From: Bacteriovoracaceae bacterium
GTDB lineage: Bacteria; Bdellovibrionota; Bacteriovoracia; Bacteriovoracales; Bacteriovoracaceae
Assembly: GCA_016784965.1 (NCBI GenBank)
Contig: JADHTQ010000041.1
Location: forward strand, 1 to 41,125
Length of the DNA stretch: 41,125 nt
Reading direction: 5' to 3'
The notes under the pieces were generated by a model. It saw nothing but the letters and a program-made list of their open reading frames with translations. It did not search any database and was not told the origin of the DNA. This document shows, one piece after another, positions 1-41,125 of this stretch. The translations under genes and the position numbers were made by a program. Positions within the stretch are counted from its first letter, which is position 1. Every line of letters begins with the position of its first letter.

Positions 1-134
1 ACGATTTCTGAGGAGTTTTGGGCCTAATCTCGGCCATTTGGGTACAAAAATAAGAAAATTATTATGATTTTTATTGATCATTTTAAATGGTTATCAATAT
101 TTAATGGATGCTATGCGATAGGTGAAAAGTTCAG

Positions 135-995
135 GTGAAGGATACTTCATTTAATTTTGCAACAAAATCAGCTGACATCGCCCTCCCATACTCAAGAGAT
201 AAAAAACTTCACCTTAGAGATACCAAGCCTATTACACTGGCAGCAGGTCTAACTACAACAGTAGCAGATATATCAAAATGGTTAAGATTTCATCTTAACA
301 GGGGCAAGACTAGTAATGATGTCCAATTGATTTCAGATGAAAATTTGTCTCACATAAGCAGAAGGCATAATATTATCAACACACCGATACCTTTTCTTTT
401 ACAAAACCTAGAGTGGTTGGATAACAAAACAGCTTATGGCCTTGGTCTTTTTATAGGTGAAGTTAATGGTCATAAGGCATTATTTCACCCTGGATATCTC
501 GATGGATATTCTTCAATGATGGTAATATTTCCTGAACTTGATTTAGGGATTTCAGTTCTAACTAATCAACACTTGTCTGCTCTTCCAGGCAAATTATCCA
601 AACTCATTTATGAAAGAGTTACGAATTGTACAGTGCAGGTACCCAGTGATGCTTTTTTAGCAGAGGATGAAATGAAGGTCCCGCATACAACAAATAACAA
701 CAAGTCAAAACCAACCCTTAACTTTGATAAATTACTAGGTACCTATGAAGATTCTGCATTTGGGATCATTAACATCGAAAAACTACATGCAAGCACTGAT
801 TACTGTATTGATTATTATGGTCATAAATGGCCAATTAAAGTGACAAGCAACAATACCTTTGAATTCTTAATCGAGACGTTTGGAATGCAAATACCCATGA
901 CTGCTACCGTCTGTAGCGACTCAGGTTCATTGGCACTTGCCATTCCTATGTCTTTAGAGGACAGAGTGCCTCCAAGGAAGTTTAATAAAGTTTGA
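135..995 (+). pseudogene. 5'-truncated beta-lactamase-family serine hydrolase with DUF3471-like tail
   Basis: The 286 residues match the middle and end of class C beta-lactamase/serine hydrolase family proteins. The stretch LAAGLTTTVADISKWLRFHL is typical of the region after the catalytic domain's midpoint. GHKALFHPGYLDGYSS carries the HPG that replaces the KTG triad, and the last ~90 residues look like a DUF3471 domain. The N-terminal ~190 residues with the catalytic SxxK and YxN motifs are absent. An in-frame TGA sits at 123-125, and positions 1-134 carry no recognisable N-terminal part in any frame. The nominal GTG at 135 is therefore probably not a real start, and the product would lack the nucleophile. 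I read it as a remnant left by deletion or recombination. No operon partner is visible. Confidence 0.75.
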
Positions 996-1234
996 ATTGT
1001 AATAGTATTTATGGTGATAATATTTTAAAGACTTGCTCTTGATGATAAGTCACTTGAGTATCTCCAGAGTAGTCATTCTTGCAAAATTACTATCTATCTT
1101 TTTGGGGTATTTCCATAGGCCATTAAGCCGAAAAATTTAATGGTCAGATAATCTAAATGACGCTGATGAGTAGATCACTTGAAAACACCCATTGGATTGC
1201 TGTGTAATTTTGCTTCCATTTTAGATTACTCCAA

Positions 1235-2023
1235 TCATAGTTTGATCCCACTGCAAATATATTTATTAAAAACAAGTGTATTATATGGTTGAGTCATCTC
1301 ATGAAGATATAACGATTTAAGTTCCTCAAATTTTTTTCTAGATCCAAGTAATTCAGTAAAGAAGTCTCCAACTGCGATAAATCTTTTTTCCGTGTTTTCT
1401 TTCTCTTCTTTAAGCCTTTTTTCTGTGCAATTAAGTAACTCTACATTCCAATTTATTTTAGTAAAGCCAGCTTTATGTAGATAACTTGGCAATTTTCTTC
1501 CAATCTCGAGATCAAACTTTATATTGCTTTTGATTTCATTCATGTAATGATTTAATTTTTTATTGTCACTATACAAATTCAGAAAAACTCCATCTAAATC
1601 AAACAGAATAATCCTTCCTCCTTTCTTTAAAGATTTATTAAGTTCAAATAGCGCATCTATCGGTTCAGAAACATGCTCCAGAACGTATCGAGAAATGACT
1701 GTGTCATATTTATTATAAAAATGCTCATCTAAATTGCATAATTGCTGTTGAGTAAATTTAATACATTGTTTAGCATAAGTATCACACAATTTAAGTGCCT
1801 GTTGTAATCTGAAATCAGAAGCATCAATCGCATCAACCTTTTTTACACCGTATTTATGAACTAAATATCTAGAAAGAACACCAGTGCCACATCCAGCGTC
1901 AAGGACGTATTCTTCTGGTAAAAAATTAAATGTTTCTAATTCCTCTTGTATTGAGTAGTTACTTTGGAATACTTGTTCCTCAAGCCTATCTGCTTCAATG
2001 CTTGCTTCCATGCTATAAGTCAC
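1235..2023 (-). CDS. Class I SAM-dependent methyltransferase
   Basis: A 262-residue Rossmann-fold methyltransferase of the Methyltransf_11/25 type. Motif I is LDAGCGTGV (residues 41-49) and the acidic ribose-binding position follows as VDAIDAS (63-69). The block VISRYVLEHVSEPIDAL plus KSLKKGGRIILFDLDG corresponds to motifs II/III. I chose the GTG start because GGGAGAG lies 5-7 bases upstream; an internal ATG four codons later is an alternative. The C-terminal part is charged and not recognisable, so the substrate (small molecule, lipid or protein) cannot be told. The gene stands alone between long non-coding stretches, divergent from the CapA-family gene, so context gives no pathway. Confidence 0.85.
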   Translation of the reverse strand: MTYSMEASIEADRLEEQVFQSNYSIQEELETFNFLPEEYVLDAGCGTGVLSRYLVHKYGVKKVDAIDASDFRLQQALKLCDTYAKQCIKFTQQQLCNLDEHFYNKYDTVISRYVLEHVSEPIDALFELNKSLKKGGRIILFDLDGVFLNLYSDNKKLNHYMNEIKSNIKFDLEIGRKLPSYLHKAGFTKINWNVELLNCTEKRLKEEKENTEKRFIAVGDFFTELLGSRKKFEELKSLYLHEMTQPYNTLVFNKYICSGIKL

Positions 2024-2386
2024 AACAACTCTCCCATAATATACACTTGTTGCAGTTTGTGCTCAAGTTTTTGCCAGTAGTGACTGCTAAAAATTGAATC
2101 TTATACTAAGATAACATATATTTTAGTACAAAATAAGCTGTATAAATTTCATGAACTTTTTTCCTACAGAATGGGTTACTATGCCCTTAGGTTCAAAGTA
2201 TTGCAATTTATTCAATAGTGATCGATACTATAAATGAAATTATTCCAACAAAATGTAACTATATCATAAACCACTAATTTATATTCTTTTCAACAACATG
2301 CAGTCTTCAGAAGTACTTAATAAACAAGCTTCTTATATAGTTAGTATAAAATTTATGTGTATAATAATGTTTTATTAATATTTATG
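2024..2386. other. AT-rich divergent intergenic region without a gene
   Basis: This is the non-coding stretch between the divergent methyltransferase and CapA-family genes. I see no convincing coding frame, tRNA or strong hairpin. It must hold the methyltransferase promoter (minus strand); the capA-side promoter is listed separately. Confidence 0.6.
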
Positions 2387-2416
2387 TTGAAAAAAAGACC
2401 GTAAAAAGGCAATAAT
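2387..2416 (+). promoter_or_regulatory. Putative sigma70-type promoter of the CapA-family gene
   Basis: TTGAAA (2387-2392) and AATAAT (2411-2416) are separated by 18 bases, each one mismatch from the sigma70 consensus. The predicted start of transcription lies ~15-20 bases before the ATG at 2440. No Shine-Dalgarno sequence is evident in that short leader. Confidence 0.45.
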
Positions 2417-2439
2417 GTGCATAATTTCAATAACTATAA

Positions 2440-3726
2440 ATGAGTACTAAACTATTCTGTACAATAGGATATAATTTGACTAATTTGTTACCAAAAACCC
2501 CAAAAGACCTACTGAACCTAAAATGGTACGAAGCCATCCTCTACTACACCATAATAGAATTCATGAAATTTTTCAAACTCTGGAAATACCCCATTTCGGC
2601 CCAGGGAGACCTTGAAAAAATGGGGGTAATGGATATTGCCTATTGGATATATAAAGCGACCGATCCAATTAAAGTGGCAAAAAAAAATTCTGGTCTGGAG
2701 GATTTTTTTTCTTCACCTGATAATTGCTTTAAAAAAACACTTCCTGAGTCTTTTAATCAACAGCATAGTGTCACTATCTCAGCGGCAGGAGACCTTATGC
2801 CCAATAGCTATTTAGCAAATTCTAAAAGTTGTTTGTATAAAGATGAGAATGTTCGAAAGGTCATTTTTGATGCTGATATTAAAATGGCCAATTTAGAGTG
2901 TGTGGTGATTAAAAAATCTGACAGAGAGTTTAAGTTTGTAACGGACAAGGGGCCTCCACTTCAATGTACTGTTGATGAGTATGATACCCTTACTGGAGGT
3001 GAGTTTGATAAGTTTACGTTTGTGGCCACGGCTTGTAATCATACACTAGATTTTGGAGAGATCGGGATCAGAAGTACTGTCGAGAGTCTACACGACAAGG
3101 AGATCTTATTTAATGGCATTAATCAAAGTGAAGCACAGGCCCAGCAGGCAACCATTATTACTTACAACAATGTAAAAGTTGGGGTTGTGGCCTATACTTT
3201 TGGGCTTAATGCATATACTCCACCTACTGATAGGCCTTATCTTGTAAATAAGTTGAACCTCAATGATTTACTAGAAGATATCGATTTTAGTCAGATTAAA
3301 AAGCAGATTGAATATTGCAGACAGACTGAGGTAGACTTTGTGATTGCTCATTTGCATTGGGGGCTTGAGCATGAGTTTTATCCTATGCCACGGCAACTCG
3401 ATGTTGCCCACCACCTGGCAGAGCTGGGAATTGATGCGATCATTGGACACCATCCCCATGTCGTACAACCGGTTGAGTATTATCAGACCACAAAAGATCC
3501 TTCGAGGATTGTTCCGATTTTTTACTCTCTTGGCAATTTGACGACTCCATTTTCATTAATTGAATATACCGTAAGCTATGTTGCCAACATGGAGCTGAGC
3601 AAAGGGATGTGTGATGATGGGCAACAAAGAACCTATGTCACTAATTGCCAACATACTTCTGTTGTTCAGGTTGATGATGTCGATCGCCAGCAAATTTCAC
3701 TCCACAAACTTGAAAAATTACCATAA
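2440..3726 (+). CDS. CapA-family (PGA_cap) metallophosphatase-like protein
   Basis: A 428-residue protein whose residues ~110-370 match the CapA/PgsA poly-gamma-glutamate capsule family, a calcineurin-like metallophosphatase fold. The metal-site motifs appear in order: AAGDLMPNS (D118), NLEC (N151, E153), CNHTLDFGE (N200, H201, D204), AHLHWGLEHE (H304, H306) and GHHPHVVQP (H337, H338, H340), followed by FYSLGNLTTPF. The first ~105 residues are an unrecognised N-terminal extension with no clear signal peptide. CapA proteins take part in capsule export or anchoring in Bacillus, but many homologues are uncharacterised. No capB, capC or ligase gene lies nearby, so a capsule role is not supported here. 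A diverged copy of its 3' end follows at 4921-5226. Confidence 0.85.
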   Translation: MSTKLFCTIGYNLTNLLPKTPKDLLNLKWYEAILYYTIIEFMKFFKLWKYPISAQGDLEKMGVMDIAYWIYKATDPIKVAKKNSGLEDFFSSPDNCFKKTLPESFNQQHSVTISAAGDLMPNSYLANSKSCLYKDENVRKVIFDADIKMANLECVVIKKSDREFKFVTDKGPPLQCTVDEYDTLTGGEFDKFTFVATACNHTLDFGEIGIRSTVESLHDKEILFNGINQSEAQAQQATIITYNNVKVGVVAYTFGLNAYTPPTDRPYLVNKLNLNDLLEDIDFSQIKKQIEYCRQTEVDFVIAHLHWGLEHEFYPMPRQLDVAHHLAELGIDAIIGHHPHVVQPVEYYQTTKDPSRIVPIFYSLGNLTTPFSLIEYTVSYVANMELSKGMCDDGQQRTYVTNCQHTSVVQVDDVDRQQISLHKLEKLP

Positions 3727-4020
3727 GTTAAATGTGCTCAATACCCCTCAGTAAGGTAACTGAAATAACATTTATACCAGCAAAACGGTCACACCCAAGG
3801 CAAAGAGAGTAGCTGTCTCATTTTAGTGGCCCCACTCTCACACAAAAGCCGTCCTTTTATAATTGGTCTCTAATATCATTGGAGTAACGTGATAATCATT
3901 ATAAAACCATGTGTTCTGTCCACTATTTTTGATGTATTTTTGCAAACAGCTAAAAAAAAGTTCCATAAATATTAATTTTAGTGTAACACATCAACTTTAA
4001 GAATTAGCAACGAAGGAATT

Positions 4021-4905
4021 ATGGAAACTATCAAGCATTATAGCGCCTTTGCTACGTACACATTACATAAAAATGTAGTAGATATTAATGCCCCCTATAC
4101 AGTTTTTTTACATGGTGGTCCTGGATTTAACAACGATTTTGAACGAGAAAGTATGGGCCCTCATTTTCATAAAACCCACAATTTTATATGGTTTGATTTT
4201 CTTGGATGCAAAAACTCACCTGCCAATAATATAAGTGAAATCACTTTAAAAAATACAATATTAGACATGCATGAGATATTTAAAAAGTATACAAATGGTC
4301 AAGTGAATCTTATAGGCTTTTGTGTCAGTACTCTAATAATCAATCATTACGTTAAATCTTATCCTGAAATGATAAAAAAAGTAGTTTTCTTCAGTCCTGT
4401 AATTAAAGTTGCTGCTTTTTTACAAGATGTTCTAAAAGTTCATTACAAAAAAGGCACACTAAAGTTAGATCCCAAAAGCAAAACCACTTATGATTCTCTT
4501 GTAAGACCCAATCTACTTAAATTTACACCACAAGAACTAGAACAATTTGGCAACTTAACCCTTCAAATAGATAACTTACTAGATGTTTATTGGGAAAACA
4601 AAATTATAATGCAACAATACTTAAATTTTCATATGGGTGAACTTCTTGCATTAGATGTTTATTTTGCGATCCAAATAGATTTATTTAATAATCAAATCCT
4701 TGATCTTACCTCTATGTATACAAATATCGATGTTCTCATTATTAAAGGGGAAAAGGACCAAATTACAAATTGGGAACAAAATGGTCTAGAATTAACAAAG
4801 CAAATACCACATGCACAAGTAGAAACTTTGGCAAATTCTGGACATTGGGCCTACTTAGAAAATCAAAAAATATCAACTCAGTTGATTAAAAACTTTTTAA
4901 ACTAA
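4021..4905 (+). CDS. Alpha/beta hydrolase, proline-iminopeptidase-like, with cysteine at the nucleophile position
   Basis: A 294-residue alpha/beta-hydrolase-fold protein. HGGPG (31-35) is the oxyanion-hole motif of proline iminopeptidase-like S33 proteins. The nucleophile elbow reads G99-F-C101-V-S103 instead of GxSxG, so the nucleophile would be Cys and the final Gly is Ser. The acid is probably D246 in IIKGEKDQITNW, and the histidine H275 in ANSGHWAYLENQ. AAGGA lies just upstream of the ATG. No signal peptide is seen, so it is likely cytoplasmic. It lies between the intact CapA-family gene and the relic of a second copy, as if it had been inserted into or between duplicated capA sequences. 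The substrate is unknown. Confidence 0.8.
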   Translation: METIKHYSAFATYTLHKNVVDINAPYTVFLHGGPGFNNDFERESMGPHFHKTHNFIWFDFLGCKNSPANNISEITLKNTILDMHEIFKKYTNGQVNLIGFCVSTLIINHYVKSYPEMIKKVVFFSPVIKVAAFLQDVLKVHYKKGTLKLDPKSKTTYDSLVRPNLLKFTPQELEQFGNLTLQIDNLLDVYWENKIIMQQYLNFHMGELLALDVYFAIQIDLFNNQILDLTSMYTNIDVLIIKGEKDQITNWEQNGLELTKQIPHAQVETLANSGHWAYLENQKISTQLIKNFLN

Positions 4906-4920
4906 TTATTTTTTTTGCAA

Positions 4921-5226
4921 CGACTTGGCCTGTATTGCTTAAGTAGCGATCATTATCCCCATATCGCGCAACCGGTTGAGTATTATCAGACCACAAGAGA
5001 TCCTTCGAGGATTGTTCCAATTTTTTACTCTCTTGGCAATTTGACGACTCCATTTTCTGCCAAAGAGTATACCTTAAGCTATGTTGCAAACATAGAGCTG
5101 TCTAAGGGCACTTGTGAAAAAGGGCAATTAAAAACTTTTCTCACCGAGTGTAAACATACTCCTGTTGTTCAAGTCGATGACTCTGACCGACAAGAGATTT
5201 CTTTGTGTCTTGCAGAAGTTCTGTAA
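4921..5226 (+). pseudogene. Relic of a second capA copy (3' end only)
   Basis: From about 4960 the DNA is nearly identical to the 3' part of the CapA-family gene (for example 4974-5057 against 3471-3554), at an offset of about 1500 bases. The encoded run PHIAQPVEYYQTTRDPSRIV matches PHVVQPVEYYQTTKDPSRIV of the intact protein and continues to a stop at the equivalent place. Upstream of 4960 similarity fades, with a short deletion at the GHHPH metal motif. All N-terminal catalytic motifs are missing, so this cannot be a functional phosphatase. Confidence 0.85.
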
Positions 5227-5261
5227 TGAATTTGTTTTTTTTGGGAGTGGATATGCTAAAT

Positions 5262-5762
5262 ATAAACGAATACATTTAAGAATAGTTGAGGCCTTATGCC
5301 TTATCTTGCCAAACTTGATCATCTTGCTCCATCCTAGAACAATGTTAATGTAGGATCTTGATTATACTACAAAATCAACGTAGAACCTCACCGGCAAAAA
5401 AGAATCCGACACTTCCCAAAAGATTCAAGGTCAGTCTTTAACACTTAAAGATAAGATCTTTATTGAACATCAACAATACAACGAAAAAATGGGGAAACAG
5501 TTATCGCTTGATGAATTTGTTGCGATGAAGTTGAAGCTTCAATGAAGAAAGTTTTAAAAAGGCGCGCCAAGTCAGTTTTTTTTATGTAGTAAAATAAGGT
5601 CGAGGCAAAGCTGTTAGGTTAGCAGGGCAGAACACTCATTCTTGCTCTGGAGTGAATTACAATATACAATAGTCTCATAAGAATTACAGTTGAATTTAAA
5701 AAGTTTTAAGCATCAATAAGGGTGATATTTATTATGAAGTTCACAATTATAATACTATTGCT
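5262..5762 (+). repeat. 501-bp direct repeat, copy A (leader of toxin/immunity-like locus)
   Basis: This copy aligns base for base, without net indels, with 8185-8685 (constant offset 2923) and differs at a few percent of positions. It contains a short ORF fragment (5384-5545, ending in EFVAMKLKLQ), a stretch with promoter-like sequence, the ribosome-binding site AAGGG, and the first ten codons (MKFTIIILLL) of a secreted protein. The left boundary lies 36 bases after the capA relic. The right boundary lies inside the signal peptide of the gene at 5734. Confidence 0.92.
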
Positions 5763-6090
5763 GGCCATAAATTATCTTGTATATATAGATGCTGTTTTTG
5801 CTTTTGATGTTAGTAAATCTAAATGTCGGTATATTGAAGAGCCAGAAATTAGGTTAATTAAATCTGCAGATTGTGATACAAAGTTATGTTTTGCTAAAGC
5901 TGAATGTACAAGCCTCACAGGGCCAATTATTTTAAATTTTGTATGTGTAGTTCCAAAAAACTCAACTAAATGTCCACCACCTGCAACTTGTGGTACTGAT
6001 AAAAGCATCCAAATTACTAAGCCCATAATTCTGGAAGACAGGCACTCTCAAGAAGGGCCCTCGTCTGATAAAGGTACAATTGAGAGGTAG
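5734..6090 (+). CDS. Small secreted cysteine-rich protein, unknown function
   Basis: A 118-residue protein with an N-terminal signal peptide (MKFTIIILLLAINYLVYIDA, cleavage probably near AVFA-FD). The mature part has seven cysteines and a polar C-terminus. The ATG at 5734 is preferred, with AAGGG about 11 bases upstream; an in-frame GTG at 5722 is possible. The promoter region and the first ten codons belong to the 501-bp repeat, which recurs at 8185 joined to an unrelated tail. No family is recognised. Its position at the head of a run of immunity-like genes suggests it is the exported protein, or a remnant of one, to which variable tails are attached, but that is inference. Confidence 0.6.
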   Translation: MKFTIIILLLAINYLVYIDAVFAFDVSKSKCRYIEEPEIRLIKSADCDTKLCFAKAECTSLTGPIILNFVCVVPKNSTKCPPPATCGTDKSIQITKPIILEDRHSQEGPSSDKGTIER

Positions 6091-6096
6091 TGGGGC

Positions 6097-6375
6097 ATGA
6101 GTTATAGATATCTATTATTAATATTGTTAACAACAAACTCATTGACTCTTTTTTCAGCAGTAAAAACAGACTGGATAGAAGTTAGAGGAACAATTTATAG
6201 TTTCAATGTGAAATATGTCTATTTAAAAAATAATCGGGGTATAAAAACAATGGTTCCCAGAAAGTATATACCTAAAGATTTAATAAAATCAAAAAAGGAG
6301 ATTAGGGTCCATGTAAAAAAAGCAGACTATATCGCAATGAGTGAAGAGGTTGAAAGGCAGAAATCCCAAAGTTAG
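6097..6375 (+). CDS. Small secreted protein, unknown function
   Basis: A 92-residue protein beginning MSYRYLLLILLTTNSLTLFS, a likely Sec signal peptide. It is followed by a lysine-rich, beta-rich looking domain and a polar C-terminus. It starts 6 bases after the preceding secreted protein, so the two are probably co-transcribed. No motif or family is recognised. It could be the partner of the upstream protein or the remaining end of a modular exported protein. Confidence 0.5.
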   Translation: MSYRYLLLILLTTNSLTLFSAVKTDWIEVRGTIYSFNVKYVYLKNNRGIKTMVPRKYIPKDLIKSKKEIRVHVKKADYIAMSEEVERQKSQS

Positions 6376-6405
6376 AAAACTTCTTACTGATGGTAGGTTC
6401 TTAAA

Positions 6406-6723
6406 ATGAAATATGATAAATTAGATAAAGATGATTCTATAATATCACTTTTAAAAAGAATTGCGTTCGAGATAGGAGAAGATAATTTCTCAATAGATGA
6501 CAATTGGGAATCAGATTTATGTGCAATAGCTATAACAAGTAAGGCTGCTCCAAATGTTCTTGTGTATATTTCAACTTTTAACAAAGACAAAGATACATTT
6601 TATTTTGAATTGGAGACTTTAGTAACTGAAAAAAAACAAGCATTACCTTATGACACCGTTGATGAAGGTGATATTAACTTTGAGGGTCTTATGACTAAAA
6701 TTAAGGATCATTTACAATTATAG
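6406..6723 (+). CDS. Small acidic cytoplasmic protein, immunity-like
   Basis: A 105-residue acidic protein without signal peptide or membrane segment. It alternates predicted helices and strands (ISLLKRIAFEIGEDNFSIDD, then NVLVYISTFN and FYFELETLV). Size, acidity and position resemble immunity proteins of polymorphic toxin systems, but no named family is recognised. It follows two secreted small proteins and is followed by a headless toxin-like tail beginning 11 bases after its stop. Codon use is AT-rich like the neighbouring immunity candidates. Confidence 0.55.
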   Translation: MKYDKLDKDDSIISLLKRIAFEIGEDNFSIDDNWESDLCAIAITSKAAPNVLVYISTFNKDKDTFYFELETLVTEKKQALPYDTVDEGDINFEGLMTKIKDHLQL

Positions 6724-6733
6724 CTCTTTATAG

Positions 6734-6904
6734 CAGGTTAAAATAAATAAAGATAAAATTGCAAATCCTAAAAAGTATGTGGCTAAATGGGATACTTTTA
6801 CAAAACAAAAGCAAGACGGTATTATTAGAAGCTGGAAAAGTGAAATCAATAAATTTAAAGATTATAAAGCAATCACAGATGCTGTTCTAGATACAAAACC
6901 CTGA
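6734..6904 (+). pseudogene. Headless C-terminal toxin-like tail
   Basis: An open frame with no start codon, bounded by an in-frame TAG at 6731-6733, encodes 56 residues ending in the TGA at 6902-6904. The stretch KWDTFTKQKQDGIIRSWKSE and the following INKF resemble the extreme C-terminus of polymorphic (RHS/contact-dependent type) toxins, where a W-rich segment of the form W..L...Q..GII..W..EI..F ends the toxin domain. The next gene starts 7 bases after its stop, as immunity genes do. It has no leader, so it is probably a displaced toxin tail that is not translated. The family assignment is from memory. Confidence 0.55.
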
Positions 6905-6911
6905 AGGTATA

Positions 6912-7403
6912 ATGTATAATGTAAATCATCGAGCTTCACAATTTAAAAAAATTTATGTTTTAAATTTTGACAAATACTTTAAATTAAATATACCTCCTAT
7001 CCCTTCAAAATATTTTGCTTTATTAGTAGTTGATAATTCTTCGAACTTAGACTTTGAAAGCATTGATAATTTTATTATAAATATCCTTGAAAATGGAATG
7101 GTTTATTTTGCTACATTTGGATCCAACAACAGGTTTATTACAGGCGAACTAGATGTTATCAGAACTTGTCCTGAACATTATGAGCAATACTCGGATGTTA
7201 TAACTGCAAATTATGAAGAAGACTCCGTTGACGACGCTCTATGGAGTTTTTTATTCAGTCCCTGTATTGATGATATATTTATAGATGAATGTACGACTGC
7301 AGTTATTGCGATAAACTCTGATCAAAAAATTATAAATCAGGTTTCGAAAAATATAAGAAATCTAAGCGCCTTTAATAAAAAAATGACTGAAGACTGTAGT
7401 TAA
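6912..7403 (+). CDS. Probable immunity protein (DUF7684-like)
   Basis: A 163-residue cytoplasmic acidic protein. The pattern YFALLVVDNSSNLDFESIDN, then GMVYFATFGSNN, DDALWSFLFSP and TTAVIAIN follows the layout I remember for DUF7684 proteins (a strand, a helix, an aromatic/Gly strand, an E/D-alW-F block and a final strand). It lies 7 bases after the stop of a headless toxin-like tail. This is the classical toxin-immunity gene order, so it probably protects against the toxin whose tail precedes it or against a relative. The family assignment should be confirmed by profile search. Confidence 0.6.
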   Translation: MYNVNHRASQFKKIYVLNFDKYFKLNIPPIPSKYFALLVVDNSSNLDFESIDNFIINILENGMVYFATFGSNNRFITGELDVIRTCPEHYEQYSDVITANYEEDSVDDALWSFLFSPCIDDIFIDECTTAVIAINSDQKIINQVSKNIRNLSAFNKKMTEDCS

Positions 7404-7533
7404 AATCTAAAAACGTCATTCCATATTTACGCCCTGTCAGGTTATAAGTAACAACATGCAAGTTCCTGGTGAGTTCATGAATAAAACAGTAGAATAGGCG
7501 TTAAGAAGCTTTAAAAGAAACGAGGTTTATGAA

Positions 7534-7878
7534 ATGAAAAACGAATGGTATAGCTCAAAATTGCGTTTAGCATATATGGTTGAACATTCAGATAATAACC
7601 GATATATGGATTCTACTTATATTTTTAAAGCTACTTGCTTTGATGATGCTTTTAACAAAGCACTAAAGATAGGTAGAAATTTGGAACACCGATATGAAAA
7701 TATAGAAAAAAATGAAGTACATGTTAAGTTTAAAGAAATTGTGACCCTAGATTACATAGGAAAAATTAATGATGGATGTGAAGTTGTATGTGATAGAATA
7801 GATATTCCCAAAAATACAAATGAAAATCATGATACTAAATATTTTCCAGAAAAATCTAGGCCATCTCAGACTCTCTAA
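7534..7878 (+). CDS. DUF4288-like protein, possible immunity protein
   Basis: A 114-residue protein that fits the DUF4288 pattern: an N-terminal WYSSKLRLAYMVEH strand, a central TYIFKATCFDDAFNKALKIG segment and LEHRYENIEKNEVHVKFKEI with the conserved Y-N-x(3)-V-x-[WF]-K-F core. DUF4288 proteins occur as immunity genes in some toxin loci, and here the gene is embedded among tail and immunity fragments. An AAACGAGG-like ribosome-binding site precedes the ATG. The last ~30 residues are polar and may be extra to the domain. It has no upstream toxin of its own that I can identify. Confidence 0.6.
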   Translation: MKNEWYSSKLRLAYMVEHSDNNRYMDSTYIFKATCFDDAFNKALKIGRNLEHRYENIEKNEVHVKFKEIVTLDYIGKINDGCEVVCDRIDIPKNTNENHDTKYFPEKSRPSQTL

Positions 7879-7962
7879 AACCAAAACAGTGAAGCATTCA
7901 GCGTTTCTCTTTGCCTATAAGCTAGCTGAGGTAACGGTGGTTTACTGAAGAGACACTTGTAA

Positions 7963-8184
7963 TTAGCAAAAAATGTCCGAATTTACCTTTTCGGGTATAC
8001 CATTATTTTTGATGGCCTTTTTCAGAAATTTATGTGCTGCAGTTTTATTTCTTCGTTTAGAAAAATGGAAATCTACAGTTTGCCAGTCATTGTCAACAGC
8101 TCTATATAAATAATACCAACGTCCCGCAAGTTTAATGTAAGTCTCATCTATTTTCCAGGAAGTTCCGGTTTTCTTTTTCGTACG
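7963..8184 (-). mobile_element. IS6-type transposase relic
   Basis: On the minus strand an open frame of ~73 codons, ending in a TAA at 7963-7965, encodes the core of an IS6/IS240-like DDE transposase: SWKIDETYIKLAGRWYYLYR, then AVDNDWQTVDFHFSKRRNKTAA and KFLKKAIKNNGIPEK. The first catalytic Asp (DETY) and the AVD strand are visible. The N-terminal helix-turn-helix part and the C-terminal part with the last acidic residue are missing. Its upstream end coincides with the left boundary of the 501-bp repeat copy B (8185), so the repeat or a recombination event cut the element. No terminal inverted repeats were found. Confidence 0.8.
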
Positions 8185-8685
8185 ATAAACGAATACATTT
8201 AAGAGTAGTTGAGGCCTTATGCCTTATCTTGCCAAACTTGATCATTTTGCTCCATCCTAGAACAATGTTAATGTAGGATCTTGATTATACTACAAAATCA
8301 ACGTAGGACCTCACCGGCAAAAAAGAATTCGACACTTCCCAAAAGATTCAAGGTCAGTCTTTAACGCTTAAAGATAAGATCTTTATTGAACATCAACGAT
8401 ACAACGAAAAAATGGGGAAACAGTTATCGCTTGATGAATTTGTTGCGATGAAGTTGAAGATTCAATGAAGAAAGTTTTAAAAAGGCGCACCAAGTCAGTT
8501 TTTTTAATACAGTAAAATAAAGTCGAGGCAAAGCTGTTAGGTTAGCAGGTCAGAACACTCATTCTTGCTCTGGAGTGAATTACAACATACAATAGTCTCA
8601 TAAGAATTACAGTTGAGTTTAAAAAGTTTTAAGCATCAATAAGGGTGATATTTATTATGAAGTTCACAATTATAATACTATTACT
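8185..8685 (+). repeat. 501-bp direct repeat, copy B
   Basis: Second copy of the leader at 5262-5762 with the same length. It carries the same ORF fragment (8307-8468), promoter-like region, AAGGG site and MKFTIIILLL start codons at 8657. At 8686 it switches abruptly to a toxin-like tail in a different reading frame, so translation from the leader ATG would run out of frame into a stop. On its left it abuts the transposase relic. Confidence 0.92.
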
Positions 8686-8799
8686 CATAGAGTTAGAGCA
8701 GCAAAAGAATTGGGCTTCAAAAAGATACCTGTCGAAAAAGTGAAGCTACCATACAAAGGATACAGCTCAGTGGATGATTTATTTGCTGGAGGTCTATAA
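8686..8799 (+). pseudogene. Headless C-terminal toxin-like tail (ParB-like HR..AAKELG motif)
   Basis: The frame starting directly at the repeat junction encodes HRVRAAKELGFKKIPVEKVK and then LPYKGYSSVDDLFAGGL, ending at TAA 8797-8799. The pattern G(H)HR..AAKELG...IPV is typical of ParB-like/nuclease-fold domains that often close polymorphic toxins. Only the last 37 residues remain. The frame is not that of the MKFTIIILLL start in the repeat, so no fusion protein is made as the sequence stands. Inside its 3' end, GGAGGT (8788-8793) forms the ribosome-binding site of the next gene. Confidence 0.6.
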
Positions 8800-9272
8800 T
8801 GGCAGCATGGCAGTTTTCAATTAAGCTTGTTTCGAGAAAGGAATTAAGTGAAAAGTTTAAAGCAATTCCAAATATTATGGATAATAATTCTTATGATGAA
8901 TTAAAAGGATGGGGTAGAAATTACCCTCATAAAGAAATATATGATATCTTGTCTAAGGAACTTCCAAAAAATAAAAGCTGGAGCACAGATATTCAATTAT
9001 GGGGAAAAGAAGATACCCACTGTTTTGAATTACTCTACGAAAAGGGTGACCTAGAGGAAATATCAGCTAGGATTGATTTAAGAAACTTCAACGATAATTT
9101 GATACATTTAATTTCAAGGCTATCATCTCTTTTAGATGCAATAGCGATATGTGAAAGTGGTAAAATAATTGAAGCCAGCTATAAAGACATTATGAAAGAG
9201 ATCAGTGTGTCCAACGCTAATAAGTTTCTCAACAATCCCATAAAATATTTAGATGACTTAGAAGATAAATAA
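8799..9272 (+). CDS. Probable immunity protein coupled to the toxin tail
   Basis: A 157-residue cytoplasmic protein starting MAAWQFSIKLVSRKELSEKF. Its ATG overlaps the toxin tail's stop codon by one base (TAATG) with a perfect GGAGGT six bases upstream, so it was clearly evolved for translational coupling to the toxin gene. The W-x-F-x-I/V-x-L-V start and mixed alpha/beta composition resemble known immunity proteins, but I cannot name a family. It remains intact although its toxin is headless, consistent with retention for protection against siblings' toxin. Confidence 0.65.
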   Translation: MAAWQFSIKLVSRKELSEKFKAIPNIMDNNSYDELKGWGRNYPHKEIYDILSKELPKNKSWSTDIQLWGKEDTHCFELLYEKGDLEEISARIDLRNFNDNLIHLISRLSSLLDAIAICESGKIIEASYKDIMKEISVSNANKFLNNPIKYLDDLEDK

Positions 9273-9303
9273 AATAGTAATCCTAAAAATCAAACGGACT
9301 AAC

Positions 9304-9396
9304 CTACGCCACATCCATCGCCTTGAAGTTGCCGTAATAATCGATGGTCATGGAGATGTTTTTGTGACCAAGGATTGCTTTTAGTTGATACGATAG
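9304..9396 (-). pseudogene. Tyrosine recombinase (phage integrase) C-terminal relic
   Basis: The minus strand from 9396 to the TAG at 9304-9306 reads LSYQLKAILGHKNISMTIDY followed by YGNFKAMDVA. This is the end of a phage-type integrase: the L-x-LGHK...T motif with the box II histidine, then a Tyr-Tyr pair at the position of the catalytic tyrosine. The rest of the gene, including the box I arginine, is absent. It overlaps the start of the next plus-strand frame, which therefore begins at or after this junction. Confidence 0.75.
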
Positions 9397-9728
9397 ATGG
9401 CCGTTTTTTCATTTATGAAAAACATCAATTTGAATCAAGTTTAAGACTTCTAAATAAAAAACGAAAAGTAATTTCTACTCAATCTTCAATATTAGCTGCA
9501 GATGATCAAGAATCAGTTGCAAAAGAAGTATTGCAACACCTAGAATCCTTAAATATGAACTTAGTCACCACAGAAGATATTCCATTGATGCTATATTTTT
9601 TAAATGTTCCTAATGGGCACTTTGCTGAAGGAAGAGCTAGATGGGATAATGACCGTGAAAAGATTGATTATTCTTCCAGAAAAAAGACTTTGAAATGCAA
9701 AGCTTTATACAAGAAATTTTGTAAGTAG
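9375..9728 (+). pseudogene. Partial unidentified gene downstream of the integrase relic
   Basis: An open frame of 117 codons with only a TTG as possible start. Its first codons overlap the antisense integrase relic, so genuine sequence probably begins around 9397 (GRFFIYEKHQFESS). The rest looks coding, with an acidic helix SVAKEVLQHLESLN and a C-terminal block NGHFAEGRARWDND, but no family is recognised. It ends in a lysine-rich run before a stop. It may be the C-terminal end of a gene cut by recombination or a low-quality relic. I would not assign a function. Confidence 0.35.
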
Positions 9729-9747
9729 ATGGGTTTATTGTCGTTGG

Positions 9748-10077
9748 CGGTCGTTTGACACTTGAAGATGTAAGAATGTTCAAAACGTCTTCTAATTCCT
9801 GTTTTTCCTCATTTGTCACATAGCACGTAGTGCAGAAAAACAACCCATATTATGAAGAAATCAGCAATATTATTTTATCTTACATCTACTCTTTCTTAAG
9901 AATTCTTCATGCAATTTTTCTTAATATTTGATTAAACGCAACTAAAGGCCCGATCAGTAAACACTTTCAAGAAGTATTGTATGATAGAAAACATTTCAAC
10001 GAAGAATTTTTACGCAAGATTGTAGTAATTTTCAAAAAGAGCTGCACTACTTTTGCTAGGCAGGTGTCAAACGACCG
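9748..10077. repeat. Element-like segment bounded by 14-bp perfect inverted repeats
   Basis: CGGTCGTTTGACAC at 9748-9761 and its exact complement GTGTCAAACGACCG at 10064-10077 bound a 330-bp segment. The interior has only broken short frames. The ends could be terminal inverted repeats of a miniature or decayed insertion sequence. No target-site duplication is evident. Confidence 0.5.
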
Positions 10078-10165
10078 GAAATATTTTAAAGAACTTGTTG
10101 AGGATCTTCACAAAGGCAAGGATCACTATACCCCATACGAATTCAAAACCGGACCTCAAGCTTAA
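9977..10165 (+). pseudogene. Unidentified coding relic
   Basis: An open frame of 62 codons with a TTG as the only early start. It runs across the right inverted repeat. The part after it (KYFKELVEDLHKGKDHYTPY, ending FKTGPQA) looks like the C-terminus of a soluble protein. No family is recognised and no ribosome-binding site is seen. It is likely the tail of a gene whose front has been lost. Confidence 0.3.
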
Positions 10166-10473
10166 CTCCAGTAGATATACTCAATGGCCTGTAAAATTCT
10201 CAGATACAATTTTCTATCTAAATTTACGATATCTGGAAGTTGTGTTCCTCCACTATGTGGGTCCCAAAGGTCTAAACAGACTTTTATTAGTATATATTCT
10301 CTGGAGGAAATGCACCTTGCTTGTTCTAAAAGATGTTTTGGAGATGATGTTAACCTTGCTTCTGTCGTATGGAATAGAAATACTAATAGTTTCTCGTACC
10401 CTTTTAATATCCTTCTTATTGCATTAAAAACTCGTAAATCATAGTTATCAGCATGTTTCCAATTAAAATCCAT
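10162..10473 (-). CDS. Small protein of unknown function
   Basis: A 103-residue minus-strand protein with a start ATG preceded by AAGGGGG at suitable distance. The C-terminal half (KVCLDLWDPHSGGTQLPDIV, then NLDRKLYLRILQAI) has the look of a conserved small helical protein: an L-D-L-W-x(4)-GG pattern followed by a leucine-rich helix. No signal peptide or membrane segment is present. Its stop codon falls at the end of the converging relic at 9977-10165. It stands alone, and its function is unknown. Confidence 0.5.
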   Translation of the reverse strand: MDFNWKHADNYDLRVFNAIRRILKGYEKLLVFLFHTTEARLTSSPKHLLEQARCISSREYILIKVCLDLWDPHSGGTQLPDIVNLDRKLYLRILQAIEYIYWS

Positions 10474-10902
10474 GGTTGGCCCCCTTGTTTATTATTTACA
10501 AGGTTAGGCTAACAGGAAATAGTTGCCCTTTGAATGCGTGGAGACCGGACGACTTACGCTTTACTTTTTTGGGTTTTCTACACATAAATCTACTCCTAAA
10601 GTTAACAGGAATAGTTTACATGGCCTTGAACCACTTCGTGAAGGCCAAATCTTTACGAAATTAATTATTTTTTGATACGACCAGAGAAGCTGTTTGGTCA
10701 CCATCGGGAACCGCTGCCGCTTGGGTGGTCCTACTCACCTCTCCCTCTCTGATGACTTGCCGCGCCACCTCTTCTTTTTATCAGTTCACCGCAGGTATCT
10801 AAGTACTAATTCCTTGATAATTAAAATCTGATCAGTATAGAATATGTGAGCAACAAATTTACATACTTTTATAAAAGGCATTAAAGGCCGGAGTCATAAG
10901 CT
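10474..10902. other. Intergenic region with a hairpin and a GC-rich island
   Basis: No complete gene is seen. A hairpin with a bulge lies at 10622-10646 (GGCCTT...AAGGCC outer stem, CAC-TTC-GTG inner). Positions ~10678-10790 are strikingly GC-rich against the AT-rich surroundings. On the minus strand this part reads as a short open frame (VARQVIREGEVSRTTQAAAV, then PDGDQTASLVVSKNN and a stop) that looks like a protein fragment, not a complete gene. The last ~40 bases hold the leader of the molybdenum hydroxylase gene. Confidence 0.5.
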
Positions 10903-13275
10903 ATGAGTAAATATAAATATATTGGGAAGTCTTCTGTGAGGATTGATGGGAAGCAAAAGGTGAGCGGAAGTGCTCAGTATGCTGAGGATTTGGATTTTGG
11001 GCCGGATTTGTTGTATGCGGCCATTGTGGAGAGTCCTTTTGCTCATGCTTTGATTAAGTCGATTGATACTAAGAAGGCATTGAAGGTTGATGGGGTGGTT
11101 CGGGTGGTTACTGGAGCTGAGTTTCCTTATCGCTTTGGTCTTTATATGCATGATCGGTATATTTTTGCTCAAGATCGGGTGCGCTTTGTGGGGGAGCAGG
11201 TGGCGGCGGTTATTGCGCGAGATCCGGCGACTGCGCTGAAGGCAGCTAAGCTTGTTAGTGTTGAGTATAAGGAGCTTAAGCCGCTTTTAAATGTTTATGA
11301 TGCTTTGGATATTGATGAAAATGGGAAGAGTAAGAAGAAAAAGGGTAGCAAAAGAATTCATCCCAAGCTTAAAAGTTACTTTCATGTGCCTTGGTTTTTT
11401 CCTCAGGAAGATTCTAATATTGCTCATTTTAGGAAAATTCGAAAGGGTGATATGGAGAAGGGGTTTGAAGAGGCAGATTTTATATATGAGGATTGTTATG
11501 AGGTGCCTCGCTACGCTCATTGCGCGATTGAGAATCATGCGGCAATTGGTAAGCTTGATCACTCGGGGCGACTTACTTTGTGGACGGCTTCGCAGTCGCC
11601 TCATACTCAGCGCCATCTGTTTACTGAGGCCTTGGCGCCTTTGGGTTTTAAACACAAAGATGTGCGGGTTATTACCCCTTATGTCGGTGGAGGCTTTGGG
11701 GGCAAGGCCGGGGTTTCCATGGAAATTTTGGCGGCGGCCTTGGCCACTACGGTTAAAGGGCATCCGGTAAAGGTGCTGTGGTCTAGGCAGCAGGAGTTTT
11801 ATAATACTTATCAGCGCCAAGGGGTCCATGCTCGGTTAAAGGTGGGGGTTAAAAAAGATGGAACCCTAACTACCTTGGAGCAGATTTTATACTGGGATGC
11901 TGGGGCATATGTGGAGTATGGCGCCAATGTGGTCAATGCGGCTGGGCTGTCGGCAACTGGGCCTTATCGCATTCCCAATGTGAAAATTGATTCGGTCTGT
12001 GTCTATACTAACCTGCCGCCAGGTGGTCCCTATCGTGGTTTTGGCTATTCTGAATTTATTTTTGGACTTGAATCTCATATGAATGAGATCGCAAAAAGAT
12101 TAGATATTGATCCCGTGGAATTTAGAAAGATCAATGCAATTCGGGAGGGGGATGAGCTGGCCTATGGCGCTAAGATGAATCCCAATGGGCTGCTCGAGGC
12201 CATATCGAAAGTTGAAAAAGAGATTGAGTGGGATAAAAAAGAAGTTTCAGATGATCCAAATAAAGTTATTGGCAAAGGTTTTTCACTGCTGTGGAAAGCA
12301 CCTGCAATGCCGCCCAATGCTTCATCTACTGCGTTTTTGAAATTTAATGAAGACGCCAGTATCAATATTTTGGTATCTGGGATGGAGATTGGGCAAGGTT
12401 ATCTAACGGTGATGGCGCAAATTGCTGCCGAAGTTTTAGGGGTGCCGCCTGAGAAGATTCGAGTAGAAACTCCAGATACCGACAGAAATCCCTATGAGTG
12501 GCAGACCGTTGCCTCCCATATCACTTGGTCTTGTGGAAATGCAGTTAAGCGGGCCGCAGAGGATGCCGCTGATCAGATCTTTGATTTAATGGAGCGGGCC
12601 TTGGGGGCCAGTAGAGATGAGCTTTATTTAGAAAATGAAAAAGTTCTATCCAAAAATGACAAAAACTTTGAGCTCGATCTTTGTGACTTTATCATTAATG
12701 GGATTATGAAAGCAGATGGAACTTGGAGAGGTGGCCCCATTGTTGGGCGAGGGATGTATATGCCCGAGTTTGCATCTGCTCTGTCTGATCCTGGTACCGG
12801 GCAAGGAGGCAAGCCAAATGTTCACTACACAGTGGGCGCTAGTGCCATTAAAATTGAGATCGACAAAGAGACGGGCAAAATTACTATACCGAAAGTAGTG
12901 CTGGCCATTGATGCCGGCAAGGCCTTAAATCCGGACTTAGTCAAAGGCCAGATGCAAGGAGGGATGCTTCAGGGGCTTGCTACTGTGTTGTATGAAGACA
13001 TGCGTTTTGACGATAAAGGGAAGCTTCTAAACCCCAACTTTACCGACTACAAAATTCCAACCAGTATGGATATCCCAGATGAGATTGTGCCCATAATTGT
13101 TGAAGTCCCTCAACCAGACGGTCCCTTTGGAGCGCGAGGAGTGGGAGAGCATACCATGATTCCATCAGCTCCCATTGTTGCCAACGCCGTAGAGGATGCT
13201 TTGGGCATTAGGATCAAGTCGATGCCCATTACTGCAGAAAAAATTATGTTGGCAATTTTAAATGAAAATAAATAG
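10903..13275 (+). CDS. Xanthine dehydrogenase-family molybdopterin-binding subunit (orphan)
   Basis: A 790-residue large subunit of the molybdenum hydroxylase family (aldehyde/xanthine oxidase, CO dehydrogenase CoxL-like). The N-terminal ~135 residues form the hammerhead domain (KVSGSAQYAEDLDF...VRFVGEQVAAVIARDP). Moco-binding motifs follow: GGGFGGKAG (~262-270), GGPYRGFGYSEF (~373-384), SGMEIGQGYLTVMAQIAAEV and ARGVGEHTMIPSAP near 745-757, with Glu749 at the position of the catalytic base. There is no CoxL-type AYRCSFR active-site loop, so CO oxidation is not indicated. GGAG sits ~10 bases before the ATG. Partner subunits (2Fe-2S and FAD proteins) are missing on both sides in this window, which is unusual. 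Codon use in the first third is richer in G than neighbouring genes, possibly a sign of transfer. Confidence 0.9.
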   Translation: MSKYKYIGKSSVRIDGKQKVSGSAQYAEDLDFGPDLLYAAIVESPFAHALIKSIDTKKALKVDGVVRVVTGAEFPYRFGLYMHDRYIFAQDRVRFVGEQVAAVIARDPATALKAAKLVSVEYKELKPLLNVYDALDIDENGKSKKKKGSKRIHPKLKSYFHVPWFFPQEDSNIAHFRKIRKGDMEKGFEEADFIYEDCYEVPRYAHCAIENHAAIGKLDHSGRLTLWTASQSPHTQRHLFTEALAPLGFKHKDVRVITPYVGGGFGGKAGVSMEILAAALATTVKGHPVKVLWSRQQEFYNTYQRQGVHARLKVGVKKDGTLTTLEQILYWDAGAYVEYGANVVNAAGLSATGPYRIPNVKIDSVCVYTNLPPGGPYRGFGYSEFIFGLESHMNEIAKRLDIDPVEFRKINAIREGDELAYGAKMNPNGLLEAISKVEKEIEWDKKEVSDDPNKVIGKGFSLLWKAPAMPPNASSTAFLKFNEDASINILVSGMEIGQGYLTVMAQIAAEVLGVPPEKIRVETPDTDRNPYEWQTVASHITWSCGNAVKRAAEDAADQIFDLMERALGASRDELYLENEKVLSKNDKNFELDLCDFIINGIMKADGTWRGGPIVGRGMYMPEFASALSDPGTGQGGKPNVHYTVGASAIKIEIDKETGKITIPKVVLAIDAGKALNPDLVKGQMQGGMLQGLATVLYEDMRFDDKGKLLNPNFTDYKIPTSMDIPDEIVPIIVEVPQPDGPFGARGVGEHTMIPSAPIVANAVEDALGIRIKSMPITAEKIMLAILNENK

Positions 13276-13328
13276 AGCTTGTGAATCAATAGAACTTATC
13301 TAAGTTACTTGTTCAAGCTTTTTGTTTT
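13274..13328 (+). terminator. Possible terminator after the molybdenum hydroxylase gene
   Basis: AGCTTG just after the stop codon can pair with CAAGCT near 13312-13318, followed by T-rich sequence. The stem is only about 6 bp with a long loop, and it overlaps the 3' end of the converging hepT-like gene, so this is tentative. Confidence 0.3.
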
Positions 13329-13689
13329 TTTGTAAATTTATAATTTCAAGGTAGAATTTCTCGATTGATTGCATGTACTCCGTTTCTGGTATGCCCAGAT
13401 AATCATGAACTGCCAAATTGCGATTTTCTAAATAAAACAACCACTGCTCTACATTGTCTATTATATTTAGTCTGCCGGCCGCTTTAATTGAGTCCCGTGG
13501 ACTGTAGATTTCAAGACCTTCTTTGTTTGCGACAAATTTAAAGTACTTCCAACAATACTCAAAACAGACCTCAAAGCTTTTGGCGATACCTAAAAAGTAG
13601 AACTTTTCTTTTTGGGCCTTTTTTTTAAATTTAAGTGCTTCCTCAAGATCAAGAATAGATTGTTTTAATTTATCAATTTGTGTGGTCAA
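13300..13689 (-). CDS. hepT: HepT-like HEPN RNase toxin / nucleotidyltransferase substrate-binding protein
   Basis: A 129-residue helical protein of the HI0074/HEPN family. It carries R90-N-L-A-V-H95-D-Y97, the RX4HXY motif of HepT toxins, where Arg/His form the RNase site and the Tyr is AMPylated by the partner. The N-terminal helix KLKQSILDLEEALKF and the middle FYFLGIAKSFEVCFEYCWKY are typical. The start is TTG at 13687-13689, with AGGAGG 9 bases upstream, and it overlaps the end of the MntA-like gene by 17 bases, so translation is coupled. The family knowledge is a type VII toxin-antitoxin pair in which MntA oligo-AMPylates HepT. Toxicity here is inferred from motifs only. Confidence 0.88.
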   Translation of the reverse strand: MTTQIDKLKQSILDLEEALKFKKKAQKEKFYFLGIAKSFEVCFEYCWKYFKFVANKEGLEIYSPRDSIKAAGRLNIIDNVEQWLFYLENRNLAVHDYLGIPETEYMQSIEKFYLEIINLQKNKKLEQVT

Positions 13690-14242
13690 TCGATTTAACC
13701 TCCTGTTGAAGTGCTACCCAGTCGCTAAGCCTTCCAGTTAGAAATAACCAGTCTTTTGAAATATTTTTTAAAAACAAATTATCGGCACTATTTAAATTTA
13801 CCAGATCAATTGTACTTGGCAACTGTTCTTCCAAATCGCGGGCATAAATTCTCATTTTTAAATAATCCACATGGGCAATGCCAGAAGTTTTATAAACACC
13901 GATGTCCCAATCTGAATACTTGCTACTATTTAATTTTGCTCTTGAACCAAAAAGTATATACGTTACACTGGGAAATCGCTCTCCCATTTTATCAACAAAA
14001 GTAGCAATATCTTTTTGAAACATCTCATTTTGCACTTTTAACGTTTTGTTTATAAGATCTTTGGGAGTCAAACGTAACTTGTTAATTAGCTTTTCAAAAT
14101 TCTTTGTAAACACACCTTTTCCGGCAAGATATTGATGAATTGTATTTCGATGGATACCAAGACTCTTTGACAACTCAATAATTGAGCTAACACCTTGTTT
14201 TTGCATAGCATTTTTGAATTTAATTTCATCTAAAACATACAT
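13673..14242 (-). CDS. mntA: MntA-like minimal nucleotidyltransferase antitoxin with N-terminal HTH
   Basis: A 189-residue two-domain protein. Residues ~10-60 form a helix-turn-helix (VSSIIELSKSLGIHRNTIHQ). Residues ~75-189 are a minimal nucleotidyltransferase with the exact GSX10DXD motif: GS at 99-100, D111-W-D113, and a third Asp around 146 in STIDLVN. The start at 14242 (MYVLDEIKFK) is preferred over an upstream ATG at 14317, because a TATAAT box lies six bases before it and would fall inside the longer reading. The HTH is not present in simple MntA proteins and suggests that the antitoxin represses its own operon. It is co-transcribed with the HepT-like gene through a 17-bp overlap. Confidence 0.88.
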   Translation of the reverse strand: MYVLDEIKFKNAMQKQGVSSIIELSKSLGIHRNTIHQYLAGKGVFTKNFEKLINKLRLTPKDLINKTLKVQNEMFQKDIATFVDKMGERFPSVTYILFGSRAKLNSSKYSDWDIGVYKTSGIAHVDYLKMRIYARDLEEQLPSTIDLVNLNSADNLFLKNISKDWLFLTGRLSDWVALQQEVKSIDHTN

Positions 14243-14248
14243 CTTTTT

Positions 14249-14296
14249 ATTATACCATGCACCGTATAAATGTGCAATGACTAATATTTGTGTGCA
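14249..14296 (-). promoter_or_regulatory. mntA-hepT promoter with overlapping inverted-repeat operator
   Basis: On the minus strand TTGCAC (14272-14277) and a perfect TATAAT (14249-14254) are 17 bases apart. Transcription would start at or within a few bases of the ATG at 14242, so the mRNA is probably leaderless. A perfect inverted repeat TGCAC-N9-GTGCA (14258-14262 and 14272-14276) covers the -35 box and spacer. A third GTGCA lies at 14292-14296. This is a good candidate operator for the HTH domain of the MntA-like protein. Confidence 0.7.
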
Positions 14297-14450
14297 TATA
14301 AAGTTAGGCCTTATCAAGCAATTATAGTGACAAAGAAATTAAATCCATATATACGTTCTAAGCAGAAGGCCAAAAAACTCTAAAGGCCAAACTTAAAAAT
14401 TAAAAAACATTAGAGATCAAATATCTCATTAAAGTCGGAGGTTACTTACA

Positions 14451-15008
14451 ATGAAAAATAGTTTTGGAAAAAATTGTATTCTCGCTAGTGTTTTGCTTGT
14501 GATCTTTTCATATTCAATTGCAAGTAATGCTCAAGTGCTTCGGCATCCCAGACGTAGAATTCCACTACCCACTACGCGTTTTCCTGTTAAGGCCCAAAAA
14601 ATAAGAGTTAATTTTGAAAGTCACTCTCTTCGTACTTTGCGGAAAGTTGATTTTGATCGTGACCAAATTACATACAGCTTTGATGCTGTCTCAAGCGATA
14701 AAAAGATTCTTGTAGCTGCAGTTGATTTTAGTGATGAAACTATAGTAAATTCACACACAAAATCCATGCTTATTCAAGTAAAGATTCCGGCCTCAATGAA
14801 AAATTCTCTTTTAGCAGAACAATTAGAGGCCTGTTTCATGGCCGCACAGCTGACCAAGGCCACTCGTCCAAACGTCGAGTGGTTTACCTTCAGCTTTCTA
14901 ACTACACTGGGATATAATATTGAATCCTTACCTCTAAAAGAAATCAAATTTGATTACACCAACTCTCTACCAACAGGAACTATAAACCAGCTAACCTGCG
15001 GGACTTAA
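14451..15008 (+). CDS. Secreted protein of unknown function
   Basis: A 185-residue protein with a clear Sec signal peptide (hydrophobic residues ~10-24, ASNA-Q cleavage near 28). The mature part starts with a basic, proline-rich segment (LRHPRRRIPLPTTRFPVKAQ) followed by a mixed alpha/beta domain. It has only two cysteines in the mature part (ACFM and LTCGT), which could form a disulfide. CGGAGG precedes the ATG. No family is recognised, and the neighbours run in the opposite direction, so it is a single-gene unit. Confidence 0.7.
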   Translation: MKNSFGKNCILASVLLVIFSYSIASNAQVLRHPRRRIPLPTTRFPVKAQKIRVNFESHSLRTLRKVDFDRDQITYSFDAVSSDKKILVAAVDFSDETIVNSHTKSMLIQVKIPASMKNSLLAEQLEACFMAAQLTKATRPNVEWFTFSFLTTLGYNIESLPLKEIKFDYTNSLPTGTINQLTCGT

Positions 15009-15062
15009 AAAGTTGATTAATATGCCAAGGCCAATTCCCACTGTAATTCCATAATATACGGA

Positions 15063-16832
15063 TTATTTTCTACTTGATGCTTTCATTTTTGCTTTAGATT
15101 TTTTGTAGAGCCTACTTCTTTCGACCTTAATAATTTCGTTGATATCAACATACGAGATGTTGTGATGTCTGGCCAACTTTTTAAGCATGCGCCGCTCTGC
15201 CATGGAAACTTCTCCATCTGCCAAACAGATAATGCTCAATTGACGCATTATCTCCTTTAGGCGCCTGCTGCTTCTGACCTGGATGCCAAACTCTTTATCG
15301 GTTTTTGCACGCATCACTAATGTATTTAATTTTGTTTGATTTATATTGTTTTTTCTTGCCACCGCTTGAATAATTTTTTTTTCGCGATCACCGATTGATC
15401 CACCACTCATGGCCAAAGAGAGCATGGCGGTTATTAAATCATCGGCAGGGATTATTGGTTTTTTGCTCTCTACAGGCATAGAAAGCTCTTTAAATTCCTC
15501 AAAAGGGGCAATGTCTGCTAAGACCCAGGCCCCGCGTCCATCAGTATGTGAGCGCCCACAAAATTCACAAGTCAGCGTATCAGAGAGCATCTCAGGCGCT
15601 CCACAACCAAAACAGTGATTGGCCGATAGTGCATTTTTTAATGAAGATGTGGCCTTTGTATGCCGCAAAAATAATAACTCTGACTTAAAACTTCGCGAGT
15701 TACTAGGCCCAGGTACAAGTTCTTGGTTAAATTTTTTGGTCTGCTTATGTCCTGACCAGGTAACAAGTAGCTTGCATTTGTCAAATCCATCATCAGATTT
15801 GCTTAGTTCAACCTCAAATAAATCCACTGCTCCCACCGCAAGGTCCATGTAAAATGTTCTTGCCAAAGATCCGCTTTGGCCGAACTGTTTGTGATATTTT
15901 TTTTTAAAACTTGTTGTACTAAGTTTTGTAATATACCTTTGGTCTGAAAAAAATCTACTGGCGTGGTATCTCCAAAATGCCACTGCTGCTCTATCTTCCA
16001 TATGTTGAGTATTAAATGCTTCATCTTTAATTAGCATCTGTCTGATACCTACAATGCGTTTTTCATGGCCATCTCTAAAGACTCTATCTTGGGTGATCTC
16101 TGCTAATACCCAATCGTATTCACCGCTGGTTATAATGGCCTGACAAAAGCTACACGTCAGCTTATCGGTGATGATTAAAGGGTTGCCACAATTGGGGCAA
16201 AACCCTTCAAGGGGACCTGGAGACTTTAATGTCTTAACACCAGGGCGCCGCAGATATGACCAAAACTCTGTAAAAATTGGGTCCGGTTCTTTATAAACAC
16301 TCTCACGAGTATCGGGATTAATATTGTCCACTTGAAAGCTTGAAGTAATTTCAGTGTGAAGAGTATCAAAGTGCTGGCCATAGTGAATTCCAACAATTTT
16401 CACATCTTTTACTTGCAGGTTTGTTATCTTGTTTACACACAAATTTGCCCTGTTTTGCTTAAGCTTTATTTCAAAGCGCTCAAATGCTCCATCGGACATT
16501 AAACAGCGTACAGGCGATAGATCCTCATTAGACCATGCATTTTGAATTTTTAAAAAACCATCTTCCACCCGTTTGTGAAAGTTAAGCTCAGAAAAATCTG
16601 GGTCACGTTTTTTTAACTTTTCAAGCTGAAGCATCAAATCCATTACATGCTGCTTTTTGTTTAATAATCTCAGTTTTTCATTTAATCGAGCAGACTGAAC
16701 CATCTTAAAAACGAAGTAGCCCAGTCCACCAAGAAATATAGTTAGAGGAATTCCTGCAATTGGATAGCGTACACACAACCAAAATAATTTTTCAAATATG
16801 ATCAAAGGAGTTTCTATTTCACGAGTAACCAC
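15063..16832 (-). CDS. Membrane-anchored Tim44-like / zinc-ribbon / TerB-like protein
   Basis: A 589-residue protein with one membrane segment near residues 24-45. It is followed by a coiled region and a Tim44-like domain (~85-200: DGFLKIQNAWSNEDLSPVRC, LMSDGAFERFE). A zinc ribbon has C212-x2-C215...C227-x2-C230. A second Tim44-like half (~245-400) follows, then a second ribbon (C407, C410, C422, C425). The C-terminal ~120 residues are a TerB-like helical domain with the duplicated pattern of D/E-rich turns (GDREKKIIQAV, LADGEVSMAERRMLKKLA). Tim44-like domains bind membranes or lipids and TerB domains are linked to tellurite or membrane stress, but this fusion's role is unknown. It is probably on the cytoplasmic face. 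Confidence 0.8.
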   Translation of the reverse strand: MVTREIETPLIIFEKLFWLCVRYPIAGIPLTIFLGGLGYFVFKMVQSARLNEKLRLLNKKQHVMDLMLQLEKLKKRDPDFSELNFHKRVEDGFLKIQNAWSNEDLSPVRCLMSDGAFERFEIKLKQNRANLCVNKITNLQVKDVKIVGIHYGQHFDTLHTEITSSFQVDNINPDTRESVYKEPDPIFTEFWSYLRRPGVKTLKSPGPLEGFCPNCGNPLIITDKLTCSFCQAIITSGEYDWVLAEITQDRVFRDGHEKRIVGIRQMLIKDEAFNTQHMEDRAAVAFWRYHASRFFSDQRYITKLSTTSFKKKYHKQFGQSGSLARTFYMDLAVGAVDLFEVELSKSDDGFDKCKLLVTWSGHKQTKKFNQELVPGPSNSRSFKSELLFLRHTKATSSLKNALSANHCFGCGAPEMLSDTLTCEFCGRSHTDGRGAWVLADIAPFEEFKELSMPVESKKPIIPADDLITAMLSLAMSGGSIGDREKKIIQAVARKNNINQTKLNTLVMRAKTDKEFGIQVRSSRRLKEIMRQLSIICLADGEVSMAERRMLKKLARHHNISYVDINEIIKVERSRLYKKSKAKMKASSRK

Positions 16833-16922
16833 GCTCTCCTATGTTTAAGAAGGTAAAAAAAACACTCCTAAAGTCTATCCCTTTTTACATTAATTCTCAA
16901 GTTGAGTAAGTGTGACTCACAC

Positions 16923-17930
16923 TCACCTATCAAGACCAAAAAAGCGTCCCGATTCATAGGCGGTACAGACACCTTTATTGACAAAGTACTGGTTAGTAGC
17001 GACACCACAACCAATAGATGGATCTACCTGGATTGCATGCCTCATAGCAGGCGTCTCATATGTTACTACTACTGCTTGTCCTTCATCATTATAGTAACTT
17101 TTCTTTATGGTATTTTGGCCTATCCCTTCAGTTGTATCCACTGTTTGATCTACGCCATGAACTGTAGTCCACTGTTTCATAAGCAGAGATAAATTTGAAA
17201 TATCAATCACCTCATCACTACTTCCTTGCCAGATAAGAATCTTTGGCCATTTTTTATTTTTTGCAAATCTAATAGATTGCTTGTATCTGCCTCTTCTTAA
17301 ACGCTTGATCCAATAATGAATGCGCGACTTTGATCCCTTCATGCAAGAAACTGCACTCATAAAAGACTTGGCACAACCAAAGGGCACGCCGGCATTAATC
17401 ACTGCCCCTGCAAATAGATCGGGATAATTAAAGGCCATAGCAGCACTCATGGCACCACCACCTGAGAGCCCTGTGATATAGATTCTATTGCGGTCAATAT
17501 TAAAGTTTTTAATCATATATTTAATCATATTAAATAGTGAGTGGGACTCACCACTACCACGTCTTGTATCTTTATCCTTATGCCAGTTCCAACATTTTTT
17601 TATGTTGTTTCGAAGTTTCTGCTGTGGATACAAGACAATATACTTAAAATCATCGGCCATATGACTCCAACCCGCACTTAAGTGATAGTCAGCTGCCGAC
17701 TGCGTACAGCCATGTAGGGCCACCACTAAGGCCCTTGGCCTTTTGGCCAAATTTTTTGGCAAATAGGTAAACATCCTAAGATTACCTGGATTGCTACCAA
17801 AACTGCTAATCTGAGTGAGTGAGCTCTCCCCTATTTGCGCTAATGCTTCCCCAGGGCCGAGCACTGCCGTGCCTATAATTAAAGATAACAAAGTTAGTAA
17901 AGATACGCCTAGTTTCAAATCTTGTTTCAT
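16923..17930 (-). CDS. Secreted PHB depolymerase-like esterase
   Basis: A 335-residue protein with a signal peptide (cleavage near EALA-Q, residue 31) and the esterase fold of the PHB depolymerase / feruloyl esterase family. ALHGCTQSAADY supplies the oxyanion hole, and the nucleophile elbow is GLSGGGAM with Ser156. IWQGSSDEVI gives Asp239 and MRHAIQVDP gives His298. AVINAGVPFGCA is also typical of this group. The enzyme would hydrolyse extracellular polyester or acyl esters. A substrate-binding domain is absent and no PHB synthesis genes are nearby, so the true substrate is open. A purine-rich AAGGGG lies before the ATG. Confidence 0.85.
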   Translation of the reverse strand: MKQDLKLGVSLLTLLSLIIGTAVLGPGEALAQIGESSLTQISSFGSNPGNLRMFTYLPKNLAKRPRALVVALHGCTQSAADYHLSAGWSHMADDFKYIVLYPQQKLRNNIKKCWNWHKDKDTRRGSGESHSLFNMIKYMIKNFNIDRNRIYITGLSGGGAMSAAMAFNYPDLFAGAVINAGVPFGCAKSFMSAVSCMKGSKSRIHYWIKRLRRGRYKQSIRFAKNKKWPKILIWQGSSDEVIDISNLSLLMKQWTTVHGVDQTVDTTEGIGQNTIKKSYYNDEGQAVVVTYETPAMRHAIQVDPSIGCGVATNQYFVNKGVCTAYESGRFFGLDR

Positions 17931-17945
17931 TTTTTTTCCCCTTTT

Positions 17946-17963
17946 TGTCTGATCTGTCTGATC
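17946..17963. repeat. Tandem TGTCTGATC repeat upstream of the esterase gene
   Basis: Two perfect adjacent copies of the 9-mer TGTCTGATC start 15 bases upstream of the esterase start codon. On the minus strand they lie just before its ribosome-binding site and could be a regulatory or slippage-prone site. Confidence 0.5.
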
Positions 17964-18220
17964 ACTTCGTTGATTATTGTTTGTTTCTTGTCATTTTTAT
18001 ATACGCTCAACCATTTTTTGAACGTTTTTCGTTTATTTATATGCTTTTCGTGTGCTTGTCAACCATTTTTATAAGTTTTGTTAACAATCGCTACATGATT
18101 GCTAATTTTATTGACTCGCTGCGCCACCTGTGTGAGTATACGTGGTTGAAAAACATTGGGACCATTTTAAACGAGGAGTTGTGTGACTTACCAACTCACA
18201 AAAATCAAGGAGTAAAATGT

Positions 18221-18601
18221 ATGAAAACAATTATCTTAGCAGTATCAGTGCTGATTTCAATGTCAATTTTTGCCGATACCTTGGAAATCAAAGGTGAATT
18301 TAAAGAACTAGGCAGCAAAGCAGATTTCACGCTTCAAATACCAGATGGTGCAAAGACTTGCTTTGTCCAAACAGTTGAAAGTAATGTGGATAAAAGTACT
18401 TTGTCCATTTCATGTGGGGGAATTATTTTAAAAAGATTTACCTACGACAAAATTGACCTAGAACAAGGCGATCGAGCTTTTGGCATGTCAGTAGTTGAGT
18501 CTCTTGCCCAAAAAGGTTTTAGGCCAACCTGTAGAGTCCAAGCTTCTATACTTGAAGCGAAAGTCATTATTACAAACCAATGCACGTTTGTGAAAGATTA
18601 G
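18221..18601 (+). CDS. Small secreted/periplasmic protein, unknown function
   Basis: A 126-residue protein with a short signal peptide (MKTIILAVSVLISMSIFADT, cleavage near FA-D). The mature domain has four cysteines, enough for two disulfides. The start at 18221 is supported by AAGGAG nine bases upstream. A longer frame from 17945 would add 92 hydrophobic residues with no ribosome-binding site, and I reject it. No family is recognised. It is followed 38 bases later by a possible small membrane protein. Confidence 0.65.
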   Translation: MKTIILAVSVLISMSIFADTLEIKGEFKELGSKADFTLQIPDGAKTCFVQTVESNVDKSTLSISCGGIILKRFTYDKIDLEQGDRAFGMSVVESLAQKGFRPTCRVQASILEAKVIITNQCTFVKD

Positions 18602-18639
18602 TTTAAAGATTCGTTTAATCAATACACCATGGGTATTGC

Positions 18640-18858
18640 ATGATTAGTATAATTACGATTCTTGTAATAGGATTTCCAAGCCTAGGCCTTGGGGCCTGGT
18701 TTAGTTGGATTTATTCCAGCAATAGCTGTATTGAACTTCTAAGTTTTCCCTGTGGTAGTTTTGGAACTTATTGTGGATGGCCGATACTACTTTTTGCTTT
18801 TGTAGGGTATCTTGGATTTTTTGGGTCTTTATATTTTGCAAAGATGTGGTGGGATTAA
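18640..18858 (+). CDS. Possible small two-helix membrane protein
   Basis: A 72-residue frame with two hydrophobic segments (residues ~3-24 and ~46-66). Between them is a short loop containing three cysteines (NSC, FPC, TYC), which could form disulfides on the periplasmic side. No strong Shine-Dalgarno site precedes the ATG, so expression is uncertain. It is on the same strand as, and 38 bases after, the preceding secreted protein, so the two may form an operon. No family is recognised. Confidence 0.4.
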   Translation: MISIITILVIGFPSLGLGAWFSWIYSSNSCIELLSFPCGSFGTYCGWPILLFAFVGYLGFFGSLYFAKMWWD

Positions 18859-18940
18859 AATCCACGTTCATCTTTGATAGCAGTTAAGAGATCTTATCTT
18901 TGGGACACAAGGGGTAGCAATTTTTCTCATTGGATCAACT

Positions 18941-19771
18941 TTATATTTTTTCAAATTTAAAGTGCACTTTGTTTAAATCTATTACAATTGCTTTACCAGC
19001 ATTCCAGTCCAGTTGTGCAGAAGGGCCCATCTCAGACATAATTGTAAGCCATGGGATAACCGTATTAGATGAGTGCAATAGATCCCAAAAGATTTGATAA
19101 TACTCTTGATATCCAGGACCAATAAAGTCTGCTCCAGAACTTGTGTTCCCAATGGAAGTAATACCACTGGAATCGGCCAACACTCTCGCTTGTTTAACAC
19201 TTCTTGGACTCAGCTTCTTATTGAAAAAGGGCCTTTTTGTAGTTTCAAATAATGCTAATTTGTTGTTGTCATTATCGCTAATCGTACCATGAAAATCTAA
19301 GGGAAAAGAGCCAGATATAATAAATTTTCGATGATATCGGTGTAAGTTTTTAAGCTTTTTTTTTCCTCTAGCTGAGAGTTTAATCTCTTTGTTGAAATAT
19401 ATCTTGGCAATATTTTTACATTTTGCTAATACTTTTTTTACGTTAGAGCTTTTGTTATTTTTCTTAAAGAATTTTTCATCAATATTTATGTGATAGTCCA
19501 AAAGACTTATAGTGTCTTGTTTCACATCTACCATAACACTATAATTACCGTTCAATTTGTCTTTTTTAATTCTCTCTGGGTTAAAGTTATTGGCTAGTAA
19601 ACATTTTTGGAACTTTCGAATCAATTGTCTCGATACTTGAGCTATTACTGAAAACGACTTACCTACATTGAAACTTTCACTGTCATTGGTAGACTTTTGT
19701 GCAGAAGTACAAGCTTGTAATAATAGTAAAATACACAAGATTCGAATTTTTTTATTTTGTATAAACTTCAC
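18941..19771 (-). CDS. Lipoprotein of unknown function
   Basis: A 276-residue protein with a lipoprotein signal (IRILCILLLLQAC, lipobox cysteine C21). The mature part is very lysine-rich in the middle (KKLKNLHRYHRKFI) and has no cysteine-rich or catalytic motif that I recognise. The C-terminal half, beginning FPLDFHGTISDNDNNKLALF, contains a Gly/Ser-rich stretch and ends LNKVHFKFEKI. It is transcribed divergently from the YcaO operon across a ~165-bp region before that operon's promoter, so the two may share regulation, but there is no direct evidence for a joint function. Confidence 0.65.
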   Translation of the reverse strand: MKFIQNKKIRILCILLLLQACTSAQKSTNDSESFNVGKSFSVIAQVSRQLIRKFQKCLLANNFNPERIKKDKLNGNYSVMVDVKQDTISLLDYHINIDEKFFKKNNKSSNVKKVLAKCKNIAKIYFNKEIKLSARGKKKLKNLHRYHRKFIISGSFPLDFHGTISDNDNNKLALFETTKRPFFNKKLSPRSVKQARVLADSSGITSIGNTSSGADFIGPGYQEYYQIFWDLLHSSNTVIPWLTIMSEMGPSAQLDWNAGKAIVIDLNKVHFKFEKI

Positions 19772-19875
19772 ACACTATCTCCAGGAAATTTATTTGGCCA
19801 TAAGCATGCCCTAAAGCTTGTTAAAAGTCTATTATTGCAAAACGGGATTAAGAAGCAGCAACCACACACCGACTT

Positions 19876-19907
19876 CATTGCGCGCAATGTCACGCTCTTT
19901 TTATAAA
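19876..19907 (+). promoter_or_regulatory. Promoter region of the YcaO operon with 14-bp palindrome
   Basis: CATTGCGCGCAATG (19876-19889) is a perfect palindrome. It overlaps a possible -35 box TTGCGC (19878-19883), which lies 17-18 bases before TTATAAA (19901-19907). The position suits a repressor operator. The region lies 130-160 bases ahead of the preferred first start codon at 20038, leaving a long leader. Confidence 0.45.
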
Positions 19908-20037
19908 AACAGTCTATGTATGATCACAAAAAATGTTTATGAAAAATTTACTTTTTGTAGTCTATTGTATTGTTATTAATAATATTTCTGTTAAATTATG
20001 CGGACAAAAATTTGTAAATGAAGAAGAGGAGGACCTT

Positions 20038-20322
20038 GTGAAAAAAAATCTTTTAAACATTGGATTGTTAGTTGCTAGTTTATTGAAACTTTCATGTGCT
20101 TTTGGCAGTATAAACACAAATCAAAGTATAAATGACATTGATAGTGTTGCGGATCAGTTAGAAGAGCTTATCGCTAATGATGCTATCAGGATTCATGAGG
20201 ATGGTGCATTAGAGCTAAATTTGTCAATACTTGATGAACTAAAGTCACGAAATGCTTTAGAAGTGATATATGCTAAACCAGGATCAGAAACAACGGGTCT
20301 TGAGTGTATTCCTGTTGAATAA
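20038..20322 (+). CDS. Small exported protein or peptide precursor, first gene of the YcaO operon
   Basis: A 94-residue protein. The GTG start at 20038 is chosen because GAGGAGGA lies about six bases upstream; the same frame opens at 19933 with another hydrophobic stretch and a weaker signal. The N-terminus is a signal-like segment (LLNIGLLVASLLKLSC) with C20 as a poor lipobox cysteine. The rest is acidic with two helices (SVADQLEELIAND, LSILDELKSRNALEV) and a C-terminal GSETTGLECIPVE carrying the only other cysteine. It ends 2 bases before the solute-binding protein gene. A short, acidic, leader-like protein ending in a Ser/Thr/Cys-containing tail next to a YcaO gene could be a modified peptide precursor, but an exported structural or sensor partner is equally possible. 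Confidence 0.6.
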   Translation: MKKNLLNIGLLVASLLKLSCAFGSINTNQSINDIDSVADQLEELIANDAIRIHEDGALELNLSILDELKSRNALEVIYAKPGSETTGLECIPVE

Positions 20323-20324
20323 AG

Positions 20325-21863
20325 ATGTTCATATCTATACGATTGATTGTATTTTGCTTCATTGTGATTGGATGTTCCAAGGATGTATTGATGGTTTCAA
20401 AACTAAAAATAAGTTACCCCCATATTAATAACAAAAATAGAAACGTATCAACTTTTGATACTGCAAGAATTGTAGATTCAACTCAATCTGGAATGTTGAG
20501 GGCATTATATAGTCCATTGGTAGAGTTTAATAATCAGGGTGATATAATATCGGGTTTGGTTGATAGTTTTGTCTGGAAAGGAGGGTCACTAATATTTAAA
20601 ATCCGAAAGGGCTTAAAGGCCAGTGATGGCTCTTCTATTACTGCTTCTGATGCATATGTCTCTTTAAAAAGACTCTTATTACTTGGAAAAAACACTCATG
20701 GTAATTTAAAAAGCTTTCTGTGTCCTAACGACGAACTAAAGGATATAAAGTCCTCTTGTAGTGGACTAAAGATAAAAGATGATACGCTCATTTTGTCTCC
20801 TATACCTTCAAGGAAGTCTTTACTATTGCCCCTGCTTACAGCAACCGAGTTTGCGATTGTACCTAGTAAATCTCTTGACCTTGAAACTCTAAAAATAAAA
20901 AATAATTTTGTTACATCTGGTCCTTACTATGTTGCAAGTGATGACCTTAGAGGAAACGTACTTTTAAAGGCCAACAAAAACCATCATCACTATTCCACCA
21001 ACATTGCACAGACGATTGACTTAGTTCCCAATTTGGATCCAAAGCAGTCACTATTTGATCTACTTGAGCAGAAAAAAGTTGATGTTATGCCTACATTCAC
21101 TTGGGGAGACTTTGTTGAGCTATATAATAAATCTGTTAAAAATGAGGAGTTAACTATTCACAAAACAATGAATATTAAAATCTCGTACATACAATTTACA
21201 CAGAGGGCCCAAAAGCAGCTAAGTCAAAAACGAAGGATTGCTATAGGAAAGAAAATGAGACAGGCATACCTTTCTCACTTTAATGCAGATACTATTTCAG
21301 AAGCTGGAAAGTATTATCTTGGAGTATACGGAGAGGGAGCTTTATCATCAGATCAAACATCCAAACTAAACAAATTATTTGATACAATTAACACTGAAAA
21401 TGAAACAGGATCCGGCATTATCATGGTAACTGCTCCAACAAGGGTCGAACACTATAAAGCAATATTTCAGGAATCGCTACCTCAAATGAAGATATTGGAA
21501 ACAAGTGAGCATCATGCTTTTAAGCAATACACCAACATCAATGACATGCCGCATCTGTTTTTTGCAAATACAGACTCATCATTTAGAGAAAATGTAACAC
21601 TCTTAAGCTATATGGTTTCAATGGGTATGTTTGCAATGGATGAAAAAAAATCTAAGCAGTGGTTAGAAAACTATTTAGATACAGAAGATAAAGAAAAAAG
21701 ATTAATGAGGCTACAGACAGTGCATTTTGATATGTTGACTGCCCCCTCAGTCGTACCAATTGTTGCATCACCATATTTAGTTGTTGCTCGTAAACCTTGG
21801 AAATTAAAAATGTCTGACCAGTATGCAAGTACTCCTTTCTGGCAGATTACCAATGAGCAGTAG
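20325..21863 (+). CDS. Family-5 extracellular solute-binding lipoprotein (peptide-binding type)
   Basis: A 512-residue lipoprotein (FCFIVIGC, C17) with the SBP_bac_5 layout of oligopeptide/nickel-binding proteins. The N-terminal lobe has ALYSPLVEFNNQGDIISGLV and FKIRKGLKASDGSSITASDA (the conserved region read as 'F.lR.g.kf.dG..ita.D'). It continues with SGPYYVASDDLRGNVLLKAN and a long second lobe. The usual OppBCDF permease and ATPase genes are absent. Instead it lies 2 bases after the small protein gene and overlaps the YcaO gene by 11 bases. I infer that it delivers a ligand signal (probably a peptide) to the membrane kinase encoded downstream, not to a transporter. Confidence 0.82.
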   Translation: MFISIRLIVFCFIVIGCSKDVLMVSKLKISYPHINNKNRNVSTFDTARIVDSTQSGMLRALYSPLVEFNNQGDIISGLVDSFVWKGGSLIFKIRKGLKASDGSSITASDAYVSLKRLLLLGKNTHGNLKSFLCPNDELKDIKSSCSGLKIKDDTLILSPIPSRKSLLLPLLTATEFAIVPSKSLDLETLKIKNNFVTSGPYYVASDDLRGNVLLKANKNHHHYSTNIAQTIDLVPNLDPKQSLFDLLEQKKVDVMPTFTWGDFVELYNKSVKNEELTIHKTMNIKISYIQFTQRAQKQLSQKRRIAIGKKMRQAYLSHFNADTISEAGKYYLGVYGEGALSSDQTSKLNKLFDTINTENETGSGIIMVTAPTRVEHYKAIFQESLPQMKILETSEHHAFKQYTNINDMPHLFFANTDSSFRENVTLLSYMVSMGMFAMDEKKSKQWLENYLDTEDKEKRLMRLQTVHFDMLTAPSVVPIVASPYLVVARKPWKLKMSDQYASTPFWQITNEQ

Positions 21864-22875
21864 CACTAACATCACAGAGCTAAAAGTTTTAAACTGGTTT
21901 TTAAAAAATATCACACCATTAAACCTAAAAACTGTACATATGGAGTGGACTAAAGATTATTTACCAAAATACACTGACATGCATGTTGAAATTACTGTTA
22001 ACGGTGCCATCTATCACGGCAGAGGTACAGACAAGCAGGAAAATATTGCGTTTATAAAGGCCTCAGTAGAAGCTGTTGAGCGAGCTGTGCTTTCAAATAC
22101 AAAGGGGATAAAAAATTCAAGTGGAGTTGCTGGCCATTCACTTGACGATGAAGCAATAAAAAATGCTAAATTGGAGTTGATTGAGCGCGATCACTTTTTT
22201 TGCCATTACTTAACACAAGTACCATTTGGCAACACACTAATAAATATAGTTAATGACAGTACATTTCCTTTCAGAGATATGATAAAAAAACTCAACAAAA
22301 GAGGGATCGAAATATTTTTTAGAGAAATGGCCAAAACATCTGAAACAACTTCAGTTATATGTATTGCATCTGGCTCCTCCTATAAATATCCCTTTGGCAT
22401 TACAACAGGTCATGGGATAGCATTTAATGCTCATGATGCAATTGAGTCAGCATTCATCCAATGTGTAAGAAAGGTAGTGTCCTATTTAGATGGTGAATTG
22501 CCTGAAAAAATCTCAATAAATGAATTTTTACAAAAGTTGCAGCACTCACCTGTAGACCATATAGCATTGGGATGTAACCTTGAATATGCCAAGGAGGTAA
22601 TGCCCTTTTTTTGCGCCAAAAACTGTGATGTTGTTTTTGATGATATTCGAATGAGTGAGATAGAGTGCATCCAGCTAGATACTCAAGTCAATCCAGCATG
22701 TGAACATATTTCTTCTGCACCTCTAGTATTTTACAGAGCTTTTTCTGACCAGTTGCACGATTTGTTTTTTGGAAATTTATTAGAGGAAAACATTAATTTG
22801 AATAGATTAAAGACTTTTGCAAATAAAGATATCTCTTTTGGTGACCTATATAAAACGCCTCATCCTATGGGATAA
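21853..22875 (+). CDS. YcaO-family ATP-dependent cyclodehydratase/thioamidation-type protein
   Basis: A 340-residue YcaO domain protein. Diagnostic blocks: HGRGTDKQENIAFIKASVEA followed by VER (E73, E76, R77), SSGVAGHSLDDEAIKNAKLE followed by LIERD (E108, E111, R112, D113), and GHGIAFNAHDAIESAFIQC (E198, Q203). These match the ATP/Mg-binding glutamates of the family. The C-terminus ends KTPHPMG, which recalls the proline-rich end of peptide-modifying YcaO enzymes without matching it exactly. YcaO enzymes activate peptide amide bonds with ATP to form azolines, amidines or thioamides; E. coli YcaO instead assists RimO. No E1-like or TfuA partner is next to it. The ATG lies within the end of the upstream gene (ATGAGCAGTAG overlap), so translation is coupled. 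Confidence 0.88.
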   Translation: MSSSTNITELKVLNWFLKNITPLNLKTVHMEWTKDYLPKYTDMHVEITVNGAIYHGRGTDKQENIAFIKASVEAVERAVLSNTKGIKNSSGVAGHSLDDEAIKNAKLELIERDHFFCHYLTQVPFGNTLINIVNDSTFPFRDMIKKLNKRGIEIFFREMAKTSETTSVICIASGSSYKYPFGITTGHGIAFNAHDAIESAFIQCVRKVVSYLDGELPEKISINEFLQKLQHSPVDHIALGCNLEYAKEVMPFFCAKNCDVVFDDIRMSEIECIQLDTQVNPACEHISSAPLVFYRAFSDQLHDLFFGNLLEENINLNRLKTFANKDISFGDLYKTPHPMG

Positions 22876-22878
22876 AAA

Positions 22879-24846
22879 ATGAATAATGATTTAAATACTG
22901 TCCTAAGTAAACAGTTAAAAAATTTATTTTTTAAGATACTTATTATTCAGACCATTGTTTTGTTCGTTTTATGTTCTCTATTTATAATAGGCAACATCTT
23001 GTTCAAGAATAAAATTGCATCAATTACAACTATGTCTGTTAGACAGTCTCTTATTGTTAACGATATTAGAGAGGCCATAAATGGTGTAAAACGACTGGGA
23101 AGTTCTTCATTTGAAAGAATTTATTTTGTTGATAACAACCAGAAAACAATTTTCAAATTGCCTACAGGTACAGAGTTTATAGACAAAAACACCTCAAATC
23201 CTTTTAACTTCGTACTCTTTGCAACAATCCACAAGCCCGTATATCTATCATCAAAATTAAAAACTACCGTTGGTAACATCTATTTTGTGTATTACCGCTT
23301 TGAATTTATCATTTATGCTATTTTACTGTGGTCAATGTCTATAATCGCTTCAATAATTTTTATAAAAAAATCTAAAGAACGTTTAGAAAGCGAGTATAGA
23401 TATGGTCTGAAAGTAAAGCGAGATTCAATTTTATCAGAGATTGCAGGACAGGTTGCCCATGATATACGCAGTCCCCTTGCGGCCTTAGATATGGTAATGA
23501 AGGACATCGGAAAAATCCCTGAAACAAAGCGATTAATGATTAGAAGTGCATCAACCAGAATTCATGATATTGCAAATAATCTTTTACAAAAAAATAGAGA
23601 ACTATCCAACCAGACAAATATTACTGAGACAAAAGAAGAGCTAAGCACAGTACTGCTACCTGTTATTGTTGAAAGCATTTTAACAGAAAAAAGAATGCAG
23701 TTTAGGCATAAAATTGGAATTAATATAAACTCAAACATTAGTGAATCTTCCTATGGATTATTTACAAAACTGCAACCAAGAGAAGCCAAAAGAGTTATAT
23801 CAAATATTTTAAACAATAGCATCGAGATACTAGTTGATTCTGGTAACATTACAGTTGATCTTTTCTCTAAAGACGATAAAGAAATTGAGCTTAGAATAAA
23901 AGATGATGGTAAAGGTATTCCTCCTGAAGTTTTATCAAAATTGGCCCAAAAAGGTGAAACCCATGGCAAAAAAGACGGTAGCGGGTTAGGACTATACCAT
24001 GCAAGAACGTCTGTAAACTCTTGGGGAGGAACACTGAAAATAGATTCGATAGTAGGTATTCACACCACTATTATCATTCATTTACCCAAAGTTGAACCTC
24101 CCACATCATTTGTCCCTCAGATTACTCTTAATGCAAACTCAACCCTTGTTATTGTCGACGATGATGAGTCAATTCATCAGGTCTGGAACGAACGGTTAGA
24201 GTCTATTAACTTTAAAAACTACGGTATTAAAGTACTACATTTTTCACGCCCTGAAGATGTCGCTCTTTGGGTCAGTAAAAATGACATTCCTGACACACAA
24301 TTTCTAGTTGATTACGAATACATTTGCGATAAAAGCAATGGACTTGACCTAATTGAACAGTTGGATATAAATGGAAGTTCTTATCTGGTTACAAGCAGGT
24401 TTGAAGAAAAACATGTACAAAAGAGATGTAATAACCTTAATGTAGGTCTAATCCCCAAGGGTATGGCCGGTTTTATCCCTATGTCGATCACAAGTGATGT
24501 CCTTGAGTCTTACAGTGACAATGCTGAAAAAATAGTGACGGTCCTTCTTGATAATGATGCCCTTATTTGTACCATTTGGAAGAGTATGGCCGATGATAAA
24601 AAGATCCCACTAAATGTTTACTCCAATCCTGAAGAACTGTTACAAAGTCTATCTACCATTTCAAAAGACAGCACCTTTTACATTGACTCCAGCTTAGAAA
24701 ATGGTCTTAAAGGTGAGGATATTGCCAAAAAGCTCTTTGATAAAGGATATAAGAATCTTTATCTAGCAACTGGGTATGAACCAGAGGATTTTTTGCATTT
24801 ATCCTATATTAAAGGTGTCATTGGTAAAGAACCCCCGTGGTCTTAG
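22879..24846 (+). CDS. Hybrid sensor histidine kinase with two C-terminal receiver domains
   Basis: A 655-residue membrane kinase that starts 3 bases after the YcaO stop. Transmembrane segments lie near 20-41 and 142-162, with a ~100-residue periplasmic sensor between. The H-box is H194-DIRSPLAALD. The ATPase domain (~285-402) has N309-ILNN, G1 box DDGKGIP (342-348) and G2 box GSGLGLYHA (367-375). Receiver 1 (~422-535) has D427-D428-D429, phospho-acceptor D478 and K527. Receiver 2 (~553-652) has D558/D560, acceptor D603 and K650. No HAMP or PAS domain is obvious, and no separate DNA-binding regulator follows. The sensor region probably senses the SBP, its ligand or the exported small protein. 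Confidence 0.88.
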   Translation: MNNDLNTVLSKQLKNLFFKILIIQTIVLFVLCSLFIIGNILFKNKIASITTMSVRQSLIVNDIREAINGVKRLGSSSFERIYFVDNNQKTIFKLPTGTEFIDKNTSNPFNFVLFATIHKPVYLSSKLKTTVGNIYFVYYRFEFIIYAILLWSMSIIASIIFIKKSKERLESEYRYGLKVKRDSILSEIAGQVAHDIRSPLAALDMVMKDIGKIPETKRLMIRSASTRIHDIANNLLQKNRELSNQTNITETKEELSTVLLPVIVESILTEKRMQFRHKIGININSNISESSYGLFTKLQPREAKRVISNILNNSIEILVDSGNITVDLFSKDDKEIELRIKDDGKGIPPEVLSKLAQKGETHGKKDGSGLGLYHARTSVNSWGGTLKIDSIVGIHTTIIIHLPKVEPPTSFVPQITLNANSTLVIVDDDESIHQVWNERLESINFKNYGIKVLHFSRPEDVALWVSKNDIPDTQFLVDYEYICDKSNGLDLIEQLDINGSSYLVTSRFEEKHVQKRCNNLNVGLIPKGMAGFIPMSITSDVLESYSDNAEKIVTVLLDNDALICTIWKSMADDKKIPLNVYSNPEELLQSLSTISKDSTFYIDSSLENGLKGEDIAKKLFDKGYKNLYLATGYEPEDFLHLSYIKGVIGKEPPWS

Positions 24847-25006
24847 GTTATAAACTCATCTTTGTCCAGAACAAGTAATATATAAAGGCTTCAAGATGCA
24901 CACTACTGCTGCTTGTTTTCTTTTATTTTGTATAATATTTAAGTCTGCCATTTCAAGTTGACAAAACCAATTTTCATTGTCATAGTAGGCACTCTGGAGA
25001 AGACAA

Positions 25007-25678
25007 ATGGCAAAACAAATTGATCTTTTTACAAATCGTGGGCATGGGGGCAAGCGAATAAATGCTGGAAGGCCTAGGAAAGATCGGTCTGTGCAGCTGC
25101 ATGTGGCCCGTCCTGAGTTTAGTGCTAGGCATCCGCTTCATGTGGATGTGAAGCTTGTTAAAGGGCTGCCTAGTTTGCGGACAAAGGGGCGGTTTAAGAT
25201 TGTTAAGGCGGCGATTAGGAAGGCTCGTAGTAAGGGGCTTCGGGTTGTACACTTTTGTGTTCAAAGTACTCATATTCATTTGATGATTGAAAGTGGGGGG
25301 AAAAGGGAGCTTGGGGTGGGGATGCAGAGTTTTTGTACTAGCATTGCTCGGGGTTTGAATTTTGCTTTGGGGCGCAGGGGGAAGGTGTTTAGGGATAGGT
25401 ATTACTTGCATGTGCTTAAAACGCCGACAGAGGTTAGAAATGCACTTGTCTATATCTTTTTAAATTATGCAAAACATACTCGGGTTCCAAATCGATTTGA
25501 TCCATATTCAACACTTGTTGTGTTTAAAGATAAGGTTAAGTTGGGGCTTGCAAGGGTTAATACTCATTGTATGTTCCCAGATGTACAGGCACGTGCTCGA
25601 TTTAAGGATCAGTTGCATGAGTTGCTTGCTCCTCCTGATACTTGGTATTTGAAAGTGGGGTGGAAGAGAGCAAAGTAG
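25007..25678 (+). CDS. REP-associated tyrosine transposase-like protein (RAYT, Y1 HUH family)
   Basis: A 223-residue member of the IS200/REP-associated transposase family. It begins with the GHGGKRINAGRPRK segment seen in this group. It has the HUH motif STHIHLMIE (H89, H91) and RDRYYLHVLKTPTEVRNALV leading to a conserved tyrosine near 149. IS200-type HUH enzymes nick and join single-stranded hairpins. I found no flanking REP palindromes or terminal hairpins, so this may be a domesticated single copy. The gene is richer in G than its neighbours, similar to the first part of the molybdenum hydroxylase gene. Confidence 0.85.
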   Translation: MAKQIDLFTNRGHGGKRINAGRPRKDRSVQLHVARPEFSARHPLHVDVKLVKGLPSLRTKGRFKIVKAAIRKARSKGLRVVHFCVQSTHIHLMIESGGKRELGVGMQSFCTSIARGLNFALGRRGKVFRDRYYLHVLKTPTEVRNALVYIFLNYAKHTRVPNRFDPYSTLVVFKDKVKLGLARVNTHCMFPDVQARARFKDQLHELLAPPDTWYLKVGWKRAK

Positions 25679-25706
25679 ATTATTCTTTTATTTAAATCAA
25701 GGGGGG

Positions 25707-27152
25707 TTACTGCTGTTTGTTTTCTTTTAAGATGTCTATTTCTTCTTTGAGGGTGGTTATTTCTTGCTTTAATTCTTTGATTGCTTCTACTAGGTAGGGG
25801 GCGACTCGGTCGTAAATTACAGAGAGGTTTTTACTGGAGGAAACAACTAGCTCGGGGGCCACGTCTTGTACTTCTTGGGCGATAAAGCCTGTCATGACTT
25901 GGTTTTTATTGTTTTTTTGGGGTTGTTTCCATTTATAGTGTACTCCTCTAAGGGCCGTGATTTTTTCTAAAGCGTTGGTGATTGTTTCGATCTCTTTTTT
26001 AAGGAGCCTATCAGAAGTAGTAGAGATGGAGGTTGTGGCAGTAATAGTGCTGGTGGACTCTATACTGCTGGCAGTTGTTGCTCCTAGAGTTGTTACACCG
26101 GCGCTTAGAGATCCTGTGGTGGTAATATTTCCTGCAAAGTTGATTGCTTGGCATTTTAGGTTTGTGGGATCTCCATCTGATGAACTTCCAAACAAAGTGC
26201 AGGGATCTAATTCATCTTCACAGGCAAAAACAAAAACACCACTTGCCTCGTCGTAAGTAACACCGGTAACTTTTTGACCAGCAGTACAGGCACTGGAGTC
26301 AACTGTTAAATTGTTTAGTGCCATTAAAACGATAGCATCTGCGATTGTCTTTTCATTTGAAGTGGCCCCATCATTGATTTTGGATACAATAAGGGCCGTT
26401 TGGGCATCACTTAAGCTTCCCCAAATCTTATCAGTTGTCGCTACATCGTTTCCATCCAGCTTCATTGAATTTGATGCCACAAGATCGATAGCATCTATAT
26501 CATTTGCCGTAAGACTGGTTCCTTTTATGCCTCCTACAACATGAAGGGGGTAGCCAGGAAGATCTTCCATTATACCAACATTGCCACCTTTATAGTGAAT
26601 GCCGCTTGCATCTTCTATCCAAAAGCCAGTGCCTGCACCTGAGACGGCACTACAAGATTCAAAGAAGTTGCCACTTAGCTTTCCTACAATCTTTATGTTT
26701 TCCCTTTTTACTTTAGCTCCAATAGGTTTGCCTTGTTTTTCAAAAACAATTTCTAAGTTTGTCTCAACAAAAGAAGGAGACCCTCCAATGGGAACAGTTC
26801 CACCTCCAAATGTCATACTCTGGATTTTCACACTATGTCGCATTTGTTCTGTAGTGTATTTTTCGGTAGTCCCCCGCATGATAGGTAGTGCGCTGGAAGT
26901 CTGATCTGGTCTATTATCATTGAAGTTTAGTATACAGTTTTCACCATTTCCTAGAAAGCCTCTGATTTCATTTAACCACGTAGTTATTTCTAAACTTTGA
27001 GAGGTGGACTTTGTGGTTTTTGACATATTAGACATGATCCGCATGGTGCCAAGTGATACTAGACCTACAACACCAGCTGCAATTGTTACTTCCATTAATG
27101 AGGAGCCAGTATTTTTTCTCAGATGATTAAACAAAAATTTGTATATATTCAT
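25707..27152 (-). CDS. Prepilin-like protein with C-terminal S74 intramolecular chaperone
   Basis: A 481-residue protein. It begins with a type IV pilin-like signal: KNTG-SSLMEVTIAAGVVGLV with cleavage after G16 and Glu at +5, followed by the hydrophobic helix. The middle part is Ser/Thr/Gly/Asp-rich and fibre-like. The C-terminal ~100 residues are a Peptidase_S74 (tail-fibre/endosialidase) chaperone: TSDRLLKKEIETITNALEKI, YKWKQP, TGFIAQEVQDVAPELVV and LVEAIKELKQEITTLKEE with a coiled-coil end. S74 domains trimerise fibres and then cleave themselves off. The combination suggests a pilin-anchored or pseudopilus-exported trimeric fibre, for example a surface adhesin. The catalytic Ser/Lys dyad of S74 is plausibly at the SDRLLKKEI region. 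Confidence 0.85.
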   Translation of the reverse strand: MNIYKFLFNHLRKNTGSSLMEVTIAAGVVGLVSLGTMRIMSNMSKTTKSTSQSLEITTWLNEIRGFLGNGENCILNFNDNRPDQTSSALPIMRGTTEKYTTEQMRHSVKIQSMTFGGGTVPIGGSPSFVETNLEIVFEKQGKPIGAKVKRENIKIVGKLSGNFFESCSAVSGAGTGFWIEDASGIHYKGGNVGIMEDLPGYPLHVVGGIKGTSLTANDIDAIDLVASNSMKLDGNDVATTDKIWGSLSDAQTALIVSKINDGATSNEKTIADAIVLMALNNLTVDSSACTAGQKVTGVTYDEASGVFVFACEDELDPCTLFGSSSDGDPTNLKCQAINFAGNITTTGSLSAGVTTLGATTASSIESTSTITATTSISTTSDRLLKKEIETITNALEKITALRGVHYKWKQPQKNNKNQVMTGFIAQEVQDVAPELVVSSSKNLSVIYDRVAPYLVEAIKELKQEITTLKEEIDILKENKQQ

Positions 27153-27252
27153 ATGGGCCTACAACACTCTTTGATTGCGGGTTTTATCAGCATAAACGTT
27201 CATAGATTTATTATCTAACTGAGTCATCGATTTGTATATATATTTTACTCAC

Positions 27253-27364
27253 TCAACTTTGTGCCAACAATTTTTGGCGGCTTCATCAAAAGTGGGAGTC
27301 GCCCTTAATTTGTAACCTTTCAAAATTAGGTGACTTAGGTGCTTCTGATGAAGAGCAAAGTTGA
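27253..27364. ncRNA. Candidate structured RNA or multibranched inverted-repeat DNA element
   Basis: The stretch folds into nested stems. Outer TCAACTTTG (27253-27261) pairs with CAAAGTTGA (27356-27364). Hairpin GCCAA (27263-27267) pairs with TTGGC (27274-27278). Stem CTTCATCA (27281-27288) pairs with TGATGAAG (27346-27353). Inner AGTCGCC (27297-27303) pairs with GGTGACT (27329-27335), extended by an AT-rich arm. The strand is unknown. It could be a 5' leader element for the lipoprotein gene (plus) or the prepilin-like gene (minus), or a recombination site. The rest of the divergent intergenic region (27153-27465) shows no gene. Confidence 0.5.
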
Positions 27365-27465
27365 AGTGGCACCCCTATGCTATACTTTCTCTATAGGCGC
27401 TCTATTTAAAATTAAAGCATTAACACTTAAATGACGAATACTATTGTAGAGCAAATGAGTTAAGT

Positions 27466-29136
27466 ATGAAAAAGGTGACAATAAATTTATTTATTTCCAT
27501 AGTTGTGGCACTACTACTTGCTAGCTGCCTGGAGGGCTCATCTGGTAGAAGAGATAGAGGTCGAATTGCTGATTTTTCTAAAAGAAGCACTCCCAGTGCT
27601 ACACCTAGTGATGATTATGATTGTTTTGATACCACTAATAAACGATACGGCAATAAGGCAAAGTATGAAGCAGCGATTACCGAAAGTGGTACAATAGATT
27701 CTTTGATAGATGATAGGGTAATTGATGATAATGAGAAGGCAAATCAGAGGTCTCTTGCCGACTGTCCACTACCAAATACCGTAAGGCCCACAAAAGTCAT
27801 TTATGTTAATCGAGATTTTTGTTCCTGCCTCGAAGGCAAGTTAGATCTTTTAAATAACTGTAGCTCTTTTTGTGCTGGTCGCCCTGTAACTAATGTCGCC
27901 ACTCTTTATGGATCGGTCACAATTGGACCAGAAGTAGAATTGCATCCACTTCTTGGCAACCTGTATAACTGGTGCAATGTAACCCTCAATGAAAAAGAGG
28001 TAGCACCATCTTGTTCTCTTATGCTCTACAATGGCAGTGGATACGAAGCTCCACTATCAGTTGAGCTCACTCAAAATTCCAACTCCTTTACAGTAAACCT
28101 CACTTCGGTTAGTAAAAATACAACATATGTGGCCCATATAGTAGAAAACTCATCTGGAGCTGTTACTACTTCGTTTCAAATAAGAAGGGTTGATCCCCCT
28201 GATGATGAAAGTGGCACCAATGGGGTTTTAAAAATGATGCCGGTTTCTCAATATACTTGCCTTAGAAGAAATGGTAACACCACTTCAAGCGGCAACTATT
28301 TTAACCATGCCATTAGAAACCACTACTTTTTTCCCTACAATCAAAATCCTCCATCACTGCCGCCAAACAGCACCTATGTTGTTTGTCACGACAAAAATAT
28401 GCAAGAAGATGATAGCCCACTACTTCCACGCCTTGAGCTTATTCCTCAAGTGTTTAGTGTTTGGGATCAAGCCGATGCACGCTTTTATGATGTTAGTCCG
28501 CAAAATTCAAAGCTCGACATCAATGATCTCATTGAGGCCAAACTACTGGAAAAAGGAATTAAGCAAGAGATCAATTTTTTTGGAGAACTCACTTGGCCCA
28601 ACTGGCCGTATACTGATGCTAATGCTCCAAGACTCGGTTACTATCTCCAACCATGGCTCAACAATGAAACCAATAGAGGGTTTTGTCCCACCCAAAGTGA
28701 CTACAATGGAAATAATCCCATCTTTAACATTCTAAAAGAGTTGGTAGGTGTTGAGACTGAGGCCATTTTTTTAGCACTGAGAGAGGCAGAAGTTTTAAGA
28801 GATAAAGATGGCAACCCAGAAATTGATCCCACCTCTGGTGAAGTTACAAAGGCACCTGATGATATTTTAATAATAAGAGAAAGTCTGCTGCGCCAAATTT
28901 GGTTTTACTTTGAAAACGGAACTCATTATCGGCCTGATGATATTACAGCAAACAATAGAACTATTATGTTCTACTGGCCCCCTGATCCCATTAATCCATA
29001 CATAAGAAAGTCTACTCAAAAAATATATACTGTTACTGCACCTGAAAATATCTCCCAAAGTGCACAATATGGAATCAGAACAACCCTTAGACCTCCTGAC
29101 AAGCGGTTCGGCTGTGTACCTAAGTTGGAGATATAA
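27466..29136 (+). CDS. Large lipoprotein of unknown function
   Basis: A 556-residue lipoprotein (ISIVVALLLASC, C21) with about a dozen cysteines in the mature part (for example FCSCLEGKLDLLNNCSSFCA). A beta-rich domain lies around residues 145-245 (TLYGSVTIGPEVELH..., SVELTQNSNSFTVNL), possibly Ig-like. The C-terminal half is proline- and aromatic-rich with no recognised motif. It is divergent from the prepilin-S74 gene, so both surface proteins may belong to one apparatus, but this is only positional. A strong terminator follows directly. Confidence 0.7.
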   Translation: MKKVTINLFISIVVALLLASCLEGSSGRRDRGRIADFSKRSTPSATPSDDYDCFDTTNKRYGNKAKYEAAITESGTIDSLIDDRVIDDNEKANQRSLADCPLPNTVRPTKVIYVNRDFCSCLEGKLDLLNNCSSFCAGRPVTNVATLYGSVTIGPEVELHPLLGNLYNWCNVTLNEKEVAPSCSLMLYNGSGYEAPLSVELTQNSNSFTVNLTSVSKNTTYVAHIVENSSGAVTTSFQIRRVDPPDDESGTNGVLKMMPVSQYTCLRRNGNTTSSGNYFNHAIRNHYFFPYNQNPPSLPPNSTYVVCHDKNMQEDDSPLLPRLELIPQVFSVWDQADARFYDVSPQNSKLDINDLIEAKLLEKGIKQEINFFGELTWPNWPYTDANAPRLGYYLQPWLNNETNRGFCPTQSDYNGNNPIFNILKELVGVETEAIFLALREAEVLRDKDGNPEIDPTSGEVTKAPDDILIIRESLLRQIWFYFENGTHYRPDDITANNRTIMFYWPPDPINPYIRKSTQKIYTVTAPENISQSAQYGIRTTLRPPDKRFGCVPKLEI

Positions 29137-29139
29137 TCA

Positions 29140-29178
29140 AAGCGCAGGTTAAAAGTTTTTAGTTTTTAACCTGCGCTT
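29140..29178. terminator. Strong bidirectional terminator hairpin
   Basis: A perfect 15-bp stem, AAGCGCAGGTTAAAA with its complement TTTTAACCTGCGCTT, closes a 9-base loop. It lies between two converging genes, with T-rich sequence on the plus side (TTCTTTTTTT at 29181-29190) and A-rich complement features for the minus side. It should stop transcripts from both directions. Confidence 0.85.
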
Positions 29179-29202
29179 AATTCTTTTTTTAAAATTAAAA
29201 TT

Positions 29203-29568
29203 TTAAGGAACAACTTTGATCTTTGCTTTACAAAAGACACCACTTTTGATGTTGTTTTGCCAAGGGTGACGATATAGGACATACACTGTATTTCTACTTT
29301 TATTTAGTCCAATTTCTGTAATTGGTTTCCCATTATTTGTCATACTGTTACCTAAGATTGCTCCACGAACTGCTACTCCATTATCAAAATCAAGTTTTAC
29401 TTTGGCCATTTGAAAAATACCCGCAGTGGTTTTAAAATATACAAGACCGGTGTCAGATGTACGATTGTAGTTAAACTGTAGGCCCTTACATCTTGCAATC
29501 CACGTATCAGCAAATGCAGTTGAGGTTAATAAAAAGGTTACAAGTCCTACAAAGATTGATTTTTTCAT
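29203..29568 (-). CDS. Small secreted protein, unknown function
   Basis: A 121-residue protein with a signal peptide (MKKSIFVGLVTFLLTSTAFA-DT). The mature part is ~100 residues with two cysteines (ARCKG and VFCKAK) placed near the two ends, consistent with one disulfide closing a beta-rich domain (GLVYFKTTAGIFQMAKVKLD). No family is recognised. It converges on the lipoprotein gene across the terminator and is followed upstream by another secreted protein on the same strand. Confidence 0.65.
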   Translation of the reverse strand: MKKSIFVGLVTFLLTSTAFADTWIARCKGLQFNYNRTSDTGLVYFKTTAGIFQMAKVKLDFDNGVAVRGAILGNSMTNNGKPITEIGLNKSRNTVYVLYRHPWQNNIKSGVFCKAKIKVVP

Positions 29569-29622
29569 TTTAAAACTCCTGGTTGTTTTAATTCGTTTAT
29601 AACAATTTATAAGTTAAAATTA

Positions 29623-30162
29623 CTATTCATCTAAAATTAAATTATTAAGAGGTTCTAACACTCTTGGCAATCTTGGTATGCTGATTCTGCGCATACATCT
29701 AAATCTTGAGTCTCTGTCGTGTGCTAAGAATACTTTTTTGTCATTTCGAAAAACTCTCCATCCACCTCTTTGCACTCTTCGATTTGAATCGATATGGATT
29801 TTTGTTTGTGCACATCTGGCCAGTGTATTTAGGGGAAGGCGAAAGAAAATTTTTCCAACTTCACCTGGTTCAATTCTTCCACCAAGTGAGCCACCATCGT
29901 GATCGGGCCCATAGATATAACCTGTACGAGTAGAACCGTTCATTTTAAACTTAATTCTATACCCTCTTGCTGCGGTATAATCTTCGGTACCGACATTTTT
30001 GATTTTAATATACACATGTTGCGAATAGTGCATAGAAATGTCGTCATCGAGACCTTTTTTAAAAGATAAACCAATTGGCTTAAGATCAATAGTACCAGCA
30101 ATAGACACACCTGATACTGCTAAACAAACAAACAAATAAACTAAACTTCTAATACCCTTCAT
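29623..30162 (-). CDS. Secreted protein with CARDB/Ig-like domain
   Basis: A 179-residue secreted protein. The start at 30162 is supported by AGGAGAG five bases upstream; a longer reading to 30189 is unlikely. The signal peptide is MKGIRSLVYLFVCLAVSGVS with cleavage near IAG-TI. The mature domain has the pattern of a CARDB-like beta sandwich: VYIKIKNVGTEDYTAARGYR (the 'i.vkN.G...a' signature), then GRIEPGEVGKIFFRLPLNTL. The C-terminus is basic. Such domains usually mediate adhesion or assembly outside the cell. No enzymatic motif is seen. Confidence 0.6.
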   Translation of the reverse strand: MKGIRSLVYLFVCLAVSGVSIAGTIDLKPIGLSFKKGLDDDISMHYSQHVYIKIKNVGTEDYTAARGYRIKFKMNGSTRTGYIYGPDHDGGSLGGRIEPGEVGKIFFRLPLNTLARCAQTKIHIDSNRRVQRGGWRVFRNDKKVFLAHDRDSRFRCMRRISIPRLPRVLEPLNNLILDE

Positions 30163-30438
30163 AATCACTCTCCTTTTTATGTAGGTCACATCTTGTACAC
30201 CTAATTTTTAGCGCAATTTTGATGTTGCAAAGTGAATGCCAAAGCTGTGAAAGTTTTACACACTTAAATCATTTAAACGCAATAGCGCTTGACAGAGCGA
30301 CTAAAAGTGTATCTCACGAATGTGTTGATTTATTTTATAATTTATTTGATGGTATCAAATTGATAACAAACGCCGCCATTTCAAAAAGCACCACACACTG
30401 CACACCAGACAAGATGCACCTTGCACTGCTAAATCGCC

Positions 30439-31353
30439 TTATGCTTGAGCTTTTTTCTTTTGATTCATGTGATCAAAAAACAACGTAACAGGTGCCGCTA
30501 CAAATATAGAAGAGTAGGTACCAATAATTACACCTAAAGAAATGGCCAAAAAGAAATCTCTAATTGCCAATCCTCCAAAAAAGTACATGGTAATAGAGAC
30601 AAACAAAGTGGTACCAGAGGTCAGGATAGTCCTAGAGAGTGTCTCATTAACGGCATTGTTGATATGAGTCTTAAGCTCTAACCCAGGGTACTTGGCCTCA
30701 TGCTCGCGCACTCTATCGTAGACAATAACCGTATCGTTGACCGAGTAACCAATAACGGCAAGAAGTGCCGCAACCGTTTGAAGTGTGAATTCGGTACCAG
30801 TTAATGCAAAGATGCCCAAAATAATTGAAACATCGTGGATCAAGGCCACAACGGCCCCTGGAGAATATTTAAAATCAAACCTCAGACCGATATAGATCAT
30901 AATGGTAAGCAAGGCCCAACCCATGGCCTGAATTCCTGAAATACGCAACGATGCACCGGCCTTTGGACCTACGATATCTACTTTTCGAACATCAACACCT
31001 TGGTCTCTAAAGTGAATTTTAAAAATCTCTGTTACTTTTTGGGTAATGGCATTTAAGCTTTCTTCATCCGCTTGTACCTTGACGAGATATTCATGATCGG
31101 AGGCAAGACCTATAGTTTGGACACTTACTCCCTTTAGCCCATTTTTTTTCAAGGCCTTTCGCTGTAAATCCAAAGATACTGCTTTTTGAAATTTTACTTG
31201 AATTTCTGCACCACCTCTAAAATCAACGCCGTACTCTAGTTTTGAAAACAATGAGACCAATGATAAAACTACCACTGTTGCCGAGATTATAGCGGTTATG
31301 CCAAACTTTGAGACAAAGTCAAACTTGATATCACTTTTAATAAATTCGATCAT
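30439..31353 (-). CDS. secF: Protein-export membrane protein SecF
   Basis: A 304-residue SecF. TM1 (residues ~18-37) is followed by the D-G-G block YGVDFRGGAEIQVKF, then a short periplasmic P1-like domain and five further membrane segments. It contains VALIHDVSIILGIFAL and VIGYSVNDTVIVYDRVREHE, the conserved RND-like motifs of the TM4 region, where Asp/Arg support proton-driven function. It works with SecD to pull translocating proteins out of the SecYEG channel on the periplasmic side. It lies 27 bases downstream of secD and closes the tgt-yajC-secD-secF operon. Confidence 0.95.
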   Translation of the reverse strand: MIEFIKSDIKFDFVSKFGITAIISATVVVLSLVSLFSKLEYGVDFRGGAEIQVKFQKAVSLDLQRKALKKNGLKGVSVQTIGLASDHEYLVKVQADEESLNAITQKVTEIFKIHFRDQGVDVRKVDIVGPKAGASLRISGIQAMGWALLTIMIYIGLRFDFKYSPGAVVALIHDVSIILGIFALTGTEFTLQTVAALLAVIGYSVNDTVIVYDRVREHEAKYPGLELKTHINNAVNETLSRTILTSGTTLFVSITMYFFGGLAIRDFFLAISLGVIIGTYSSIFVAAPVTLFFDHMNQKKKAQA

Positions 31354-31380
31354 ATCGATTCTCCAACCTTTTTTATTTTT

Positions 31381-33090
31381 TTAAATACTTAATTCTTGCC
31401 CTTCAACTTTGTTCATATAAAATTCAAAGAATAATTTTCCAACAAAGTAAGCAGTATAGACTGTCACAACGATACCAATTAGCAAGGTAACCGCAAATCC
31501 ACGAATTGGTCCGGTACCAAAATTTAACAGGCAAAGCCCGGCCAGCGCAGTAGTAATATTGGCGTCAATGATGGTCCAAAAAGCATGTTCAAAGCCACCC
31601 TCCATCGATTTGTAGTTGCTTACCCCTCGACGGATCTCCTCCCTTATACGTTCATATATAATTATATTTGCATCGACCGCCATACCGATAGTCAAGGCAA
31701 TGCCGGCAATACCGGGTAGAGTTAATGTTGCTTCAAAGCCGACCAAACAGGCAAGCACAAATAGTACATTTAAAGAAAGTGTAACCATGGCAATGGCGCC
31801 GGCGACTTTATAGTAAACGACGATGAAAATAAAGACTAAGATACAGCCGATAAAAGAAGCGATTCTTGCCTTTTTAATAGAGTCTTGACCCAAACTTGGT
31901 CCGACAATTCTTTGCTCTAAAAAGTCTAGCTGCACGGGCAGAGCACCTGCTCGCAGAACCAATGCAATATCTCTGGCCTGTTTCATAAGAGTATTAAAAT
32001 CTCCGTAACCGAGAGTAATTTGGGCCCGTCCACCACCAATTTTTTCATTGATGTTTGGAGCAGTATAGACGTTGCCGTCTAGGATGACTGCCATTCTTTT
32101 TCCGGTATTTTCTCCGGTAATCTTTTCAAACATCTTGGCCCCTCTACTTTTGAAATTCATAGAAACATAGGGCTCATTTTTTTGTCGGTCAAAATCGACA
32201 TAAGCATCCGCTAGCTCATCCCCCGTTAGGCGAGGATTGACGTCTACTAGAAAAGGAATTTTGGTGTCAATTTCATTGGTGTGTTTGTTGACTGTCTTTT
32301 TGAAGGCCAACTCAAAATTGGCAGGTAAGTCATCTTTTAAAAATTCATTTAATCTACCCAAATAGTCTGAGAAGCGCTCCCCTTTTTTATAAATGATATT
32401 CTTACCTTCGGCCTTTTTTAGCCAGGTGTCGATGGTAGTTGATGCTACGGTATCATTTACTATTTTAAACTCTAATTTAGCAGTCTTGCCAATTAAAGAC
32501 TTCGCACGATCAATATCTTTAACTCCTGGAAGCTGAACAATAATGCGATCTTTACCCTGAGATAGAATTTCAGGTTCTGTAACACCAAATTCATCAATCC
32601 TGTTGCGAATGACTTCAATAGACTTCGATACTGACTGCTCCTCTATCCTGGTTTTTAATGATTGAGATAATCCGTACTGCAAAGTGTTTCCATCTTGCTT
32701 GGTCAGCCTCAATAGGTTGCCAAAATAACTTTTAATTTTTGACTTGGCCGCTTCTACATCTGTTAGATTGTCAATAATCATAGAATGCAATGGATCATCA
32801 GGTGAGGTGGTGTCAACAGTACCTACCTGGGACTTAATTTCCTGCCCTTTTAAGGTGTACTCCATTTTTCGAGCATAACCTTTGATCTCATCTTTATAGA
32901 CTTTATTGAAGTCAATCCCCAATATCATGTATAGACCACCCTGCAGGTCAAGGCCTAAATTAATCTTGGATTTAATGGGAAACTTACTAGTTTCTTCGTC
33001 GTAGTCAAACACCGTAGGTATAATTGAGACGGCCGCAATTATTGCTAGAAATAATAAGAATATAAAACGATACCACCAACTTCTTTTCAT
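31381..33090 (-). CDS. secD: Protein translocase subunit SecD
   Basis: A 569-residue SecD. It has N-terminal TM1, then the LGLDLQGGLYMILGID motif (D-LQGG). A P1 periplasmic domain includes RIDEFGVTEPEILSQGKDRI and a D-R-A-K block, then five TM segments with AIALTIGMAVDANIIIYERI-REE, the signature of SecD. Length is at the usual value for the family. The subunit forms the SecDF motor with the next gene. Upstream, 167 bases separate it from yajC, so it may have an additional promoter, though none is evident. This gene is conserved and ordinary. Confidence 0.95.
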   Translation of the reverse strand: MKRSWWYRFIFLLFLAIIAAVSIIPTVFDYDEETSKFPIKSKINLGLDLQGGLYMILGIDFNKVYKDEIKGYARKMEYTLKGQEIKSQVGTVDTTSPDDPLHSMIIDNLTDVEAAKSKIKSYFGNLLRLTKQDGNTLQYGLSQSLKTRIEEQSVSKSIEVIRNRIDEFGVTEPEILSQGKDRIIVQLPGVKDIDRAKSLIGKTAKLEFKIVNDTVASTTIDTWLKKAEGKNIIYKKGERFSDYLGRLNEFLKDDLPANFELAFKKTVNKHTNEIDTKIPFLVDVNPRLTGDELADAYVDFDRQKNEPYVSMNFKSRGAKMFEKITGENTGKRMAVILDGNVYTAPNINEKIGGGRAQITLGYGDFNTLMKQARDIALVLRAGALPVQLDFLEQRIVGPSLGQDSIKKARIASFIGCILVFIFIVVYYKVAGAIAMVTLSLNVLFVLACLVGFEATLTLPGIAGIALTIGMAVDANIIIYERIREEIRRGVSNYKSMEGGFEHAFWTIIDANITTALAGLCLLNFGTGPIRGFAVTLLIGIVVTVYTAYFVGKLFFEFYMNKVEGQELSI

Positions 33091-33257
33091 CTTAATGCCC
33101 TCTCCTGACGATTTTTAAAATTAAAACTATACCAAAACTATAATTTATAAGTGTACATAATTGCAAGAACTATAACTTGAATCTCAACTATAAAACATGA
33201 GTACTTAAGGCCTTTTAAATTGAGGTGAAGTACAGGTATTTTTAAGTCAGAAGCAAA

Positions 33258-33641
33258 TTACTTCTTTTTGTTATTGGGTTTTGTTTTAGAGCTGTTGTCG
33301 CTGCCTTCACTCTTTTCAAACAGCTTTGAGGCCTTCCCTGCAATTTCATTTCTAATGATTTTAAATTTAACGCCCTCTGAAACTTCTAGGGTAACAATTT
33401 TTTCAGTCAAGCCGGTAATGGTTCCTAAAATTCCAGATTTTGTGAACACTTCGTCGCCTTTACCTAGAGATGCAACCAGCGCTTGCTCCTGTTGCATTTT
33501 TTTCTTTTGAGGACGAATCATCAAAAAGTAAAAGATAACAAAAATGATGGCAAATGGTGCCATTGAGGCCAGCGGGCTGGTTTGATTGGCAGCAGCTGCT
33601 GCTTCTTGTGCAAAAGCGGAAGAAATTAGTAGATCGATCAT
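33258..33641 (-). CDS. yajC: Preprotein translocase accessory subunit YajC
   Basis: A 127-residue YajC. It has an alanine-rich N-terminus and one membrane helix (FAIIFVIFYFLMIRP, residues ~30-45) that runs into the family signature RPQKKKMQQEQALVASLGKG. The beta-barrel-like cytoplasmic part follows (VFTKSGILGTITGLTEKIV). The last ~20 residues are a lysine/serine-rich extension not found in short homologues. It binds SecDF in the holo-translocon. It begins 30 bases after the tgt gene ends. Confidence 0.93.
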   Translation of the reverse strand: MIDLLISSAFAQEAAAAANQTSPLASMAPFAIIFVIFYFLMIRPQKKKMQQEQALVASLGKGDEVFTKSGILGTITGLTEKIVTLEVSEGVKFKIIRNEIAGKASKLFEKSEGSDNSSKTKPNNKKK

Positions 33642-33671
33642 ATGCTTTATCCTCGGTTATGTTATTAGTGA

Positions 33672-34784
33672 TTAGTTCCACTCGTTTGACGAGTAGTTCT
33701 TATAAAATAAGTGATAATATTCGTCAAATGTATCTTGTAAAATTGTCTCGCGCACCGCGCCAGTCATATGCAAATAAAAGCTGATATTGTGATAGGAGAT
33801 CAACTGTCCGGCCAAGTATTCGCCCACAAGATATAGATGGCGTATATAGGCCCTGGAATATCTCTGACAAACTCGACACTTGCAATTTGGATCTGGTGGT
33901 AGCTGATCTTCTTTAAACCTGGCCTTTTTGATATTAAGTGGGCCCCTCGAGGTTAGAAACTGACCATTTCGGGCATTTCTGGTGGGTAGCACACAATCAA
34001 ACATATCAAAACCATTTTTGATCCCCGTTAAAATGTCTAGCGGAGTGCCAACTCCCATTAAGTAACGGGGTTTCTCGCTTGGCATGCTGTGCACAAATTG
34101 CTGGCAAAAATCCACCATCTCATCATTTTTTTCGCCAACCGATAGCCCCCCAACAGCTAATCCCGCAAAATTTAGCTCTTCGAGTCTTTCCATACACTCT
34201 GTGCGCAAATCAATGTGCAGTCCGCCTTGAATAATGCCAAAAAGCTTTTGGTAGTCTTGGAGTTGATAGTCACGACAGCGCTTGGCCCATCGCAAAGTTA
34301 ACTCCATACTCTCTTGCAGTGAGTCTTTAGTGGCGGGTAATGCGGGACATTCATCAAAAACCATAACAATATCGCTACCCAGTGCTTTTTGAATTTCCAT
34401 TGATTTTTCTGGGCCAATCATATGATATGAGCCATCTATATGAGATTGAAATTTTACCCCTTCTTCACTGCGCTTATTTAATTTACTCAAAGAAAATACT
34501 TGGAAACCTCCGGAGTCGGTTAAAATGGGCCTCTTCCACGACATAAAGCGATGCAGCCCTCCGAGGTCATTTATTAAAAGGTGCCCCGGCCTTAAGTACA
34601 AGTGATAGGTATTGCACAGGATAATTTGAGCACCAATCTCTTCGAGATCTTCATGAAACATAGTTTTCACTGAACCTCTGGTTCCAACCGGCATAAAAAT
34701 CGGGGTTTCGATCACTCCGTGGGCCGTATTAATGAGCCCTGCGCGTGCCTTGTTAGATGTTGCAAGTAGTTCAAAAAATTTCAT
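33672..34784 (-). CDS. tgt: Queuine tRNA-ribosyltransferase (tRNA-guanine transglycosylase)
   Basis: A 370-residue TGT that exchanges G34 of tRNAs with GUN anticodons for preQ1. Motifs: ILTDSGGFQVFS with D90 (acid), FGIIQGG, VGGLSVGE, and MFDCVLPTRNARNG with the nucleophile D263. Zinc ligands are C301, C303, C306 and H332. The length matches bacterial enzymes. It is the first gene of the tgt-yajC-secD-secF operon, an arrangement found in many bacteria, and is divergent from the small secreted gene at 34880. Confidence 0.95.
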   Translation of the reverse strand: MKFFELLATSNKARAGLINTAHGVIETPIFMPVGTRGSVKTMFHEDLEEIGAQIILCNTYHLYLRPGHLLINDLGGLHRFMSWKRPILTDSGGFQVFSLSKLNKRSEEGVKFQSHIDGSYHMIGPEKSMEIQKALGSDIVMVFDECPALPATKDSLQESMELTLRWAKRCRDYQLQDYQKLFGIIQGGLHIDLRTECMERLEELNFAGLAVGGLSVGEKNDEMVDFCQQFVHSMPSEKPRYLMGVGTPLDILTGIKNGFDMFDCVLPTRNARNGQFLTSRGPLNIKKARFKEDQLPPDPNCKCRVCQRYSRAYIRHLYLVGEYLAGQLISYHNISFYLHMTGAVRETILQDTFDEYYHLFYKNYSSNEWN

Positions 34785-34879
34785 AACTTGAATCTTTTTT
34801 AGTTAGCTTTAAATCAATTTGTATGCCATCATAATAACTCGATAGACTAACAACTAGGACTAACATACTTTTAATTAAT

Positions 34880-35152
34880 ATGCCTGTACTAATTGCACTA
34901 TACCTACTTTTTTTCCCGATGCATGCTTTAAGTAACATCAAAGAAGTTACTCCCATTTCCCCCATTGACAATAAATCTAGGTTCGAAATTGAGATGCACT
35001 TTCTTGAAACTGCATCGAGGGATAATTCAAGGTATCGCAAAGTGCAAGCAAGTAAAAAAGAAAAAGAGCAAAAAGCCGCTGCCAACGACCTACAGGCCAA
35101 TGACCCCAATGACCTAAAAGAGGAAAAAGCACCTCTAGTTCGCAGTAATTAA
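34880..35152 (+). CDS. Small secreted protein, hypothetical
   Basis: A 90-residue frame with an N-terminal hydrophobic stretch (MPVLIALYLLFFPMHALS) that could be a signal peptide, followed by a charged, lysine-rich and disordered-looking C-terminal half. There is no good Shine-Dalgarno site before the ATG. It lies just ahead of, and on the same strand as, the ROK kinase gene (49 bases apart), so it may open that operon. No family is recognised. Confidence 0.45.
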   Translation: MPVLIALYLLFFPMHALSNIKEVTPISPIDNKSRFEIEMHFLETASRDNSRYRKVQASKKEKEQKAAANDLQANDPNDLKEEKAPLVRSN

Positions 35153-35201
35153 AAGTTAACTTAAATTGCCTTTTTGAACCAATTGTACAATACTAACTTC
35201 C

Positions 35202-36170
35202 ATGAAAAATATTATTCTTGGTCTAGACATTGGCGGAACAAAAATTGAAGGGATCCTCTTACAAATTGAAGATCAATCCCAAATAAAAGATACCATGAAG
35301 ATTTTGGCCAGACAGAGAGTACCGACAAATCGAAAGCGGGGTTACTTACCTGTCATGAAAACTATCTGTGAGCTATGTACCAAGCTTTTGGACTCACAAA
35401 ACTTAAAAATCTCAGATATTGCAGGAATTGGTGCGGGACTCCCCGGAGCAATTCATCCCCAAAAACAAATTATGTTAAATGGCAATTCTAGTATTTTCAT
35501 TAACCAAAATTTCATTGAAGACCTAAATAACTTATTGCCAGAAAAAACCCGCATCGTTTGTGATAATGATGCCTCCTGTTTTGCTTTGGCCGAAGTCATA
35601 AGCGGCGCAGGTAATAAGTACCAACAAATGTATGATATTCCAGTTTCTAAGCAAGTTGGAATTGGTATAATTTTGGGCACTGGAGTGGGCGGTGGCATTG
35701 TAATTGAAGGTAAACTACTACGAGGTATACATGGTGGCGGTGGCGAGATTGGCCATACAGAATTAGTGACAGGGGGAAATCCCTGTTACTGCGGTCACCT
35801 TGGATGTGTTGAGCAGTATCTATCTGGTCCTGGAGTGGAGAGCATGTATCGTGCTAAAACATATGGATCAGAGTTAAAGGCAGTGGATATTTTTGAAAAG
35901 GCCAATACTTTGCAAGACCCAATATGCCAACAAATTATTGACGAATATAAACTCAACATGATCCGCTTTTTAAGAAATCTAAGCAACATTTTTGACCCTC
36001 ACTACTTTGTGTTGGGAGGTGGAGTAAGTAACCAAGAGCAGTTGTACACACTTGAAAAATCTCTCGCCAAAATTTGCTTTAACCCAGTCTCCTCCCCTAA
36101 CATTCTTCAACATCAACTGGGGGATTCAGCAGGTGTAATTGGTGCTGCCTTACTTCTTGAAGGAAGATAA
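35202..36170 (+). CDS. ROK-family sugar kinase (glucokinase-like)
   Basis: A 322-residue ROK kinase without an N-terminal DNA-binding domain, so it is an enzyme and not a repressor. The phosphate-1 loop is LGLDIGGTKIEG, the sugar-binding block is CDNDASCFALAE and phosphate-2 is ILGTGVGGGIV. The ROK signature GIHGGGGEIGHTEL is followed by the zinc motif CYCGHLGCVEQYL. It phosphorylates a hexose at C6; glucose, N-acetylglucosamine and fructose are possible substrates. The start of malQ follows 3 bases after its stop, and malQ's ribosome-binding site lies inside this gene's end, so a glucokinase role in maltodextrin use is the most likely reading. Confidence 0.88.
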   Translation: MKNIILGLDIGGTKIEGILLQIEDQSQIKDTMKILARQRVPTNRKRGYLPVMKTICELCTKLLDSQNLKISDIAGIGAGLPGAIHPQKQIMLNGNSSIFINQNFIEDLNNLLPEKTRIVCDNDASCFALAEVISGAGNKYQQMYDIPVSKQVGIGIILGTGVGGGIVIEGKLLRGIHGGGGEIGHTELVTGGNPCYCGHLGCVEQYLSGPGVESMYRAKTYGSELKAVDIFEKANTLQDPICQQIIDEYKLNMIRFLRNLSNIFDPHYFVLGGGVSNQEQLYTLEKSLAKICFNPVSSPNILQHQLGDSAGVIGAALLLEGR

Positions 36171-36173
36171 TTT

Positions 36174-37676
36174 ATGATCGACAAAAAAGCCGGGATTCTT
36201 CTTCATATTAGCTCGCTTCCTAGTAAATGGGGCATAGGAGATCTAGGACCAGATAGTTACAAATTTATTCACTGGCTCAAAGAAGCTGGTCAACATTACT
36301 GGCAGGTACTTCCCATTTCAGTAGCAGGTCATGATGGATCACCATATTCTAGTTACTCAGCGTTTGGAGGCAACCCACTGCTTATCTCTCCTGAAAATCT
36401 TATTGAAGATGAATTGCTTACCCCACAAGATACTAATCAAAGCTTAATACCAATTGAGTTGAGCTCTAAAAACTCCGTAAACTTTCATAAAGTTTACGAT
36501 TTTAAAATGTCTCTGTTTAAAAAAGCTTTTAAAAAATTTAAACATAACTCTAAGCTACAAAAAGAATTTACCCAATTTATTACTTCATGCAATAACCACT
36601 GGCCATTTGATTTGGCCCTATTTCAAGCGCTCTCCAAACACTTTGGAAGGCCATGGACGATGTGGCCTACGCCGTTTAAAGATAGAGATCCCAAGACTTT
36701 AGAAAATTTTGAAAAAGAACACCATGAAGAGATCTCTTTTGCCCAATTTTTGCAGTTTGTCTTTTTCAGACAGTGGAATAGCTTAAAAACATATGCGGCT
36801 TCCCACGGGATTAAATTAATCGGTGACATTCCCATCTTTTTATCTCATCACAGCATGGATGTTTGGAAAAATCCTGGGTGGTTTAAACTCGATGAGACAG
36901 GACAGTTAAAGGTGGAAACTGGGGCTGCTCCCGATTTTTTTAGCAGCACTGGGCAAAAATGGGGTACACCCAACTACAACTGGTCTTTGATGAAAAAAGA
37001 TAACTATAGTTGGTGGAAAGATCGCTTGAGGTTCATGATGCAAAACTTTGATCTAATCCGCCTAGATCATTTTCGCGGTTTTGCTGCTACTTGGGAAGTT
37101 GATACCAAGGCAGATGATGCTGCAAGTGGATGGTGGTGCAAAGGTCCAGGAATTGATTTTTTTAAACAGCTCCAAAAAGATTTGGGCAATTTGCCACTGA
37201 TTGTCGAAGATTTAGGCCATATAACCGAAGATGTACAAAAGCTGCGCAACCACTTTAGTTTTCCAGGTATGAAAGTGCTCCAGATGGCATTTGCTTCAGG
37301 AGACAGCAATCCGTACCTACCCCACAACTATGAAGAAAATTTTGTGGTGTACACAGCAACTCACGATAATGATACTTCAAATGGTTATTTCCAAAACCTT
37401 CCCGATACATTGGAGCGCCACTTTGTTTTTGATTATCTTAAAATTAAAAACCTAGATCAGATAAATTGGGACTTGATTGAAGCTGCCATGCATTCCAAAG
37501 CATGTATGGCCATTATCCCCTTGCAAGATGTCATGGGGCTGGGCACCGAGGGACGCTTTAATACTCCAGGCACTACCGAAGGTAATTGGAGTTGGAGATT
37601 TCAATGGACAGATTTACTCCCTAAAGACCATAATAGACTAAAAAGTATAACTATCGCCTCTAAAAGAAGTTTATAA
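36174..37676 (+). CDS. malQ: 4-alpha-glucanotransferase (amylomaltase)
   Basis: A 500-residue GH77 enzyme. It begins GILLHISSLPSKWGIGDLGP and continues WLKEAGQHYWQVLPI, both diagnostic. Catalytic motifs: LIRLDHFRGFAATWEV (Asp nucleophile), PLIVEDLGHITEDV (Glu acid/base) and YTATHDNDTSNGYF (transition-state Asp). It transfers glucan segments between maltodextrins or glycogen-derived chains and releases glucose, which the preceding ROK kinase could phosphorylate. Translation is tightly coupled to that kinase gene. The dsbD-like gene follows 11 bases later. Confidence 0.95.
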   Translation: MIDKKAGILLHISSLPSKWGIGDLGPDSYKFIHWLKEAGQHYWQVLPISVAGHDGSPYSSYSAFGGNPLLISPENLIEDELLTPQDTNQSLIPIELSSKNSVNFHKVYDFKMSLFKKAFKKFKHNSKLQKEFTQFITSCNNHWPFDLALFQALSKHFGRPWTMWPTPFKDRDPKTLENFEKEHHEEISFAQFLQFVFFRQWNSLKTYAASHGIKLIGDIPIFLSHHSMDVWKNPGWFKLDETGQLKVETGAAPDFFSSTGQKWGTPNYNWSLMKKDNYSWWKDRLRFMMQNFDLIRLDHFRGFAATWEVDTKADDAASGWWCKGPGIDFFKQLQKDLGNLPLIVEDLGHITEDVQKLRNHFSFPGMKVLQMAFASGDSNPYLPHNYEENFVVYTATHDNDTSNGYFQNLPDTLERHFVFDYLKIKNLDQINWDLIEAAMHSKACMAIIPLQDVMGLGTEGRFNTPGTTEGNWSWRFQWTDLLPKDHNRLKSITIASKRSL

Positions 37677-37687
37677 GGAATTGACCA

Positions 37688-39820
37688 ATGTTAAAAATTC
37701 TTGCCACACTCACGCTACTTTTTGTTACAACAACTATAAAGGCCACGATAGACACTAAAAATGTGATCAAGGTAAGTGCTACGACCTACCAGGATAAAGC
37801 TTCTAATAAATTTTTAGTTGTCACTTTTAAAAATCAACCGGGATGGCACACTTACTGGAAAAATCCAGGGGATGCTGGAATTGCCACCAAGATATCTTTT
37901 ACCTCGGGAAGTTCTACTTTAAAATTGAACAGTATACCCTGGCCATCTCCCAAGCGTTATATTGCTGAAGGCAATATTTGGACGTATGGATACGCCGGCA
38001 AATACAGCATTTTCTATCCGCTATCAAAATTAAATTATACTAAAGTGAATCACACTTCATTTAAAATTAAGGCCACTTGGCTTGCATGTAAAAAAATATG
38101 TATCCCAGGTCAATCTGAATTTAAATTATCCGACACTCAATCATTTACTACGACTAAAGAAGAAATTAGTCAGCATTTATCAGCACTTCCCAGACCAACT
38201 ACCTTCCCACAGAATTTAAAATTGGTCTTGGCCCTTTCACAAGATAAAAAAGGGCTGGCCCTGTACTACAGCATACCAAACTTGGAAAAAAGTGAGCTCG
38301 GTCCAGATATGAATCTCATTACTCCTTATTTGCAAGAACCCTTTTCATTTAAACATGAAACACTGATAAGTAGTAAAACAAAAACTACCTACGCCCACAT
38401 GGACATTGAATGGGATGGGGAATACATGGAGCCAGAGGAGCCACTGCCCACAGATGGAAAATTTAAAAAACCATATACTTTAAAGTTTTTATACAGCAAT
38501 CCTAGTACCAGTAAGGTGGAAATTATCGAAAAAACCTTTTCCACCTTTTTAATAAATGGTCAAAAAGCACTAGAGTCAGTTACTGCCAATAAAAAAAAAA
38601 AAAGTAGTGCCACCCTCTGGTACTACCTAATTCTGGCATTTTTGGGCGGACTTATTTTAAACATTATGCCCTGTGTGCTACCAGTTATCTCTATTAAATT
38701 ATTTAGCATCATCAAACACAGTAACTCCAAAGAAAAGCTGTTCATGCACAGTATATGCTATACATCAGGGATTTTATTTACCTTCATACTCTTAGGTTCT
38801 ACAATTATCATCCTGAAAAAAAGTGGTGAAATTGTTGGTTGGGGTTTTCAATTACAATCCCCAATAATTGTCTCCATCATGATTATGACAATGTTTATTT
38901 TTGCCCTAAACCTTTTTGGATTGTATGAGTTTAAAACTCCCGGTGGTAAATTTTTAGGTGGCCTCCAAATTAGCCACGGAATGCTGGGAGATTTTATCAG
39001 TGGGATCATGGCCACCATTTTATCCACACCATGCAGCGCGCCTTTTTTGGGAGTGGCCCTAACCTTCGCCCTTACTTCCACCTCCTACACAATTATTGGA
39101 ACCTTCATGGCCATAGGCCTTGGCCTTTCCTTCCCCTTTATTCTTATTGGTATCTTTCCTGGTTTAATTTCATTTCTACCCAAGCCTGGAATGTGGATGG
39201 AGAACTTGCGGAAATTTTTGGGACTTAGCTTAATTTTTACGGCCCTTTGGTTAACAGATGTATTCTTGGCCCTAACTGAAAACTCAAATTCCCTTTTAGT
39301 CCTCAACTGTTCAATGGCCTTAATGTTTTTTGCCTTCTATTTTTATAACAGTATATCCAAAAAGCTGATCTACTTTTTCACCTTTTTTATTTTATCAACT
39401 GCTCTTTTTGTCGCAAATATTGCCTTTAACTACACTACACTACCATCGAGTAACGACTCTTCTAAACAATCCATTATGAATATGAATGGCATGACCTGGG
39501 AAAAATGGTCCGAGGAAAAATTGCTATATTATAAAAACCGCAAAGAACTCGTTTTTATCGACTTTACTGCCAGATGGTGCCTCACTTGCAAGGTCAATGA
39601 AAAACTGGTCCTTGATACTGCTGGATTTAAAGAATTGGTCAAAAAGCACAATATGAAATTACTCCTTGCGGATTGGACCAAAAGAGATCCAGTTATTGGT
39701 AAATGGTTAAAAGATCATGGAATGGTAGGAGTTCCTGCCTACTTTATTCAAACTCCAAATGGGCGGTTAATTAACCTAGGTGAAACTCTAACCATTTCAA
39801 AAATAAAGTCTAATCTTTAA
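37688..39820 (+). CDS. DsbD/ScsB-like thiol:disulfide interchange membrane protein
   Basis: A 710-residue reductant-transfer protein. After a signal peptide comes an N-terminal DsbD-like periplasmic domain (KNQPGWHTYWKNPGDAGIAT), with a C-x3-C pair in ACKKICIPGQ. The membrane part (residues ~310-590) has the paired transmembrane cysteines NIMPCVLPVISIK and LSTPCSAPFLGVAL. The C-terminal thioredoxin-like domain has WCLTC in FTARWCLTCKVN and a cis-Pro in GVPAYFI. It carries electrons from cytoplasmic thioredoxin to periplasmic proteins. The N-terminal domain is closer to ScsB than to classic DsbD. It is co-transcribed with malQ through an 11-base gap. Confidence 0.88.
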   Translation: MLKILATLTLLFVTTTIKATIDTKNVIKVSATTYQDKASNKFLVVTFKNQPGWHTYWKNPGDAGIATKISFTSGSSTLKLNSIPWPSPKRYIAEGNIWTYGYAGKYSIFYPLSKLNYTKVNHTSFKIKATWLACKKICIPGQSEFKLSDTQSFTTTKEEISQHLSALPRPTTFPQNLKLVLALSQDKKGLALYYSIPNLEKSELGPDMNLITPYLQEPFSFKHETLISSKTKTTYAHMDIEWDGEYMEPEEPLPTDGKFKKPYTLKFLYSNPSTSKVEIIEKTFSTFLINGQKALESVTANKKKKSSATLWYYLILAFLGGLILNIMPCVLPVISIKLFSIIKHSNSKEKLFMHSICYTSGILFTFILLGSTIIILKKSGEIVGWGFQLQSPIIVSIMIMTMFIFALNLFGLYEFKTPGGKFLGGLQISHGMLGDFISGIMATILSTPCSAPFLGVALTFALTSTSYTIIGTFMAIGLGLSFPFILIGIFPGLISFLPKPGMWMENLRKFLGLSLIFTALWLTDVFLALTENSNSLLVLNCSMALMFFAFYFYNSISKKLIYFFTFFILSTALFVANIAFNYTTLPSSNDSSKQSIMNMNGMTWEKWSEEKLLYYKNRKELVFIDFTARWCLTCKVNEKLVLDTAGFKELVKKHNMKLLLADWTKRDPVIGKWLKDHGMVGVPAYFIQTPNGRLINLGETLTISKIKSNL

Positions 39821-39905
39821 TAAATTTAGTCCTTCCCCATTCATCTAAAGTGTGTATAAAATACTATACCACTTTAGTTTTGGTAATAAACGAGGAGGTC
39901 TAAAA

Positions 39906-40373
39906 ATGCAAGTTGATATTACTGACAGAGAAGCAAACTTCTTTTTTCATGATCCCGATGCATTGATGGTCAAGGATGTGATGACTACTGATGTTTTTAC
40001 GCTCTATGAAGAAGATTATTTTGTAACGATCAACAAGTTAATGAAATGGAAAAACATCCGTCACATCCCCATTATCGACAATAACGGCATCTTGGTGGGT
40101 CTTATCACCAACCGAGATATTCTAAAGCTCTCGGCCATTCATCACAATAAATTAGATAGCGTGGCAGTAGAAGCAATTATGCAAAAAAGTGTTGCCGTCA
40201 TTGCCCCTGAAGCTAGTTTACAAAATGCAGCGCAAATTATGTTTAAGAAAAAATTTGGCTGTCTGCCCGTGGTGACAAGCAGTGGGAAGCTTGTGGGAAT
40301 TATCACTGAAGCAGATTTTGTAAAGTTTTTTCTAGAATGGGAAGTAGAAAAAAAACAATTGCGAAGCAACTAA
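39906..40373 (+). CDS. CBS-pair domain protein
   Basis: A 155-residue protein made of two CBS motifs (residues ~20-75 and ~85-145): VKDVMTTDVFTLYEEDYFVT, HIPIIDNNGILVGLITNRDI, then VEAIMQKSVAVIAPEASLQN and CLPVVTSSGKLVGIITEADF. CBS pairs bind adenosine nucleotides such as AMP or ATP and act as regulatory modules. The ATG at 39906 is chosen for GAGGAGGT eight bases upstream; the same frame could start 18 codons earlier. It stands 85 bases after the dsbD-like gene, with no partner domain of its own. Confidence 0.88.
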   Translation: MQVDITDREANFFFHDPDALMVKDVMTTDVFTLYEEDYFVTINKLMKWKNIRHIPIIDNNGILVGLITNRDILKLSAIHHNKLDSVAVEAIMQKSVAVIAPEASLQNAAQIMFKKKFGCLPVVTSSGKLVGIITEADFVKFFLEWEVEKKQLRSN

Positions 40374-40379
40374 GAGTTG

Positions 40380-40922
40380 TTATAGACAACGATAAACCCT
40401 TCTACAATGCAAGTGTTGCCCACCTGCACACTTTTTAGAATTCACAGCTTCACATTTCCAATCACCAACTGGCACTGCTGGCCCTTTACAGGTATATGCA
40501 AACTCTTTAGATTTTTTATCATGTTTATTTTTGTGCTTGTCCACTTGATCTTTGTCTGGGCAACTAAAAAAGGTTAGCCCAAAGTTTTTATCTCTTTTGA
40601 TCATTTGAAAACTCTGTTTGCCGCTGAAATTAACAACGAAAATACCAACAATAAATGGTAACAAATAGGTAGTGATACGACGCCAATTCAATCGATTGTT
40701 TTCTATGGGAATTGCATAATCTTTGAGATGCTCGGTAAGTGCGGTTAAATCAGTAACAAAAAAATTTATATTAATTGGTTTATCCGTTTCGGTACAAATA
40801 TCAATGGCCCGAAAGCCTGATTGTTTCGAACTGTTGAACAGTCTATAGGTCACAACCTTTTTGATTTGATGAGTATTAACCTTAATATAACCATCTTTTT
40901 CCCCCACCAAAATTCTTGGCAA
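40380..40922 (-). CDS. Membrane protein of unknown function, start uncertain
   Basis: A 180-residue frame with one probable membrane segment (LLPFIVGIFVVNF, residues ~87-100). The preceding part is soluble and the C-terminal part is cysteine- and lysine-rich (about seven cysteines, ending CRRVYRCL). The nominal start is a TTG at 40920-40922. Coding potential continues upstream in frame (VATIKLPRILVGE) with no good ATG or GTG before an in-frame stop near 41006. AAGGAAG lies eight bases before an ATA, so the true start is unsettled. No family is recognised. Confidence 0.5.
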   Translation of the reverse strand: MPRILVGEKDGYIKVNTHQIKKVVTYRLFNSSKQSGFRAIDICTETDKPININFFVTDLTALTEHLKDYAIPIENNRLNWRRITTYLLPFIVGIFVVNFSGKQSFQMIKRDKNFGLTFFSCPDKDQVDKHKNKHDKKSKEFAYTCKGPAVPVGDWKCEAVNSKKCAGGQHLHCRRVYRCL

Positions 40923-41125
40923 TTTTATGGTGGCAACTTCCTTTTTTAAAGTAATTAATATTGTAGAGAGTTTTCGATATCTTCTTTTTACCTGAATTTT
41001 TCATCCTAAACTTGATCTGATCTTCAAATACCTGTCCTGGTCATTGACATGGTCATTTTTACGATATTTTTCCTTAAGCAGTCTGCAAACAATAAATGTT
41101 GGCCTATTATACAAAGAAAAGTATG
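40923..41125. other. Window end, no gene seen
   Basis: Apart from the possible N-terminal extension of the preceding minus-strand gene (to about 41003), I see no coding frame, hairpin or RNA gene here. Confidence 0.5.

Follow-up and report, generated by a model that had tools for sequence, protein, structure and literature searches.

A four-gene operon of Bdellovibrionota, possibly for a self-made peptide signal or sensor not yet described

What would a bacterium do with a YcaO enzyme, a solute-binding lipoprotein and a membrane histidine kinase encoded side by side with a small exported protein? The question is raised by four genes in the window, a contig of 41,125 nucleotides from a Bacteriovoracaceae bacterium. 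All four lie on the forward strand: a small exported protein of 94 amino acids (20038..20322), whose GTG start closely follows an AGGAGG Shine-Dalgarno sequence; a family-5 solute-binding protein, or SBP, of the OppA/MppA type (20325..21863); a short divergent YcaO of 340 amino acids with an ATG start (21853..22875); and a histidine kinase of the membrane that has two receiver-like domains (22879..24846). A sequence-only reading of the window had proposed that these genes form one unit, with junctions of +2, -11 and +3 bases. The reading frames give the same values, and the 11 bases shared by the stop of the SBP gene and the start of the YcaO gene (21853..21863) are read as translational coupling. 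Some 150 bases ahead of the small gene there is a perfect 14-base palindrome, CATTGCGCGCAATG (19876..19889), a weak candidate for a regulator site; it was not found at the sister operon, and thus we do not put it forward as one.

The unity of the operon is borne out by the gene order, which is kept across Bdellovibrionota, a phylum of mostly predatory bacteria. Homologues of the small exported protein, the SBP, the YcaO and the kinase co-occur in related clusters, some 55 in number, that come from a wide range of genera and families; a later locus set adds 14 clusters, for about 70. Two orders are found: SBP, YcaO, kinase at 46 loci, 23 of which have an NtrC/sigma-54 response regulator upstream, and YcaO, peptide, SBP, kinase, response regulator at 9 loci. 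The overlap of the SBP and YcaO genes is conserved in other genera, where it is usually 22 bases long, and exactly so in 17 other loci. Dozens of genera with SBP, YcaO and kinase in this order, together with these overlaps, take the association beyond chance. The genome of the window holds up to four related systems, absent from the earlier reading. The combination, which that reading had thought foreign to known RiPP clusters, is indeed missing from the described RiPP clusters that could be searched, and we found no published description of such a gene cluster in the literature searched.

The YcaO of the window matches Pfam family PF02624 with an E-value of 2.4e-7 (30.9 bits, above the cut-off of 25.7). 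Its nearest solved relative, by sequence and by fold, is MJ1094 (4.1e-7 with phmmer). The AF2 model, with a pLDDT of 90.8, retrieves 6pe3 (8e-11), LynD and TruD with Foldseek, and the best 39 matches are all YcaO enzymes. As a single query against a collection of 84,980 species, the sequence returned no match; a broad alignment had no stretch conserved enough for a search, and a closer alignment served instead. The enzyme retains the residues of two ExxER motifs, E73, E76, R77 and E108, E111, R112, and column counts show that these residues, along with G91, are kept in 81 or 82 of 82 relatives. At position 203, the Glu of a third motif found in 78 of the 82 relatives is replaced by Gln in the window YcaO and its sister, so this copy of the enzyme may be slower or altered. 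The C-terminus, PHPMG, resembles the PxPxP motif without being identical to it, with a His at that column in 66 of the 82 relatives.

Could this be a YcaO of the E. coli type, the RimO-assisting enzymes of roughly 570 to 750 amino acids? Its length of 340 amino acids and its place in the tree rule this out: compared with only nine full-length E. coli-type YcaOs (566-754 amino acids), all from the same bacterial family, it stands apart on a branch whose length is 1.53 changes per column and whose support is 100. Neither of the two outcomes that the earlier reading had named as fatal to it, a lack of co-occurrence in other genomes and a YcaO of this type, is found. A thioamide-forming pathway was also considered, MJ1094 being the nearest solved relative; against it, the genome has no match to PF07812, the TfuA partner. 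Nor does the genome have a match to TIGR03603 for an ocin-ThiF, or E1-like, partner.

Another kind of partner appears in the sister clusters. In a paralogous cluster of the same genome (L006), a SagB-type azoline dehydrogenase, scoring above the curated cut-off, sits between the YcaO and the kinase. Weaker matches are found inside an SBP-kinase operon (L170) and divergent from the precursor gene at two loci (L094 and L097); over the phylum, 12 of 38 SagB-like matches fall within about 10 kb of short YcaOs. The window operon itself has no SagB/McbC dehydrogenase. The earlier reading had made no mention of SagB.

What does the YcaO act on? The small protein begins with the signal peptide VKKNLLNIGLLVASLLKLSCAFG and ends in ...SETTGLECIPVE; it is 35% identical to its equivalent in the sister operon, L007. 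A Sec signal peptide is predicted for 51 of 56 clusters, against 124 of 528 background ORFs (p 6e-24), and a Cys occurs within the last 20 residues in 41 of 51 small proteins, against 67 of 272 exported proteins (p 6e-14). The motif [ST]-[IV]-C is common near the C-terminus across clusters, with tails such as GGICIEV, TTICVG, SSICFKPK and TDTCRCAR. Many of these proteins have 48-64 amino acids, little beyond signal peptide and tail, and some reach 170. Position, signal peptide and C-terminal Cys are kept in most clusters, and in the close pairs that allow the measurement, dN/dS is below 0.3, the mark of purifying selection. There are exceptions: four precursors have no such Cys (L139, L138, L108 and L045), those of L049 and L107 carry it mid-protein, and some, at L146 and L147, are lipoproteins. 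The gene has the features of a RiPP precursor: a short ORF beside the enzyme, an N-terminal export part and a modifiable residue in a C-terminal core. Since the Sec signal peptide and the C-terminal Cys come together in nearly all clusters, sequence points to the small exported protein as the likely precursor, a role that the earlier reading had missed.

The remaining two genes would form the receiving end. The SBP matches PF00496 (SBP_bac_5) with an E-value of 7.6e-15 (55.3 bits, cut-off 32.4), a profile search leads to OppA, and the lipobox VIGC at its N-terminus agrees with the earlier label of lipoprotein. Its AF2 model (pLDDT 85.6) matches MppA (4toz, 5e-25 with Foldseek), OppA, AppA, AapF, the metal-chelate binders NikA and CntA, and the pheromone receptor PrgZ. 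As had been noted, it comes without an ABC permease: none is encoded in the operon, in the ORFs listed next to it or in the ten larger genes that were scanned on its flanks. Ordinary nutrient sensing by an SBP and a kinase was considered, and is ranked lower because the precursor and the YcaO are conserved with the pair.

The kinase has an HATPase_c domain at residues 301-404 (Pfam, 9.7e-19); H194 and D195 are invariant in alignment A7, and the protein is 58% identical to the kinase of L007. To call it hybrid was right by motif: its two receiver-like stretches each carry an acidic pair, an Asp, a Thr/Ser and a Lys, and NCBIfam hybrid models reach into both; Pfam Response_reg made no call on either. 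A sigma-54 promoter stands at the head of the operon in 24 of 56 clusters, against 58 of 935 (6%) in the background (p 2e-13). The window operon lacks both a response regulator gene and a clear sigma-54 site; NtrC homologues are numerous elsewhere in its genome. Neither the NtrC regulator nor these promoters figured in the earlier reading.

These elements can be assembled into a self-contained circuit for a peptide signal or a peptide sensor, a reading to which we give even chances. The small gene would provide a precursor that carries a signal peptide for Sec and, close to the C-terminus, a Cys. Using ATP, the short YcaO would activate the backbone amide beside the Cys, or beside a Ser/Thr in a few homologues, yielding a thiazoline or related ring, which the SagB-type enzyme of sister clusters would oxidise to a thiazole. 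The peptide would be exported through Sec and cut by signal peptidase, and either a piece from its C-terminal end or the small protein as a whole would remain in the periplasm or diffuse out. The permease-less lipoprotein is predicted to be the receptor that binds the modified peptide and, once loaded, to switch the kinase by contact; phosphate would pass to a regulator of the NtrC type, for which many relatives have a gene within the operon. This regulator would drive transcription by sigma-54, that of the operon and probably that of other genes. The earlier proposal, that a modified peptide is made or sensed, captured by the SBP and relayed by the kinase, is thus partly supported and is our best model; the product may serve as a signal between cells or as part of an internal sensor.

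That choice leads to the alternative that survives best. The modified small protein may be a resident of the periplasm, sitting on the SBP or the kinase as a CpxP-like element or as a metal- or redox-binding ligand, until an outside cue (a metal, an oxidant, prey peptides) displaces or alters it: a self-modified sensor, not a pheromone. Some precursors are lipoproteins, for which an internal sensor fits better than a diffusible signal, or are as long as 170 amino acids; strain-specific pheromones are typically hypervariable, whereas the Cys motif is conserved between related genera; the SBP fold covers metal-chelate binders; and up to four systems per genome would suit different cues. However, peptides are the best match for an OppA/MppA-like SBP, many precursors are little more than signal peptide and tail, and sigma-54 feedback fits autoinduction. 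On balance we consider a resident sensor unlikely, though well worth keeping in mind.

A secreted bioactive RiPP, such as a toxin, a compound against competitors or a molecule aimed at prey, with the SBP and kinase in charge of autoinduction or immunity sensing, is distinctly improbable. YcaO and SagB are indeed the toolkit of azole peptides, and the hosts belong to a phylum of predators, but the clusters share no recurrent transporter, leader protease or immunity gene, the tail offers one short Cys motif and not a core rich in Cys, Ser and Thr, and the constant presence of one SBP and one kinase is heavy for mere regulation. Still more doubtful is the possibility that the YcaO targets another cellular protein and is merely co-regulated with an ordinary peptide-sensing unit. 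Large proteins can be YcaO substrates, as in the thioamidation of McrA, MJ1094 is the nearest solved relative in sequence, and the C-terminal Cys could have a different purpose; yet the YcaO gene overlaps the SBP gene across families, most clusters keep the C-terminal-Cys precursor, SagB is associated, and the GNAT protein that partners the YcaOs of a separate clade (type III) likewise ends in a conserved QFC. As for chance adjacency or an artefact of a fragmented genome, it has nothing in its favour except the doubt attached to a single genome; some 70 loci, two fixed orders and conserved overlaps refute it and leave it a negligible probability.

How does the proposed circuit compare with known systems? 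With the azoline pathways (microcin B17 McbBCD, SagBCD, LynD/TruD) it shares the YcaO fold and ATP-site residues, a C-terminal substrate region containing Cys, Ser or Thr and, in sister clusters, a SagB/McbC-type dehydrogenase. It differs by having no E1-like/ocin-ThiF partner, a C-terminus of the form HP[IMLV][GA] instead of PxPxP, a Sec signal peptide on the precursor, no ABC exporter, and its own SBP and kinase. MJ1094, which thioamidates a glycine of McrA, is similar in its stand-alone size, sequence and fold; here, however, TfuA is missing and the proposed substrate is a small exported peptide. The agr and ComX-type systems also group precursor, modifying enzyme, receptor and kinase, with feedback on their own operon, and the pheromone SBPs PrgZ and AapF are among the structural matches; the differences are the Gram-negative predatory hosts, the YcaO chemistry, the separate SBP receptor, the NtrC/sigma-54 output and Sec export. 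Among bacterial RiPPs, short precursors that combine a Sec signal peptide with a modified Cys are described as rare (PMC12452194). Such precursors, in which the modification is a candidate here, belong to bufferins and other RiPPs exported by Sec, but those are made by an MNIO (DUF692) enzyme with a DUF2063 partner and accompany metal defence genes, where our clusters have a YcaO, no DUF2063 and an SBP-kinase module. Finally, SBPs are known to activate neighbouring kinases: for AgtS and AruS of Pseudomonas aeruginosa (PMC11113362), the SBP genes adjoin the kinase genes and the SBPs act as receptors, as proposed here, but those systems sense nutrients, whereas our operon also encodes a candidate precursor of the ligand, along with the enzyme proposed to modify it.

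If the circuit is real, it couples the chemistry of a YcaO with a RiPP exported by Sec and an SBP-kinase receptor, three elements that the literature searched does not bring together; among RiPPs, MNIO bufferins are so far the only ones with experimental evidence of Sec export (PMC12452194). It would also define a YcaO family without known partner proteins. The boldest form of the proposal, which we hold tentatively and as somewhat short of probable, is a new RiPP class of YcaO-made, Sec-exported, C-terminally cyclised peptides, with a dedicated permease-less OppA-like receptor driving a kinase and a sigma-54 regulator: a private signalling language of predatory Bdellovibrionota, in which one cell could run up to four channels in parallel. 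At four to five genes per cluster, the pathway is small enough to be rebuilt in a laboratory strain, and Bdellovibrionota, for which we found no modified-peptide signal described, would gain a self-made signal that can be tested.

Genes for a family-5 solute-binding protein (SBP), a short YcaO and a histidine kinase (HK) are found together, in conserved order, at many loci of the Bdellovibrionota. We retrieved the neighbourhoods of about 80 short YcaOs and classified them with profiles built in this analysis: the order SBP-YcaO-HK occurs at 46 loci, with a regulator upstream in 23 of them, and the order YcaO-(pep)-SBP-HK, where pep encodes a small exported protein, at 9 loci, followed by a regulator in 8. 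The regulator is of the NtrC type (REC, sigma-54 AAA, Fis HTH). At 17 loci, in several families, the SBP and YcaO genes overlap by exactly 22 bases. A second set of 20 loci, retrieved only once the pattern had been written down, yielded some 14 more with either order. The sequence-only reading, which claimed a four-gene operon in the window and proposed co-occurrence as a check, is borne out: its four reading frames, their junctions (+2, -11 and +3) and their domains are all present, and the conserved gene system is almost certainly real.

Matches to the YcaO profile occur in 160 of 369 genomes and 91 of 182 genera of the phylum; for the short family these counts are maxima, as the weakest matches include E. 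coli-type YcaOs. Scanning one genome from each of 84,980 species for a motif confirmed 14 loci: most are labelled Bdellovibrionales, Bdellovibrionaceae, Bdellovibrionia, Bdellovibrio or Oligoflexia, and three just 'proteobacterium' or 'Proteobacteria'. Since the scan used a single motif, the system may still occur outside the phylum. Adjoining the cluster at locus L048, whose genome is a single contig of 2,657,893 bp, evenly spaced direct repeats at 11911-12736 (frames repeat WESVSQSE / SDWLTDSHLLF) are probably a CRISPR array.

In the window operon, at 20038-24846 on the + strand, translation of the small protein begins at a GTG (20038) that follows AGGAGG, and its N-terminus is a classical signal peptide by inspection and a simple rule. 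The SBP carries a lipobox, and the YcaO clears the Pfam cut-off narrowly (30.9 bits against 25.7). Its AlphaFold model (pLDDT 90.8) has YcaO enzymes as top structural matches: MJ1094 (6pe3, E=8e-11), Methanopyrus YcaO, LynD, TruD and McbD. The SBP model (pLDDT 85.6) matches MppA, OppA, AppA, NikA, AapF and the pheromone receptor PrgZ, and the SBP profile also retrieves OppA by sequence. Directly 3' of the operon lies a Y1-type (IS200-like/RAYT) transposase homologue, below the Pfam cut-off (25007-25678). The protein encoded at 25707-27152 ends in a Peptidase_S74 (endosialidase chaperone) domain, as found in phage tail-fibre-like or surface fibre proteins.

The same genome holds four short YcaOs by Pfam search and five by profile search. 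Contig C108 carries a full sister operon, L007, with the same gene order (identities: SBP 45%, YcaO 49%, kinase 58%, small protein 35%), and, at 86000-101500, L144, where a 542-aa SBP-like frame, assigned by position as Pfam gave it no family, overlaps a very divergent YcaO, a related kinase being transcribed divergently. L006, on C10, has the window order with one additional gene between YcaO and kinase. L005, on C20, has a different arrangement, type III. The Pfam search of this genome found no E. coli-type YcaO. In a tree, the short family is separate from the E. coli type, the affiliation that the sequence-only reading had singled out for checking.

What does the enzyme modify? In nearly all clusters, a short reading frame immediately 5' of the SBP gene encodes a signal peptide and, close to the end of the protein, a Cys. 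Tails include AKRGGICIEV (L040), GEGTVCI (L043), TTICVGASGITK (L135), SSICFKPK (L127), DSSICY (L111), KTGAICD (L136), TDTCRCAR (L006), GGGASCG (L116) and SPSCWTEPI (L131); in the second set, SICVDPK-like, TTICVGASGG, TSICVVPDSK, VICVDPVK, PSCWTAPY and PTCWGH recur. Signal peptides are found in 51 of 56 clusters against 124 of 528 background frames (p 6e-24), and a Cys within the last 20 residues in 41 of 51 against 67 of 272 signal-peptide proteins (p 6e-14), the second comparison being the fairer because the background includes spurious frames. Close pairs have dN/dS of 0.24 (L040/L085) and 0.05 (L088/L089); the small gene is therefore translated and constrained. Five precursors (L139, L138, L108, L045, L126) have no terminal Cys, with Ser or Thr instead in several, and in L049 and L107 a Cys cluster sits mid-protein. 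The small protein is, in our view, the likely substrate of the YcaO. Precursor-like genes at L146 (5239-5439) and L147 (1252-1467) have lipoprotein signal peptides rather than ordinary ones, suggesting a product that would be membrane-anchored.

Residues E73, E76, R77, G91, E108, E111 and R112 are conserved in 81-82 of 82 short YcaOs; 78 keep the Glu of the third motif, and 66 have His as the fourth residue from the C-terminus. Gln203 replaces that Glu in the window YcaO and its sister, a caveat for the window's own copy. Neither TfuA nor ocin-ThiF was found in the window's genome. The additional gene of L006 encodes a peptide dehydrogenase of the SagB family, a homologue of McbC (TIGR03605: 97.4 bits against a cut-off of 78.4); in TOMM pathways such enzymes convert azolines made by YcaO to azoles. 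A SagB-like gene lies within the SBP-HK operon at L170 and divergent from the precursor at L094 and L097; by positions compared by hand, 12 of 38 SagB-like matches in the phylum have a short YcaO no more than about 10 kb away. These genes speak for azoline/azole chemistry at Cys rather than for a thioamide or amidine product. The enzyme evolves faster than the receptor in two of three close pairs: SBP and YcaO are 80% versus 50% conserved in L043/L087 and 87% versus 63% in L088/L089, the opposite holding for L040/L085 (77% versus 82%).

Related YcaO sets also occur. Fourteen YcaOs form one clade, type III, without SBP (loci include L005, L037, L038, L044, L105, L124, L129 and L133); complete neighbourhoods combine a kinase and an OmpR-type regulator with a GNAT-type acetyltransferase, and often include a B12 radical SAM protein as well. 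In 8 cases the GNAT protein, the YcaO's neighbour, has a QFC-like tail, with Cys near the C-terminus; this may be a further YcaO system, one that acts on that protein's own C-terminus. Class B (L050:5365-9439, L051:8000-11757) joins a short YcaO to a glycosyltransferase, a SagB-like dehydrogenase and a precursor with tail FTTLTATN[SC]SSYCD, and looks like a separate azole-peptide family. Immediately 3' of the YcaO-kinase locus L109, an MNIO (MbnB_TglH_ChrH) enzyme is accompanied by a Cys-rich bufferin-like precursor with a signal peptide (2466-3574 for the two together).

In the open-licence literature on YcaO, Bdellovibrio, RiPPs and two-component or pheromone signalling, we found no description of a YcaO-SBP-HK system, which is, as far as searched, undescribed. 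RiPP clusters in Bdellovibrionota receive a general listing and no more in PMC8067016; RiPP precursors with Sec signal peptides are rare, with experimental proof for bufferins only (PMC12452194).

Of 56 clusters, 24 have a -24/-12 sigma-54 site with a score of 10 or more out of 12 ahead of their first gene; among 935 other genes, 58 do (p 2e-13). Examples are TGGCACACCGATTGCT (L085), TGGCACGCTGGTTGCT (L089) and TGGCACCTTGTTTGCT (L130, L131). Such sites, combined with an operon-encoded NtrC regulator, suggest autoregulation of the cluster. The window operon has no regulator gene and no clear sigma-54 site, and two receiver-like domains are part of its kinase. On balance, we lean towards the SBP and kinase sensing the product of the small protein, which may serve as a cell-to-cell signal or as part of an internal sensor.
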